Part shown: piece after piece, positions 1-45,068 of the stretch
How the letters are laid out: the number at the start of each line of letters is the position of its first letter
Position numbering within the stretch: the stretch's first letter is position 1
NCBI GenBank assembly: GCA_937935075.1
Contig: CALGYB010000107.1
Location: 1 to 45,068 of the forward strand
DNA from: an uncultured Roseiflexus sp.
Lineage (GTDB): Bacteria > Chloroflexota > Chloroflexia > Chloroflexales > Roseiflexaceae
DNA: 45,068 nucleotides
Direction: 5' to 3'
Translations under genes and position numbers: made by a program
The notes under the pieces: generated by a model
What the model was told of the DNA's origin: nothing
What the model saw: the letters and a program-made list of their open reading frames with translations, nothing else
Databases searched by the model: none

Positions 1-236
1 GTGCCGGCTGCCCTCCCCCCCGCGGGGGAGGGGGTCGCCGTTGCGCTGATTGCGGCGCTCGTGCCGGCTGCCCTCCCCCCAGCGGGGGAGGGGGTCGCCG
101 TTGCGCTGATTGCGGCGCTCGTCCCGGCTGCCCTCCCCCCAGCGGGGGGGAGGGGGTCGCCGTTGCGCTGATTGCGGCGCTCGTCCCGGCTGCCCTCCCC
201 CCAGCGGGGGGAGGGAGTGGGAGGGGGGAGGGGTTG
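1..236. repeat. Tandem ~60-bp repeat array with G-rich hairpins
   Basis: Three near-identical units (1-60, 61-120, 121-182) and a truncated fourth (from 183) lie head to tail. Each holds a C-run followed by a G-run separated by a few bases, which can fold into a strong GC hairpin, then a constant segment reading about TCGCCGTTGCGCTGATTGCG. The units differ mainly in the length of the G-run and in one base near the start, as expected from slippage. The array is cut by the window edge, so its full copy number is unknown. I see no gene in 1-376; the rest (237-376) is G/C-rich spacer with further G-runs. Confidence 0.9.
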
Positions 237-376
237 CCGTGTTTCCCCCTCCTGCGTGTAGACGCAGGGCGAGGGGATGAGGGTGTCAACTTCCCCCCTG
301 CCCCGCATGTGGGCGAAGGGGGGCAGGGGGGAAGAGGAGAAAACGGCAATTCCCAAACCTTCAACCTTCGCCCATA

Positions 377-1795
377 CTACGCTGCTCCACCGGTGATCTT
401 GATAACATGGGCAGGCGAGTCGGCGAGCGGCGATGGCAGGGTTACGGTTAGTCCGCTGTCGTGTTGCACAGCCGTGATCGCCTCATAACCAAGAAGGGTC
501 ACGCCCCCCGATCCGGCGGGGATGGTCAGATCCAGCAAGGTGACGTCGGATTGCTGCGGCGTGTCGAGCATGATCGCATACAGGTCGTCGCCCTTGCGGG
601 TGAAGCGTACCCCGACGCCAGCATCAGTTGCGCCCTCGGCGCGTCTCCAGGGGCGCGTTCCGTAGATCGCCTCGCCGTTGACCGCCAGCCACGCGCCGAG
701 CGCTTCAAGCCGCTCCGCCTGCTCCGGCGGAATCGTGCCATCGCTCATCGGACCGACATTGATCAACAAATTGCCATTCTTGCTGACAATGTCGATGAAT
801 GATCTGATCAATTCAGCAGGCGAGAGCATCGTATCAACCGTTTCGTTGCGGTTGTAGCCGAACGAATATCCGAGACCCCGGCACGACTCCCACTTCTCGG
901 CTTTGATGTCGGGGAATACCGCATATTCCGGGGTGCGGAAGTCGAAGTGCGGCGGCGTGGGAAGCATGCCCTGCGCCAGCGCCTGCATCATCGCTGCGGG
1001 ATCAGGCGGACCATCGCCGACCGGCGCCTGGGTGAAGCGGTCGTTGATGACCCCTTCGGGAACGGTGTTGTAGTAGTAACTGAACAACTCCGCCAGGTTC
1101 GCCGCTGCCGGGTACCCGATGTCATTCCACAGGACGCTGGGCTGGTAGCGGTCGATCAATTCCTTCCAGTGAGCATTGGCGTACTCAACGTAGTCCTGTC
1201 GCTGTGGCACACCCATGAACAGGTCGATAATGTCGCCAATTACCCGGTCGTTGAACGTCCAGTCAAGACCGCCGGAGTAGTAGAGACCCATACGCAACCC
1301 GGCAGTGCGCACTGCGCCGGTCAAATCGCCGACCAGATCGCGAGTTGCGTGGTATCCTTCGCGGAATGGATTGGCGCGCGCGCTAGGCCAGAGCAGAAAA
1401 CCATCATGGTGTTTGGTGGTGAGGACGACGTACTGCGCTCCAGCGCGTTTGAACAGGTCCGCCCAGACTGCCGGGTCCCACGCCGCCGTCTCGCGGTTGA
1501 ACGTCTCGGCGAAGCGCTCATACGGGAAATCGGCGCCGAAATGTTGGGCATGGTACGCCGCTGTCGGACTGCCGGGAATACGCATTGAGTTCATGTACCA
1601 CTCAGCGTATGGATTGCGTCCAAACCATCCTTGCCACCCTTCTTTTGCCACGACCTCGTGGAGCGGTCCGGTCGTCGGCGCCCAGCCGGGAACCGAGTAC
1701 AGCCCCCAGTGAATGAAAATCCCCAGTTTGGCGTCGTGAAACCAGTCAGGAACGATGTGCGTACGCACGGATTCGAGGGTTGGTTCGTAGGTCAT
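377..1795 (-). CDS. Alpha-L-fucosidase, GH29
   Basis: Hydrolyses terminal alpha-L-fucose from glycans with retention of configuration. The 472-aa protein opens with the family signature DAKLGIFIHWGLYSVPGW (residues 21-38). It carries the substrate-binding TKHHDGF (His129/His130) and the VLWND segment, whose Asp225 sits where the GH29 nucleophile is found (family knowledge). It has no signal peptide, so it probably acts in the cytoplasm on imported oligosaccharides. The ATG at 1795 follows AAGGAG at a 5-base spacing. It lies 394 bp downstream of L-fuconate dehydratase on the same strand, so the two probably serve one fucose pathway. The length fits bacterial GH29 enzymes. The acid/base residue cannot be fixed by eye because it varies within the family. 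Confidence 0.93.
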   Translation of the reverse strand: MTYEPTLESVRTHIVPDWFHDAKLGIFIHWGLYSVPGWAPTTGPLHEVVAKEGWQGWFGRNPYAEWYMNSMRIPGSPTAAYHAQHFGADFPYERFAETFNRETAAWDPAVWADLFKRAGAQYVVLTTKHHDGFLLWPSARANPFREGYHATRDLVGDLTGAVRTAGLRMGLYYSGGLDWTFNDRVIGDIIDLFMGVPQRQDYVEYANAHWKELIDRYQPSVLWNDIGYPAAANLAELFSYYYNTVPEGVINDRFTQAPVGDGPPDPAAMMQALAQGMLPTPPHFDFRTPEYAVFPDIKAEKWESCRGLGYSFGYNRNETVDTMLSPAELIRSFIDIVSKNGNLLINVGPMSDGTIPPEQAERLEALGAWLAVNGEAIYGTRPWRRAEGATDAGVGVRFTRKGDDLYAIMLDTPQQSDVTLLDLTIPAGSGGVTLLGYEAITAVQHDSGLTVTLPSPLADSPAHVIKITGGAA

Positions 1796-2189
1796 TGTCG
1801 CTCCTTTGTGCTGAAGAACGGGGTTAGGGGTTTAGGGTTAGGAAAATCTTCCACTGCCCGTCTATCCACTTTCCACCTTCCACCTTCGCATTCGCCACCT
1901 TTCACCTTCCATCTTCCCGTCCGCCTCGTAGTTCTTGTTCAATATTCAACGCACTCTGGACGCGCTGGCGGCGCGCCCCTGCCATATCGCCTTCTCATAG
2001 GAAGATCAACGGGATATGAGACAATCTCGTGATCGGCGTTGGCTTCGACAGGCTCAGCCAACGCCAACCGCTCCAAGGTGCATGCGTGTTTGTCCGGATG
2101 GAGATTGATCTTCCTATCAGGTGGACGGTGCTACGGGTCAGACACGCCCTGTACGGATGCGCCAGCAGTGCGCCTCTACCTTTGCCCCT
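1796..2189. other. Gene-free spacer with nested inverted repeats
   Basis: No convincing gene lies between the fucosidase start and the fucD stop. The fucosidase-proximal part is pyrimidine-rich low-complexity sequence (about 1850-1925). A perfect 13-bp inverted repeat, ATAGGAAGATCAA at 1996-2008 and its complement at 2106-2118, encloses the hairpin listed at 2035-2065. It could form a long cruciform or a structured transcript between the two fucose genes. Confidence 0.6.
2035..2065 (+). repeat. Constant-loop hairpin repeat, copy 1
   Basis: A perfect 9-bp stem (GGCGTTGGC at 2035-2043, GCCAACGCC at 2057-2065) closes the 13-base loop TTCGACAGGCTCA. The same loop recurs at 3644-3656 (inverted), 7222-7234 and 7272-7284 with other stem sequences. 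Confidence 0.85.
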
Positions 2190-3503
2190 TTAACCTTCCC
2201 ACCTTCTCTCGCGCCAGGCTGCGCCGCTCGGGTATTCGTACATCACCAGCGACGCGGGCTTCATTTCGATGCTGTAGCCAGGCGCCTGCGGCGGCATGTA
2301 CCGAGCGTTGCGGATGACGACCGGATCGACGAAGTGTTCGTGCAGATGATCAACGTATTCGATAACGCGGTTCTCCAGTGAGGCGGAGACGCAAATATAA
2401 TCCCAGATCGACAGATGTTGCACGTACTCGCACAGCCCGACACCGCCAGCATGTGGGCAGACCGGCACGCCGAACTTTGCTGCCATGAGGATAACCGCGA
2501 GCGCCTCGTTGACTCCGCCGAGACGACATGCGTCGATCTGACAAAAACTGATGGCGTTTGCCTGAAGCAGTTGTTTGAACATAATGCGGTTCTGCACGTG
2601 CTCACCGGTTGCGACGCCAACCGGCGCTACTGCGCGGGCAATCGCTGCGTGTCCGAGAATATCGTCTGGACTGGTCGGCTCTTCGATCCACCAGAGATCG
2701 AATTCGGCAAGATCGCGCATCCAGGCGATTGCCTGGGGCACATCCCACACCTGATTGGCGTCCGCCATCAGTCTACGGTCAGGACCGACGACCTCGCGGA
2801 TCAGGCGGGCGCGGCGACGGTCGGCGTCGAGATCGCGCCCGACCTTCATCTTGATATGCTGAAAGCCGGCATCAATCGCCTCCTGGCACAGGCGGCGCAC
2901 CTTATCGTCAGAATAACCGATCCAGCCGGCGGATGTCGTGTAGGCAGGGAACCCGTGCGCGCGCATCTCCGCCTCGCGTTCGGCGCGCGTCGCTTGCTGG
3001 CGGCGCAACATCTCATGCGCCTCGTTAGGCGTCAGCGCATCGGAAATGTAGCGAAAATCGATACAGCGCACCAGGTCCTCCGGCGACATATCGACCAGCA
3101 GTTTCCAGAGCGGCTTCTGCTCGACCTTTGCCCACAGGTCCCAGACGGCGTTGACGACAGCAGCGGTTGCCAGGTGGATAACCCCCTTCTCCGGTCCGAT
3201 CCAGCGCAACTGGCTGTCGCCGGTGATCATGCGCCAGAAGGCGCCCATATCGGCAGTGATCGACTCGAGGGAACGGTTCAGCACCATAGGCAACAGCGCC
3301 TGACAGGCTGCCACACATAATTCATTGCCGCGCCCGATGGTGAACGTCAGACCATGACCGGTCAGACCGGGCACATTCGTATAGAGGATGACATATGCCG
3401 CTGAATAGTCGGGATCGGGGTTCATCGCGTCCGATCCGTCGAGGGTGCGGGAGGTGGGAAAGCGGATGTCGCGCGCTTCAGCGCGGGTGATGGTGATTGC
3501 CAT
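2190..3503 (-). CDS. fucD: L-fuconate dehydratase (enolase superfamily)
   Basis: Dehydrates L-fuconate to 2-keto-3-deoxy-L-fuconate in the non-phosphorylated fucose pathway (EC 4.2.1.68). The 437-aa protein has the specificity signature TSRTLDGSDAMNPDPDYSA (17-35) and the superfamily residues in order: Lys218/Lys220 of KMK, metal ligands Asp248, Glu274 and Glu301, and His351 of PHAGG. This numbering matches the characterised Xanthomonas enzyme as I remember it. The open frame extends further upstream, but the ATG at 3503 begins the conserved N-terminus and lies just below a good promoter (3544-3572). No strong Shine-Dalgarno is visible. Divergent from the GntR regulator and upstream of the fucosidase. 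Confidence 0.93.
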   Translation of the reverse strand: MAITITRAEARDIRFPTSRTLDGSDAMNPDPDYSAAYVILYTNVPGLTGHGLTFTIGRGNELCVAACQALLPMVLNRSLESITADMGAFWRMITGDSQLRWIGPEKGVIHLATAAVVNAVWDLWAKVEQKPLWKLLVDMSPEDLVRCIDFRYISDALTPNEAHEMLRRQQATRAEREAEMRAHGFPAYTTSAGWIGYSDDKVRRLCQEAIDAGFQHIKMKVGRDLDADRRRARLIREVVGPDRRLMADANQVWDVPQAIAWMRDLAEFDLWWIEEPTSPDDILGHAAIARAVAPVGVATGEHVQNRIMFKQLLQANAISFCQIDACRLGGVNEALAVILMAAKFGVPVCPHAGGVGLCEYVQHLSIWDYICVSASLENRVIEYVDHLHEHFVDPVVIRNARYMPPQAPGYSIEMKPASLVMYEYPSGAAWRERRWEG

Positions 3504-3521
3504 ACGCACGTGCCCGTCGCA

Positions 3522-3529
3522 ATAAAATA
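3522..3529 (-). promoter_or_regulatory. AT-rich motif in fucD leader (candidate operator)
   Basis: ATAAAATA, read on the plus strand, lies just after the predicted fucD transcription start. The same 8-mer occurs at 3910-3917 and 5064-5071, each inside a promoter of the fucose module. In this GC-rich DNA three promoter-placed copies suggest a common regulator site, plausibly for the adjacent GntR protein. Confidence 0.45.
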
Positions 3530-3543
3530 TATATGATGCGCGT

Positions 3544-3572
3544 AGTGTACGACGGCGCATACCTGGTGTCAA
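3544..3572 (-). promoter_or_regulatory. Sigma-70-type promoter of fucD
   Basis: On the minus strand TTGACA (3572-3567) and TACACT (3549-3544) are separated by 17 bp. Transcription would start near 3537, about 35 nt above the chosen start. Confidence 0.7.
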
Positions 3573-3630
3573 GTCTGATAGCGCAATCAACCAGATGTTG
3601 CACAATACTTGCCCGTGCTGACCGTCTTGC

Positions 3631-3669
3631 GGCGGACGTTGGCTGAGCCTGTCGAAGCCAACGTCCGCC
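3631..3669 (-). repeat. Constant-loop hairpin repeat, copy 2
   Basis: A perfect 13-bp stem (3631-3643 with 3657-3669) closes the complement of the loop TTCGACAGGCTCA at 3644-3656, so this copy is inverted relative to the others. Confidence 0.85.
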
Positions 3670-3696
3670 GCTCCACGTCCTTGATGGTCCAGGTTT

Positions 3697-3785
3697 AGAG
3701 CCTATCGCAAAATCTGCGCGACGTGCGACCGGGTGGGCGAAGGCATTGCCTTCGCCCGCCCAACGATCTTTTCCGGCTAGGCTCT
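3697..3785 (-). repeat. ~90-bp inverted-repeat element, copy A
   Basis: The ends AGAGCCTA and its near complement TAGGCTCT flank a palindromic core (GGGCGAAGGC 3735-3744, GCCTTCGCCC 3748-3757). The copy at 39689-39781 matches it almost throughout in the opposite orientation. No open frame inside, so it resembles a miniature inverted-repeat element or an extended REP unit. It fills much of the 449-bp fucD-gntR divergent spacer. Confidence 0.8.
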
Positions 3786-3886
3786 TAGTCCGATGTTCAC
3801 GGTCAACCGTATCCAGACTCGCAGGTGCGGGGCGTGATCTGGTTACGAGGCGCCGCATTGCTGCAGGCTGAAGCCCTCGCTTCCGC

Positions 3887-3918
3887 TTGACAGTGCGAAT
3901 GGAAATAATATAAAATAT
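3887..3918 (+). promoter_or_regulatory. Promoter of the GntR regulator with overlapping AT motif
   Basis: TTGACA at 3887-3892 is followed after 16-18 bp by TATAAAATAT (3909-3918), which contains a -10-like box and the shared motif ATAAAATA (3910-3917). Overlap of motif and -10 would suit autorepression. Confidence 0.6.
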
Positions 3919-3952
3919 TAGTGTCACTCCCTCTTATGGGCAAAAACGCACC

Positions 3953-4654
3953 ATGAACGATATTCCTCAACGTACCATGACCGAGCAAGTCATGGCGCGC
4001 CTGCGTGACATGATACTGAGCGGCGAACTTGCGCCAGGGTCGCGCCTTGATCAGAACGAACTGGCGCGGCGTTTCGGCGTCAGCCTGGTGCCGCTGCGCG
4101 AGGCGCTGGCACGCCTGCAATCGAGCGGTCTGGTGCGGATCGTGCCGCACCGCGGCGTTTTCGTCGAGTCGTTGTCGGTCGACGAGTTGCTCGACATTTA
4201 TCAGATGCGCGAGGCGCTCGAAGAACTGGCGGCGCGGCTGGCAGCGCCGCGCCTGAGCGCCGCCGACCTGACGACCCTCGATCGATTGAAAATCGAGATG
4301 GAACAGACCGCAACGATTGATGATTTCGATACATTCCTTGATCTCCACCGTGAGTTTCACTTCACCATCTACCGGGCGACGGGTCGGCGGCATCTGGTGC
4401 AGTCGATCACGCACCTCTGGGACCTGAGTGCGCGCTACCGGCGGTTTCAGTTGTACGCCTTTCCAGAGCGGGCGCGCGCGTCGCTGTTCGAGATCCAGGC
4501 GATCCTCGATGCATGTCATCGGCGCGACCCCGACGCGCTGGCGTGCATGGTGCGTTATAAAGTGCATCAAACCGTCATCAGTCTGCTCGATGTCATGCGT
4601 CGTGAACAAACGGTCGCCGCGCTGGTCAATGGAAAGCATGTCGAGACGCAGTAA
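3953..4654 (+). CDS. GntR-family regulator, FadR/FCD type
   Basis: A 233-aa DNA-binding regulator. The N-terminal winged helix-turn-helix spans about residues 8-75, with the typical LRDMILSGELAPGSRL and RRFGVSLVPLREALARL. The C-terminal helical FCD ligand domain (about 85-215) contains the expected His residues in DLHREFHFTIY and near the C-terminus, which in this family usually bind a metal that contacts a sugar acid or organic acid. It is divergent from fucD and upstream of the sugar transporter, so the likely effector is L-fuconate or its dehydration product (inference). Its promoter and the two flanking promoters share the ATAAAATA motif. Confidence 0.9.
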   Translation: MNDIPQRTMTEQVMARLRDMILSGELAPGSRLDQNELARRFGVSLVPLREALARLQSSGLVRIVPHRGVFVESLSVDELLDIYQMREALEELAARLAAPRLSAADLTTLDRLKIEMEQTATIDDFDTFLDLHREFHFTIYRATGRRHLVQSITHLWDLSARYRRFQLYAFPERARASLFEIQAILDACHRRDPDALACMVRYKVHQTVISLLDVMRREQTVAALVNGKHVETQ

Positions 4655-4657
4655 TAC

Positions 4658-4681
4658 GCATTGCCTTCGCCTACCCGGTCG
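4658..4681 (+). repeat. Fragment of the ~90-bp element
   Basis: GCATTGCCTTCGCCTACCC and the following GGTCG match half of the palindromic core plus flank of the element at 39689-39781. It abuts the gntR stop codon. Confidence 0.6.
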
Positions 4682-4715
4682 TATCTGAGGAAACAACTGT
4701 GGTTGTTGACAGGTG

Positions 4716-5033
4716 ATGAGACGACGCGCGCTGATAGCCAACGTATTTGCTGCATTCGCCTTTATCGTCGCGGTTGGATGCGGCGTTGGCGGATGGACGG
4801 TCCGTCGCGGCGCTGTTACTCCGCCGCCGTTCGCTATCGACTTTGGCGTCGCGCAGGCGCTCGGTCGCCTCTCGACGGTTCCGGTCTGCTCGTATGCCAC
4901 GTCATGTCTGCTCGATCCGTCCGGTCGTGATACCACGATCTATACCGTCTGGCTGATTCAGCGCCCAACTCAATCTGAGGCGCCGGTGCGCGCTCTTCGC
5001 CTGTTCAGCATTGTGATCGAAGACGGATCTTAA
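4716..5033 (+). CDS. Small membrane-anchored or secreted protein, unknown
   Basis: About 105 aa. An arginine-rich N-terminus is followed by a hydrophobic stretch (about residues 4-22, ALIANVFAAFAFIVAVGCG) that would serve as a signal anchor. A Cys after the hydrophobic core is not in a clean lipobox. The rest is soluble and of no family I recognise. GTG at 4713 or ATG at 4716 could start it; neither has a clear ribosome site. It sits between the regulator and the transporter promoter, in the same direction as both. It could be a real accessory gene or chance coding; the opposite strand is also open in places. Confidence 0.4.
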   Translation: MRRRALIANVFAAFAFIVAVGCGVGGWTVRRGAVTPPPFAIDFGVAQALGRLSTVPVCSYATSCLLDPSGRDTTIYTVWLIQRPTQSEAPVRALRLFSIVIEDGS

Positions 5034-5041
5034 ACCTTTTC

Positions 5042-5071
5042 TTGACAATTCGATCCGAAAATTATAAAATA
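5042..5071 (+). promoter_or_regulatory. Sigma-70-type promoter of the sugar ABC operon with AT motif
   Basis: TTGACA (5042-5047), 17-bp spacer, TAAAAT (5065-5070). ATAAAATA at 5064-5071 overlaps the -10 and recurs at the fucD and gntR promoters. The transcript would run through the decayed gene at 5127-5553 into the binding protein at 5733. Confidence 0.7.
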
Positions 5072-5126
5072 CATATATCTTCTCCGTATCTGGCGCACCT
5101 CGACGTGCATTCGCTTCGATGAACCT

Positions 5127-5553
5127 GTGAGTAGAAAGACAGTGACGTCTGTTCCGCTGCCCGGTCTTCAATACTGGCCACGCCCGCCTGACCGGACTGC
5201 TGTCGATGACCACGATTACAGCGACGCCACGGGTGCTCTGTTTCGCTTTCTCGGAACCGAAGAGGTGATCCGGGGCATCGTTGGATTACTCTATGGCTAT
5301 CCGCATGGCAGACTGGACTCGTCGCAGTGCTGCTCCACGACAACCGCGCCGGACATCTGGTTCGATATGCGCCTCGAAGATTGCTGGATTCCCGATGCAC
5401 TGATTTGGTCCGATGGCGGCGTTCATGGACGCGATTCAGACCGATGGGACGCCGCTGACCGGTGCTGTCGGCGCCCTGCACACACTGCGTCTGGCGCGCG
5501 CAGCGTACCGCTCCGCCGCCGAGCATCGGTCGGTGCGCCCTGACGAGTCATAA
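5127..5553 (+). pseudogene. Decayed Gfo/Idh/MocA-type oxidoreductase
   Basis: The last 46 codons (5413-5553) read FMDAIQTDGTPLTGAVGA then LRLARAAYRSA. This matches the usual C-terminus of Gfo/Idh/MocA NAD(P)-dependent sugar dehydrogenases (F-x-x-A-I-x-x-G-x-P-L ... A-x-x-A-Y-x-S-A). That frame is closed upstream by a TGA at 5401. The preceding coding-like segment (5127-about 5412, including APDIWFDMRLE) is in a different frame, and most of the ~330-aa family length is missing. This is a gene broken by at least one frameshift and large deletions. It lies directly behind the operon promoter, where a sugar or lactone dehydrogenase would be expected. The C-terminal match is good; the upstream part is uncertain. 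Confidence 0.5.
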
Positions 5554-5732
5554 ACCTGGTTTATGCCACGAAGAAAGGAGGCGCTCGCAGAGTCTTCGGT
5601 CAACCTCAGGCATTCAGATGCTTCTCGCACGCGTGCGACTATGGCGCCTGCATCGCAATCCATCGCACCGGCGGCATATCAGTATCAGGCGCAATCATCC
5701 CGGCACATGCAGGACAACAATGGAGGGACCCC

Positions 5733-7199
5733 ATGACTACGCATCACGAGGAAGAACTTGCGCAGGAGTTCAAGCGACGCGGTTTGAGCCGACGAGAGAT
5801 GCTCCAGATCGGCGTGCGCCTGGGGCTGAGCGGCGCAGCCATGGCGGCGGTTCTGGCGGCATGCGGTCAGGCGCCGCAGCAACCAGGCGCAGGCGCTGCC
5901 CCTACCGCGCCTCCTGCAACGGAACCGACGCCGGTATCGCTCTTTGACCCCGAAGAAGGCAACAGCGGTTGGCCCACGAACGCCATTCCCGATCCGACCG
6001 AGCGGGTGGAGATCAGTGTAGCGCATTCCTGGGATGCCGTCTTCTTTGAGCGTCAGAAGCAGTTCGATGCGCTCTTCATGCAGCGCCATCCGAATATCGT
6101 CGTCAAAGCCGAAAATACCCCGTTTGGCGAGTATCGTCAGAAGTATGTCGCACAGGCGGCTGGCAACGCCCTGCCCGACATCATGTACTGCCAGTTCTCA
6201 TGGGCGCAGGAGTTCATCAAGAATGGTCTGTTCCGCCCGCTCGACGACTATATCGCCAAAGAGAAGGATTTCAACCTGCAAGACTTCACCCTGCAATCGC
6301 TGGTGTCGTACCAGCGTGATGGCAAACTGTGGGGCATCCCGTATGATGAAGGTCCCGCCAATCTGTACTACAACAAGGACATTTTCGATGCCGCCGGCAT
6401 TCCCTACCCGGACGAAACCTGGGACCTCGAAAAACTGAAGGAAGTCGCGCTGAAACTGACACAGGGCGAAGGTCCGAACAAGATTTTCGGGCTGGGTGAA
6501 CTCCCCTCCCTGGGCGACTCGCTGGTCGCGCCCCCCTACCTTATGCCTTTCGGCGCGCAATATCTGCGCGAACCCAGGGAGGATGAATGCCTGATCAACC
6601 AGCCCGAAGCCGTTGCCGCCCTCGAATGGTGGCAGGAGTTGCGCGACAAGGGCGCGGTTCCCAGCCCGGCGGATTTGCAGAATGTTGCATGGCCCGCCTT
6701 CCAGTTCGGCAAGATCGCCATGACGATGCAGGGTTCGTGGGCGACCCCGCCGATCCGCGCTGGCGCAAAGTTCAACTGGGACATCGCCATGTGGCCCAGA
6801 GGTCCCAAGGCGCACGTCACCTTCTCCGCCGGCAGCGCCTATATGATCACGCGCGATAGCAAGAACCCCGATGCGGCATGGATCTATCTGAATGAATACC
6901 TCTCGACCGCCGGTCAGTCGTATATGTGGGGAATCACCGGGCGCGGCAGCCCGGCGCGCCTCTCGGCATGGCCCTCGTACCTCAATTCGAAGTTTGCCCC
7001 TCCTGGCGCGAAGTATGTCGAGCAGGCGATGCGCACGATCGCCAGCCACGACATCATCGACCAGCCGACCGGTCCACAGGTCACTCAGGCGGCGGGACCG
7101 ATCTGGGATCTGGTGGTGGCGGGCCAGTTGAGTGTGAGGGAAGCGTGTGATCAGGTGTTCGCCGCAGTGGATCCGATTATTGCCATCAATCGGGCGTGA
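5733..7199 (+). CDS. Sugar ABC transporter substrate-binding lipoprotein
   Basis: Extracellular family 1 solute-binding protein, 488 aa. The N-terminus combines a twin-arginine signal (LSRREML, Arg20-Arg21) with a lipobox LAAC (Cys44), so it is probably exported folded by Tat and then lipid-anchored. A Pro/Ala/Thr linker follows. The mature protein has typical family stretches such as GKLWGIPYDEGPANLYYNKD and KIAMTMQGSWA. The ATG at 5733 follows GGAGGG (5722-5727). First intact gene behind the 5042 promoter and followed by two permeases. The substrate is inferred from context to be fucose or a fucosylated oligosaccharide. Confidence 0.93.
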   Translation: MTTHHEEELAQEFKRRGLSRREMLQIGVRLGLSGAAMAAVLAACGQAPQQPGAGAAPTAPPATEPTPVSLFDPEEGNSGWPTNAIPDPTERVEISVAHSWDAVFFERQKQFDALFMQRHPNIVVKAENTPFGEYRQKYVAQAAGNALPDIMYCQFSWAQEFIKNGLFRPLDDYIAKEKDFNLQDFTLQSLVSYQRDGKLWGIPYDEGPANLYYNKDIFDAAGIPYPDETWDLEKLKEVALKLTQGEGPNKIFGLGELPSLGDSLVAPPYLMPFGAQYLREPREDECLINQPEAVAALEWWQELRDKGAVPSPADLQNVAWPAFQFGKIAMTMQGSWATPPIRAGAKFNWDIAMWPRGPKAHVTFSAGSAYMITRDSKNPDAAWIYLNEYLSTAGQSYMWGITGRGSPARLSAWPSYLNSKFAPPGAKYVEQAMRTIASHDIIDQPTGPQVTQAAGPIWDLVVAGQLSVREACDQVFAAVDPIIAINRA

Positions 7200-7215
7200 G
7201 GCGTCGGTAGTGGGC

Positions 7216-7290
7216 GGGGGCTTCGACAGGCTCAGCCCCCGTCCATCCCGATGGACGAGGCAGGCGGGGGCTTCGACAGGCTCAGCCCTC
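7216..7290 (+). repeat. Two tandem constant-loop hairpins, copies 3 and 4
   Basis: GGGGGC stems close the loop TTCGACAGGCTCA at 7222-7234 and 7272-7284, in a 50-bp direct repeat. Between them GTCCAT-CCCG-ATGGAC (7241-7256) forms a further small hairpin. They lie between the binding protein and the first permease, where they could attenuate or protect the 3' side of the upstream transcript. Confidence 0.8.
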
Positions 7291-7371
7291 GTCCATCCCA
7301 CGACAGTCCAGGTACGATTTGGACATTGCGAGAACGGTCACGATCATGATTTCACCGTGGCGGGGGGATGC

Positions 7372-8319
7372 ATGGCCATTCAACAGCAGATCGAGCAACC
7401 TGCGGCGCGACCGATGGGCAAGCCCAAATTGGGCAAACTGGCGCGTCGTGAAGAGCGTGAGTTCTATCTGTTCATTTCGCTCTGGATCATTGGTTTCATT
7501 CTGTTCGATGCCGGACCGATCCTGGCGTCGTTTGTCATCAGTTTTACCAACTGGTCGATGATGACGCCGCCCAACTGGACGGGATTGCAGAATTATCAGC
7601 GATTGATTGCCGATCCACTCTTTTATACCGCAATGTGGAATTCGCTCTATTTCGGCATCGGCAGCGTCGGTTTCGGTCTGATCATCTCGTTTTTGCTGGC
7701 ATTGCTACTCAATCAAAAAGTTCTGGGCATTTCGGTCTTTCGCACGATCTTCTATTTACCGTCGGTGGTCAGCGGCATTGCAGTGGCAATTCTGTGGATT
7801 ATGATTTTGCACCAGGATTTCGGGCTGATCAACACGGTGCTCTCCTGGTTCGGCATCAAGGGACCGGGGTGGCTGGTGCAGCCGCAGTGGGCAAAACCGG
7901 CGCTTATCCTGATGAGCCTGTGGGGCGCGGGCGGTTCGATGGTGATCTACCTGGCGGGCTTGCAGAGCGTGCCGCAGCACCTGTACGAAGCCGCATCGAT
8001 CGATGGCGCCGGTCCGTGGATGAAATTCTGGAATGTGACCGTCCCGATGATGTCGCCGGTCATTTTTTATAACCTGATCGTCGGGTTCATTGCGTCGCTC
8101 CAGGGGTTTGTGCTGGTGCTGATCATGACCAACGGCGGCCCGGCGAATGCGACATTGATGTTCGGTCTGTACATCTACCGGGTGGCGTTCCAGTTCTTCC
8201 AGATGGGGTACGCTTCGGCGCTGGCGTGGATTCTGCTCGTCGTCATTATGGTCATTACGGCGCTGCAATTCCTGGGCGCGAAGTACTGGGTGTTCTACGA
8301 GGGCGAGACAGTGCGGTGA
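7372..8319 (+). CDS. Sugar ABC transporter permease, MalF-like
   Basis: A 315-aa inner-membrane protein with about six transmembrane segments. It carries the EAA loop that docks the ATPase (YEAASIDGAGPWMKFWNVTVP). The open frame begins further upstream, but ATG at 7372 is preceded by a G-run ribosome site (7362-7367) and starts the conserved region. A cytoplasmic lead of about 40 residues precedes the first membrane segment. It forms a heterodimer with the next gene product. The ATPase is not in the window; a shared MsmX-type ATPase elsewhere is usual for this class. Confidence 0.93.
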   Translation: MAIQQQIEQPAARPMGKPKLGKLARREEREFYLFISLWIIGFILFDAGPILASFVISFTNWSMMTPPNWTGLQNYQRLIADPLFYTAMWNSLYFGIGSVGFGLIISFLLALLLNQKVLGISVFRTIFYLPSVVSGIAVAILWIMILHQDFGLINTVLSWFGIKGPGWLVQPQWAKPALILMSLWGAGGSMVIYLAGLQSVPQHLYEAASIDGAGPWMKFWNVTVPMMSPVIFYNLIVGFIASLQGFVLVLIMTNGGPANATLMFGLYIYRVAFQFFQMGYASALAWILLVVIMVITALQFLGAKYWVFYEGETVR

Positions 8320-8360
8320 GGGTGGTTGACCCATTGGCGTTCGATGACGAGGGAGTTGTA

Positions 8361-9260
8361 ATGAGTGCCAATCTTCAGCAAAGTACGATAACAACAGCGC
8401 AGGCGCAGCGTCGCCCTTTCCTCGGCATGCGCCATCAGCGGCTGGCGCAGCGGGTGATGGTCTATGCGCTGCTGTTAGCGCTCTCGGTGTTGTTCATCCT
8501 GCCCTTCATGTGGATGGTTTCGACCTCGCTGAAGAACAGCGAGGATGTCTTTACCTATCCGCCGAGTTTCTTTCCAACCACGTTTCTCTGGCAGAACTAT
8601 CCGCGCGGCTGGACGATCCTGCCGTTCAATACGTTCCTCGTCAACTCGCTGATTGTGACGTTCGCCAATGTGATTGGCAACCTGATCTCCTGCTCGCTGG
8701 TAGCGTTCGGGTTTGCGCGCCTGCGCGCCCGCGGGCGGGGCATACTGTTCCTGGCGTTGCTGGCGACTCTCATGATCCCGCGGGAAGTGACCATTGTGCC
8801 GCGCTTTCTGCTCTTCAGCCAGATGGGTCTGGTCAACACCCTCTGGCCCCTGATCCTGCCGGCGTGGTTCGGCTATGCGTTCTTCATCTTTCTGCTGCGC
8901 CAGTTCTTCATGACAATTCCGACCGAACTGGACGACGCGGCGCGCATCGACGGCGCCTCGTCGCTGCGCATCTTCTTCGAGATCATTCTGCCGCTCTCGA
9001 AGCCGGCGCTGGCGACGGTGGCGATCTTTGCCTTTATCGGCAACTGGAGCAACCTGCTCGATCCGTTGATCTACATTCGCTCGCAGGAGCTGTACACTCT
9101 GGCGCTCGGTCTGAACCTGTTCCGCGGGCAAAACTTTACGCAGTTCAACCTGCTCATGGCGGTGTCGATCATTACCCTGATTCCGGTGTTGACGGTTTTC
9201 TTCCTGTCCCAGCGCCTCTTTGTTCAGGGCGTGACCCTGACCGGCATGGGGGGACGGTAA
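8361..9260 (+). CDS. Sugar ABC transporter permease, MalG-like
   Basis: A 299-aa partner of the preceding permease with about six membrane segments. The EAA motif reads ELDDAARIDGASSLRIFFEI followed by ILP. ATG at 8361 has GAGGGA at 8350-8355. The 41-bp gap to the previous gene indicates one transcript. It ends 5 bp from the convergent ParB-like gene, so there is no room for a separate terminator. Confidence 0.93.
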   Translation: MSANLQQSTITTAQAQRRPFLGMRHQRLAQRVMVYALLLALSVLFILPFMWMVSTSLKNSEDVFTYPPSFFPTTFLWQNYPRGWTILPFNTFLVNSLIVTFANVIGNLISCSLVAFGFARLRARGRGILFLALLATLMIPREVTIVPRFLLFSQMGLVNTLWPLILPAWFGYAFFIFLLRQFFMTIPTELDDAARIDGASSLRIFFEIILPLSKPALATVAIFAFIGNWSNLLDPLIYIRSQELYTLALGLNLFRGQNFTQFNLLMAVSIITLIPVLTVFFLSQRLFVQGVTLTGMGGR

Positions 9261-9265
9261 CAGGG

Positions 9266-10342
9266 CTATTCATCCTCAAACACCCAATTCTGCTGGCGCG
9301 CAATCTCGCGCAACGCGCGCGCCAGCGCGTCGATCTGCTTGAGCAACAAGCCGATTTTCATCGGCGCATTCTGGTCCTGACGCACCCATTTGATGAGGTC
9401 GCCTTCGGCGTGCGCCCGAAACAGCCGATCCGTCTCGTCGATCATCTGGTCGAGCGAGCGGATGCGGAAGACGCGCGCTTTGTTCTTCGGCTGATTCTCG
9501 ATCGTCTCGTCGGTGCTATCGGGGAACGCGGCATCGTCATCGGTGTGGTCATCATCCCACAAACCGACGTCGCTCTCATCGTCGGACAGATCGCCGAGTG
9601 CGGCGCCTTTGAGGAGTGGACCGGCGGGCGGGACGGGGATGCTGCTCGCGCCGTGCGGCATGGTCGCCGCCAGATCGACGCCCTGTTGCAGCGCATGGAG
9701 CGCATCGTCGAGCGAGAGACCGGGATTGGCGGCAAAGAAACTGGCCAGGCGGCTGATCTCGGCAGCCGACATACCCTCTTCGACGGCGGCGCGCGCCAGT
9801 TCGATCTGCGTGCGCTCGTTGGGGACGCGCCGCAGATGCTGCGCCTGCGTGACGTTCAGTTCGCCTTTGCGCAGATACTCCTGAATTTCGAGCGGCAGGT
9901 CGAGCAACCCCAGGTAGCGCCGCACGGTGCGCGGCGACAGCCCGACGAGGCGTGCAGTCATTTCATCGAGCGCGCCGTCGTTGTCAATGCCGCGCTCGAT
10001 CGCAAGCTGCTCACGCAATTTCTGGAAGGCGCGCGCCTGTTCGAGGTCGTTCAGGTCGCGCCGTTGCAGATTTTCAGTCAACTGGCGCAGCAACACGCGC
10101 GGGTCGTCCGGGTCGAGCAGCACGCACGGCACCCGTTCCAGCCCCAGTTTCAACGCCGCCAGCCGTCGGCGGTTGCCGTACACCACGCGATAGCGACTGC
10201 GCCCGATGTCGATGACGCCGAGCGGCTGGAGCAACCCATACTCCGCGATAGTCGCTGCAAGCCCATCGATCTCGCCGGGGTCCTCGCGGACGCCCTGCGG
10301 ATCCGGTTCGAGCGCCCGCGGATCGATCCAGAGAAGCTGCAT
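9266..10342 (-). CDS. ParB/Spo0J-like DNA-binding protein, orphan
   Basis: A 358-aa protein. The N-terminal ParB nuclease-like domain has VVYGNRRRLAALKLG, a variant of the CTP-binding GERRxRA box, and LTENLQRRDLNDLEQARAF, matching the usual ENxQRxxLxPxEEA. A helix-turn-helix follows (MTARLVGLSPRTVRRYLGLL). The C-terminal third (about 230-358) is Asp/Glu-rich and then helical, unlike the short dimerisation tail of chromosomal ParB. No parA is adjacent. ATG at 10342 has GGAGG just upstream; a longer open frame above it is ignored. Possible roles: plasmid-type partition relic, Noc-like nucleoid protein, or regulator. Confidence 0.82.
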   Translation of the reverse strand: MQLLWIDPRALEPDPQGVREDPGEIDGLAATIAEYGLLQPLGVIDIGRSRYRVVYGNRRRLAALKLGLERVPCVLLDPDDPRVLLRQLTENLQRRDLNDLEQARAFQKLREQLAIERGIDNDGALDEMTARLVGLSPRTVRRYLGLLDLPLEIQEYLRKGELNVTQAQHLRRVPNERTQIELARAAVEEGMSAAEISRLASFFAANPGLSLDDALHALQQGVDLAATMPHGASSIPVPPAGPLLKGAALGDLSDDESDVGLWDDDHTDDDAAFPDSTDETIENQPKNKARVFRIRSLDQMIDETDRLFRAHAEGDLIKWVRQDQNAPMKIGLLLKQIDALARALREIARQQNWVFEDE

Positions 10343-10521
10343 ATGTCCTCCAACAGGCGGTCTGGCGCCAATGTCGTTCAATCTCACACAAAGGCGTAAA
10401 GGCGTGAAGATAGCGCAAATGCCTTCGACAGCAGACTGCTTCAGCCACGCTGCGCTCCCTGCAAACAACGCCGGTGCGCCTCGCGGGGAGGATGACGCAC
10501 AGTACAGATGTTCGGGGAGGG

Positions 10522-10550
10522 AGTATATCAGATGTTGCGCAGGGCGGCAA
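10522..10550 (-). promoter_or_regulatory. Promoter of the ParB-like gene
   Basis: On the minus strand TTGCCG (10550-10545) and TATACT (10527-10522) are 17 bp apart, giving a leader of about 170 nt. Confidence 0.55.
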
Positions 10551-10559
10551 ATCGTTTCG

Positions 10560-10568
10560 TGCTATAAT
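10560..10568 (+). promoter_or_regulatory. Extended -10 promoter of the FHA-bchD pair
   Basis: TGCTATAAT is an exact extended -10 element, about 100 nt above the FHA gene. No good -35 is visible. It lies back to back with the ParB promoter in the 330-bp divergent spacer; the remaining spacer shows nothing else. Confidence 0.55.
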
Positions 10569-10672
10569 CGCAACTGCGCGCCTTTGCACAACGTCATGTT
10601 CTGTGACCCGAGCATATGCTCATGCTCGTCTCACGAAGGATCAACGTTTGTGCAGCGACATGGAGGCCCCCC

Positions 10673-11419
10673 ATGACCACACGACCGGCGTTGGCGCAGG
10701 AGATCGCCGATGCGCAACGAACGATCAGCGCGCTGACCGAAGAAATCACTGCTACCCGCAGTTATATCAGCGCCAATGAACAGGCGCTCCAGAGCCAGCC
10801 GCCGTCGCTGCGCGCCATCACCGAAGAAGGGCTGGCAAAGGCGCGCGCAAACCTGGCGCGCAAAGAGGCGGAATTGCAGATTGCCCAGCAGACCCTGGCA
10901 AATGCCCAGCGCACCCTGGCGAAGGTCGAGGAGATTGAGCGCAAACAGGGGGAAATCCGCAAACTCGAACAGGACCTGGCGACGATCAATGCGCTCCTTG
11001 AGCGCGCGCGCGGCGAACTCTCCCGCCTCGAAGGCGAATTGCTCGCCATGACCGCTCCGGTCGCGGTTCCTGCGTTTGCCCTGGCGCTGAGTGATGGGCG
11101 ATCCATTCCGCTGCCGACCGACCGCGCTGAGTTGCTGATCGGGTGCCAGGACGCGGCGGACAGTATCTTTCCCGACGTTGACCTCGCGCCTTTCGATGGG
11201 CGCACGAGCGGCGTCAGTCGGCGCCATGCGACTCTGCGCTATGCCGGCGGTCAGTGGACGATCACCGATCTCGGCAGCGCCAATGGGACGTTTGTGAATG
11301 ATAAGGCGCTGACGCCGCATACGCCGACGGTTCTGCCCGAAGGTTCGGTTGTTCGCCTTGGCGCTTTCGTCGTCACCTTTCGCTCGCTGGCGCCGAATAA
11401 AACGGTACGGCTCTCATGA
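10673..11419 (+). CDS. Coiled-coil protein with C-terminal FHA domain
   Basis: A 248-aa cytoplasmic protein. Residues 1-120 are a long heptad-rich coiled coil (many E/Q/A/L, no Pro). Residues about 145-248 form a forkhead-associated domain, with the phosphothreonine-binding signature SRRHATL, then ITDLGSANGTFVN and a final beta strand. ATG at 10673 follows GGAGG (10662-10666). Its stop overlaps the bchD start (ATGA), which implies translational coupling and probably a joint function. FHA domains read phospho-threonine, so a Ser/Thr-kinase signal could reach the chelatase subunit (inference). Confidence 0.88.
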   Translation: MTTRPALAQEIADAQRTISALTEEITATRSYISANEQALQSQPPSLRAITEEGLAKARANLARKEAELQIAQQTLANAQRTLAKVEEIERKQGEIRKLEQDLATINALLERARGELSRLEGELLAMTAPVAVPAFALALSDGRSIPLPTDRAELLIGCQDAADSIFPDVDLAPFDGRTSGVSRRHATLRYAGGQWTITDLGSANGTFVNDKALTPHTPTVLPEGSVVRLGAFVVTFRSLAPNKTVRLS

Positions 11420-13239
11420 CTGCGCTTTCACTCGCTGCACTTGTTGGTCTGGAATTGGCGCAGCAGGCGCTGCTCCTGCTGGCGGTCGAGCCGCGCCTGC
11501 GCGGCATCGCCGTCGGCGCGCCGGCGGGCGCGGGAAAGAGCAGCCTGGCGCGCGGCATGCGCGATCTGCTCTGCACTGGCGAGCGGTCGGTTCCGTTCGT
11601 GGAACTGCCGCTCGGCGTGGACGAAGCCGGATTGCTTGGCGGACTCGACATTGAGGCGACGCTGCGCGCCGGAAGGCGGGTGGCGCGCGCGGGGGCGCTG
11701 GCGCGCGCCGATGGCGGCATTCTCTATGCCGATCAGGTCAATCTGCTGCCCGACGCAATTATCAATCCGCTGATCGCCGCCATCGATACAGGCGAGGTGC
11801 GGCTCGAACGCGAGGGTCTCAGCATTCAGGCGCCGGCGCGCTTCGTTTTCATCGGCTCCTACGACCCCGCCGAAGGTCTGCCGCGCCGTCATCTGCTCGA
11901 CCGGTTAGGGTTGTTGCTGGTGTTGCCGCGCGCGATGAATGAACAGGCGCGCGCCGAGGTGGTGCGGCGCAACCTGGACCCGGCAGCGACGCAGGCGTAT
12001 GCCGACGACCTCGATCTGCTGCGCGGGCTGGTGCAGGCGGCGCGTGAACAGTTGCCGCAGGTGCGGATCGAGGACGAGCAGATCGAACAGTTGGTGGCGA
12101 TGGCGGCGCTCTGCGGCGTTGAGGGGCACCGCGCCGACGCTTTTGCGGTGTATGCCGCCTGTGCTGCGGCAGCCCTCGGCTTGCGCGACCATGTTGAACA
12201 GGAAGACCTGGAACTGGCGGTGCGGCTGGTCATTCTGCCACGCGCGACACGTCTGCCGCCTCCGCCGGAACCGCCGCCGGACGAAGAACCGCCGCCTCCG
12301 CCGCCCCCCTCCGACGCCGAGAGCGATACCGCTGACGCGCCGCCTGAGCCGCCGTCGGAAGATGAGTTGACCATTCCGCCTGAACAGGTGCTCAGCGCGC
12401 TGGCTGCCGAACTGCCGGTCGAACTGGAGCAGTTGCCATTCCGGGCGCTACGCCGTGGGAAGACCGGGTCGCGCGGCACGGTGGCGGGGAAGCGGGGACG
12501 GCACATTCGCAGCATTCCCGGTGATCCGCGACGTGGACGGATCGACGTATCCGCCACGCTACGCGCGGCTGCGCCATTCCAGCCGTTGCGCCGCGCTCAG
12601 GCGGACGCAAACGTTGCGTCCGCCAGGGTGCTGTTGCGCGGCGACGATCTACGCATCAAGCAGTACCGCAGCAAGGCGGGGGCGCTGTTCCTCTTTGCGG
12701 TCGACGCCAGCGGCAGCATGGCGCTGCACCGCATGCGTCAGGCGAAAGGGGCGGTGCATGCGCTTCTTCAGCGAGCGTATGTCCACCGCGACCGTGTGGC
12801 GCTGCTGGCGTTTCGTGGACAAAACGCCGAATTGCTGCTGCCGCCGTCGCAGAGTGTCGAACTCGCGCGCCGCGCCCTCGATCTGCTGCCGACCGGCGGC
12901 GGCACGCCGCTGGCAGCGGCGCTCCTGGCAGCCATCGAGGTGGCGCAGCAGGCGCGCGCGCGCGGCATTATGCAGACGGTGCTGGTGCTACTCACCGATG
13001 GGCGGGCGAATGTCGGGCTGCGCGTCGGGCGCGAAGGGGTTGCCGACGAACTGCAAACCATCGGGCGCGCAGTGGCGGCGGCGGGCATTCAGACGATTGT
13101 GGTCGATACGCAGCGCACCTACCTGAGTCGCGGCGAAGCGCGCAAACTGGCGGAGTGGCTGGATGGCGAGTATGTTTACCTCCCCAATGCCCAGGGTGAA
13201 CAGATCGCCGCGCTGGCGGTTGATCGGGTGGAGCGGTAA
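11416..13239 (+). CDS. bchD: Magnesium chelatase subunit D (BchD)
   Basis: A 607-aa AAA+/VWA protein. The AAA+ part (1-270) has Walker A GAPAGAGKSS (34-43) and GGILYADQVNLL at the Walker B place. An acidic proline-rich linker lies at about 281-315. The VWA domain has the MIDAS sequence DASGSM (about 429-434) and LTDGRANVG. With BchI and BchH it inserts Mg into protoporphyrin IX, the first committed step of bacteriochlorophyll synthesis. The order AAA+, acidic linker, VWA is diagnostic for BchD, and RGRIDVSATLRAAAPFQPLR is typical. The Walker A is better preserved than in many BchD proteins. A 25-bp perfect palindrome interrupts the coding sequence at 12600-12624. Magnesium or cobalt chelatase-like CobT/ChlD relatives are the alternative. 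Confidence 0.85.
   Translation: MTALSLAALVGLELAQQALLLLAVEPRLRGIAVGAPAGAGKSSLARGMRDLLCTGERSVPFVELPLGVDEAGLLGGLDIEATLRAGRRVARAGALARADGGILYADQVNLLPDAIINPLIAAIDTGEVRLEREGLSIQAPARFVFIGSYDPAEGLPRRHLLDRLGLLLVLPRAMNEQARAEVVRRNLDPAATQAYADDLDLLRGLVQAAREQLPQVRIEDEQIEQLVAMAALCGVEGHRADAFAVYAACAAAALGLRDHVEQEDLELAVRLVILPRATRLPPPPEPPPDEEPPPPPPPSDAESDTADAPPEPPSEDELTIPPEQVLSALAAELPVELEQLPFRALRRGKTGSRGTVAGKRGRHIRSIPGDPRRGRIDVSATLRAAAPFQPLRRAQADANVASARVLLRGDDLRIKQYRSKAGALFLFAVDASGSMALHRMRQAKGAVHALLQRAYVHRDRVALLAFRGQNAELLLPPSQSVELARRALDLLPTGGGTPLAAALLAAIEVAQQARARGIMQTVLVLLTDGRANVGLRVGREGVADELQTIGRAVAAAGIQTIVVDTQRTYLSRGEARKLAEWLDGEYVYLPNAQGEQIAALAVDRVER
12600..12624. repeat. Perfect palindrome inside bchD
   Basis: GGCGGACGCAA (12600-12610), loop ACG, TTGCGTCCGCC (12614-12624). 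It encodes a short Ala/Asp/Asn stretch between linker and VWA domain, in frame. Confidence 0.85.
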
Positions 13240-13256
13240 GGCGCGTTTCTTCTGTT

Positions 13257-14612
13257 TTACCTCGCCACAACCGGCAGGAATGCCCTCGGTGTCAGCGGCG
13301 TCAGCGACTCGATGGCGGCAAACACATCGATGCGCGGCTTCGTCAGCCCATTGCGCGTGTCAGTGATCGGTACGCCAGTTGTGACCAGCGCGGCCACGTA
13401 GGCCTCCGGCGTATAACCGGGGCGCGCGCTGCGCAGTAGCGCGAGCGCCCCGGCGACGTGCGGCGCTGCCATTGATGTCCCCGATTTGGGCGCAAACCCG
13501 CCCCCCGGCACAGACGATGTGATCGCCACTCCTGGCGCCAGCAGGGTCAGGAACGACGCGCTGTTCGAGAACGACGCCACCTGCTCCGGCGTTGTCTTGG
13601 TCGTTGCGCCAACGCTGACGACGTTCGACAGACATGCGGGCAGGCTGAGGGCGCTGGCGCTGCCGCCGTTCCCCGAAGAGGCGACAGTGATGATCCCCCG
13701 ATTGCGCAGGACGGCAATGGCAGGTTTCAGGGCGGCGCCAACCCCGCTGCTTTCACACGCCGCAACACTGCCGAACGTTCCCGCGCCCACGCTCAGGTTC
13801 ACCGCTGCCAGCAGCGGGGTGAAGGAGGTTGACGCCAGCCAGTCGAGCGCGCGCAGTTGGTCGGAGACGTAGCTCAATACGCACGGCGAAGGGAGCGAGA
13901 ATGCCGAGCAGTTGGCGATCTTCGAAAAGATCTGCACGGCAATGATCGATGCTCCCGGCGCAACGCCGTCGTTCCCGGCGGCAATCCCGGCGACGTGTGT
14001 GCCGTGGTCGCATCCTGTAAACGCGCAAGATGCCGCTGCGCCAGGACCGATAACCTCGGTTCCTCCGCCGGGGCAAAGTGATGTTGCGCCATCACCGGAA
14101 TTGTTGGTCGAGAAACATGCTTCGGCGACCACGCGCCCGCCAAGAAAGGGGTGCGCGGCATCGACGCCGGTGTCGAGAATGGCAATCGCAACGCCAGAGC
14201 CGGTGGTCTCGGCATGCGCCTGATCGGCGTGGATCAGGGCAGTGCTGCCCGTCAGATGCGGCACAGCCAGCATATCCTCTACGACAGAGGCGACCTGCGG
14301 ATGATCGTCCAGCCGCTCGATTGCAGTGCGTGGCGCTTCCAGCACGATAACCGGAAGCGTGCGCAAACGGGCAACCTCGCGCGCGCCGGCGGCGGTTGCA
14401 GCGGCGACAACATCCTCCTGTGCCTGGGCAATGCCGGGGAGCGCCGTACTTGCATCACCCTCCGCCGCCGGCGCGCGCAGCACGACGATCACCCGCGTGC
14501 TGTCGGCAGACTCTGCTCGCCCCGAAGCGACTGGAAGGATCAGCGCGCCGATCACCAGGAAAACGAGAAGAAGGACCAAACGTGAAGAACGACGAGAGAA
14601 GGCAATTAACAT
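13257..14612 (-). CDS. Secreted subtilisin-like serine protease (S8)
   Basis: A 451-aa preproprotein. Signal peptide residues 1-31 (LVLLLVFLVIGALILPVASG), an inhibitor-I9-like propeptide (about 38-118), then the peptidase. The catalytic triad is visible: Asp147 in AILDTGVDAAHP, His203 in HGTHVAGIAAG, Ser380 in GTSMAAPHVAG. The oxyanion Asn lies in ASSGNGGSA. Cysteine pairs in the 166-237 region may be disulfides, fitting an extracellular enzyme. There is no extra C-terminal domain. It converges with bchD with only 17 bp between stops. ATG at 14612 precedes an obvious signal peptide; the ribosome site is weak. Confidence 0.92.
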   Translation of the reverse strand: MLIAFSRRSSRLVLLLVFLVIGALILPVASGRAESADSTRVIVVLRAPAAEGDASTALPGIAQAQEDVVAAATAAGAREVARLRTLPVIVLEAPRTAIERLDDHPQVASVVEDMLAVPHLTGSTALIHADQAHAETTGSGVAIAILDTGVDAAHPFLGGRVVAEACFSTNNSGDGATSLCPGGGTEVIGPGAAASCAFTGCDHGTHVAGIAAGNDGVAPGASIIAVQIFSKIANCSAFSLPSPCVLSYVSDQLRALDWLASTSFTPLLAAVNLSVGAGTFGSVAACESSGVGAALKPAIAVLRNRGIITVASSGNGGSASALSLPACLSNVVSVGATTKTTPEQVASFSNSASFLTLLAPGVAITSSVPGGGFAPKSGTSMAAPHVAGALALLRSARPGYTPEAYVAALVTTGVPITDTRNGLTKPRIDVFAAIESLTPLTPRAFLPVVAR

Positions 14613-14651
14613 ACGTGCTATACTTTCTCGCGGTTGCTGGCCAGAATGCCG

Positions 14652-14663
14652 GTATCATGATAC
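14652..14663. promoter_or_regulatory. 12-bp perfect palindrome upstream of the subtilase
   Basis: GTATCATGATAC is its own reverse complement and lies 40 bp above the protease start. It could be a regulator site; no other copy was noticed in the window. Confidence 0.3.
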
Positions 14664-14759
14664 ATGAACGTGAGAAACGTGAAGAAGTTGCTCGACCGCG
14701 CGCGTGTTGAAAAAGTTGCTAGCGCGAATAGGATCTGGTCCAACTGGCGATCCGGGATT

Positions 14760-14860
14760 GCAGACGCTCCGCCCGCAGGCAGTCGGGCAGTCCGGGGGCG
14801 CAGGCGTCCCGCCCGCAGGCAGTCGGACGGTCCGGGCGCGCAGGCGTCTCGCCTGCTCCC
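14760..14860. repeat. 40-bp GC-rich tandem repeat
   Basis: The string GCCCGCAGGCAGTCGG occurs at 14771 and 14811, with a diverged third beginning GCCTGC at 14851, giving a 40-bp period. Part of a 700-bp stretch without a gene between the subtilase and the hydrolase. Confidence 0.7.
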
Positions 14861-14975
14861 GGGGTAAAGTCGTGTCGTCTCCCTGTGCTGCCGCCCGATC
14901 CTGCGCGTGTAGCACCCCCTGGCGCGTGACTGACCTGAGTCCGGGCTGTAGCCCGCAGCGACGGGATGGCGTCTG

Positions 14976-15236
14976 ATACTAGCTTGCGGTCAGTCAGACA
15001 AGATGTTCGAGCGCCCGGTTCGCAAGGCGTAACGATCGACAACGCACGTCGGCAGTCGTGGACCCAGACTGCGCATTGGCATCAGCAGCCCCGGCGGGGC
15101 TTTCACTTGCAGTGAGCATGGTCGAACCGCCTGCGGCGAGCAGGGTCGAGCCGCGTCCTCAGCGAGGGCGTTAGCCCGCAGCGCCCCGGTGTCCCGCTGC
15201 GCGCCCTGGTAGGATTGAATGACTGCGCATGAGTAT
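14976..15236 (+). repeat. MITE-like element, copy 1 (complete, 261 bp)
   Basis: The left end ATACTAGCTTGCGGTCAGTCA and the complement of the right end, ATACTCATGCGCAGTCATTCA, form an imperfect terminal inverted repeat. Inside are several hairpins (for example AGCCCCGGCGGGGCT near 15089) and the segment TGCCTGCGGCGAGCAGGGTC-like that recurs in the copies at 32604-32764 and 39323-39563. No open frame is shared. It ends 80 bp before the hydrolase start. Confidence 0.75.
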
Positions 15237-15317
15237 GACCATGTATGCCCGGACCCGGAATGCAGCGTGGCGCCAAGGGTTCGGACGCTGCGAACGACCA
15301 TGGAGAAGGAGTATTCC

Positions 15318-17327
15318 TTGAATACCTTTGCACGATATGGCACAGCATTGTCGGTTTTTCTCTTGATGGCATCGATGTGGTTCACTGCGTCTCCCGCTCG
15401 CGCCGCCACTCCGACCGGCGTCTTTCAGCCCGGCGCGTGTATGTTCGATCTTCCTGCCGGCGCCATCGAAGGACGTGACCTGGAGTGCGGCTGGCTGGAG
15501 GTTCCCAAACGCCATGCCCAACCGGACGGTCCCACTATTCGTCTGGCGGTTGCGATTGTCAGATCGCGCGCCGACGACCGCAAACCCGACCCGCTGGTGA
15601 TGTTGCAGGGTGGTCCGGGTGGTTCGACGATCGACACCTACACCCAGATCCTCTTCGGTCCGGGCAGCCGTCTGCGCGACCTGCTCGACCGCGACATTGT
15701 GCTGTTCGATCAGCGCGGCACGCTTTACTCCGAACCGTCGCTCGTCTGCCAGGAGCAGTTGGAACTGGTCGAGCGCACGATTGAGCAGCGATTGACCTAC
15801 GAAGAGTCAGATCGGCTGTCGCTCGAAGCGACAACTGCGTGTCGTCGGCGTCTGGCTGATGAAGGGATTGACCTTTCCGCTTTCAACAGTATCGAGAACG
15901 CTGCCGATGTCGCAGCGCTGGCGCGCGCGTTGGGGTACGAGCAGATCAATCTGTACGGCGTCTCCTATGGCACATTGCTGGCGCAACACGTCATGCGCGA
16001 CCATCCCGACGTTCTGCGCAGTGTGACGCTCGATGCAGTGGTTCCGACCAGCGTCAATTATCTGCTCGAGGTTCCTCGCTCCCAGGATCGCGCATACACG
16101 GAATTGTTCAATGCCTGCGCTGCCGACGCCGGGTGTCGCGCCGCCTACCCGAACCTGGAGCAATCGCTGGTGACTGCGATCGAACGACTTAACCGCGAAC
16201 CGGCGCGCGTGCCGATAACCGACACCAAAACCGGCAAAACGTACAACGCCGTCCTTGATGGCGACAGTTTCGCCAGTGTCGTGTTCCAGATCATGTACTC
16301 ATCGAGTTTCATCCCGGCAGTCCCGCGGATTATCGATGACGCGACGCGCAACGATTTCCGTGTGCTGGGGCAGGTGCTGCCGATCATCGTTTTCGACCGC
16401 ACGTTTAGCCTGGGGATGCACTATGCAGTGATCTGCGCCGAGGATGCCGACTTTTCACCCGAAGACGCGCGGCTGGAAGGGGTGCGTCCATTTATTGCAC
16501 TCGATGGACGGCGCAGCCTCGAAGGCTATCTGGAACGCTGCAATGTCTGGCAGGTCGATCAACTCGATCCGCTTGTCGATGAGCCGGTGTCCGGCGACAT
16601 CCCGACACTCGTGCTCTCTGGCAAGTTCGACCCGATTACGCCGCCGGAGTTTGGTGATGTTGTGGCGCGCACCTTGAGCCGGGCGTATGTCTACACCTTT
16701 CCCGATACAGGGCATGGCGCCGTCGGATCAAGCGCCTGCGCCGACGCCATGCTGAAGGCGTTTCTCGATAATCCATCACAGCCGCCGGACTCTTCCTGCA
16801 TCGCTGAGAGCGCAGGTCCACGCTTTATCTCGCCGGAAACGGTCATTTTCACGCCGGTGACGTTTGCACTGGTGACACTCGACGCCGCCGGGCTGGCGCC
16901 GCTCGGCGCCTTCGTCGGCGCGCTGCTCCTGTTGCTCTCGGCGTGGATCGTCTGGCCCCTCGGCTGGTTGTTCCGCCTGATCACCGGCGGAAAAGCGCCG
17001 GAACCGTCCGTCGGCGCCGCCATTGCGCGCTGGCTGGTCGTGCTGGCGGGAGCAATGGGGGCGGTATTCGTCGGTATCACGCTCACCGCCATCGTGCAAA
17101 TGGCAGTCGCCAATGATGCAACGATCTTCTACGGACTGCCGCGTTCTACGATGCTGGTCGCAACAATCTGGGGCATACCCGCGCTGGCGCTGGCGATTGT
17201 CGTCTGCGTGGCGCTCTCCTGGGCGCGCGGGTGGTGGTCGGGCATCGGGCGCGTTTATTATGCCCTGCTTGCGCTCTTTGCCATCGGGTGCGCAGCGGCG
17301 CTGGCATGGATGGGGGTGTATGGATAG
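15318..17327 (+). CDS. Secreted alpha/beta hydrolase (TAP-like) with C-terminal membrane domain
   Basis: A 669-aa protein. A signal peptide (to about residue 29, ASPARA) precedes an alpha/beta hydrolase of the proline-iminopeptidase/tripeptidyl-peptidase type: oxyanion GGPGGS, nucleophile GVSYGT (Ser about 216), GKFDPITPP for the acid, GHGAVG for His, and a TAP-like C-terminal subdomain. After about residue 510 come four hydrophobic helices (LGAFVGALLLLLSAWIVWP onward), so the enzyme is tethered at the outer face of the membrane. An ATG at 15300 exists, but GGAGAAGGAG (15302-15311) sits 6 bases before TTG 15318, which gives a cleaner signal peptide, so I chose TTG. The role is probably peptide scavenging. 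Confidence 0.83.
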   Translation: MNTFARYGTALSVFLLMASMWFTASPARAATPTGVFQPGACMFDLPAGAIEGRDLECGWLEVPKRHAQPDGPTIRLAVAIVRSRADDRKPDPLVMLQGGPGGSTIDTYTQILFGPGSRLRDLLDRDIVLFDQRGTLYSEPSLVCQEQLELVERTIEQRLTYEESDRLSLEATTACRRRLADEGIDLSAFNSIENAADVAALARALGYEQINLYGVSYGTLLAQHVMRDHPDVLRSVTLDAVVPTSVNYLLEVPRSQDRAYTELFNACAADAGCRAAYPNLEQSLVTAIERLNREPARVPITDTKTGKTYNAVLDGDSFASVVFQIMYSSSFIPAVPRIIDDATRNDFRVLGQVLPIIVFDRTFSLGMHYAVICAEDADFSPEDARLEGVRPFIALDGRRSLEGYLERCNVWQVDQLDPLVDEPVSGDIPTLVLSGKFDPITPPEFGDVVARTLSRAYVYTFPDTGHGAVGSSACADAMLKAFLDNPSQPPDSSCIAESAGPRFISPETVIFTPVTFALVTLDAAGLAPLGAFVGALLLLLSAWIVWPLGWLFRLITGGKAPEPSVGAAIARWLVVLAGAMGAVFVGITLTAIVQMAVANDATIFYGLPRSTMLVATIWGIPALALAIVVCVALSWARGWWSGIGRVYYALLALFAIGCAAALAWMGVYG

Positions 17328-17340
17328 AACCCGAAGAGTC

Positions 17341-17466
17341 TCCGCTCAGTTTCTCGTTTCCGGTTGGCGGTGCGCTCGATGGCCGGTAACGACCATCGCA
17401 CGGTCGCCGGTCTGTTGCGGCATACGATGCGACACGCCTCACCGTGCGCGAAGTGCGGGCGTCTGA
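17341..17466 (+). pseudogene. Fragment of an FtsX/MacB-type permease C-terminus
   Basis: About 126 bp match the last ~137 bp of the intact permease gene (26413-26551): CCGCTCAGTTTCTCGTT, GGTGCGCTC, GTAACGA and CGCCTCACCGTGCGCGAAG are shared in order. In one frame it still reads [13 protein letters not shown], against [13 protein letters not shown] in the intact gene, but indels and a stop break it. It is a short decayed paralogue end between the hydrolase and the M20 gene. Confidence 0.75.
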
Positions 17467-17467
17467 G

Positions 17468-18871
17468 TCAGGAGAATGCGGCAAGCATTGGCAGATAATG
17501 GGCAATCATCTCGCTCCCCCGGAAGAAACAGGAGAGGTTGAGTTTTTCGTTCGGCGCGTGCATATTGTCGTCGGGCAGGCCGAAACCGGTAATTACCAGC
17601 GGCGCACCCAGGGCTTCCTGAAAATCGGCAGCAATTGGCAGTGTTCCGCCGCCGATCATGCAGGCAGCGGGTGCGCCGAACGCCTGTTCAAACGCCTGTG
17701 ACGCCGCCTGAACCGCTGCTGCGCGGTAATCGACGAGCACCGGACGCGATGCGCTCAGGACGCGCACATTGAGCGATACGGTCGGCGGCGCCTGATGGTG
17801 CAGAAAGTCGGTAACGCGCTGCGCAATATCCTGCGGGTCCTGATAAGGGACGAGCCGCATGGAGAGTTTTGCCGTCGCCTGCGCCGGAATGACGGTTTTC
17901 TTCCCCGGACCGGTAAATCCGCCGCTGATGCCATGAATGTCCAGCGTGGGTCGGATAGTGGCGCGCTCGATGGCGGAAAAGCCCGCCTCTCCCGCCAGTG
18001 CAGGCGCGCCGGTCATTGCCAGCAGAACGGCGTCGCTGAGCGGCAATGATGCCATCAGGCGTCGCTCAGCGTCATCCATTGCACGCACCCGGTCGTAGAA
18101 GCCAGGAACCTTCACCCGGCGCGTCTCGCCATCCTGTAATGATGCGAGCAACCGGACAAGAACGTTGAACGGATTCTCTACTGCGCCGCCAAACGTTCCT
18201 GAGTGCAGATCGCTTGCCGGTCCGCGCACTGTGATCTCCAGGTAACAGTTTCCCCGCGTTCCGTAAAGAATGAGCGGATGCTGCGGCGTCAGCATCGACG
18301 AATCGACCATCAACACGGCGTCGCATCGCAGACGATCCGCTTCGCTGTGGACAAAATGCCGCAATCCGACGCTCGATGTCTCCTCTTCCCCTTCGACGAT
18401 CAGCCTGACGTTGATCGGCAGCCGTCCTGTGGCGTGCAGCCAGGCTTCCAGCGCCGCAACTGCCGCCATGACCTGCCCTTTGTCGTCGGAGGCGCCGCGT
18501 GCGTAGAGGTTGCCATTGCTGGCAGTGGGTGCAAACGGAGGTGTGTGCCAGGCATCTACCGGATCGGCGGGCTGGACGTCGTAATGCCCGTAGATGAGGA
18601 GTGTCGGTGCAGTTGGTCCGGCATCCAGCCATTCGCTGAAGACGATGGGATGCCCGGATGTCGGAATGATCTCAGTGTGGCTCATGCCGGCGCCCCGCAG
18701 GCGGTCGGCCAGCCAGCGTGCAGCCATCGCCATATCCGCTGTGTGCGCCGGGTCCATGCTGATGCTGGGGATGGCAAGAAACTCGCACAACTCTGCCAGA
18801 TGCGCATGCTGGCGATCACGCAGATGCGCAATGACTGTCGTTGACATCTTTGATCCGGCTAAACCAGGCAT
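17468..18871 (-). CDS. M20-family metallopeptidase (dipeptidase type)
   Basis: A 467-aa cytoplasmic zinc peptidase of the M20 group that cleaves dipeptides or N-acyl amino acids. Metal ligands appear as YGHYDVQP (first His/Asp), GASDDKGQ (bridging Asp), EGEEETSS (catalytic Glu and ligand) and a late Asp/His. The dimerisation lid is inserted at about 200-320 (HGISGGFTGPGKKTVIPAQA). ATG at 18871 follows GAAGGAG at 6 bases. It is 12 bp downstream of the ThDP gene and last in the operon starting with the TetR gene. Confidence 0.92.
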   Translation of the reverse strand: MPGLAGSKMSTTVIAHLRDRQHAHLAELCEFLAIPSISMDPAHTADMAMAARWLADRLRGAGMSHTEIIPTSGHPIVFSEWLDAGPTAPTLLIYGHYDVQPADPVDAWHTPPFAPTASNGNLYARGASDDKGQVMAAVAALEAWLHATGRLPINVRLIVEGEEETSSVGLRHFVHSEADRLRCDAVLMVDSSMLTPQHPLILYGTRGNCYLEITVRGPASDLHSGTFGGAVENPFNVLVRLLASLQDGETRRVKVPGFYDRVRAMDDAERRLMASLPLSDAVLLAMTGAPALAGEAGFSAIERATIRPTLDIHGISGGFTGPGKKTVIPAQATAKLSMRLVPYQDPQDIAQRVTDFLHHQAPPTVSLNVRVLSASRPVLVDYRAAAVQAASQAFEQAFGAPAACMIGGGTLPIAADFQEALGAPLVITGFGLPDDNMHAPNEKLNLSCFFRGSEMIAHYLPMLAAFS

Positions 18872-18882
18872 CGCGTTCTCCT

Positions 18883-20214
18883 TCACTCGACAATCCACGG
18901 CAGTCCCGTTACCGCAGCGCTGCGCTGTTCCGGGTCGGTGCGCACGTCAATGATCGCCGGCAATCCTGAATCGAACGCGCGCCGGATCGCCGGCGCAACG
19001 TCTTCCGGTCGTTCGACATGCTCGCCGTAGCCGCCGAGCGCTCGCGCCAGCTCGTCGTAGCGCGTCGGTCCCAGGTTCGTGCCGATCACGGCGGCGTCAC
19101 CCCAGCGTCGCCGCTGACCATCGCGCGTCTCGCCCCAGCCGGCGTCATTGGCGATCACCACAACAATCGGCAGACGATGCCGCACGGCGGTGTCGAATTC
19201 CATGCCGCACAGTCCAAACGCGCCGTCCCCCATAATTGCCACGACCGGAGTGTTTGGGTGCGCCAGTTGTGCAGCGATTGCGAATCCCAACCCCACGCCG
19301 ATGTGCCCGGTGCTGCCGACCCACGTCACGCCGCCAGGGATGCAGGCGTCGAGATACTGAATGGCGAACGCTGCACTGTACCCGCCATCCACAACCTTGA
19401 TCGCTTCGCGTGGCAGACACTCCGCCAGCGCCTGCATCAACTGGATTGAGTGCATCGGTCGTGCAGGATCGCGCGCCGCCAGATCGGCGGCGGTCTCTGC
19501 GCGCATGGCGGCGATGCTGCCGTGCGCCCGTGCGGGCCATTCCGTCTCCATCGCCCAACTGCCGCCCCCGGCGACCAGTTCGTTCAGTTGACGCAGCACC
19601 TGTGCTGCATCGCCAACGATGCCGACATTAATCGGGCGTGTCTTGCCGATGCTTTCAGGATGAATGTCCACCTGCACCACCGGCGCATCCATAGCGAAAA
19701 GTGGAAAGCGCCCATAGCCAATCGTCCAATCCAGGCGCGTTCCGATTACCAGAAAGGCGTCCGCCATGGATGCCGGAGCAGGATAGAACCCCGCCGAGAG
19801 TGGATGATCATCGGGAATGATGCCGCGCGCCAGGTTGCGACTCAAGACCGGCATACCGGTCGCCTCGACAAAACGGCGCAGTTCCTCTTCGCCATGCGCC
19901 CACCAGACGCCGCTGCCGACAACCAGGAGCGGTCGTCGCGCCTTTCGGAGGATGTCGAGCGCCTGCCGCACCAGCGCCAGGTCGCCTGGCGGTCCCACTG
20001 TCACCCGGTAGTTCTGCGGAAAGGTGATGGCATCTTCATCATAACCTTCGAGCAGCGTTCCGCTGGCTTCGCCCCAATACCCTGTCTGGTAGCGCCACAG
20101 GCCGGGATCGATCCAGTAGAGTTTCGGTGATTTCACCAGGCGCTTGCCAGGACTCTCGAAATAAGGCGGGAGCATAAAGACCTGACACGATAGTTGCAGG
20201 TAGTTCAGGATCAA
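18883..20214 (-). pseudogene. Chimera: DUF4143 ATPase tail joined to a ThDP enzyme lacking its PYR domain
   Basis: One open frame of 443 aa from two sources. Residues 1-58 (LPPYFESPGKRLVKSPKLYW, then IDPGLW) look like the DUF4143 region of an AAA ATPase. From about residue 59 it is a thiamine-diphosphate enzyme of the acetolactate-synthase/oxalyl-CoA-decarboxylase type: middle domain, then PP domain with GDGAFGLCGMEFDTAVRHRLP and the ND in place of NN. Such enzymes are about 550 aa; the N-terminal PYR domain with the catalytic Glu is absent. The frame opens at a TTG overlapping the stop of the upstream PLP gene (TTGA). Translation may still occur by coupling, but decarboxylase activity is unlikely unless another PYR subunit is supplied. 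Confidence 0.75.
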
Positions 20215-21635
20215 TACAGTTGGTTGAAGAAGTCAATCAACACCTCATTCGCCGCTGCATCCGGCAGGGTATCGAGCACCTCGTTGATCAGCGCCATCTC
20301 TTGCGGCAATGCGCCCGGCTGCAACCCGACCGCTGCCAGCAGTCCCTCGACGACGGCTGGTGATCGATCCTGCACGAGCGCCTCAACCATCGAACGCACC
20401 AGCGCCGGATCAATCGGCGGCATCTGCCGCACCTCTTCGACGCTTGCGGCGATGTCGGCAAGCAACGCATCGACATTGTGCGCCACGCCATAGGTGACCG
20501 AGACGTGCAGATTGCGCGGCGAGCGCAGCGTCGAGAACTGCGGCTGAAGATACCACCCGCGGCGGCGTAGCGCATCCGCCAGTTGAAAGACATTGATCGC
20601 GTTCGAGGCGAAAGAAAACATGCTCATCGCCGGATGTCCCAGCACATACAGACTGTCAATCGCATTGATGCCCGCTATCAACCGCTCCGTCGCAGCCTGC
20701 ACGGTCGCTGCCATCTCCTGGTATCCCGTCGCTCCCAGATAGTGCAGGATCGCCCACGCGCCCGCGATCGGTCCTGCCGAACGTGAACTGAGGGCTGTAG
20801 GATTGATGATGGTGTAGGCGGTCGTGTCGGTCGAGGCAAAAATCTGATGTCGCCGCAGGCTGCGGTCGCGGTAGAGCACAACCGAAGCGCCTTTTGCTGA
20901 ATACCCGTATTTGTGCAGATCAACTGAGATCGATGTAACACCGGGAACACTGAAGTCAAACGGCGGGATCGCTCGACCGGCGGCGCGCAGGAAGGGGAGA
21001 TACATCCCGCCGACGCATGCATCGACGTGGCAAAGCAACTCGTGCTCCTGCGCCAGCGCCGCGATGACAGGCACAGGATCGATCACGCCCTGCGAGTAGC
21101 ACGGCGCCGACGCAACCAGCAGAATGGTATTTTCGGTGATTGCCGCGCGCATTGCTGCAATATCCGCCTCGAACGTCGCCGGGTCGAACTCGACGACCAC
21201 CGGTTTGACGCCGAGGTAGTGCCCTGCCTTGTGAAAGGCAGCGTGCGCAGTACGTGCCAGAACCATTTCTGGCTGCGCGATCTGCGGTCGGTGCGCCCGC
21301 GCCCAATCGCGCGCCGTCTTAACTGCGAGCAGAATGCTCTCTGTGCCGCCGCTTGTCACGTTGCCCGCCACATGCTCATCGCCTTGCAGCAACCCGGCGA
21401 CCATGCGCACAACATCGCTCTCCAGTTGCGCCACGCTTGGAAAGGTCGTCGGGTCCAGACAGTTTTCACTGAGATAGAGCACATACGCATCATTGACCAC
21501 CGTAGCAGTGGTGGCATCCGGCTGATAGACATACGCAAAGACCCGACCGGATCGCCAGTCCATATCGTATGCCTTGAAACTGCGCAACATCGCCATAATT
21601 TCGTCTGGCGTCCTGCCATCAGGTAGAATGTTCAC
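20211..21635 (-). CDS. PLP-dependent decarboxylase/lyase, sphingosine-1-phosphate lyase-like
   Basis: A 474-aa fold-type I PLP enzyme of the group II decarboxylase/DPL1 family. It has the phosphate-loop TSGGTESILLAVK, the HVDACVGGMYLPF aspartate segment and the Schiff-base lysine in SVDLHKYGYSAKG, which resembles eukaryotic S1P lyase (DTHKYGYxPKG) more than GadB. The GTG at 21635 overlaps the symporter stop by 4 bp (GTGA) and has GGAAAGGA upstream, so the two are translationally coupled. The open frame extends further upstream but inside the symporter gene. Substrate unknown; a phosphorylated amino alcohol or an amino acid are candidates. Confidence 0.88.
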   Translation of the reverse strand: MNILPDGRTPDEIMAMLRSFKAYDMDWRSGRVFAYVYQPDATTATVVNDAYVLYLSENCLDPTTFPSVAQLESDVVRMVAGLLQGDEHVAGNVTSGGTESILLAVKTARDWARAHRPQIAQPEMVLARTAHAAFHKAGHYLGVKPVVVEFDPATFEADIAAMRAAITENTILLVASAPCYSQGVIDPVPVIAALAQEHELLCHVDACVGGMYLPFLRAAGRAIPPFDFSVPGVTSISVDLHKYGYSAKGASVVLYRDRSLRRHQIFASTDTTAYTIINPTALSSRSAGPIAGAWAILHYLGATGYQEMAATVQAATERLIAGINAIDSLYVLGHPAMSMFSFASNAINVFQLADALRRRGWYLQPQFSTLRSPRNLHVSVTYGVAHNVDALLADIAASVEEVRQMPPIDPALVRSMVEALVQDRSPAVVEGLLAAVGLQPGALPQEMALINEVLDTLPDAAANEVLIDFFNQLY

Positions 21636-22969
21636 GAAGGCGTCCTTTCCAGAACCAGGTCGCGCCGGATGGCGCGCTCCAGCGGATATTTCCACATGCA
21701 CAAAGCAATGAGCAGCGCCGCGATAATCGGCGTGCCGCCGATCAGGAAGCGCACCCCCCACGCAGCGCTTACAGGTTGCACGTCGCTGCCCGCAATATAC
21801 CCCGACAGTGACAGCACCGAGGCGAAGAGCACCCCCTGCGCTGAAAATGCCAGTTTGGTGATGCCGCCGTTGATGCCGAAGAAGATCCCCTCGCGCCGGT
21901 AGCCGTGCCGTGTGGCATCATCGTCGATAACCTCCGAAATCAGCGGAAATGGCATGATCATCGAACCCGCCAGTCCAGGCACGACCAGCAGCGTGCCGAT
22001 CAATCCGGTGGAGAAATCATTCGCCAGGATCATCGCAATGAATCCGGGGATGAAACAGAAACTGGTGATGATCCACGCCCGCCGCGGCCCGATCCGTGCG
22101 ACCATCGGGCGCCAGATCAGGAGCATTGGGATGGTCAGCAGAATTGGGATGCCAAGCAGGATCGCCTCGGCATCGCCGCCGCTCAGTCGCACACCGAAGA
22201 CCTCGATCTGCCCCTGAATACCAAGTGCGTATTTGCGCCAGAAGGGAAGCATTGCCGCCAGCGCCAGCCAGATATATTCCTTGGCAATGTTGGCGCCGAT
22301 GAACCAGCGGAACGGACGACTGGAGAGCGCAATGCGCAGCGAGTCGATCAACCCGACGCGATCATCTTTGATCTTTGTGAGGTCTTCGCGGACGCCGGTC
22401 ATCGAGATCAGGTAGCCTATCGCCACCAATGCGCCCATTATGGCGCCCATCCAGACGTACCCAACCCCTTCTGCCAGGATTGGCGCAAGGATGAAGGAGA
22501 GGAGGAGCGCAATTGTCGCCAGCACTTCCCGCACGGCGGAAAGATCGATGCGCGCTTGCAGGTGCGGCGCCACTTCCGGGAAGAGTGCGTTGTAGGCGAT
22601 GATCGTCAGGCTGTAGAGGGTGTCGAAGATGAACAGGATGATCAGAAAGTAGGCGGCGAGTATCCATGGCGACTGCCCCGGCGGCGTCCAGAGAAAGAAG
22701 AACGAGAGGCCGAGCGGCACTGCTCCGAAGAGCACATATGGCACACGTCGCCCGATCGGTGTGCGCGTGCGGTCGGACAGTTGTCCCATAAGCGGGTCGT
22801 TGATCGCGTTCCACAAGCCGTAGATTGTCCAGATCACGCCCGCCGCAGCCGCATTCAACCCCAGCACATCGACATAGTAGAACTGAATGCGGTTCCCAAA
22901 CACCTGATAGGCGATCGTATTGGCGAAGTTGCCCATGGCGTAGGTGATGTAGCGGAACAGTCTGCCCAT
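21632..22969 (-). CDS. GPH-family (MFS) sugar/cation symporter
   Basis: A 445-aa protein with about 12 transmembrane helices. The N-terminal WNAINDPLMGQLSDRTRTPIGRRVPY is the signature of glycoside-pentoside-hexuronide:cation symporters (MelB/LacS group). ATG at 22969 follows AAGGAGG. It is second in the operon behind a TetR gene and coupled to a PLP lyase. The family mostly carries sugars, but the lyase neighbour suggests another small polar solute might be imported for cleavage (inference). Confidence 0.9.
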   Translation of the reverse strand: MGRLFRYITYAMGNFANTIAYQVFGNRIQFYYVDVLGLNAAAAGVIWTIYGLWNAINDPLMGQLSDRTRTPIGRRVPYVLFGAVPLGLSFFFLWTPPGQSPWILAAYFLIILFIFDTLYSLTIIAYNALFPEVAPHLQARIDLSAVREVLATIALLLSFILAPILAEGVGYVWMGAIMGALVAIGYLISMTGVREDLTKIKDDRVGLIDSLRIALSSRPFRWFIGANIAKEYIWLALAAMLPFWRKYALGIQGQIEVFGVRLSGGDAEAILLGIPILLTIPMLLIWRPMVARIGPRRAWIITSFCFIPGFIAMILANDFSTGLIGTLLVVPGLAGSMIMPFPLISEVIDDDATRHGYRREGIFFGINGGITKLAFSAQGVLFASVLSLSGYIAGSDVQPVSAAWGVRFLIGGTPIIAALLIALCMWKYPLERAIRRDLVLERTPS

Positions 22970-23137
22970 GCCTGCGTTCCTCCTTGAACCTGTTGATCGA
23001 TAACACCGGCGTTATAACCCGCGTATGCGTTTCTCGAACAGGTTGGCGCGAACACACCAGGATGCAAAGTTTGCGAGCAATTCAACCAACACCTCTTTGC
23101 GTCTTCGCGCTTGTGCGCCAGCCTGTCTAAAAATCTT

Positions 23138-23815
23138 TCAGGTTTTCTGACCGCCTGCGGAATCGTCCGGCAAGCCAAGCATACGCGCTGTGTAGGCATG
23201 CATGAAACGTCTGAATACCGCTACCTGTTCGGGAGTCGTCGGATCGACGCGCGCGCCGGCTGCGTCGAGAGGGCTGCCGGCAAAGTAGCCATAGAGCATC
23301 CAGACAAAACCGGTCAGGATGAGGCGCAGATCGACATCTGCCGACGCGATCGTCCTGGCTGCCTGCGCACGTTTCAGCAGCGCGAGCGCCATATCGTACA
23401 GCGGCAACGAAACTTCCGCCTCAAGCGCGACCGGCGACTCGTCTCGCTCCAACCAGCGACGCAACCATAGACGCGGTGTTTCCGGCTGTTCGAGGGTCAG
23501 ATCGACCAGTGCGTCAACCAGGGCGTTCAATCGTCTTCGAAGCGCATCGGGATCGGCGATGTCGTCGTCTGTCACGTGTTGCGTGTACACTGCGATGATC
23601 GCGCGCTCCCGCTCCGCCAGGCGCCGGAAGACGGCGCGGTAGAGTTCCGATTTGCTGCCGATATGGTAGTGGATCGTGGCAACATTCAGCCCAACCGCTG
23701 CCGCAAGCGTGCGCATCGAAAGGCCGTGGTAGCCGTGTTCGGCAAAGAGAGTGGCGGCAACGCTCAGAATGCGCTCGACGGCGCTGCCATCTGTTTCGTG
23801 CGACGCTGCATCCAT
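23138..23815 (-). CDS. TetR-family regulator
   Basis: A 225-aa repressor-type protein. The N-terminal helix-turn-helix spans about residues 12-58 (LFAEHGYHGLSMRTLAAAVG, then NVATIHYHIGSKSELYRAVF). The C-terminal ligand domain is helical and of the CecR/YbiH-like length. It heads the operon TetR-symporter-lyase-ThDP-M20. Its promoter (23938-23967) has an inverted repeat just downstream that fits autoregulation. ATG at 23815; no strong ribosome site is visible. Confidence 0.92.
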   Translation of the reverse strand: MDAASHETDGSAVERILSVAATLFAEHGYHGLSMRTLAAAVGLNVATIHYHIGSKSELYRAVFRRLAERERAIIAVYTQHVTDDDIADPDALRRRLNALVDALVDLTLEQPETPRLWLRRWLERDESPVALEAEVSLPLYDMALALLKRAQAARTIASADVDLRLILTGFVWMLYGYFAGSPLDAAGARVDPTTPEQVAVFRRFMHAYTARMLGLPDDSAGGQKT

Positions 23816-23912
23816 ACGGAGAAGTTTTTCGCTATGAAGACACCCTGCAACCTGTTGTGCGAATGCACAGCCAGGACGGAGAACAGGGATTGACGCCTGC
23901 TATAGATGGTCA

Positions 23913-23926
23913 ATCAAGCGTTTGAT
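23913..23926 (-). promoter_or_regulatory. Candidate TetR operator
   Basis: ATCAA-GCGT-TTGAT is a 14-bp inverted repeat centred about 18 bp downstream of the -10, a typical repressor position. Confidence 0.4.
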
Positions 23927-23937
23927 GGAATACGTAG

Positions 23938-23967
23938 AGTATATTCAACCCCGGTGACCTTTGTCAA
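23938..23967 (-). promoter_or_regulatory. Promoter of the TetR operon
   Basis: On the minus strand TTGACA (23967-23962), 18-bp spacer, TATACT (23943-23938). It leaves a leader of about 115 nt. The rest of the 350-bp divergent spacer up to 24166 shows nothing I can name. Confidence 0.7.
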
Positions 23968-24166
23968 GATGCAATACTCCAATCGGTCTGAGATCGTCTC
24001 GATCCGTGCGAATCTGCGTTCGATCACACGCTATGCTGGTGAGATCTCTGTGCGCTCGATAGCATACGGGCAAGCATGGGCGCTTAACCGCCGACTGCGA
24101 TAATGACGCAACCTTGAACGTCCTCTCTTCGTCTCACCAGCAGACGTGTGTTGAGGAGTTCCCCAT

Positions 24167-26551
24167 ATGCTGAGACCTCGTTGGCGCAAAGTGTTCGCCG
24201 ATGTCTGGAGCAATAAGACGCGCACCATGCTCGTGGTGCTGTCGATTGCCGTCGGCGTGTTTGCGATTGGCGCGATTGCCGGCGCCAATGCGCTGCTGAC
24301 CCGCGAAATGACCGCAGCCTACCTGGCGGTCAATCCTGCCGACATCTCGATCTATCCCGATGCGTTCGACGATGAGTTGGTGCGCACGGTGCGCCGAATC
24401 CCTGGCGTGGCGGACGCCGAAGGCAGGCGCACGATCAGCGTGCGTCTCCAGACCGGACCCGACCAGTGGCGCGATATGACGATCTATATCGTGCGCGACT
24501 TCGAGGATATGCGGATCAACAAAATCTTGCCCGTCGAGGGCGCCTGGCCCCCGCCATCCCGCACCCTGCTGGTTGAACGCGCGTCACTGCCGCTTACCGG
24601 CGCCAGTATTGGCGATACGGTGACCATCCGATTACCTGATGAGACCCTGCGTCGGATGCAGATTGTCGGGACGGTCGCCACGCCAAATCTTCCCCCGGCC
24701 ATGCTGTCGAACCAGACGTATGCCTTTGCGTCCTTTGGAAATCTCGAGTGGCTCGGTCAGCCGGAGTTTTATGATGAATTGAACATCACCGTGACCGGTG
24801 ACCGCTTCGATAAGGAGCATATCGCCGACGTTGCTGCGCTGGTGCGGAACAAAATCGAGAGCAGCGGTCGCACGGTCTACTTTACCTATCTCCCCGAACC
24901 GGGGCGGCACCCGGCTCACCAGGTGCTGCAACCGCTCTTCCTGTTGCTCGGTTTTCTCGGCGCTCTTTCGTTGTTTGCCAGTTGTTTCCTGGTTGTCAAC
25001 ACGATCTCGGCGCTGCTGACCCAGCAGATACGGCAGATTGGCGTAATGAAAGCCGTCGGCGCGCGCACGAGCGATGTCGTCGTCATGTATCTGGCAAGCG
25101 TGCTGCTGCTCGGCGTGCTGGCGCTGCTGCTGGCAATGCCGCTGGCATACCTGGTGGCCGCCGGTCTGGTAGTCCTTATTTCAGGACTGATGAACACCGA
25201 TGTGACCAGTCTGGCGATGCCGCTGGAAGTCTGGCTGATCATGATCGCCGTTGGTCTGATGGTGCCGCTGCTGGCGGCGTTGGCGCCGGTCTTTGGCGGC
25301 GCGCGCGTAACGGTGCACGAAGCGATCAGCGGCTATGGCCTGGGGAAAGGACGCTTTGGACGCAGTCGCATCGATCATCTGCTGCAACGGCTCCACGGGC
25401 TTTCCCGTCCGTTGATGCTGTCGCTCCGCAACACCTTTCGACGTAAAGGGCGGTTGGCATTGACCTTGACGACGCTCACCCTTTCGGGGGTTATCTTCAT
25501 GTCGGTCTTCAGCGTGCGCAATTCGTTGCTGCTGACGCTCGACGATGCATTGAAATACTTCAATTTCCACATCCTGGGCGTCTTCAGCGGCTTCTACCGC
25601 ACCGAGCAGATTGAACGCGAGGCGCTGGCAGTCCCCGGTGTGACGGCTGCCGAAAGCTGGTGGTCCGAGATGGTGCGCCGGGTGCGTCCCAACGATACGG
25701 AGAGCGACTCGCTCACCATGTACTCCGTGCCCGCCGAGACGCGCATGATCATCCCAACGGTTCTCGAAGGGCGTTGGCTGCTTCCCGAAGATGAAAATGC
25801 GCTGGTGATCAACTCGAGCGTGCTTGGTCTCGAACCGGACATTAAGGTTGGCGATACAGTGACGCTGAAGATTGACCGGCGCGAAACGGAATGGAAGGTT
25901 GTCGGCATTGTGCGTGGCATTGGCGGGCAGGCGATTCTGTATACCCACTATCCGTACTTTGCTCGCATTCGCGGCTTTACCGGGCGCGCCGCTGCCGTGA
26001 CTTTGCAGATCAATCCTTCTGACGCAGCAAACCAGGAGCGGATAGCAAAGGAACTGGAAGCGCACTACAAATCGGTCGGCATCCGCCTGGGCGGAACCCT
26101 GACTCTTTCGTTGCTCCGGCAGCAGAATGAACTCTTCTTCAATATTCTGATCGCGTTTCTGCTGGCAATGGCGTTGCTGTTGGCAATTGTCGGCGGGTTG
26201 GGCTTGATGGGAACAATGAGCATTAATGTGCTTGAACGCACCCGCGAGATTGGCGTGCTTCGCGCGATTGGCGCCTCGAACGGCGCCGTGCAACGCATCG
26301 TCGTCACAGAAGGCATCATCATCGGGGCGCTGAGCTGGGCGCTGGCAATGATCGTTGCTGTGCCGCTGGCAAAGGTGATTTCCGATAGTGTGGGCATGGC
26401 GTTCTTCCAGACGCCGCTCAGTTTCTCGTTCTCGATCAGTGGTGCGCTCATCTGGCTGGCGCTCGTAACGATCATCGCCGCGATCGCCAGCCTGCTGCCG
26501 GCATACAACGCGACGCGCCTCACCGTCCGCGAAGTGCTGGCGTATGAGTAA
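24167..26551 (+). CDS. MacB/FtsX-type ABC transporter permease
   Basis: A 794-aa membrane protein with two FtsX units, a tandem layout like the LolC/MacB-type exporters of Gram-positive and Chloroflexota genomes. Each unit has a periplasm-facing MacB-PCD domain (about 45-250 and 455-640). There are about eight transmembrane segments in all (one near 20-40, three at about 265-380, one near 430, three at 660-785). Conserved ends include [14 protein letters not shown] and [17 protein letters not shown] at 24167 follows GAGGAG. There is no adjacent ATP-binding gene, so it must borrow one. A fragment of a paralogue lies at 17341-17466. Confidence 0.9.
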
Positions 26552-26560
26552 TTCCGAAAA

Positions 26561-26652
<92 letters not shown>

Positions 26653-26714
26653 AACTGATGATGTGGTACGATAGCAGGGTAGCGCGCTCTCTGAAAAACG
26701 GAACCCAAACACCT

Positions 26715-27464
26715 ATGGATTTCACCGATCAGGTCGCAATCGTCATTGGCGGATCAGGCGCAATTGGCTCGGCTGTTGTGACCATGCTCGCAGAGCGTGG
26801 CGCGCGGGTGGTTGCGGGATATCACCAGAATGCTGCGGCGGCGGCGCAGGTGGTTGCCGCCTGCCAGGACATGCGCGGCGACGTATCTGTGCGTCAAGTC
26901 GATGCGCGCGATCCGCAATCGGTCGAGACGCTGGTCAGCGCCGTTATCGAAGCGTATGGACGGCTGGATGCAATCGTGTTCTGCGCGGGCGCCATGCGTT
27001 TCGCGCCGGTCGAAGCAATCAGTGTCGCGCAGTGGCGCGACATGCTGGCATTGCATCTTGATGGCGCCAGGAATGTTTGCCGTGCGGCGTTGCGCCGGAT
27101 GATGCGGCGGCGCTATGGCAGAATTGTTGCTGTTGCAGCGCTTCACGGATTGGCCGGCGGTCCACAGCAGGCCGATTTCTCGGCGGCTACCGGCGGTGTG
27201 TTGGGATTGGTGCGGACGCTGGCACGCGAGGCGGCGCCCTGGAATATCACTGTCAACGCCGTCGCACCCGGTTTTATCGAGACGCCGCAACTGAATACTA
27301 TCCCCGAGGAGATGCGCCTGTGGGGGGAACAGGTGATTGCACTGCGGCGTATCGGGCGTCCGGAGGAAGTGGCGGCGGCGATTGTCTTTCTGTCATCGCC
27401 GCTTGCGTCGTACATCACCGGGCAGACGCTGGTGGTGGATGGAGGGTGGCGTATGGCGCCATAA
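26715..27464 (+). CDS. SDR-family protein lacking the catalytic tetrad
   Basis: A 249-aa Rossmann protein of the FabG-like short-chain dehydrogenase family. The nucleotide loop GGSGAIG (12-18) and the FSSP-like C-terminal [10 protein letters not shown] and [11 protein letters not shown] are kept. At every catalytic place the residue differs when aligned with FabG: Asn to His114, Ser to Ala142, Tyr to Phe155, Lys to Thr159 ([19 protein letters not shown]). The frame is intact, so this looks like a non-catalytic NAD(P)-binding paralogue rather than a relic. ATG at 26715; the open frame upstream only runs through the palindrome array. No partner gene is obvious. Confidence 0.85.
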
Positions 27465-27468
27465 AAAA

Positions 27469-27494
27469 CCCTTCGTAGCGCGTGCTGCGAAGGG
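27469..27494 (+). terminator. Hairpin after the SDR gene
   Basis: CCCTTCG and CGAAGGG separated by 12 bases lie just beyond the SDR stop. No T-run follows, so termination is uncertain. Confidence 0.4.
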
Positions 27495-27499
27495 TGCAC

Positions 27500-27889
27500 T
27501 TAAGATATTGCCCCAGGGAGTGTGAAAAGGTTCTGAACTTCAACTCCGGGATCTACCGTTCGGCTACCACGACAGCGCTTTGCAGACGGCCAGCTCCTCT
27601 GTCGGGGTCGCAACGCACCTCGCTTCCTCTCCTCCTGCGATGGTGCGGGCTTTACCGCTGGAACCCTGCACTGACTCACACAGCATCCGGTGTTTCATCA
27701 ATCACACGGCGCTTGCCTGTCGATTTCCCTGGCATTGCATGAAATATCAGGCCATTTCCATCGACTTACGGTCGTCCCCGTCTTCCCGACACCTGTGGGT
27801 AACGCCGCTTGCCGTGCAGAGTCGTTGATCCGTTTGTCAAAGTTCCGTTTTCCTTTTCGTTCCCTGGGGTGTTGGTTGCATGATAGCAT
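27500..27889 (-). mobile_element. Probable 3'-end relic of an IS605-type TnpB gene
   Basis: This stretch has no intact gene. On the minus strand an open piece (27889-27698) reads RQAALPTGVGKTGTTVSRWK. Beyond its stop, another frame reads VKPAPSQEERKRGA and ends near FTLPG. This pattern resembles, from memory, the variable tail of TnpB proteins and the right end of their elements, where a guide (omega) RNA is encoded. No TnpB catalytic core, zinc finger or TnpA is present. The assignment rests on recall of tail sequences, not on an alignment. Confidence 0.35.
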
Positions 27890-27937
27890 TCATGCGCCAT
27901 AAGTCAAGAGGTTCTTAAATCGTTTCTTAACGATATG

Positions 27938-29413
27938 TTATGCGGCATCTGCCAGAACTCGTTCGGCGGCAGCGCGCCCTGAGAGGAGCACGAGCGGAAT
28001 ACCGCCGCCGGGGTGCGTGCCGCCGCCGACGAAGTAGACGCCGCGTACCTCGCGCGCGCGGAGCGGCGGACGCACGAATGCCGTCCATGGGTTGTTCGAC
28101 GCCAACCCGTAGATCGCGCCTCCAGGAGCGTTGTATCGCTCGTTGATCGTTGCCGGCGTCCAGATCTGCTCGAATACAATATGCTGGCTCAGATTCTCCA
28201 GCCCCATATGCTCCAGTTTGTGCAGCACCAGGTTGCGATAACCGGTCGCTTCGCGCGTCCAGTTGACGCGCGGGTTGAGCGCTGGCGCGTTGATCAGCAC
28301 AAACAGGTTCATCTGTCCTGGCGGCGCCATCGATGGGTCGGTCACCGATGCGGCACAGACATAGATCGTCGGGTCGGGCGCCGGTGTCTGCATATCGACG
28401 ATTGCCCTGAACTCGTCGCGGTAGTTGGACGAGAAGAAAATATTGTGATGCGCCAGAGCGGGGTAAATGCGATCAATTCCCAGCAGCAGAACGAATCCGC
28501 TGTACGATGACTCAAGCTGTGCCAGGCGCGCTGCGGTTTTTTCTGTGCCGGGCAGCAGGCTGGCATAGGCGTAGCGCGGATCGGCGTTGACAATCACCTG
28601 CGACGCGGCCAGTCGCTCGCCGCCTGCCAGAACGACGCCAGAAGCGGCGCCGTTGTGGACCTCGATGCGTTCGACCGGCGCATTGGTGCGAATCTCCACG
28701 CCGAGATCGCACGCCAGCGCCGCCAGCGCGCGCGCAATCTGATACATTCCGCCAGCGACGTGCCAGGCGCCCTGGACAAACTCGACATAAGGAATCAGGT
28801 TGAATGTAGCCGGCGCGCGGAAGGGTGACGAGCCGTTGTATGAAGCGTAACGGTTGAACACCTGGCGCAGGTAGGGGCTGCGGAAGAAACTGCGCACTGC
28901 CTGATCAACGGTGCGAAACGGGTCGATCTGAAGCATTCCACTGAATAGATCAGGGGTCAGCAGGTCACGCACGCCGTCGAATGGGCGTAGCAGGAATGGA
29001 CCTTCTGCGGCGCGGTAAATGCGTTCGGCGTAGCTCAGAAATTGGAGAAAGCCGGCAACATCGGCAGGTTCGATGCGCGCGATCTCCTCGGCAAGGCGGG
29101 GCAGATTCTGGCAGGCGTCGAACTGTGTGCCATCAAGCCAGCGATACCGGCAGATCGGTTCGAGTTGCGTGATGGTCAGCGAGTCTTCCATCCGCCGCCC
29201 GGCAGCGGCAAAGACTGACCGCAGCACCCAGGGCATGGTCAGTAACGAAGGTCCGGTGTCGAATCGGAACCCATCGGCTTCGACCAGGTTCAGTTTGCCG
29301 CCGACGCGCTCATTCTTTTCGAGCAGCACAACGCGCCGACCGCGCGCTGCCAGATGAATGGCGGCGGATAATCCGCCAAGCCCGCCGCCAATGATAAGGA
29401 TTGGAAGGTGCAT
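27938..29413 (-). CDS. Phytoene-desaturase-family FAD carotenoid oxidoreductase (CrtI-like)
   Basis: A 491-aa flavoprotein. The N-terminus is an FAD-binding Rossmann motif (ILIIGGGLGGLSAAIHLA, 5-22) followed by the LEKNERVGGKLN segment and FDTGPSLLTMP. The C-terminus has the carotenoid-enzyme signature FVGGGTHPGGGIPLVLLSG. CrtI, CrtN and CrtO-like ketolases share this fold; the length and the HPGGG motif favour a CrtI/CrtN desaturase. Start chosen at ATG 29413, which has AAAGGA upstream and begins the FAD motif; the frame above it runs through a direct repeat. Peripheral membrane enzyme of carotenoid synthesis, expected in a phototroph. Confidence 0.88.
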   Translation of the reverse strand: MHLPILIIGGGLGGLSAAIHLAARGRRVVLLEKNERVGGKLNLVEADGFRFDTGPSLLTMPWVLRSVFAAAGRRMEDSLTITQLEPICRYRWLDGTQFDACQNLPRLAEEIARIEPADVAGFLQFLSYAERIYRAAEGPFLLRPFDGVRDLLTPDLFSGMLQIDPFRTVDQAVRSFFRSPYLRQVFNRYASYNGSSPFRAPATFNLIPYVEFVQGAWHVAGGMYQIARALAALACDLGVEIRTNAPVERIEVHNGAASGVVLAGGERLAASQVIVNADPRYAYASLLPGTEKTAARLAQLESSYSGFVLLLGIDRIYPALAHHNIFFSSNYRDEFRAIVDMQTPAPDPTIYVCAASVTDPSMAPPGQMNLFVLINAPALNPRVNWTREATGYRNLVLHKLEHMGLENLSQHIVFEQIWTPATINERYNAPGGAIYGLASNNPWTAFVRPPLRAREVRGVYFVGGGTHPGGGIPLVLLSGRAAAERVLADAA

Positions 29414-29455
29414 ATCGGTATCCTTTTCTGAAACACGTGTGTTTGTGAATAGTGT

Positions 29456-29562
29456 ATCATAGACGAGGCGAGAGGTGAGGGGCAAGAGGGAACAGCTCGT
29501 CGCAACGCATCCGAAGACCGTTTTCGGATCATAGACGAGGCGAGAGGTGAGGGGCAAGAGGG
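29456..29562. repeat. 35-bp direct repeat pair
   Basis: Identical 35-bp purine-rich copies at 29456-29490 and 29528-29562 (starting ATCATAGACGAGGCGAGAGG) are 72 bp apart, between the divergent desaturase and glycosyltransferase genes. Confidence 0.9.
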
Positions 29563-29671
29563 GTGCAGGTGGGAAGGTTGCAGGTGCGAAGGTGAGCCTA
29601 GCCCATCATACAAATGCTCTGTGTCCTCTGTGTCTCTGTGGTTCAAAAACCTCTCTGAGCGGTGAACGATC

Positions 29672-31210
29672 ATGAACCATTCCATCTCTCCCCCATCAAA
29701 CACGGTTCGCCGATCCTGGAATGTTCGCATTCGCGCCATAATCGGCTCGCACGCTGTCATTCTGACGCTGCTGGCGGGGCAATTCGCGCTGGTGCAGGCG
29801 CTCACCGGTTCGCAGTACGGCGATGCGCCGCGCAATATGCACTGGGGGATACTGATCGTCGAGAACCCGGCATTTCTGTTTGGCGCTCCCGACACCTATG
29901 AGCGCATCAAGGGTTTCCCTCCCGAACCGCCGTCGCTCGCACCGCGGGCGCTCTACCGTTTCCCGCAGGGAGGGCTGCACCGCTGGTGGGGTCCGCTTCC
30001 GCCGCTGCTCTTTGCGCTGGTCTGGTTCGCAACCCATTCGTACACCGCGCTACACCTGGTTGTCCCGCTGGCTGGCGCCGGAGTCGTCTTACTCACGTAC
30101 TGGCTGGCGCGCCTCTGGCTGACGCGGCGCGAGGCGCTGATTGCCGCCGCGTTTCTCGCGTGCTTCCCCCTCTTCCGCGACTACGCGACCGTCGCCTATA
30201 GTGAGGCGCTTTCGGCGCTGGCGCTGACAGCCGCGCTGCTGGCGTATGTCCGGCAGCGCACGGTTGCAACCATCATCCTTGGCGGGCTGGCGACGCTGAT
30301 GAAACTCGACCTGCTCGCGCTCTACTTTGGCACGGTCGGCATTGCCGCTGCATGGTCGTTTGTAGCGCAGTGGAAACGGCGCGAGCCTGTTTCGCGAGGG
30401 ACGTGGTTGCACACATTTGCCGCGCTCGTCGGTCCAGCGATGATCGCATCGCCGTGGGTGTGGTTTCATTACCTGGGGCAGGGTGAGCGCGCGCCGACGG
30501 GTGGAGTGTCGCTTCAGCAGTTCAGCGTGGTTGCGTCGCAGATGCTCGAGTTGCTCTTTTACATCCCGTGGTACGGCGCACTGCTGACCCTGGCAGTTAT
30601 CGGCGCTCTTGCAGTGGTCGGCGTGCGCAGCCGCAGTTTCCCTTCCGATGTGCTGACGATGTTGCTGGCATGGCTGGGGCTGGGCATTATTGTGCTGCTG
30701 GTGTATGCCGCGACTCCCGGTTCTGGCAACAGTCCGCGCGTCCTTATTCCGGCGCTGCCGCCGCTGGCGCTACTGGTTGCAGCCGGTATTACTCGCCTGC
30801 CGCTCTCGTGGAAGCGCCGCGTGGCATTCTATCTGATCACGCTCTTTACGGTGATCAATCTGGTGACCATCGGATACTACGCGGTCGAAGGGGCGCGCAT
30901 CCGCAGGTACGAGCCGGTCTGGCAGGTCTTGCGCGAACAGCCGCGCGGCTATGTGCTGACTGAGGCGTACTGGCACACGATCCTCTATGCACGCCAGCCG
31001 GCAACCTGGTTTGAACTCGATGAAACCTTTCAACGCAATATCATGGAAAACGCCGATCATTTCGCGCGCTACCTGGCTCAGCATCCGATCCGGTACGTCG
31101 TCTTGCCGGCGCATGATGATACCCTCGCTTCCCCTGATGTTCGGGCATACCTCGAGCGCCACGCCAGACGCATAGATGCGGGGGAGTTTGTGGTGTATAG
31201 CGTCAGGTAG
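29672..31210 (+). CDS. Polytopic membrane glycosyltransferase, GT39/ArnT-like
   Basis: A 512-aa integral membrane protein with about ten hydrophobic helices. The first extracytoplasmic loop holds GDAPRNMHWG, with the acidic residue where PMT/ArnT enzymes have their catalytic Asp. These enzymes transfer a sugar from a polyprenyl-phosphate donor to a lipid or protein outside the membrane. The C-terminal soluble part (about 400-512) is small. ATG at 29672 follows GGTGA. It stands alone, divergent from the desaturase; acceptor and donor cannot be told. Confidence 0.75.
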   Translation: MNHSISPPSNTVRRSWNVRIRAIIGSHAVILTLLAGQFALVQALTGSQYGDAPRNMHWGILIVENPAFLFGAPDTYERIKGFPPEPPSLAPRALYRFPQGGLHRWWGPLPPLLFALVWFATHSYTALHLVVPLAGAGVVLLTYWLARLWLTRREALIAAAFLACFPLFRDYATVAYSEALSALALTAALLAYVRQRTVATIILGGLATLMKLDLLALYFGTVGIAAAWSFVAQWKRREPVSRGTWLHTFAALVGPAMIASPWVWFHYLGQGERAPTGGVSLQQFSVVASQMLELLFYIPWYGALLTLAVIGALAVVGVRSRSFPSDVLTMLLAWLGLGIIVLLVYAATPGSGNSPRVLIPALPPLALLVAAGITRLPLSWKRRVAFYLITLFTVINLVTIGYYAVEGARIRRYEPVWQVLREQPRGYVLTEAYWHTILYARQPATWFELDETFQRNIMENADHFARYLAQHPIRYVVLPAHDDTLASPDVRAYLERHARRIDAGEFVVYSVR

Positions 31211-31356
31211 GCGCGGGGCAAGAGGTACGGGGTTGCAGGTTGCAGGTGCAAAGGCGGGCGTTGAACGTTGAACGCGGGCCGGCGCGGCGCTGCCGCGCCC
31301 ACTGGCGCCGCCGCCGCCCCCGCCCGCGCTGGTGCACCTGCGGCATTGCAACGTCT

Positions 31357-32235
31357 TTACCCCAACCCCTCAAGCTTCTTCAGAAACCTCAACACAATCG
31401 CATTGTACTCCTGTGAATGCGTGACATGCAGAAGATGGGAAGCACCCTGTATCTGCGCCTGTTCGACATTTGGCAAATAGCGCGCCAGTTCCTGGCTGAC
31501 GAGCAGGAACATTGGCGGGCTTTTGTCGCCGGTGAGCAGGAGCGCTGGCGCCCGGATCGTCGCCGCCTCGTCGCGGGTGATGTCTTCGGCATTCATTGCG
31601 TCGATCTCCGTTGGTTCGACGCCAATCAGATGCGCATTGTCCAGAATGCGCTGGCGGGCAGATGGCGACAGTCCGTCGAATACGTCGCGCCCCATCATGC
31701 CATCGATAAAAAGCCGCGCGCCCTGTTCCAGGTTGCCGTTCTGCACGGCGCGTTTTGCCGGAAGAATTGCTGCCGCGCGCTGCGTCAGGAGTTCGGCGCC
31801 GCCGGGCAGCGTGGCGAGCCAGGAGCGCAGCGGCGGTTCGATGATCGTGAGGGTGCGCACCAGATCGGGATAATCCACTGCCAGTCGCAGCACAATATCC
31901 GCCCCGAACGAAAAACCGACGAGATGCACACGCCCCAGACCGAGCGCGGTGATCAGGTCGGCCAGATCGCGCGCATGGGTGCGGGTCGAGGTGATGCCGG
32001 CGAGATCGCCGGTCGTCGGGTTGGGGTAGTGGTATCGCTGGCTGTAAGCAATGGCGCGAAAGTGTACGGCGAATGGTTCGATCTGCCGCTCCCACGTGCG
32101 CAGGTCGGTCGGTCCGCTGCCGTGGACGAAAACCACCGGCGCGCCGTGACCGCGCTCGATGTATGCCAGTGGCACATTGCCAGGCTGAATATGATGGAAT
32201 TTGTACTGTCTATCGCCAATTGTGAGCATCTGCAT
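31357..32235 (-). CDS. Alpha/beta hydrolase
   Basis: A 292-aa cytoplasmic hydrolase of the haloalkane dehalogenase/esterase-like group. It shows the oxyanion HGSGPTDLRTW, the nucleophile elbow GFSFGAD (Ser about 108), the acid region LLTGDKSPP and a C-terminal His in GASHLLHVTHS. The substrate is unknown. It converges with the glycosyltransferase gene; 31211-31356 between them holds only GC-rich low-complexity repeats and a small hairpin. ATG at 32235 or 32229 are both possible; no ribosome site decides. Confidence 0.88.
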   Translation of the reverse strand: MQMLTIGDRQYKFHHIQPGNVPLAYIERGHGAPVVFVHGSGPTDLRTWERQIEPFAVHFRAIAYSQRYHYPNPTTGDLAGITSTRTHARDLADLITALGLGRVHLVGFSFGADIVLRLAVDYPDLVRTLTIIEPPLRSWLATLPGGAELLTQRAAAILPAKRAVQNGNLEQGARLFIDGMMGRDVFDGLSPSARQRILDNAHLIGVEPTEIDAMNAEDITRDEAATIRAPALLLTGDKSPPMFLLVSQELARYLPNVEQAQIQGASHLLHVTHSQEYNAIVLRFLKKLEGLG

Positions 32236-32603
32236 GCCGGTATGGGTAAAGCGCCGCTTCGCCTCCTATCCTCCGTTCGCTGCTTCAGATGACAGGCTGT
32301 TCTTATGGTTGTTCCATCAATGCGCCGCTTGTGGCGTGTACCCACATTTTCTTTTTTTGGCGCTTCCGACGCGATCACAGCCAATCGACGACTCCCGCCC
32401 AAGCGCTGCGCTGACAATCTGGGCGTGTTCCTGTTCCTGACGCTCGATGCCGCGTTCCCGTCCCAATGGTGCAGGCCTGAACATGAAGAATGCGCTGCTG
32501 CAAGACATCGACAACAACGCGGCTACCGTCACTCAGCGTCACTTCCACTACTGAACTGTCATGGTATCGCGCCGACTCAACAGCGATGGCGATGCTACCG
32601 CCA
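32236..32603. other. Gene-free stretch with weak coding traces
   Basis: No gene can be supported. On the minus strand two frames (for example SVVEVTLSDGSRVVVDVLQQ near 32550-32480 and QEQEHAQIVSAALGRESSIG below it) look like parts of one broken reading frame, but I recognise no family. Confidence 0.35.
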
Positions 32604-32764
32604 TGCAGTGAGCACCGCCGAACCGCGTGCGGTGCGCGCCGTCGAATCGCCTGCAGTGAGCATGGTCGAACTGCCTGCGGCGAGCAGGGTCGAGCCGCGT
32701 CCTCAGCGAGGGCTTTCGCCCGTAGCGCCCCGGCAGTATGGTACGAATGACCGCACGTTAGTAT
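32604..32764 (+). repeat. MITE-like element, copy 2 (left-truncated)
   Basis: The right two-thirds of the element at 14976-15236, ending AATGACCGCACGTTAGTAT, which is the complement of the expected terminal inverted repeat. The left end is replaced by imperfect ~20-bp repeats, and about 15 bp near the right end are deleted. Confidence 0.7.
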
Positions 32765-32765
32765 C

Positions 32766-32835
32766 AGTTCTCAGTTCTCAGTTCTCGGTTCTCAGTTCTC
32801 AGTTCTCGGTTCTCAGTTCTCAGTTCTCAGTTCTC
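32766..32835. repeat. Heptanucleotide tandem repeat, ten units
   Basis: Ten copies of AGTTCTC, two of them GGTTCTC. It abuts the MITE-like copy and stops 7 bp before the OpuC permease stop codon. Such an array can change length by slippage. Confidence 0.95.
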
Positions 32836-32842
32836 ATAACCC

Positions 32843-33469
32843 CTACCCCCCCTGCATCGCCTGCGTCGCACGCTGCTCGACTGCCCACAACACGCCATTC
32901 GCCCCGATCGCCAGCGCACTGACGGCGACGGCGCCGGCAATGATCTTTTCCGGGTTGCTGCTGCGCACCCCGTCGAACAGCAACAGACCCAGCCCTCCGG
33001 CGTTGATGAATGCCGCAATTGTGCCAATCGCAATGATCGAGAGGGTCGCCACGCGCACCCCCGCCAGAATGATCGGCAGCGCCAGCGGCAGCTCCACCCG
33101 CCACAGCCGTTGCAGCGCCGTCATCCCCATGCCGCGCGCCGCTTCCACGATCGCCGGGTCGATGCCGGTCAGCCCCACAACCACGTTCCGCACCAGCACC
33201 AGTTGCGCATACGCGACCAGGGCGATCACTGCCGGTCGCAGCCCCAGACCGGTGAACGGAATAAGCAGGACAAAGAGTGAGAGGCTCGGAATGGTGTAAA
33301 TGATGCCCAGAACCCCCAGCACCAGGCTGCGCAGTCGCGCCACGCGCGCGCAGACAATACCAACCGGCAACGCAATCGCCAGCGCAATCGCAAGGCTCAC
33401 GCCAGACATCAGCAGGTGTTGCCCTGCCAGGCTCAACACATACGGCAGATTTTCAATCAGGTAGCGCAT
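32843..33469 (-). CDS. Osmoprotectant ABC transporter permease, OpuC-type (second)
   Basis: A 208-aa inner-membrane protein with five to six helices and the ProW/OpuCB core ARGMGMTALQRLWRVELPLALPIILAGVR. It is one of two permeases in this four-gene operon. It overlaps the ATPase end by 17 bp and has no clear ribosome site, so translation is probably coupled. Confidence 0.9.
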   Translation of the reverse strand: MRYLIENLPYVLSLAGQHLLMSGVSLAIALAIALPVGIVCARVARLRSLVLGVLGIIYTIPSLSLFVLLIPFTGLGLRPAVIALVAYAQLVLVRNVVVGLTGIDPAIVEAARGMGMTALQRLWRVELPLALPIILAGVRVATLSIIAIGTIAAFINAGGLGLLLFDGVRSSNPEKIIAGAVAVSALAIGANGVLWAVEQRATQAMQGG

Positions 33470-34433
33470 GGGTTGTGCGCGTCAGCGCAGACGCAATGGT
33501 ATCCGGTGCAATCTCTCCCACGTTTTGCCCGTTGGCAACCACCGGCAGCGCCTGACCACCGGCGCGCAGGACGCGAATGAGCGCCTCGCGCAGCGTATCG
33601 CCCGGTTGCAACGTCTCTTGCGCATCGTTCGCGGTGAGGCGTTGACCGTCGCCGTTGCCCGCCAGCGCGTCGGCGACGGTCAACAGGCTGAGGCGGCGCA
33701 GCACATCATCCGCGCTCAGCAGGTCGCGCACGAAGTCGTTCGCCGGTTCCGCCAGCACCGCAAGCGGTGTGTCGAACTGCACAATGCGCCCTGTGCGCAT
33801 GATCAGCAGCCGATCCGCCAGACGGAGCGCTTCATCGACATCGTGGGTCACGAAGAGAATGGTCTTGTGGAGACGCTGCTGAATGCGCAGCAACTCGTCC
33901 TGCAAACGTGCACGGGTAAGAGCATCGAGCGCACCGAACGGCTCGTCCATTAGCATGAGGGCCGGGTCGGCAGCCAGCGCGCGCGCCAGACCGACGCGCT
34001 GCTGCTCGCCGCCGGATAACTGGCGCGGGTATCGTTGGCGGTACGAGCGCGGCAGTTCCACCAGGTCGAGCAGTTCATCGATCCGCGCCTCGATCCGTTT
34101 GCGATTCCACTTCAGCAACTGCGGCACGACTGCAATGTTCTGTTCGATAGTGAGATGGGGAAACAGTCCGGTTTGCTGAATCACGTACCCGATACGGCGG
34201 CGCAATTCCGTCGCAGACATCGACCGCGCATCGACGCCGTCGATCAGCAACCGGCCATCAGTCGGCTCGTAGAGCCGGTTGACCATCTTGAGCAGCGTCG
34301 TCTTGCCGCAACCCGACGGTCCCAGCAAGACGACGAACTCACCCTGTTTGACTTCGAATGAAACCTGATCGACTGCCGGACGGGTTTCGCCAGGAAACGT
34401 TTTGGTCAATCGATCCGCAATAATGAATGCCAT
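33453..34433 (-). CDS. Osmoprotectant ABC transporter ATPase, OpuCA/ProV-like
   Basis: A 326-aa ATP-binding subunit. It has Walker A GPSGCGKTT, signature LSGGEQQRVGLARAL, Walker B LMLMDEPFGALD and the switch His in FVTHDVDEA. A C-terminal region (about 265-320) looks like a single CBS-type domain, where OpuCA often has two that sense ionic strength. ATG at 34433 begins the domain, 4 bp behind the binding-protein stop; the upstream open frame lies inside that gene. Confidence 0.93.
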   Translation of the reverse strand: MAFIIADRLTKTFPGETRPAVDQVSFEVKQGEFVVLLGPSGCGKTTLLKMVNRLYEPTDGRLLIDGVDARSMSATELRRRIGYVIQQTGLFPHLTIEQNIAVVPQLLKWNRKRIEARIDELLDLVELPRSYRQRYPRQLSGGEQQRVGLARALAADPALMLMDEPFGALDALTRARLQDELLRIQQRLHKTILFVTHDVDEALRLADRLLIMRTGRIVQFDTPLAVLAEPANDFVRDLLSADDVLRRLSLLTVADALAGNGDGQRLTANDAQETLQPGDTLREALIRVLRAGGQALPVVANGQNVGEIAPDTIASALTRTTHALPD

Positions 34434-34437
34434 TGGT

Positions 34438-35388
34438 CTACTTGATGAACCCCTGCTGTTGCAGGAAGGCGCGCGCCACGTCGGCAATCTCCTTCTTTTC
34501 CGGTCCGTCGACCTGCCAGTTCAACCCGGACATCACATCGTTCGTGAGGAGCGGCGCCAGCCGGTTGAGCGTCTCGGCGATCGCCGGATTGGCTGTCAGC
34601 GCGTCCTGGCGAATGACCGGCGCAATCTGATAGACGGGGTAGTAGTTCTTGTCGTCCTCCAGCAGCGCCAGCCCCAAGCCATTGATCTGCCCATCGGTGC
34701 CGAATGCGACGACCACATCGATGTCACCTCTGGTGAGCGCCTCATAGCGCAGCGCACCGGTGTCGAGTTGCACGAAGTTGTCCTCGATGAACTTCGGGTC
34801 GAACCCATAGGCGGTCATCAACCCTTTCGTGTCCTCGCGTTCGGGAAACTCCGGCGGACCGCCGAGTTTCAGTTCGCCAGAACGCGCCACGAGATCGGAG
34901 TACGTTCTGATCCCCAATTCTTCGGCGCGTTGCCGGGTCATCGCCAGCGCATTCGTGTTGTTGAACGGTGAAGGTTCGAGCCACGTCACCTGGAATTGCT
35001 CTTCATATCCTTTGCGCACCGCCTCCAGAATCTCCCTGGCGTCGGAGATCGGCGCTTGCTTGAGCACTTCGAGCAGACCGGTCGAGGTATACTCCGGATA
35101 CAGGTCGATTTCGCCGTTGACCAGCGCCGTGTGCGCCACCGGCGTTGCGCCAAGGTTGAACTTGCGTTCGACTCGGATGCCAGCGTTCTCTAACGCCAGC
35201 GCGTACATTTCGGCGACCAGAATGGCTTCGGTGAAGTTCTTCGAGCCGATGCGAACCGGTGTGGCATCTGCAGGGGCGGGTTGTGGCGCAGCAGTTGGTT
35301 GTGTCGTTTGGGCGGGCGCACTGCATGCGGCGAGGAGTAGACCGACCAGCGTGGTGAACGCGACCAGAAAACGGATAGATCGCACCAT
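34438..35388 (-). CDS. Osmoprotectant ABC transporter binding lipoprotein, OpuCC-like
   Basis: A 316-aa quaternary-amine-binding protein. It has a lipobox LLAAC (Cys22), an Ala/Pro/Thr linker, then VRIGSKNFTEAILVAEMYA and IDLYPEYTSTGL, hallmarks of the OpuAC/OsmF group for glycine betaine, choline or carnitine. ATG at 35388 follows AGGAGG at a short spacing. Second gene of the operon. Confidence 0.93.
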   Translation of the reverse strand: MVRSIRFLVAFTTLVGLLLAACSAPAQTTQPTAAPQPAPADATPVRIGSKNFTEAILVAEMYALALENAGIRVERKFNLGATPVAHTALVNGEIDLYPEYTSTGLLEVLKQAPISDAREILEAVRKGYEEQFQVTWLEPSPFNNTNALAMTRQRAEELGIRTYSDLVARSGELKLGGPPEFPEREDTKGLMTAYGFDPKFIEDNFVQLDTGALRYEALTRGDIDVVVAFGTDGQINGLGLALLEDDKNYYPVYQIAPVIRQDALTANPAIAETLNRLAPLLTNDVMSGLNWQVDGPEKKEIADVARAFLQQQGFIK

Positions 35389-35410
35389 GAACCTCCTTTT
35401 TATTCAAGCG

Positions 35411-36064
35411 TTACGTTGCGGCGCCCAGCCCGGATGCCAGACGACGCTGCATCCATCCCAGCGACAACTCTGCCATGAGCGCCAGCAGCGCCACAGGTAT
35501 GGCGCCAACCAGCATGATCCGGGTGTCGAACAGAGCATAGCCACGGGTGATAAAGATGCCAAGCCCGCCTCCGCCAATGAAGGCGGCCAGGGTCGCACTC
35601 GCAATCACCTCAACGGCTGCAGTGCGCACGCCGCCGACAATCGACGGCAGCGCCAGCGGCAGTTCCACGCGCCAGAGGATCTGCCCGGCAGTCATTCCCA
35701 TACCACGCGCTGCCTCGCACACACCGCTATCGACCGAGCGCATCCCCGCATACGTGGCAATGAGCACCGGCGGTATTGCCAGGAGCGTCAGCGCGACCAG
35801 CGCCGGCGTCGTACCGATGCCAAGGTACGGTTGCACCAGAAACAGCACTGCGAGACTTGGCACCAGGCGGAGAGCGCCAAACAGGTTGATCGCCCACTGC
35901 CCGATGCGCGCCTCATGCGCTGCCCAGATGCCGAGCGGCAGCCCGGCGGCAATGCTGATCGCCAGCGCCGCCGAACTGATCCAGAGGTGTTGAGTGGTTG
36001 CAGCCCAGAAACGGGATTGATTGGCGAGGAAATAGTTGTAGGCGTCTGCTAGTAGATCGATCAT
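35411..36064 (-). CDS. Osmoprotectant ABC transporter permease, OpuC-type (first)
   Basis: A 217-aa membrane protein with the ARGMGMTAGQILWRVELPLALPSIVGG core; it pairs with the permease at 32843-33469. ATG at 36064 is preferred; a TTG nine codons upstream is in frame. It probably opens the operon; the region above it (36092-36217) is a run of imperfect CCTCATCCCTAA-like repeats with no clear promoter. Confidence 0.9.
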   Translation of the reverse strand: MIDLLADAYNYFLANQSRFWAATTQHLWISSAALAISIAAGLPLGIWAAHEARIGQWAINLFGALRLVPSLAVLFLVQPYLGIGTTPALVALTLLAIPPVLIATYAGMRSVDSGVCEAARGMGMTAGQILWRVELPLALPSIVGGVRTAAVEVIASATLAAFIGGGGLGIFITRGYALFDTRIMLVGAIPVALLALMAELSLGWMQRRLASGLGAAT

Positions 36065-36091
36065 GAATCGAGAAATAAGTTGAGGTTTCAA

Positions 36092-36217
36092 GGGTTCAAG
36101 GGTTATGGGTTAAGGGTTAGGCTCATTGTCTTCATTCGATCTGATCTCATCGCTCTAACCCCTCATCCCTAACCCCTCATCCCTAATGCCTCATCCCTCA
36201 TGCCTCATGCCTCATGC
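36092..36217. repeat. Low-complexity CCTCATSCC repeats
   Basis: Many imperfect copies of CCTCATCCCTAA and CCTCATGC follow purine-rich GGGTTAAGGG units. They sit between the co-chaperone stop and the OpuC operon. Confidence 0.8.
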
Positions 36218-37099
36218 CTAAAACATCACATTCGCCAGGTCACGCCGCCCTTTCACCGTCAGCGGATGCTGATCGCCGAGTGCAGTGAACAGCGCCAGCA
36301 ACATTTTGCGTGCGCCGTCGTTTCGGAATGCGCGATTGCGCATGACAAGATCCAGGAGCGTCTCAATCGCATCGGCATAACGCCGACCACGCACCTGATG
36401 CGCCGCCAGCAACCAGCGCGCCTCGAGGTCTGCCGGGTTCTGTTCGATCCGCTCGAGCAGCGCCGACGGGTTTGCGTCTTCTGCTTCTGCGATCATGTCG
36501 GCGAGCGTAAGCCATGCCTGCGCCTGCTTCCACTGTGGCGCCTCAGTGGGGATTTTCTTCAGCAATTCAGCGCCTGCTGGATCGCCGGCAACCAGCATCA
36601 GCCGCCCCAATCCGAACAGGCTTGCACTGTGATTGGGGTCAACGTTGAGCGCGCTTTCATAGCGCGCTTTTGCGCCAAGCGGATCGCGCTCTTCAAGGGC
36701 AGCCGCTTCGTCCGCCAGCCGGTCTGCCGGTGATGCCGGCGCAAGCGGACCGAGCCGTTTCAACCAGGCGCGCACCTGCGACTCGGGCAATGCGCCGGTG
36801 AACTCGTCCACCACCCGCCCGTCGCGGAACGCTTTGACTGCCGGAATGCCCTGCACCTGGAACATCTGCGCCAGACGCGGGTTTTCGTCCACATTCAACT
36901 TTGCCAGAATCCAGCCGCCTTTGGCTTCGACCGCCAGTTTTTCCAGGATTGGCCCCAACACGCGGCATGGACCGCACCACGGCGCCCAGAAATCGACCAC
37001 AACCGGAACAGTGCGCGAACGTTCCAGCACTTCGGCGCGAAACGTGCGTTCATTGACTTCGATAACAGCGCCGCTCGCGCTCTTGTTTGCGAGAGACAC
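36218..37099 (-). CDS. Thioredoxin-TPR co-chaperone, CnoX/YbbN-like
   Basis: A 293-aa protein. Residues 10-115 form a thioredoxin fold with the intact active site WCGPC (Cys42, Cys45) and the cis-Pro in GIPAVKAF. Residues about 125-290 are TPR-like helices. In this family the protein holds unfolding clients under oxidative stress and passes them to chaperones. A GTG at 37099 is preferred because GGAGG lies 8 bases before it; the in-frame ATG at 37114 overlaps that ribosome site. Two inverted repeats upstream (37116-37131, 37182-37198) may regulate it. Confidence 0.9.
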   Translation of the reverse strand: MSLANKSASGAVIEVNERTFRAEVLERSRTVPVVVDFWAPWCGPCRVLGPILEKLAVEAKGGWILAKLNVDENPRLAQMFQVQGIPAVKAFRDGRVVDEFTGALPESQVRAWLKRLGPLAPASPADRLADEAAALEERDPLGAKARYESALNVDPNHSASLFGLGRLMLVAGDPAGAELLKKIPTEAPQWKQAQAWLTLADMIAEAEDANPSALLERIEQNPADLEARWLLAAHQVRGRRYADAIETLLDLVMRNRAFRNDGARKMLLALFTALGDQHPLTVKGRRDLANVMF

Positions 37100-37115
37100 G
37101 GTAAAAACCTCCATT

Positions 37116-37131
37116 GACCGTGAATACGGTC
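37116..37131 (-). promoter_or_regulatory. Inverted repeat before the co-chaperone gene
   Basis: GACCGT-GAAT-ACGGTC lies directly upstream of the ribosome site and could be an operator or a leader hairpin. Confidence 0.4.
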
Positions 37132-37181
37132 GTTGATATTTAAGTGATCTTCCTCAATTGTACCACACTCTCTGCCTGGCA

Positions 37182-37198
37182 ACTGCTAACTTAGCAGT
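37182..37198 (-). promoter_or_regulatory. 17-bp perfect inverted repeat, candidate operator
   Basis: ACTGCTAA-C-TTAGCAGT. It lies about 30 bp above a TACAAT box (37158-37163, minus strand) and differs from the CIRCE consensus. The rest of 37199-37413 holds only a degraded ACACAAAGG-type repeat. Confidence 0.45.
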
Positions 37199-37413
37199 CG
37201 CCTGAGACGGATGCCTTTCAAAGAGGCTCACACAAAGGTGCAGAGGCACGAAGCCTCCTTTGCTCGTCAATCGTCGCTCATCTCAAGGTTGGTGTGGCGG
37301 CAAAACCGCACCATACTGCAAAAGAAGGCAAGCACCGCTCTGCCGAAGGCACAAAGAGCCATCATGCGGATCGTCCATAAAGTGATCGCGTAACCCCGGT
37401 CACGCGCCGCCCA

Positions 37414-39102
37414 TCACTCGTCACTGAACGGCAGAACAGCCCACACCCGCGGCTGCTGGAGAAGATTCAGCGCATCCAGCAGCGCCTTCGATGGCTCGTC
37501 AGGGAAGGGCTGCGGCGCCAGGCGTCCCCGTTCGCCGCCGAGCAGAACCAGCGGCGCCGTCCGGTCGCGTGGTAATCCGGCAAGTTCCTGCGCCTTCAGC
37601 AACGCCTCCGGCATGCCGCCGACATCATCGATCAACCGGCGTTCACGCGCTTCGCTCCCGGTCCAGACACGCCCGCCTGCCAGCGGTTCGAGCGTGTCCC
37701 CGCTCAGGGATCGCCCTTCAATGACACGCTGTTTGAAGATGGTGTAACTTTCGTCGATCAGGGTGCGCGTCGCCAGACGTTCCTGTTCGGTTGGCGCATC
37801 GCTGGCGAAGAAGCCGCTGTTCGCGCCGCGCCCAATGGCGACGGTGTTGACGCCGATTCGCCTGACAAGCCCGTCGAAAACCAGACGGACGATCAGCACG
37901 CCGATGCTGCCGGTGATTGCGCCGGGCTGCGCAAGAATGGCGCGCGCGCCAGACGCAACGTAATACCCGCCTGAAGCGGCGACATCCCCCATCATTGCGA
38001 CCACCGGCTTGCGTCGGTCAAGGCGTCGCACTTCGCGCCAGATCAGGTCGGAGTCGAATGCGCTTCCACCCGGTGAATTGACATAAAGAATCACGGCGGC
38101 AATGCGCGGATTGCGCTCTGCCTGTCGCAGCGCCTGCACGATGCTCTCGCTCCCGGCGATCTCCCCGCCGATCAGCGGAATCGGCAGCGGGATCTGGCGG
38201 CTGCGTCCGGGTGCAATGGTTCCTTCCACGGCAACGACGCCAACCAGACGGCGATGCCGCCGGAGCATCGGCAGACGTAAGGCGCGCCGCGCCTGACTCC
38301 ATTCGGCGATCTCTGGCGGTTTTGCCGGAGACGCGCCGATGCGTGATGCAAGAAAAGCGGGCAGTTCATCTTCGTACAGCACGGCATCGATCAACCCGGC
38401 TTCCTGCGCGCGCCTGGCGCTCCATGGCGCTGCGTCGATAAGCGCACGCACCTCCTCGACCGTCTTGCGCCGCGCGTTGGCGATGGTCTCGACAATCATT
38501 GCGTAGCGCAGATCAAGCAACCGCTCGACCTGCTCACGGCTTTCCGGCGATATGTCTGAACGCGCCAGCGGATCCCCTGCGGTCTTGTACGGCGACACTG
38601 CGGTGACTTCCGCGCTCACATCCACTTTCGCCAGGGCGTCTTTGAGGAAGCGCACTTCAGTGTACAGACCAGTCACGGTCAGCAATCCGGCAGGCGGCGC
38701 TACAATCAGTTCGGCTGCGCACGCCACGACATAGGTTTTTGTGTCCGGGTTGGTCACGAGTGCAACAACCAGTTTGCCGCGCTCGCGGAGTCGGCGAACT
38801 TCCTGGTCAACACTCTGGATCGTTGCCCATCCGCAGGTCAGGGTTCCGATGTCGAGCACCACACCACGCACCTGCGGGTCCGATGCCAGCCACTCGAAGC
38901 GATGGCGCAACTCGCTCAGGCTCAGCGGCGCCTGCGCGCCGAAGAAGCGCTGCGCCCACCACGGCGGCGCCGGCGCAAACTCTGGCAGCGCGCCACTGAT
39001 CGGAATGCGCACATACGCAACCCGCCGCCGCAGCAGCCGACGCCACAGGTTGCTGATGCGTCGCGTCAGGTTCATCATCCAGATGAAGAGGGCGGTGAGC
39101 AT
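37414..39102 (-). CDS. sppA: Signal peptide peptidase SppA (S49)
   Basis: A 562-aa double-domain S49 protease that degrades cleaved signal peptides in the membrane. The N-terminal half carries the general-base lysine (Lys163 in AVSPYKTAGD). The C-terminal half carries the nucleophile (Ser367 in GDVAASGGYYVA) and INSPGG-like VNSPGG. This Lys/Ser split between halves is as in the 67-kDa bacterial SppA. One N-terminal hydrophobic segment, flanked by arginines, is rather weak. ATG at 39102 has GAGGT upstream. Confidence 0.93.
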   Translation of the reverse strand: MLTALFIWMMNLTRRISNLWRRLLRRRVAYVRIPISGALPEFAPAPPWWAQRFFGAQAPLSLSELRHRFEWLASDPQVRGVVLDIGTLTCGWATIQSVDQEVRRLRERGKLVVALVTNPDTKTYVVACAAELIVAPPAGLLTVTGLYTEVRFLKDALAKVDVSAEVTAVSPYKTAGDPLARSDISPESREQVERLLDLRYAMIVETIANARRKTVEEVRALIDAAPWSARRAQEAGLIDAVLYEDELPAFLASRIGASPAKPPEIAEWSQARRALRLPMLRRHRRLVGVVAVEGTIAPGRSRQIPLPIPLIGGEIAGSESIVQALRQAERNPRIAAVILYVNSPGGSAFDSDLIWREVRRLDRRKPVVAMMGDVAASGGYYVASGARAILAQPGAITGSIGVLIVRLVFDGLVRRIGVNTVAIGRGANSGFFASDAPTEQERLATRTLIDESYTIFKQRVIEGRSLSGDTLEPLAGGRVWTGSEARERRLIDDVGGMPEALLKAQELAGLPRDRTAPLVLLGGERGRLAPQPFPDEPSKALLDALNLLQQPRVWAVLPFSDE

Positions 39103-39126
39103 GTGTTTGAAACCTCAACGTGTGAA

Positions 39127-39160
39127 AGTGATGAGTGATGAGTGACGAGTGGTGAGTGGC
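39127..39160. repeat. GTGATGA-type simple repeat
   Basis: Imperfect copies of GTGATGAGT just above sppA. Between it and the MITE-like copy I see nothing else. Confidence 0.7.
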
Positions 39161-39322
39161 CAACATCCTCTCGGCGTCCGTCACCTCCGCCGCTCGGCGC
39201 AAGGCAACCGGTCGGTCATGGTCACCTCCGCCATTTGCGGCAGGAGCCGCCACTGACGCTGCCCTCATTGTACCGCTTGCAGTCTCTCCAGCGCTCTCCT
39301 TGGTGACCGTCACCTCTGTATA

Positions 39323-39563
39323 ATACTGCCGTGGCGCGCAGCGGGATGCCGGGGCGCTGCGGGCTGAAGCCCTCGCTGAGGACGCGGCTCGACCCTGCTC
39401 GCCGCAGGCAGTTCGACCATGCTCACCGCACGTGAAAGCCCCGCTGGGGCTGCTGATCGATGCGCATTCGTGCGTCCCCGACATGCCTGCCGGTGCAGAT
39501 TGACCGTTGCGCCTTGCGAACCGAACCCTGGAACATCTTGTCTGACTGACCGCAATTTAGTAT
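39323..39563 (-). repeat. MITE-like element, copy 3 (inverted)
   Basis: The reverse complement matches copy 1 (14976-15236) over nearly its whole length, beginning ATACTAAATTGCGGTCAGTCA. It lacks about 24 bp at the other end, stopping at an internal AGTAT. Confidence 0.75.
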
Positions 39564-39572
39564 GAGATCATG

Positions 39573-39612
39573 AAAGCCCCTCCGGGACTTCCGCGTCCTG
39601 AGGAGGGCTTAT
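39573..39612. terminator. Strong two-part hairpin
   Basis: AAGCCCCTCC pairs with GGAGGGCTT, with an inner GGGAC/GTCC stem. It lies between purK and sppA. The T-run is weak on both strands, so it is only a possible terminator. Confidence 0.4.
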
Positions 39613-39688
39613 GATTCTTGAGAAAACAATCCGATATTGCCAGGTCCAGCCCGTGCAAGCAGGCTTTGCAACCGTAGCCTGTGGCTTT

Positions 39689-39781
<93 letters not shown>

Positions 39782-39821
39782 TAGCCGCCGGGCGAGTGTC
39801 GGAAGATTATCGCCCGCGCCT

Positions 39822-40961
39822 TCAGTCGCCGGGCGAGAAGGGGGATAGCGGCATATAGCGCTCGACCATTGCCAGCCGCTCCGCCAGGCGCGTCGCGTCT
39901 CCGGCGCAGACGGTCACGTGCCCCAGTTTGCGCCCCGGTCGCGGCGCCTTGTCGTAGAGGTGCAGATGGGTGTCAGGCAGCGCCAGCAGCATCGTCACAT
40001 CGGGCAGGCTGCCGACGAGGTTGACCATTGCAGCACAACCGCGTGCCGAGGCGTCGCCAAGCGGCAGACCGACGATAGCGCGCAGGTGATTCTCGAACTG
40101 ACTCGTCACTGCCCCTTCAATCGTCCAATGACCGGAATTGTGGACACGTGGCGCCATTTCATTCGCCAGCAGGCGAGCGCTGCCGGCACGGTCAGCATCC
40201 GCTTCAAACAACTCAATCGCCAGAACGCCGACATAATCGAGCGCTTCGAGCACCCGGCGCGCATACGTCTCTGCCAGCAGTTGCACCTCGGCGGTAAGCC
40301 TGGGCGCGGGTGCGATCGAGCGATACAGAATGCCGTTGCGATGCAGATTCTCGACTAACGGGTAGCACGCAACGGCGCCGTCCTGTCCACGAACTGCCAG
40401 GACCGAGAGTTCACGCGCGAAAGGAACGAACCCTTCAAGGATGAGCGGCTGCCCGCCAAGCGCGTACCAGGCGTCGTCGATATCGGCGCGGTTTTCGATC
40501 AACGTCTGTCCCTTGCCGTCGTACCCCAGGCGTCGCGTCTTCAGGATGGCGGGCAGCCCAATCTGCTCGATGGCTGCATCGAGCGACGCGCGATCATCTA
40601 CCGGCGCAAACGGTGCAGTCGGAATGTTCAATTGCGCAAAGAAGCGCTTTTCCACGAGACGATCCTGCGCAACCTCAAGCGCCTGCGGCGGCGGATACAC
40701 AGGTATGCGCTGCTCGAGCGCGCGCGCCGTTGCCACCGGCACATTCTCGAACTCATAGGTGGCAACCATCAATCCGTCGCCAAACTGCGCTACGGCTAAA
40801 TGGTCTTCGTAAGACGCAACGACCTGTTCCGCCAGGTAGCGCACCGGCGCATCACCGGCGGGGTCGAGGAAGCGGAAGCGCAGACCGAGGGGATAACCGG
40901 CAAGCGCCAGCATCCGACCCAACTGGCCCCCGCCCAGAATGCCGATCACCCTGTCGTTCAT
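39822..40961 (-). CDS. purK: N5-carboxyaminoimidazole ribonucleotide synthase
   Basis: A 379-aa ATP-grasp enzyme that carboxylates AIR with bicarbonate in de novo purine synthesis. The N-terminal [19 protein letters not shown] is diagnostic. The ATP-grasp centre has [12 protein letters not shown] and [16 protein letters not shown], and [18 protein letters not shown] is the late PurK signature. Its start overlaps the purE stop by 4 bp (ATGA). Confidence 0.96.
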
Positions 40962-41455
40962 TGGTTTTGCTCGCGAGGATCAGGGGATTGTAGCACGCGT
41001 TGAGTCTGCTGTTCGCGGAACCGGCGGAGCGCATCGCGAATGTGCGGATACCGGTTGCCAAGGATTGCGGCTGCCAGGAGCGCCGCATTGATCGCGCCTG
41101 CTCGCCCGATTGCCAGGGTTCCGACCGGAACGCCGGCCGGCATTTGCACAATCGACAGGAGCGAGTCCAGCCCGCGCAGCGCGTGCGACTCCACCGGCAC
41201 TCCCAGCACCGGCAGCACGGTTTTGGCGGCTGCCATGCCGGGCAGGTGAGCCGCACCGCCGGCGCCCGCAATAATGACTTCGATGCCGCGTTCTTCGGCG
41301 CTCGCCGCATACTCGAAGAGCAGGTCGGGGGTGCGGTGCGCCGAAACGATGCGCGTCTCGCAGGGCACACCCAGCTCTTCCAGCGTCTGCGCGGCATGGC
41401 GCATCGTGTCCCAATCCGATAGTGATCCCATAATGATACCGACCAGCGGCTGCAT
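40958..41455 (-). CDS. purE: N5-carboxyaminoimidazole ribonucleotide mutase
   Basis: A 165-aa class I PurE, partner of PurK. It has [13 protein letters not shown] with the conserved Ser/Asp, SAHRTPD with the catalytic His, and [12 protein letters not shown]. The tail is slightly longer than usual. ATG at 41455 has GAGAAGG upstream. A candidate extended -10 (TGCTATGAT, 41560-41552) lies about 100 bp above. Confidence 0.96.
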
Positions 41456-41551
41456 AGGCGTTGACCTTCTCGATCCTGTTCGGTGAACTCTGTACTGCTG
41501 TCAGTGCGAAGTACGCAGGCGACGCTGGCAGCGAGCGCAGCGCCTGCCCTG

Positions 41552-41560
41552 ATCATAGCA
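41552..41560 (-). promoter_or_regulatory. Extended -10 promoter of purEK
   Basis: On the minus strand TGCTATGAT matches an extended -10. No good -35 is seen. Confidence 0.4.
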
Positions 41561-41654
41561 TGGAGGTGGCAGTATCTGAAGCGGTCTTCTGGCGCACGGA
41601 CAGATTGCTTCACTCACAATGACACCTGATCATTGATCGTTTGGATACACTTGG

Positions 41655-41720
41655 GCGCCTATCCGAAAAATCGCTGCCTGAAGTGTGACCAGATTGGCGA
41701 AGGCAATGCCTTCGCTTACC
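41655..41720 (-). repeat. ~90-bp element, copy D (partial)
   Basis: The complement reads core, then ...GATTTTTCGGATAGGCGC, matching one arm of copy C. The other arm is replaced by the 3' end of the C26 gene, whose stop codon lies at the edge of the core. Confidence 0.7.
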
Positions 41721-42474
41721 TGGCCGTTAGTCCCGCGATGGATGCCGCCTGCGCAACGAAGCCGGTGAACAGGCGCTGCCAGCGCGGCTCGGCGGACTGC
41801 CAGAGTTCTTCGGGGTGGCACTGTACGCCGACGATAAACGTATCACCGGCGCCTTCGACCGCTTCGATCACCCCGTCGGGCGCGTATCCAACGACGCGCA
41901 AACCGGGCGCCACATCGCGCACTGCCTGATGGTGAAGCGTGTTGACCATGATCGTCGTCGCGCCCAGGTGCTCCGCCAGCCACGAGTCACGCTCCAGGTT
42001 CAGCGGATGCGCCAGGTATGCCCGGTCATTGCGGCGCGACGACTCGCGGTGGTCGAGTGTTCCCGGCAGTTCGGCGTTAATGTCCTGGTAGAGTGTACCG
42101 CCAAGCGCAACGTTAAGCAACTGAATGCCACGACAGATTCCGAGCAGGGGTTTGCGATCAGGAGCGGCGCGGCGCGCCAGGTGCAGTTCGACGCGATCGC
42201 GCAGTTCCTCCACTGTGCCGAGAAGCGGATGCGGCGTCTGTCCGTAATGGGCAGGCGCGATGTCGCCGCCGCCACAGAATAATAATCCGTCGCACCGCTG
42301 ATAGTGTGCGTCGAGCACCTGCTGATCATCGGTCAAATGGATCAGGAGAGGAATGCCGCCAGCCGCTTCCACCGCCGCCAGGTAGGAGTAACCGATGCCG
42401 CTGATATGCGAAGCATTTTTGCGCTCGAACAGGGCGCCGACGACGCCGATTATCGGGCGTGTCTGTACACTCAT
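41716..42474 (-). CDS. Gamma-glutamyl-gamma-aminobutyrate hydrolase-like (C26, class I GATase fold)
   Basis: A 252-aa cytoplasmic amidohydrolase. The nucleophile Cys114 lies in LGICRGIQLLN and the His220/Glu222 pair in VQCHPEELW. The GGGDIAPAHYG loop is typical of PuuD-type enzymes, which free GABA or another amine from gamma-glutamyl conjugates. No polyamine genes are adjacent, so the substrate is open. ATG at 42474. Confidence 0.9.
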   Translation of the reverse strand: MSVQTRPIIGVVGALFERKNASHISGIGYSYLAAVEAAGGIPLLIHLTDDQQVLDAHYQRCDGLLFCGGGDIAPAHYGQTPHPLLGTVEELRDRVELHLARRAAPDRKPLLGICRGIQLLNVALGGTLYQDINAELPGTLDHRESSRRNDRAYLAHPLNLERDSWLAEHLGATTIMVNTLHHQAVRDVAPGLRVVGYAPDGVIEAVEGAGDTFIVGVQCHPEELWQSAEPRWQRLFTGFVAQAASIAGLTAR

Positions 42475-42577
42475 ATGGAGCCATCCTCTGAAATTGACAT
42501 CACTATTCTACTGGAAGAGCGGCAAGCGGAACATGGCGAGAGATGACGGAAAAAGACACTTAATCTCCCCGCACTCC

Positions 42578-43039
42578 TCAAGCGCGACGGTTCTGCCAGT
42601 GACGGAGGAGAGCGCCGGTCACAGCCAGGGCAGCGCCGCATGCAATCCCAAGCGCTATCGCCTGCGACGTGCTCAACAGGATGCGCGTGTCCCCGGAGAT
42701 GTTCAGGTCACGCGCAATCACCAGCGGAATGGTCGCATCAGCAATGTGTACGGTATCTGCCAGGAGCACGCCGCCGCCGCCGCCTTGCAATTCCAGATCA
42801 TGTCCAGCAGCGATAATCATGCTGCCGCTACTGGTCAGTGTTGCGTCGTGTCCGGCGAACAATGCGCCGGCAAATCCCTGGGAGAGCGCCGTATTTCCTG
42901 ATGCAGTCACCAAACCCGCCACACTGCTCGTCACCAACGCATCGGCGGTGTGTGCCGCACCGATGAGACCATGGCGCAGTTGTAGATGATGTGTGCGGAC
43001 AGCGCGCAACAGGGCGACCCATACCTCGCCGCGTGTCAT
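42578..43039 (-). CDS. Small beta-rich protein with C-terminal membrane segment, unknown
   Basis: A 153-aa protein of no family I can name. Residues about 30-115 are a run of short alternating G/A/S/V/I strands with turn residues (ALFAGHDATLTSSG, SMIIAAGHDLELQG), like a small beta-solenoid or a bactofilin-like domain. A hydrophobic helix lies at about 128-146, followed by an RHWQNRRA basic end, so it may be tail-anchored. ATG at 43039 follows AGAGG. It stands alone. Confidence 0.7.
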   Translation of the reverse strand: MTRGEVWVALLRAVRTHHLQLRHGLIGAAHTADALVTSSVAGLVTASGNTALSQGFAGALFAGHDATLTSSGSMIIAAGHDLELQGGGGGVLLADTVHIADATIPLVIARDLNISGDTRILLSTSQAIALGIACGAALAVTGALLRHWQNRRA

Positions 43040-43220
43040 GCAAGCCTCTTTCTGAACAAAACAATGCTGGACATTGTCTTCAGCATAGCAGGTTTGTCAA
43101 CGCTTCCGCCACTATCTGATGCGACAGACTATCGCAAACGCAGATAACCGTCACCCGGGGAGCAGCGCTTGCGGCAGGGGGTGCAGCGCTGCGTGCGCTG
43201 GCCAGGGTGACGGGCATCTC

Positions 43221-45068
43221 TTACTGGCGCGACATCACAACATCGCTCTTATATTCGTAAGTATTGGCCAGCGACGTGACGGCGCCTGTCAGTCGATCAC
43301 CGCCTTCAAATTGAAGATCAAAGGTAACGGGGAATAACACTTCTTCGAGCGGTACCTGCGCATTTGGCGGCGGCAGGGGCGCTCCGGGCGGGAGCAGCGC
43401 CTCCACCTGCTGGCTCAGGGTGATCTGATACCGATCACCCTGGGCTGTGCACGTTCCGCTGGCTGCCTGATTGCTTCTGCCGACCTCCGTCCATTGCACC
43501 TCAGCCGAATCGCCCTCGACGCGCATGGTCAACACCCCCCGTCGTGTTCCCCCGGTCGGAACGTTGGGGTTGGTCGACGAACGCAGCGTCATCGTCGTGT
43601 TCCAGACACCGGTCATCGCCGCACAACCGGGGGTGAAATCCGAGGATTGTCCGGGCATAGGGCACCCATAGAGAATCAGGGTGGTCTTTCCGCTTGGGTC
43701 GGTGCAGATCGAAGCAGTCGGAATGGACAACCGGTAAGTTCCTGGATCCAGGTATTGATTGAGCGAGACCATCGCCTCGCACCAGCCGGCGTAACAATTG
43801 CCTTTTGTCGTGTTTCCTGAGAAGGAATAGCCATTGGAACCGGTGATCGTCACATACGGCGTATCGGTCCCGGTGATCTCTCGATTATGCCAGACTCGAA
43901 TGCGAGCGACAAATGCACGCTGAGCCAGTTCGAACGTCTGCGTGTCACTGACGTCGCACGCACCGAGATACTTATTGTTGATGAGCTCGACTTCTTGTGT
44001 GCAGACCGCAGGCTGTTCGTTGGAAGACGGCCGCTCTGAACCTGTCCGGCGGGTCATATCGACGTCGGCGACAAGGTACATCTTACCCTCGGAGACGGTC
44101 ACATCGCCGGTCATCCGATCATTGCCATTGAACCAGAGTTTGAAGACCAAACCTGAACTTGCTGGAGACTCCGGGGCGTCGATGATGTAGCGTCCATCCT
44201 GTTCGGTGCACGTGCCGCTGGCAAAGTCGCTGCGCTCACCATCCGGCGCAACAACCTGAATCTGCGCATTGGCGCCATTGATTTGGAAGAAGAAGATGGT
44301 TGTCTCCGTATCGCCAATTTCGTCCTGCAAATCGGGATCATTCGTTTCGCGGAGCGTCAGCGTGGTGTCCCATTCGCCGTTCATCTTCGCCGGGCAGGCG
44401 CCGTGCGTCTCGACGGGCTGCGATGGTGGCTGCATCGGCGGCTGCGTGGGTTGCCCAACCGCAGGCCCTCCCACAGCAGGCGTGCCGGTGCAGGTGTTCA
44501 GATTGAACGAGGTCATGTAGGTCCCGTCATGCTCGCTGAACGGCTCGAACGTGACCGTCTGCCCCGCTTGCAGATTGATGACCTGTGGCGGCTTCACCCA
44601 CCAGCCGAAGCACGGCACATACATGGGATCGGTGTTGATCTCGCTCAGGAAAACATAGTGGACAACCCGGTACGTGCCGGCGGGCAGCCACGTTTTCAGC
44701 GGGCGATAGGGCGTGCCGAAGTCATTGCGTGGTCCCAGCGCCAGCAGATTGTCGGCGGGCAACAGGTAGGAGAGATCTGGATCGCTTGGATTCGCCTGTT
44801 GAATGCAGACGTTGACGTACAGCGCGCGCGGCAGGTTGCGGCACCCGGGATAAGGCAGATCGCCGCGCAGCAATTGATTTTCGATTACGAACCATCCGCC
44901 GTTGGCGCGATACCAGGAGTCGAGATCGCTGCCGGTGTAGCTGTACACGCCGTAGGGCGAGAAGTGGGTCACCTCGGCGCTGACGGTGCGCGCGGCGGCG
45001 TCCACAATGCCGGTGACCGGAACCCAAGCGCCGCTCTGCGGGTCGCGCGTGATCAGCCCCATCACCCG
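43221..45068 (-). CDS. Large secreted protein with duplicated beta domain, 5' end beyond the window
   Basis: At least 614 codons; the frame is still open at the window edge, so the start lies outside. The visible N-terminal part ends a module containing VSAEVTHFSPYGVY, a phrase seen in Chloroflexota cell-surface proteins. Two similar domains follow: CPAKMNGEWDTTLTLRETND (with ASGTCTEQDGRY and GNDRMTGDVT) and CAAMTGVWNTTMTLRSSTNP (with ASGTCTAQGDRY and GGDRLTGAVT). They share order and Cys pairs, so they arose by internal duplication. Another Cys-rich segment and a Pro/Gln linker separate them. Probably extracellular; function unknown. Confidence 0.75.
   Translation of the reverse strand, partial: RVMGLITRDPQSGAWVPVTGIVDAAARTVSAEVTHFSPYGVYSYTGSDLDSWYRANGGWFVIENQLLRGDLPYPGCRNLPRALYVNVCIQQANPSDPDLSYLLPADNLLALGPRNDFGTPYRPLKTWLPAGTYRVVHYVFLSEINTDPMYVPCFGWWVKPPQVINLQAGQTVTFEPFSEHDGTYMTSFNLNTCTGTPAVGGPAVGQPTQPPMQPPSQPVETHGACPAKMNGEWDTTLTLRETNDPDLQDEIGDTETTIFFFQINGANAQIQVVAPDGERSDFASGTCTEQDGRYIIDAPESPASSGLVFKLWFNGNDRMTGDVTVSEGKMYLVADVDMTRRTGSERPSSNEQPAVCTQEVELINNKYLGACDVSDTQTFELAQRAFVARIRVWHNREITGTDTPYVTITGSNGYSFSGNTTKGNCYAGWCEAMVSLNQYLDPGTYRLSIPTASICTDPSGKTTLILYGCPMPGQSSDFTPGCAAMTGVWNTTMTLRSSTNPNVPTGGTRRGVLTMRVEGDSAEVQWTEVGRSNQAASGTCTAQGDRYQITLSQQVEALLPPGAPLPPPNAQVPLEEVLFPVTFDLQFEGGDRLTGAVTSLANTYEYKSDVVMSRQ

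Follow-up and report, generated by a model that had tools for sequence, protein, structure and literature searches.

A gene for an FHA protein lies directly before bchD in the 45,068-nt stretch of DNA analysed here (the window), which is contig C107 of a 4.85-Mb genome, G000. The gateway to bacteriochlorophyll is magnesium chelatase, and the locus raises the question of whether the FHA protein acts on the chelatase or whether its gene was merely caught in the same operon. If the protein touches BchD, how these phototrophs control pigment synthesis would become directly testable; if there is no contact, the locus is a clean example of operon formation by capture, and a warning against inferring function from tight gene coupling alone. 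No FHA partner of magnesium chelatase was found in the literature searched, and the accessible part of PMC7159879 mentions an FHA domain and magnesium chelatase, but apart.

Gene identities, junction and promoter

The features of the locus are given below in window coordinates, all on the + strand.

10560 to 10568, +: extended -10 element TGCTATAAT, sole TGnTATAAT in the window and candidate promoter for FHA and bchD as one unit
10662 to 10666, +: GGAGG ribosome-binding site of the FHA gene (duplex with the 16S tail, -9.3 kcal/mol)
10673 to 11419, +: FHA protein gene, 248 aa, start supported by orthologues
10679 to 11050, +: helical hairpin (aa 3-39 and 44-126) in the AlphaFold2 model
11144 to 11146, +: Cys158 (IGC for IGR), where canonical FHA domains have Arg
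11186 to 11362, +: FHA domain (PF00498 match, aa 172-230, E 4e-17)
11402 to 11413, +: C-terminal T-x-R-L tail, aa 244-247, with T, R and L invariant in 22/22 family members
11416 to 11419, +: ATGA stop/start overlap of the FHA gene and bchD, 4 nt, read in the sequence
11416 to 13239, +: bchD, magnesium chelatase subunit D, 607 aa (TIGR02031)
12691 to 13002, +: VWA domain of BchD (PF13519, aa 426-529), with a MIDAS-type DASGS (DxSxS) read in the sequence

The PF00498 match of the FHA protein (62.8 bits) was above the gathering cut-off of 20.7. The VWA protein scored 671.8 bits with the curated BchD equivalog TIGR02031 (cut-off 499.55), and its score with the cobaltochelatase model was under that model's cut-off (465.2 versus 779.45 bits). 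The curated model rules out a non-BchD paralogue, so the identification as BchD made in the initial annotation held. Its architecture comprised Pfam AAA_5, AAA_lid_2 and VWA_2, together with a proline/acid-rich linker read in the translation. BchI of G000 (G000:C197, 555.5 bits) and three BchH-type genes were over their cut-offs, all on contigs other than that of the window. Elsewhere in this genome (G000:C54:5601-7600), a ChlI-like ATPase gene was found beside a second gene, whose match to BchD covers the latter's C-terminal (VWA) half; both scored under the BchI and BchD cut-offs, and the two are probably a cobaltochelatase-type pair.

The FHA gene and bchD were linked in seven genomes, namely G000, G166 (a 5.80-Mb single-contig genome of the same genus), G323, G335, G395, G400 and G330. 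The 4-bp overlap first noticed in the window was confirmed as the shared ATGA, and in the six other linked genomes the FHA stop and the bchD start overlapped by 1 nt, as TAATG in five and TGATG in one. A chance overlap is ruled out by its retention in 7/7 linked loci. The duplex energy with the 16S tail was -3.1 kcal/mol for the ribosome site before bchD of the window; across the linked loci it ranged from -9.3 to -12.2 kcal/mol for the FHA gene (n=6; G400 was left out because the start of its FHA gene is missing from the contig that bears bchD) versus -3.1 to -6.2 kcal/mol for bchD (n=7). Given the overlap and the much weaker ribosome site of bchD, its translation probably depends on ribosomes that terminate on the FHA gene and reinitiate.

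TGnTATAAT occurred once in the 45-kb window against an expected mean of 0.20, and 19 of 100 shuffles contained at least one copy, which makes the motif weak evidence when taken alone. However, a 15-mer, TGCTATAATCGCAAC, was present upstream of the FHA gene in 7/7 linked loci (the upstream part of G400 being taken from a second contig) amid flanking DNA that diverged, which supports a real promoter element. Its distance to the FHA start was 79-116 nt in the genus and 245 nt in G330, and an insertion was located just upstream in two genomes. The window's genome held one exact copy of the 15-mer, and allowing up to 2 mismatches yielded 5 hits versus 4 for the reversed control, so nothing suggested a wider regulon. 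The initial annotation had assigned the FHA gene a dedicated extended -10 promoter. The element is present, but it is not dedicated to the FHA gene, in that no + strand promoter candidate other than TGCTATAAT was found for FHA and bchD together, and the consensus scan detected no internal bchD promoter on that strand. The proposed coupling of the two genes in expression was well backed by the sequence of the linked loci (7/7), which strongly implies that FHA and bchD share expression.

The sole sigma-70-like hit of the consensus scan was on the - strand (10550-10522). It shares its strand with a gene that we read as ParB-like (9266-10342, -) and that, within the genus, is oriented divergently to the FHA gene. 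It is about 10-40 nt from the FHA promoter, giving a back-to-back promoter region.

The same motif was sought at loci without the pair. TGnTATAAT was absent from 8/8 of the upstream stretches scanned among the 15 stand-alone FHA genes. In genomes of the g2 group, whose bchD regions have no FHA gene, it was found upstream of bchD in 3/3 looked at, with a 93-aa ORF between motif and bchD in G409. Homology of the g2 bchD promoters to the FHA-bchD promoters was not shown past a core of 10-13 nt.

Distribution of the pair and history of the gene order

Of 34 bchD regions from 34 genomes, a few with flanks cut short at contig ends, 7 had a gene of the FHA family adjoining bchD. Six belonged to the window's genus and one to the sister genus g4, and the pair was found in no other lineage among the regions examined. 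Conservation across phototrophic Chloroflexota, which had been put forward as a check on a functional link, was therefore not observed.

The FHA protein is one of a family from Chloroflexales whose members consist of a helical hairpin, an FHA domain and a TxRL tail. Full-length members, defined by a score of 320 bits or more (the next best hit had 136), occurred in 22 of the 158 genomes of the class. Among 40 relatives, 17 carried a full-length FHA gene and 26 a BchD match (E<=1e-60; five of these, in G380, G402, G410, G414 and G415, in part or in pieces). Both were present in 12 genomes, FHA only in 5, BchD only in 14 and neither in 9 (Fisher p = 0.74), so that the FHA gene occurred in 12/26 relatives with BchD versus 5/14 without. 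The FHA family shows no tie to BchD, and its presence in genomes lacking BchD indicates that its basic role is not pigment synthesis.

None of the gene maps of the 15 other family members contained bchD (15/15). For G425 and G433 the result comes from short-contig maps, which show none near the FHA gene, and the FHA genes of G024 and G353 were located by genome search instead of the gene caller. A common neighbour was considered as a clue to function, but nothing was shared across lineages in the 15 maps. As for recurrent neighbours, G012 and G061 both have a 196-aa gene immediately before the FHA gene, G061 and G246 have three nearby clusters in common, G295 and G433 share one, and ABC ATPases occur in G417, G419 and G295.

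Of the 5 g5 genomes examined, 4 encode a different FHA protein, of 211-212 aa, two genes after bchD (L125 2270-2908; L226 9730-10365; L227 10418-11053; L229 1530-2165), with a gene of about 410 aa in between. The copy of this protein in G012 has the usual IGR. This second FHA-bchD neighbourhood is possibly due to chance.

The gene order around bchD was compared among relatives. In relatives that have BchD but not the pair, bchI is the gene before bchD; 3 nt separate the two in G403 and G401, and they overlap by 4 nt in G415. In these bchI-bchD operons of other Chloroflexales, as in the present pair, bchD is tightly preceded by another gene, but the upstream partner in the window's genus and the sister genus is the FHA gene instead of bchI. 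The FHA gene of G403, from another genus of the family, is directly convergent to nth, with bchD following bchI elsewhere; nth adjoins a stand-alone FHA gene in this one of the 15 maps. In G330 the order is FHA-bchD-bchH, and these genes face a 140-aa gene and nth in convergent orientation (the neighbour names nth and trpB are our own reading of the sequences). The same 140-aa gene and nth are convergent to bchH in G166, G335, G323 and G395, where FHA-bchD is found at another place; contig C104 of G000 carries bchH, the 140-aa gene and nth. Genomes of g2 have bchD-bchH without the FHA gene. The simplest reading of these gene orders is that bchD-bchH landed between FHA and nth, and that FHA-bchD later moved together. 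The neighbours of the pair changed on both sides, with bchH lost at the 3' side and another gene upstream, and the pair stayed together.

Fold and phosphate pocket of the FHA protein

The AlphaFold2 model consisted of a helical hairpin and an FHA domain (mean pLDDT 89.4, pTM 0.50). Foldseek matched it to FHA domains at E 1e-8 to 1e-6, including the pThr-binding 3poa, which indicates a sound FHA fold, and the nearest solved FHA domains included CEP170, FhaA and GarA. The protein thus shares with canonical phosphothreonine readers (Rad53 FHA1, FhaA, GarA) the fold and the Ser, His and Asn-Gly core, but differs in that Gly-Arg is replaced by Gly-Cys, Gly-Trp or Gly-Leu in all 22 family members. 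The missing arginine, a phosphothreonine contact, is Cys in 11 members, Trp in 10 and Leu in 1. As a control, 20 of the 21 FHA hits in G000 were read (all but L109, which is truncated at a contig end), and the arginine was kept in 19/20, the lone exception being the bchD-linked FHA itself. Ser182, Arg183, His185, Asn204, Gly205 and Asn209 were invariant in 22/22 members, and the Ser contact (SxxH) is therefore kept.

In ArnA the phosphate is contacted by Arg-132, Ser-146 and Thr-167 according to the accessible part of PMC6509490. The Arg-Ser spacing of 14 equals that of an ordinary FHA domain of this genome, L089, and with a Ser-Thr spacing of 21 the Thr contact falls on Ala203 in the bchD-linked FHA. 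This position, before Asn-Gly, was Ala in all 6 members of the genus and in G330; some FHA domains of G000 that keep the Arg have Ala at this position too, so the substitution is weak evidence alone. Taken with the missing arginine, it leaves Ser182 as the only one of the three ArnA/Rad53 contacts in the bchD-linked copies. The cleft of the DgcB FHA domain uses Arg, Thr and Asn (PMC6733907, accessible part). The initial annotation had suggested that phosphothreonine reading links kinase signalling to bacteriochlorophyll synthesis. With the arginine missing in 22/22 family members and kept in 19/20 FHA domains of the genome, this idea is disfavoured.

The T-x-R-L tail was disordered in the model (pLDDT <50 at 243-247) and could be a phosphorylation site or a docking tail. 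A family that lacks the arginine and keeps the TxRL tail invariant merits being assigned its own function. Within the linked genomes both proteins were under purifying selection, with dN/dS of 0.10-0.17 for FHA and 0.07-0.08 for BchD (Nei-Gojobori).

Explanations of the pair

Judged from sequence, FHA and bchD form an operon specific to this lineage, in which the FHA protein is non-canonical, and a phosphothreonine link is not supported. We lean towards operon capture confined to this lineage, in which the FHA protein would do its family's own job, probably a scaffold-like one, instead of reading phosphothreonine on the chelatase. An existing, phototrophy-independent FHA gene would have become the direct upstream neighbour of bchD in an ancestor shared by the window's genus and one sister genus, with bchD leaving its old partner bchI, and both genes would since have been read from a single transcript under one extended -10 promoter. 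This promoter would be of the type found before bchD elsewhere (g2) and not before stand-alone FHA genes. The sequence basis of this reading is the overlapping junction, the weak bchD ribosome site, the conserved promoter element, the restricted distribution and the lost FHA arginine. Against capture, the pair remained intact amid changed neighbours, as expected of a functional unit; however, dependence of bchD on the upstream gene would equally keep the pair together, and the strong purifying selection on the FHA gene does not separate the readings. The different FHA gene two genes after bchD in 4/5 g5 genomes also argues against it, as does the sharing of only the 10-13 nt core between the g2 and FHA-bchD promoters, from which homology is not provable.

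A doubtful but serious possibility is that the FHA protein binds BchD independently of phosphate, for example at the VWA domain, and tunes chelatase assembly, by analogy with OdhI/GarA, which when unphosphorylated use the FHA domain to bind their enzyme. The tight coupling in 7/7 linked loci and the retention of the pair through a rearrangement would fit such a partner, and there is precedent in the OdhI FHA domain bound to OdhA (PMC10415282, accessible part) and in ArnA-ArnB of Sulfolobus acidocaldarius, an FHA protein with a vWA protein, of which ArnA regulates motility (PMC6509490, accessible part). Ser182, His185, Asn204 and Asn209 are invariant in 22/22 members, but equally so in those without BchD, and therefore give no argument for BchD; nor is the family associated with BchD (12/26 versus 5/14). 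As in Actinobacteria with OdhI/GarA, a small FHA protein matching in sequence and fold is tied to a metabolic enzyme. However, the NCBIfam OdhI model gave 36.1 bits, below its cut-off of 200, and the present protein carries a helical hairpin at its N-terminus and the TxRL tail at its C-terminus and is tied to its enzyme through genes alone. ArnA-ArnB likewise has neighbouring genes for FHA and VWA-domain proteins, the latter with DxSxS, but ArnA keeps the Arg, Ser and Thr contacts where the present family has lost the Arg, and the VWA partner here, seen by gene adjacency alone, is a metabolic chelatase subunit. That the FHA protein reads phosphothreonine on BchD, BchI or BchH and connects Ser/Thr kinase signalling to pigment synthesis is improbable: the sound FHA fold, the kept Ser182 and the 21 FHA hits in the genome, suggestive of phospho-signalling in general, are set against the Arg contact missing in 22/22, Ala203 in the bchD-linked copies and a family not linked to BchD. 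Highly improbable is a dedicated BchD partner whose phosphate pocket has turned into a redox/assembly switch, such that an oxygen signal at Cys158 would alter the FHA-BchD contact and magnesium insertion; this draws on the lost Arg being Cys in the bchD-linked genomes and some relatives, and the sole cysteine of the protein in 10/11 Cys-bearing members. The FHA frame as a mere leader setting bchD translation, its protein dispensable, would agree with the weak bchD ribosome site in 7/7 loci, but is scarcely credible given an FHA dN/dS of 0.10-0.17, which indicates selection on the protein itself.

The FHA census of G000 also revealed a cluster at G000:C101:7290-26511, where seven FHA domains (L096, L100, L101 and L104-L107) lie in frames of 417-1265 aa on one strand over about 19 kb.

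Follow-up and report, generated by a model that had tools for sequence, protein, structure and literature searches.

Introduction

Dead subunits in SDR enzymes and FabG-like reductases with two different subunits both have precedent. The title of reference 26 in PMC10818641 describes BbsCD as a heterotetrameric SDR with inactive pseudoenzyme subunits, and the human mitochondrial ketoacyl reductase HSD17B8/CBR4 (PDB 4cql, 4cqm) is reported as a heterotetramer (Venkatesan et al. 2014, cited in PMC6168690). In FabG of E. coli, which belongs to the same superfamily, Arg129 and Arg172 serve in ACP docking (PMC8007833). Few systems with dead SDR subunits are known, and in the open-access literature, with subscription papers largely outside the search, we found no paper on a pseudo-FabG or on the FabG of Chloroflexus or Roseiflexus.

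Here, we describe SDR2, a FabG-like protein encoded in a 45,068-nucleotide contig of an uncultured Roseiflexus sp. (CALGYB010000107.1, referred to in its entirety as the window), together with its intact paralogue SDR1. In our labels, f denotes families and g genera; organism names other than Roseiflexus, such as Chloroflexus, are presumed partly from general knowledge.

Results

A FabG-like fold without the catalytic residues

The gene for SDR2 (Table 1) translates into 249 residues with no internal stop, in agreement with the intact frame given in a preliminary description of this DNA. That description had also placed His114, Ala142, Phe155 and Thr159 at the Asn-Ser-Tyr-Lys positions by eye; when we aligned the protein to the FabG of the same genome and to FabGs of solved structure, exactly these residue numbers came out. 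A classical SDR tetrad, taken as at least Ser, Tyr and Lys, is thus absent. Two further departures, which the preliminary description did not list, concern the nucleotide motifs: instead of the classical TGxxxGxG and NNAG, the protein reads IGGSGAIG and FCAG. Relative to TGxxxGIG, it keeps G12 and G18 and has lost T11 and R15, both of which are invariant in SDR1 and FabG.

By its fold, SDR2 is nevertheless a member of the SDR superfamily. It matches the Pfam families adh_short_C2 (PF13561, 9.5e-56) and adh_short (PF00106, 9.3e-47), and a single-chain AlphaFold2 model, built from an alignment of the SDR2 clade, is confident overall (pLDDT 87.5, pTM 0.89), with low values at residues 145-147 and 244-249. 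In Foldseek, the model reaches a TM of about 0.93 to the FabG structure 2uvd, and fold matches to 1edo/2uvd have Z of about 36. Against the FabG equivalog TIGR01830, SDR2 scores 207.6 bits, below the cut-off of 297.75, which a separate, true FabG of the same genome passes with 337 bits (L003). Calling the fabD-adjacent gene of these genomes '3-oxoacyl-ACP reductase FabG' would be a misannotation.

Among 28 SDRs of the genome that were aligned together, only SDR2 of the window lacks all four tetrad residues, and Ser, Tyr and Lys are present in nearly all of the rest; an outlier, L217, may have FabI-type active-site spacing. Of the four positions, that of Asn is the most loosely constrained even in the ordinary SDRs of this genome, where it is occupied by N, M, T, H, S or P, so its loss means little. 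The real anomaly is the joint loss of Ser, Tyr and Lys.

The gap between SDR2 and an FtsX-like permease gene (26552-26714) contains short repeats, GGCATTGCCTTCGCCTACCCGTTGACAAT, in two to three copies, part of which form an inverted repeat.

Table 1. Features of the window discussed in the text, with positions in the window.
Feature	Position	Strand	Basis
SDR2, tetrad-less FabG-like protein, 249 aa, H114/A142/F155/T159	26715..27464	+	translation, Pfam, alignment
Nucleotide-binding glycine-rich loop, residues 10-19, without the canonical Thr and Arg	26742..26771	+	alignment
FCAG in place of NNAG motif, residues 89-92	26979..26990	+	alignment
His114, catalytic Asn position	27054..27056	+	alignment
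Basic end of helix alpha-E, residues 126-136, including R133	27090..27122	+	residue counts; E. coli FabG Arg129 from PMC8007833
Ala142, catalytic Ser position	27138..27140	+	alignment
Phe155, catalytic Tyr position	27177..27179	+	alignment
Thr159, catalytic Lys position	27189..27191	+	alignment
CrtI-like (phytoene desaturase-like, named from sequence), convergent neighbour of SDR2	27941..29437	-	synteny anchor, Roseiflexus and Chloroflexaceae

Conservation and stepwise loss in the SDR2 clade

Orthologs of SDR2 in five other Roseiflexus genomes are 81-89% identical to it, and every one of them carries His, Ala, Phe and Thr (HAFT) at the catalytic positions. Pairwise dN/dS is about 0.05-0.17 for SDR2, which is under purifying selection, and 0.04-0.08 for SDR1. 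Residue losses do build up towards Roseiflexus, as they might in a decaying pseudogene; given the same letters in six genomes, the frame that is open throughout and a dN/dS of about 0.1, however, we regard decay, or a sequencing or assembly error, as extremely unlikely. Conserved substitutions, purifying selection and the confident FabG-fold model instead bear out the pseudoenzyme with a preserved fold proposed in the preliminary description, which had named orthologs with a normal tetrad, or a sequencing error, as evidence to the contrary; the SDR2 clade contains no such ortholog.

This clade was delineated in a tree of 37 tetrad-less proteins, 34 intact paralogues and true FabGs from across Chloroflexales. 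SDR2, including the protein of the window, forms one clade (support 100/100), as does SDR1 (98/98), and the two jointly split from FabG and other SDRs (97/97). As the tree was midpoint-rooted and some outgroup rows are long, SDR1 is likely, rather than proven, to be the sister clade of SDR2. All 34 SDR1 proteins keep Ser, Tyr and Lys; many or most have Asp at the catalytic Asn position (DSYK, e.g. L140 8195-8938), and some from Roseiflexus have His.

In SDR2, both Ser (replaced by Ala or Gly) and Lys (replaced by Thr, Ala, Leu or Met) are lost in 37/37 proteins, the one from the window included. Tyr is still found in 22 of them, with separate losses in Roseiflexus together with g5, in Chloroflexus, in L155 and L159, and perhaps also in L158. 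Asn is retained in many and replaced by His in Roseiflexus and g5. The catalytic positions read HAFT, HAFM, NAYT, NAFA, TGYA, DGYA, MGYL, NGMA or NAVA; in the deeper members, Asn and Tyr persist, while Ser and Lys are always missing. This distribution indicates a stepwise loss in which Ser and Lys went first. The deep members are also nearer to the canonical nucleotide motifs, with TGGSRGIG, D63, PG and NCAG.

The retained Tyr in 22/37 proteins and the strong purifying selection would also suit an enzyme that uses the same pocket for a different mechanism, for instance a non-redox reaction on acyl thioesters. Such an alternative active site would not be expected to vary in its residues as the catalytic positions do within this clade, and we consider this explanation improbable.

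With an SDR2 profile, about 300 Chloroflexota genomes yielded no dead clade outside Chloroflexales, as all matches from outside the order that were opened are of the NSYK or DSYK type. Sampling beyond Chloroflexales was partial, with other phyla probed by one protein query, and as far as searched, the SDR2 clade is confined to this order.

Gene order

In the loci read from Chloroflexaceae, f3 and f4, SDR1 and SDR2 lie in tandem on the same strand behind fabH-fabD. Families f3 and f4 have the order fabH-fabD-SDR1-SDR2-fabG-accC-acpP, while in Chloroflexaceae fabH-fabD-SDR1-SDR2 is followed by a convergent crtI-like gene. Outside Roseiflexaceae, in most loci read, SDR1 and SDR2 overlap by one base at the closest and are separated by roughly 160 bases at the most; the gap is wider in G055. 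Within Roseiflexaceae, four genera (L116-L119) have fabH-fabD-SDR2, with SDR1 elsewhere, and in Roseiflexus, SDR2 faces crtI; in the genome of the window, fabH and fabD are on other contigs, and SDR1 (G000:C192:13278-14012, minus strand) is unlinked to SDR2.

The convergent arrangement of SDR2 and crtI is found in the window, in L110-L113, L115 and L120, and in the Chloroflexaceae loci L140-L144, L156, L157, L159, L175-L177, L179 and L033. This neighbor, which we use as a synteny anchor and do not propose as a part of the mechanism below, links SDR2 of the window to the fab operon found in related genomes. Its constancy throughout Roseiflexus and Chloroflexaceae might suggest that SDR2 of Roseiflexus, once outside the fab operon, took on a role with the carotenoid-type gene next to it. 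Yet the two genes are convergent and form no operon, other ORFs lie between them in L113, and their adjacency is older than the exit from the fab operon, so that it looks like inherited synteny; we therefore think co-option very unlikely. In L113 (G009, 10815-13503), several ORFs separate the two genes; by eye, at least one of them resembles a transposase, which suggests that a mobile element inserted here.

Co-inheritance of SDR1 and SDR2

Across 82 Chloroflexales genomes, SDR1 and SDR2 are encoded and inherited together: 48 genomes have both and 33 have neither. The one discordant genome, G008, is 71% complete and has SDR2 only. Co-occurrence gave a Fisher p of about 1e-20, a value calculated with G055 still scored as discordant and from genomes that are not independent; G055 was later rejected as an SDR1-only genome, its SDR2 being cut by a contig end. 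SDR1 is clearly set apart from FabG by score (4e-90 vs 9e-79). Genomes without either gene turn up in many genera and include G058, from the otherwise positive genus g25. Many genomes lack the pair, and the true FabG occurs independently of it, which marks the pair as accessory.

A function of the pair as PHB reductase was rejected, as the order-wide distribution of PHA synthase (TIGR01838) does not agree with that of the pair: matches, none of them above the family cut-off, occur in pair-less genomes and not in the pair-bearing f3 genomes.

G046 encodes two pairs, each in tandem (L158 3924-5414 and L159 7256-8736). The dead member of one pair is highly diverged, with a tree branch of about 2, and the presence of two pairs may reflect duplication, transfer or contamination of the bin. 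In G042 (L156 7708-9219), the SDR2 that follows SDR1 is split over two frames, possibly by a frameshift or a sequencing error.

Co-inheritance could mean one pathway rather than one complex, and adjacency alone can make tandem paralogues co-inherited. Roseiflexaceae, in which the pair is unlinked yet both genes are kept, answer the latter objection only in part; in Roseiflexus the two genes lie apart, and the window by itself gives no reason to assume that they are co-expressed.

The pairing also bears on whether SDR2 might act as a stand-alone regulator of fatty-acid synthesis, a nucleotide or acyl-ACP sensor that forms no stable heteromer with SDR1. SDR2 sits in the operon of this pathway, its deep members, with the motifs given above, may still bind a dinucleotide, and BssK, an atypical SDR without active-site residues, has been proposed as a regulator outside a complex (PMC7285207). 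A partner, however, better explains the strict pairing with one particular paralogue (48 vs 1), the nucleotide motifs are eroded in Roseiflexus, and SDR2 has no DNA-binding or other extra domain, all of which makes a regulator of this kind unlikely. Of the 'NAD(P)-sensing or structural' role that the preliminary description had suggested, the structural part fits, most likely in the form of a dead subunit that joins one specific intact SDR; NAD(P) sensing is disfavored for the Roseiflexus protein and may still apply to relatives with TGGSRGIG.

Residues at the ACP-docking positions

We take the catalytic residues of E. coli FabG to be Ser138, Tyr151 and Lys155; the constant offset of 4 from 142, 155 and 159 places the two docking arginines, Arg129 and Arg172, at positions 133 and 176 of SDR2. 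Position 133 is Arg in all 37 SDR2 proteins and in 16/19 FabGs, but in just 10/34 SDR1 proteins. Position 176 is Arg in 18/19 FabGs, Asp or Glu in 27/34 SDR1 proteins and Trp in 36/37 SDR2 proteins. This pattern suggests that carrier docking may have moved to the dead subunit in a division of labor. In SDR2, the Arg129-type basic patch is retained and the Arg172 position is occupied by a near-invariant Trp, while SDR1 has mostly lost both arginines. We tentatively envisage a ketoacyl-ACP reductase with split duties, in which SDR1 would perform the chemistry without an ACP-docking surface and SDR2 would present the carrier to its partner's active site; in this specific form, the idea is possible, if rather doubtful.

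Discussion

From what was read directly, that is, tetrad loss, conservation, clade membership, co-inheritance, tandem operon position, purifying selection and predicted fold, we infer that SDR2 of the window is probably a catalytically dead paralogue of FabG that combines with SDR1 into a heteromeric reductase, probably a tetramer, in which it is the non-catalytic subunit. SDR1 would provide the Ser-Tyr-Lys active site of the heteromer, and SDR2 would provide tetramer interfaces and probably also either a docking site for the substrate or ACP, or allosteric control, so that the complex would work in the manner of BbsCD. Because the pair sits in the fab operon of relatives, we propose a 3-oxoacyl (or 3-hydroxyacyl) thioester as the most likely substrate of the complex, whose reaction would belong to an accessory branch of type II fatty-acid synthesis, with the separate, ordinary FabG operating alongside it.

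SDR2 can be traced across an entire order, with a graded loss of residues, near-perfect inheritance with its partner and a place in a fatty-acid synthesis operon. Given that some of the groups that carry it have been brought into culture (Chloroflexus, Roseiflexus and probably Herpetosiphon), it offers a tractable case for why dead subunits persist.

Compared with the systems described so far, SDR2 is like FabG in its fold, its length, its best profile match and, in relatives, its genomic slot between fabD and fabG/accC, but differs from it in the missing Ser, Tyr and Lys, in its score below the TIGR01830 cut-off and in the presence of a true FabG elsewhere in the genome. The proposed SDR1/SDR2 complex resembles HSD17B8/CBR4, which combines two FabG-like SDRs into a heterotetramer for fatty-acid synthesis. 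HSD17B8/CBR4 chains are among the fold matches of the SDR2 model, at a Z of about 35 that many FabGs share, with no close sequence relation shown; unlike in our case, the title of 4cqm names bound NAD and NADP and that of the paper two activities, so that, by these sources, it is not a case of a dead subunit. BbsCD was not seen among the structural matches listed for the model, which carries no weight here. BbsCD resembles the pair in being two SDRs encoded in one operon, and the title of its paper reports a heterotetramer with inactive subunits, as we propose for SDR1 and SDR2. Whereas BbsCD belongs to a toluene-degradation pathway, SDR1 and SDR2 belong, outside Roseiflexaceae, to a fatty-acid synthesis operon, and in Chloroflexales, the dead subunit stands in the tree beside its own active partner.
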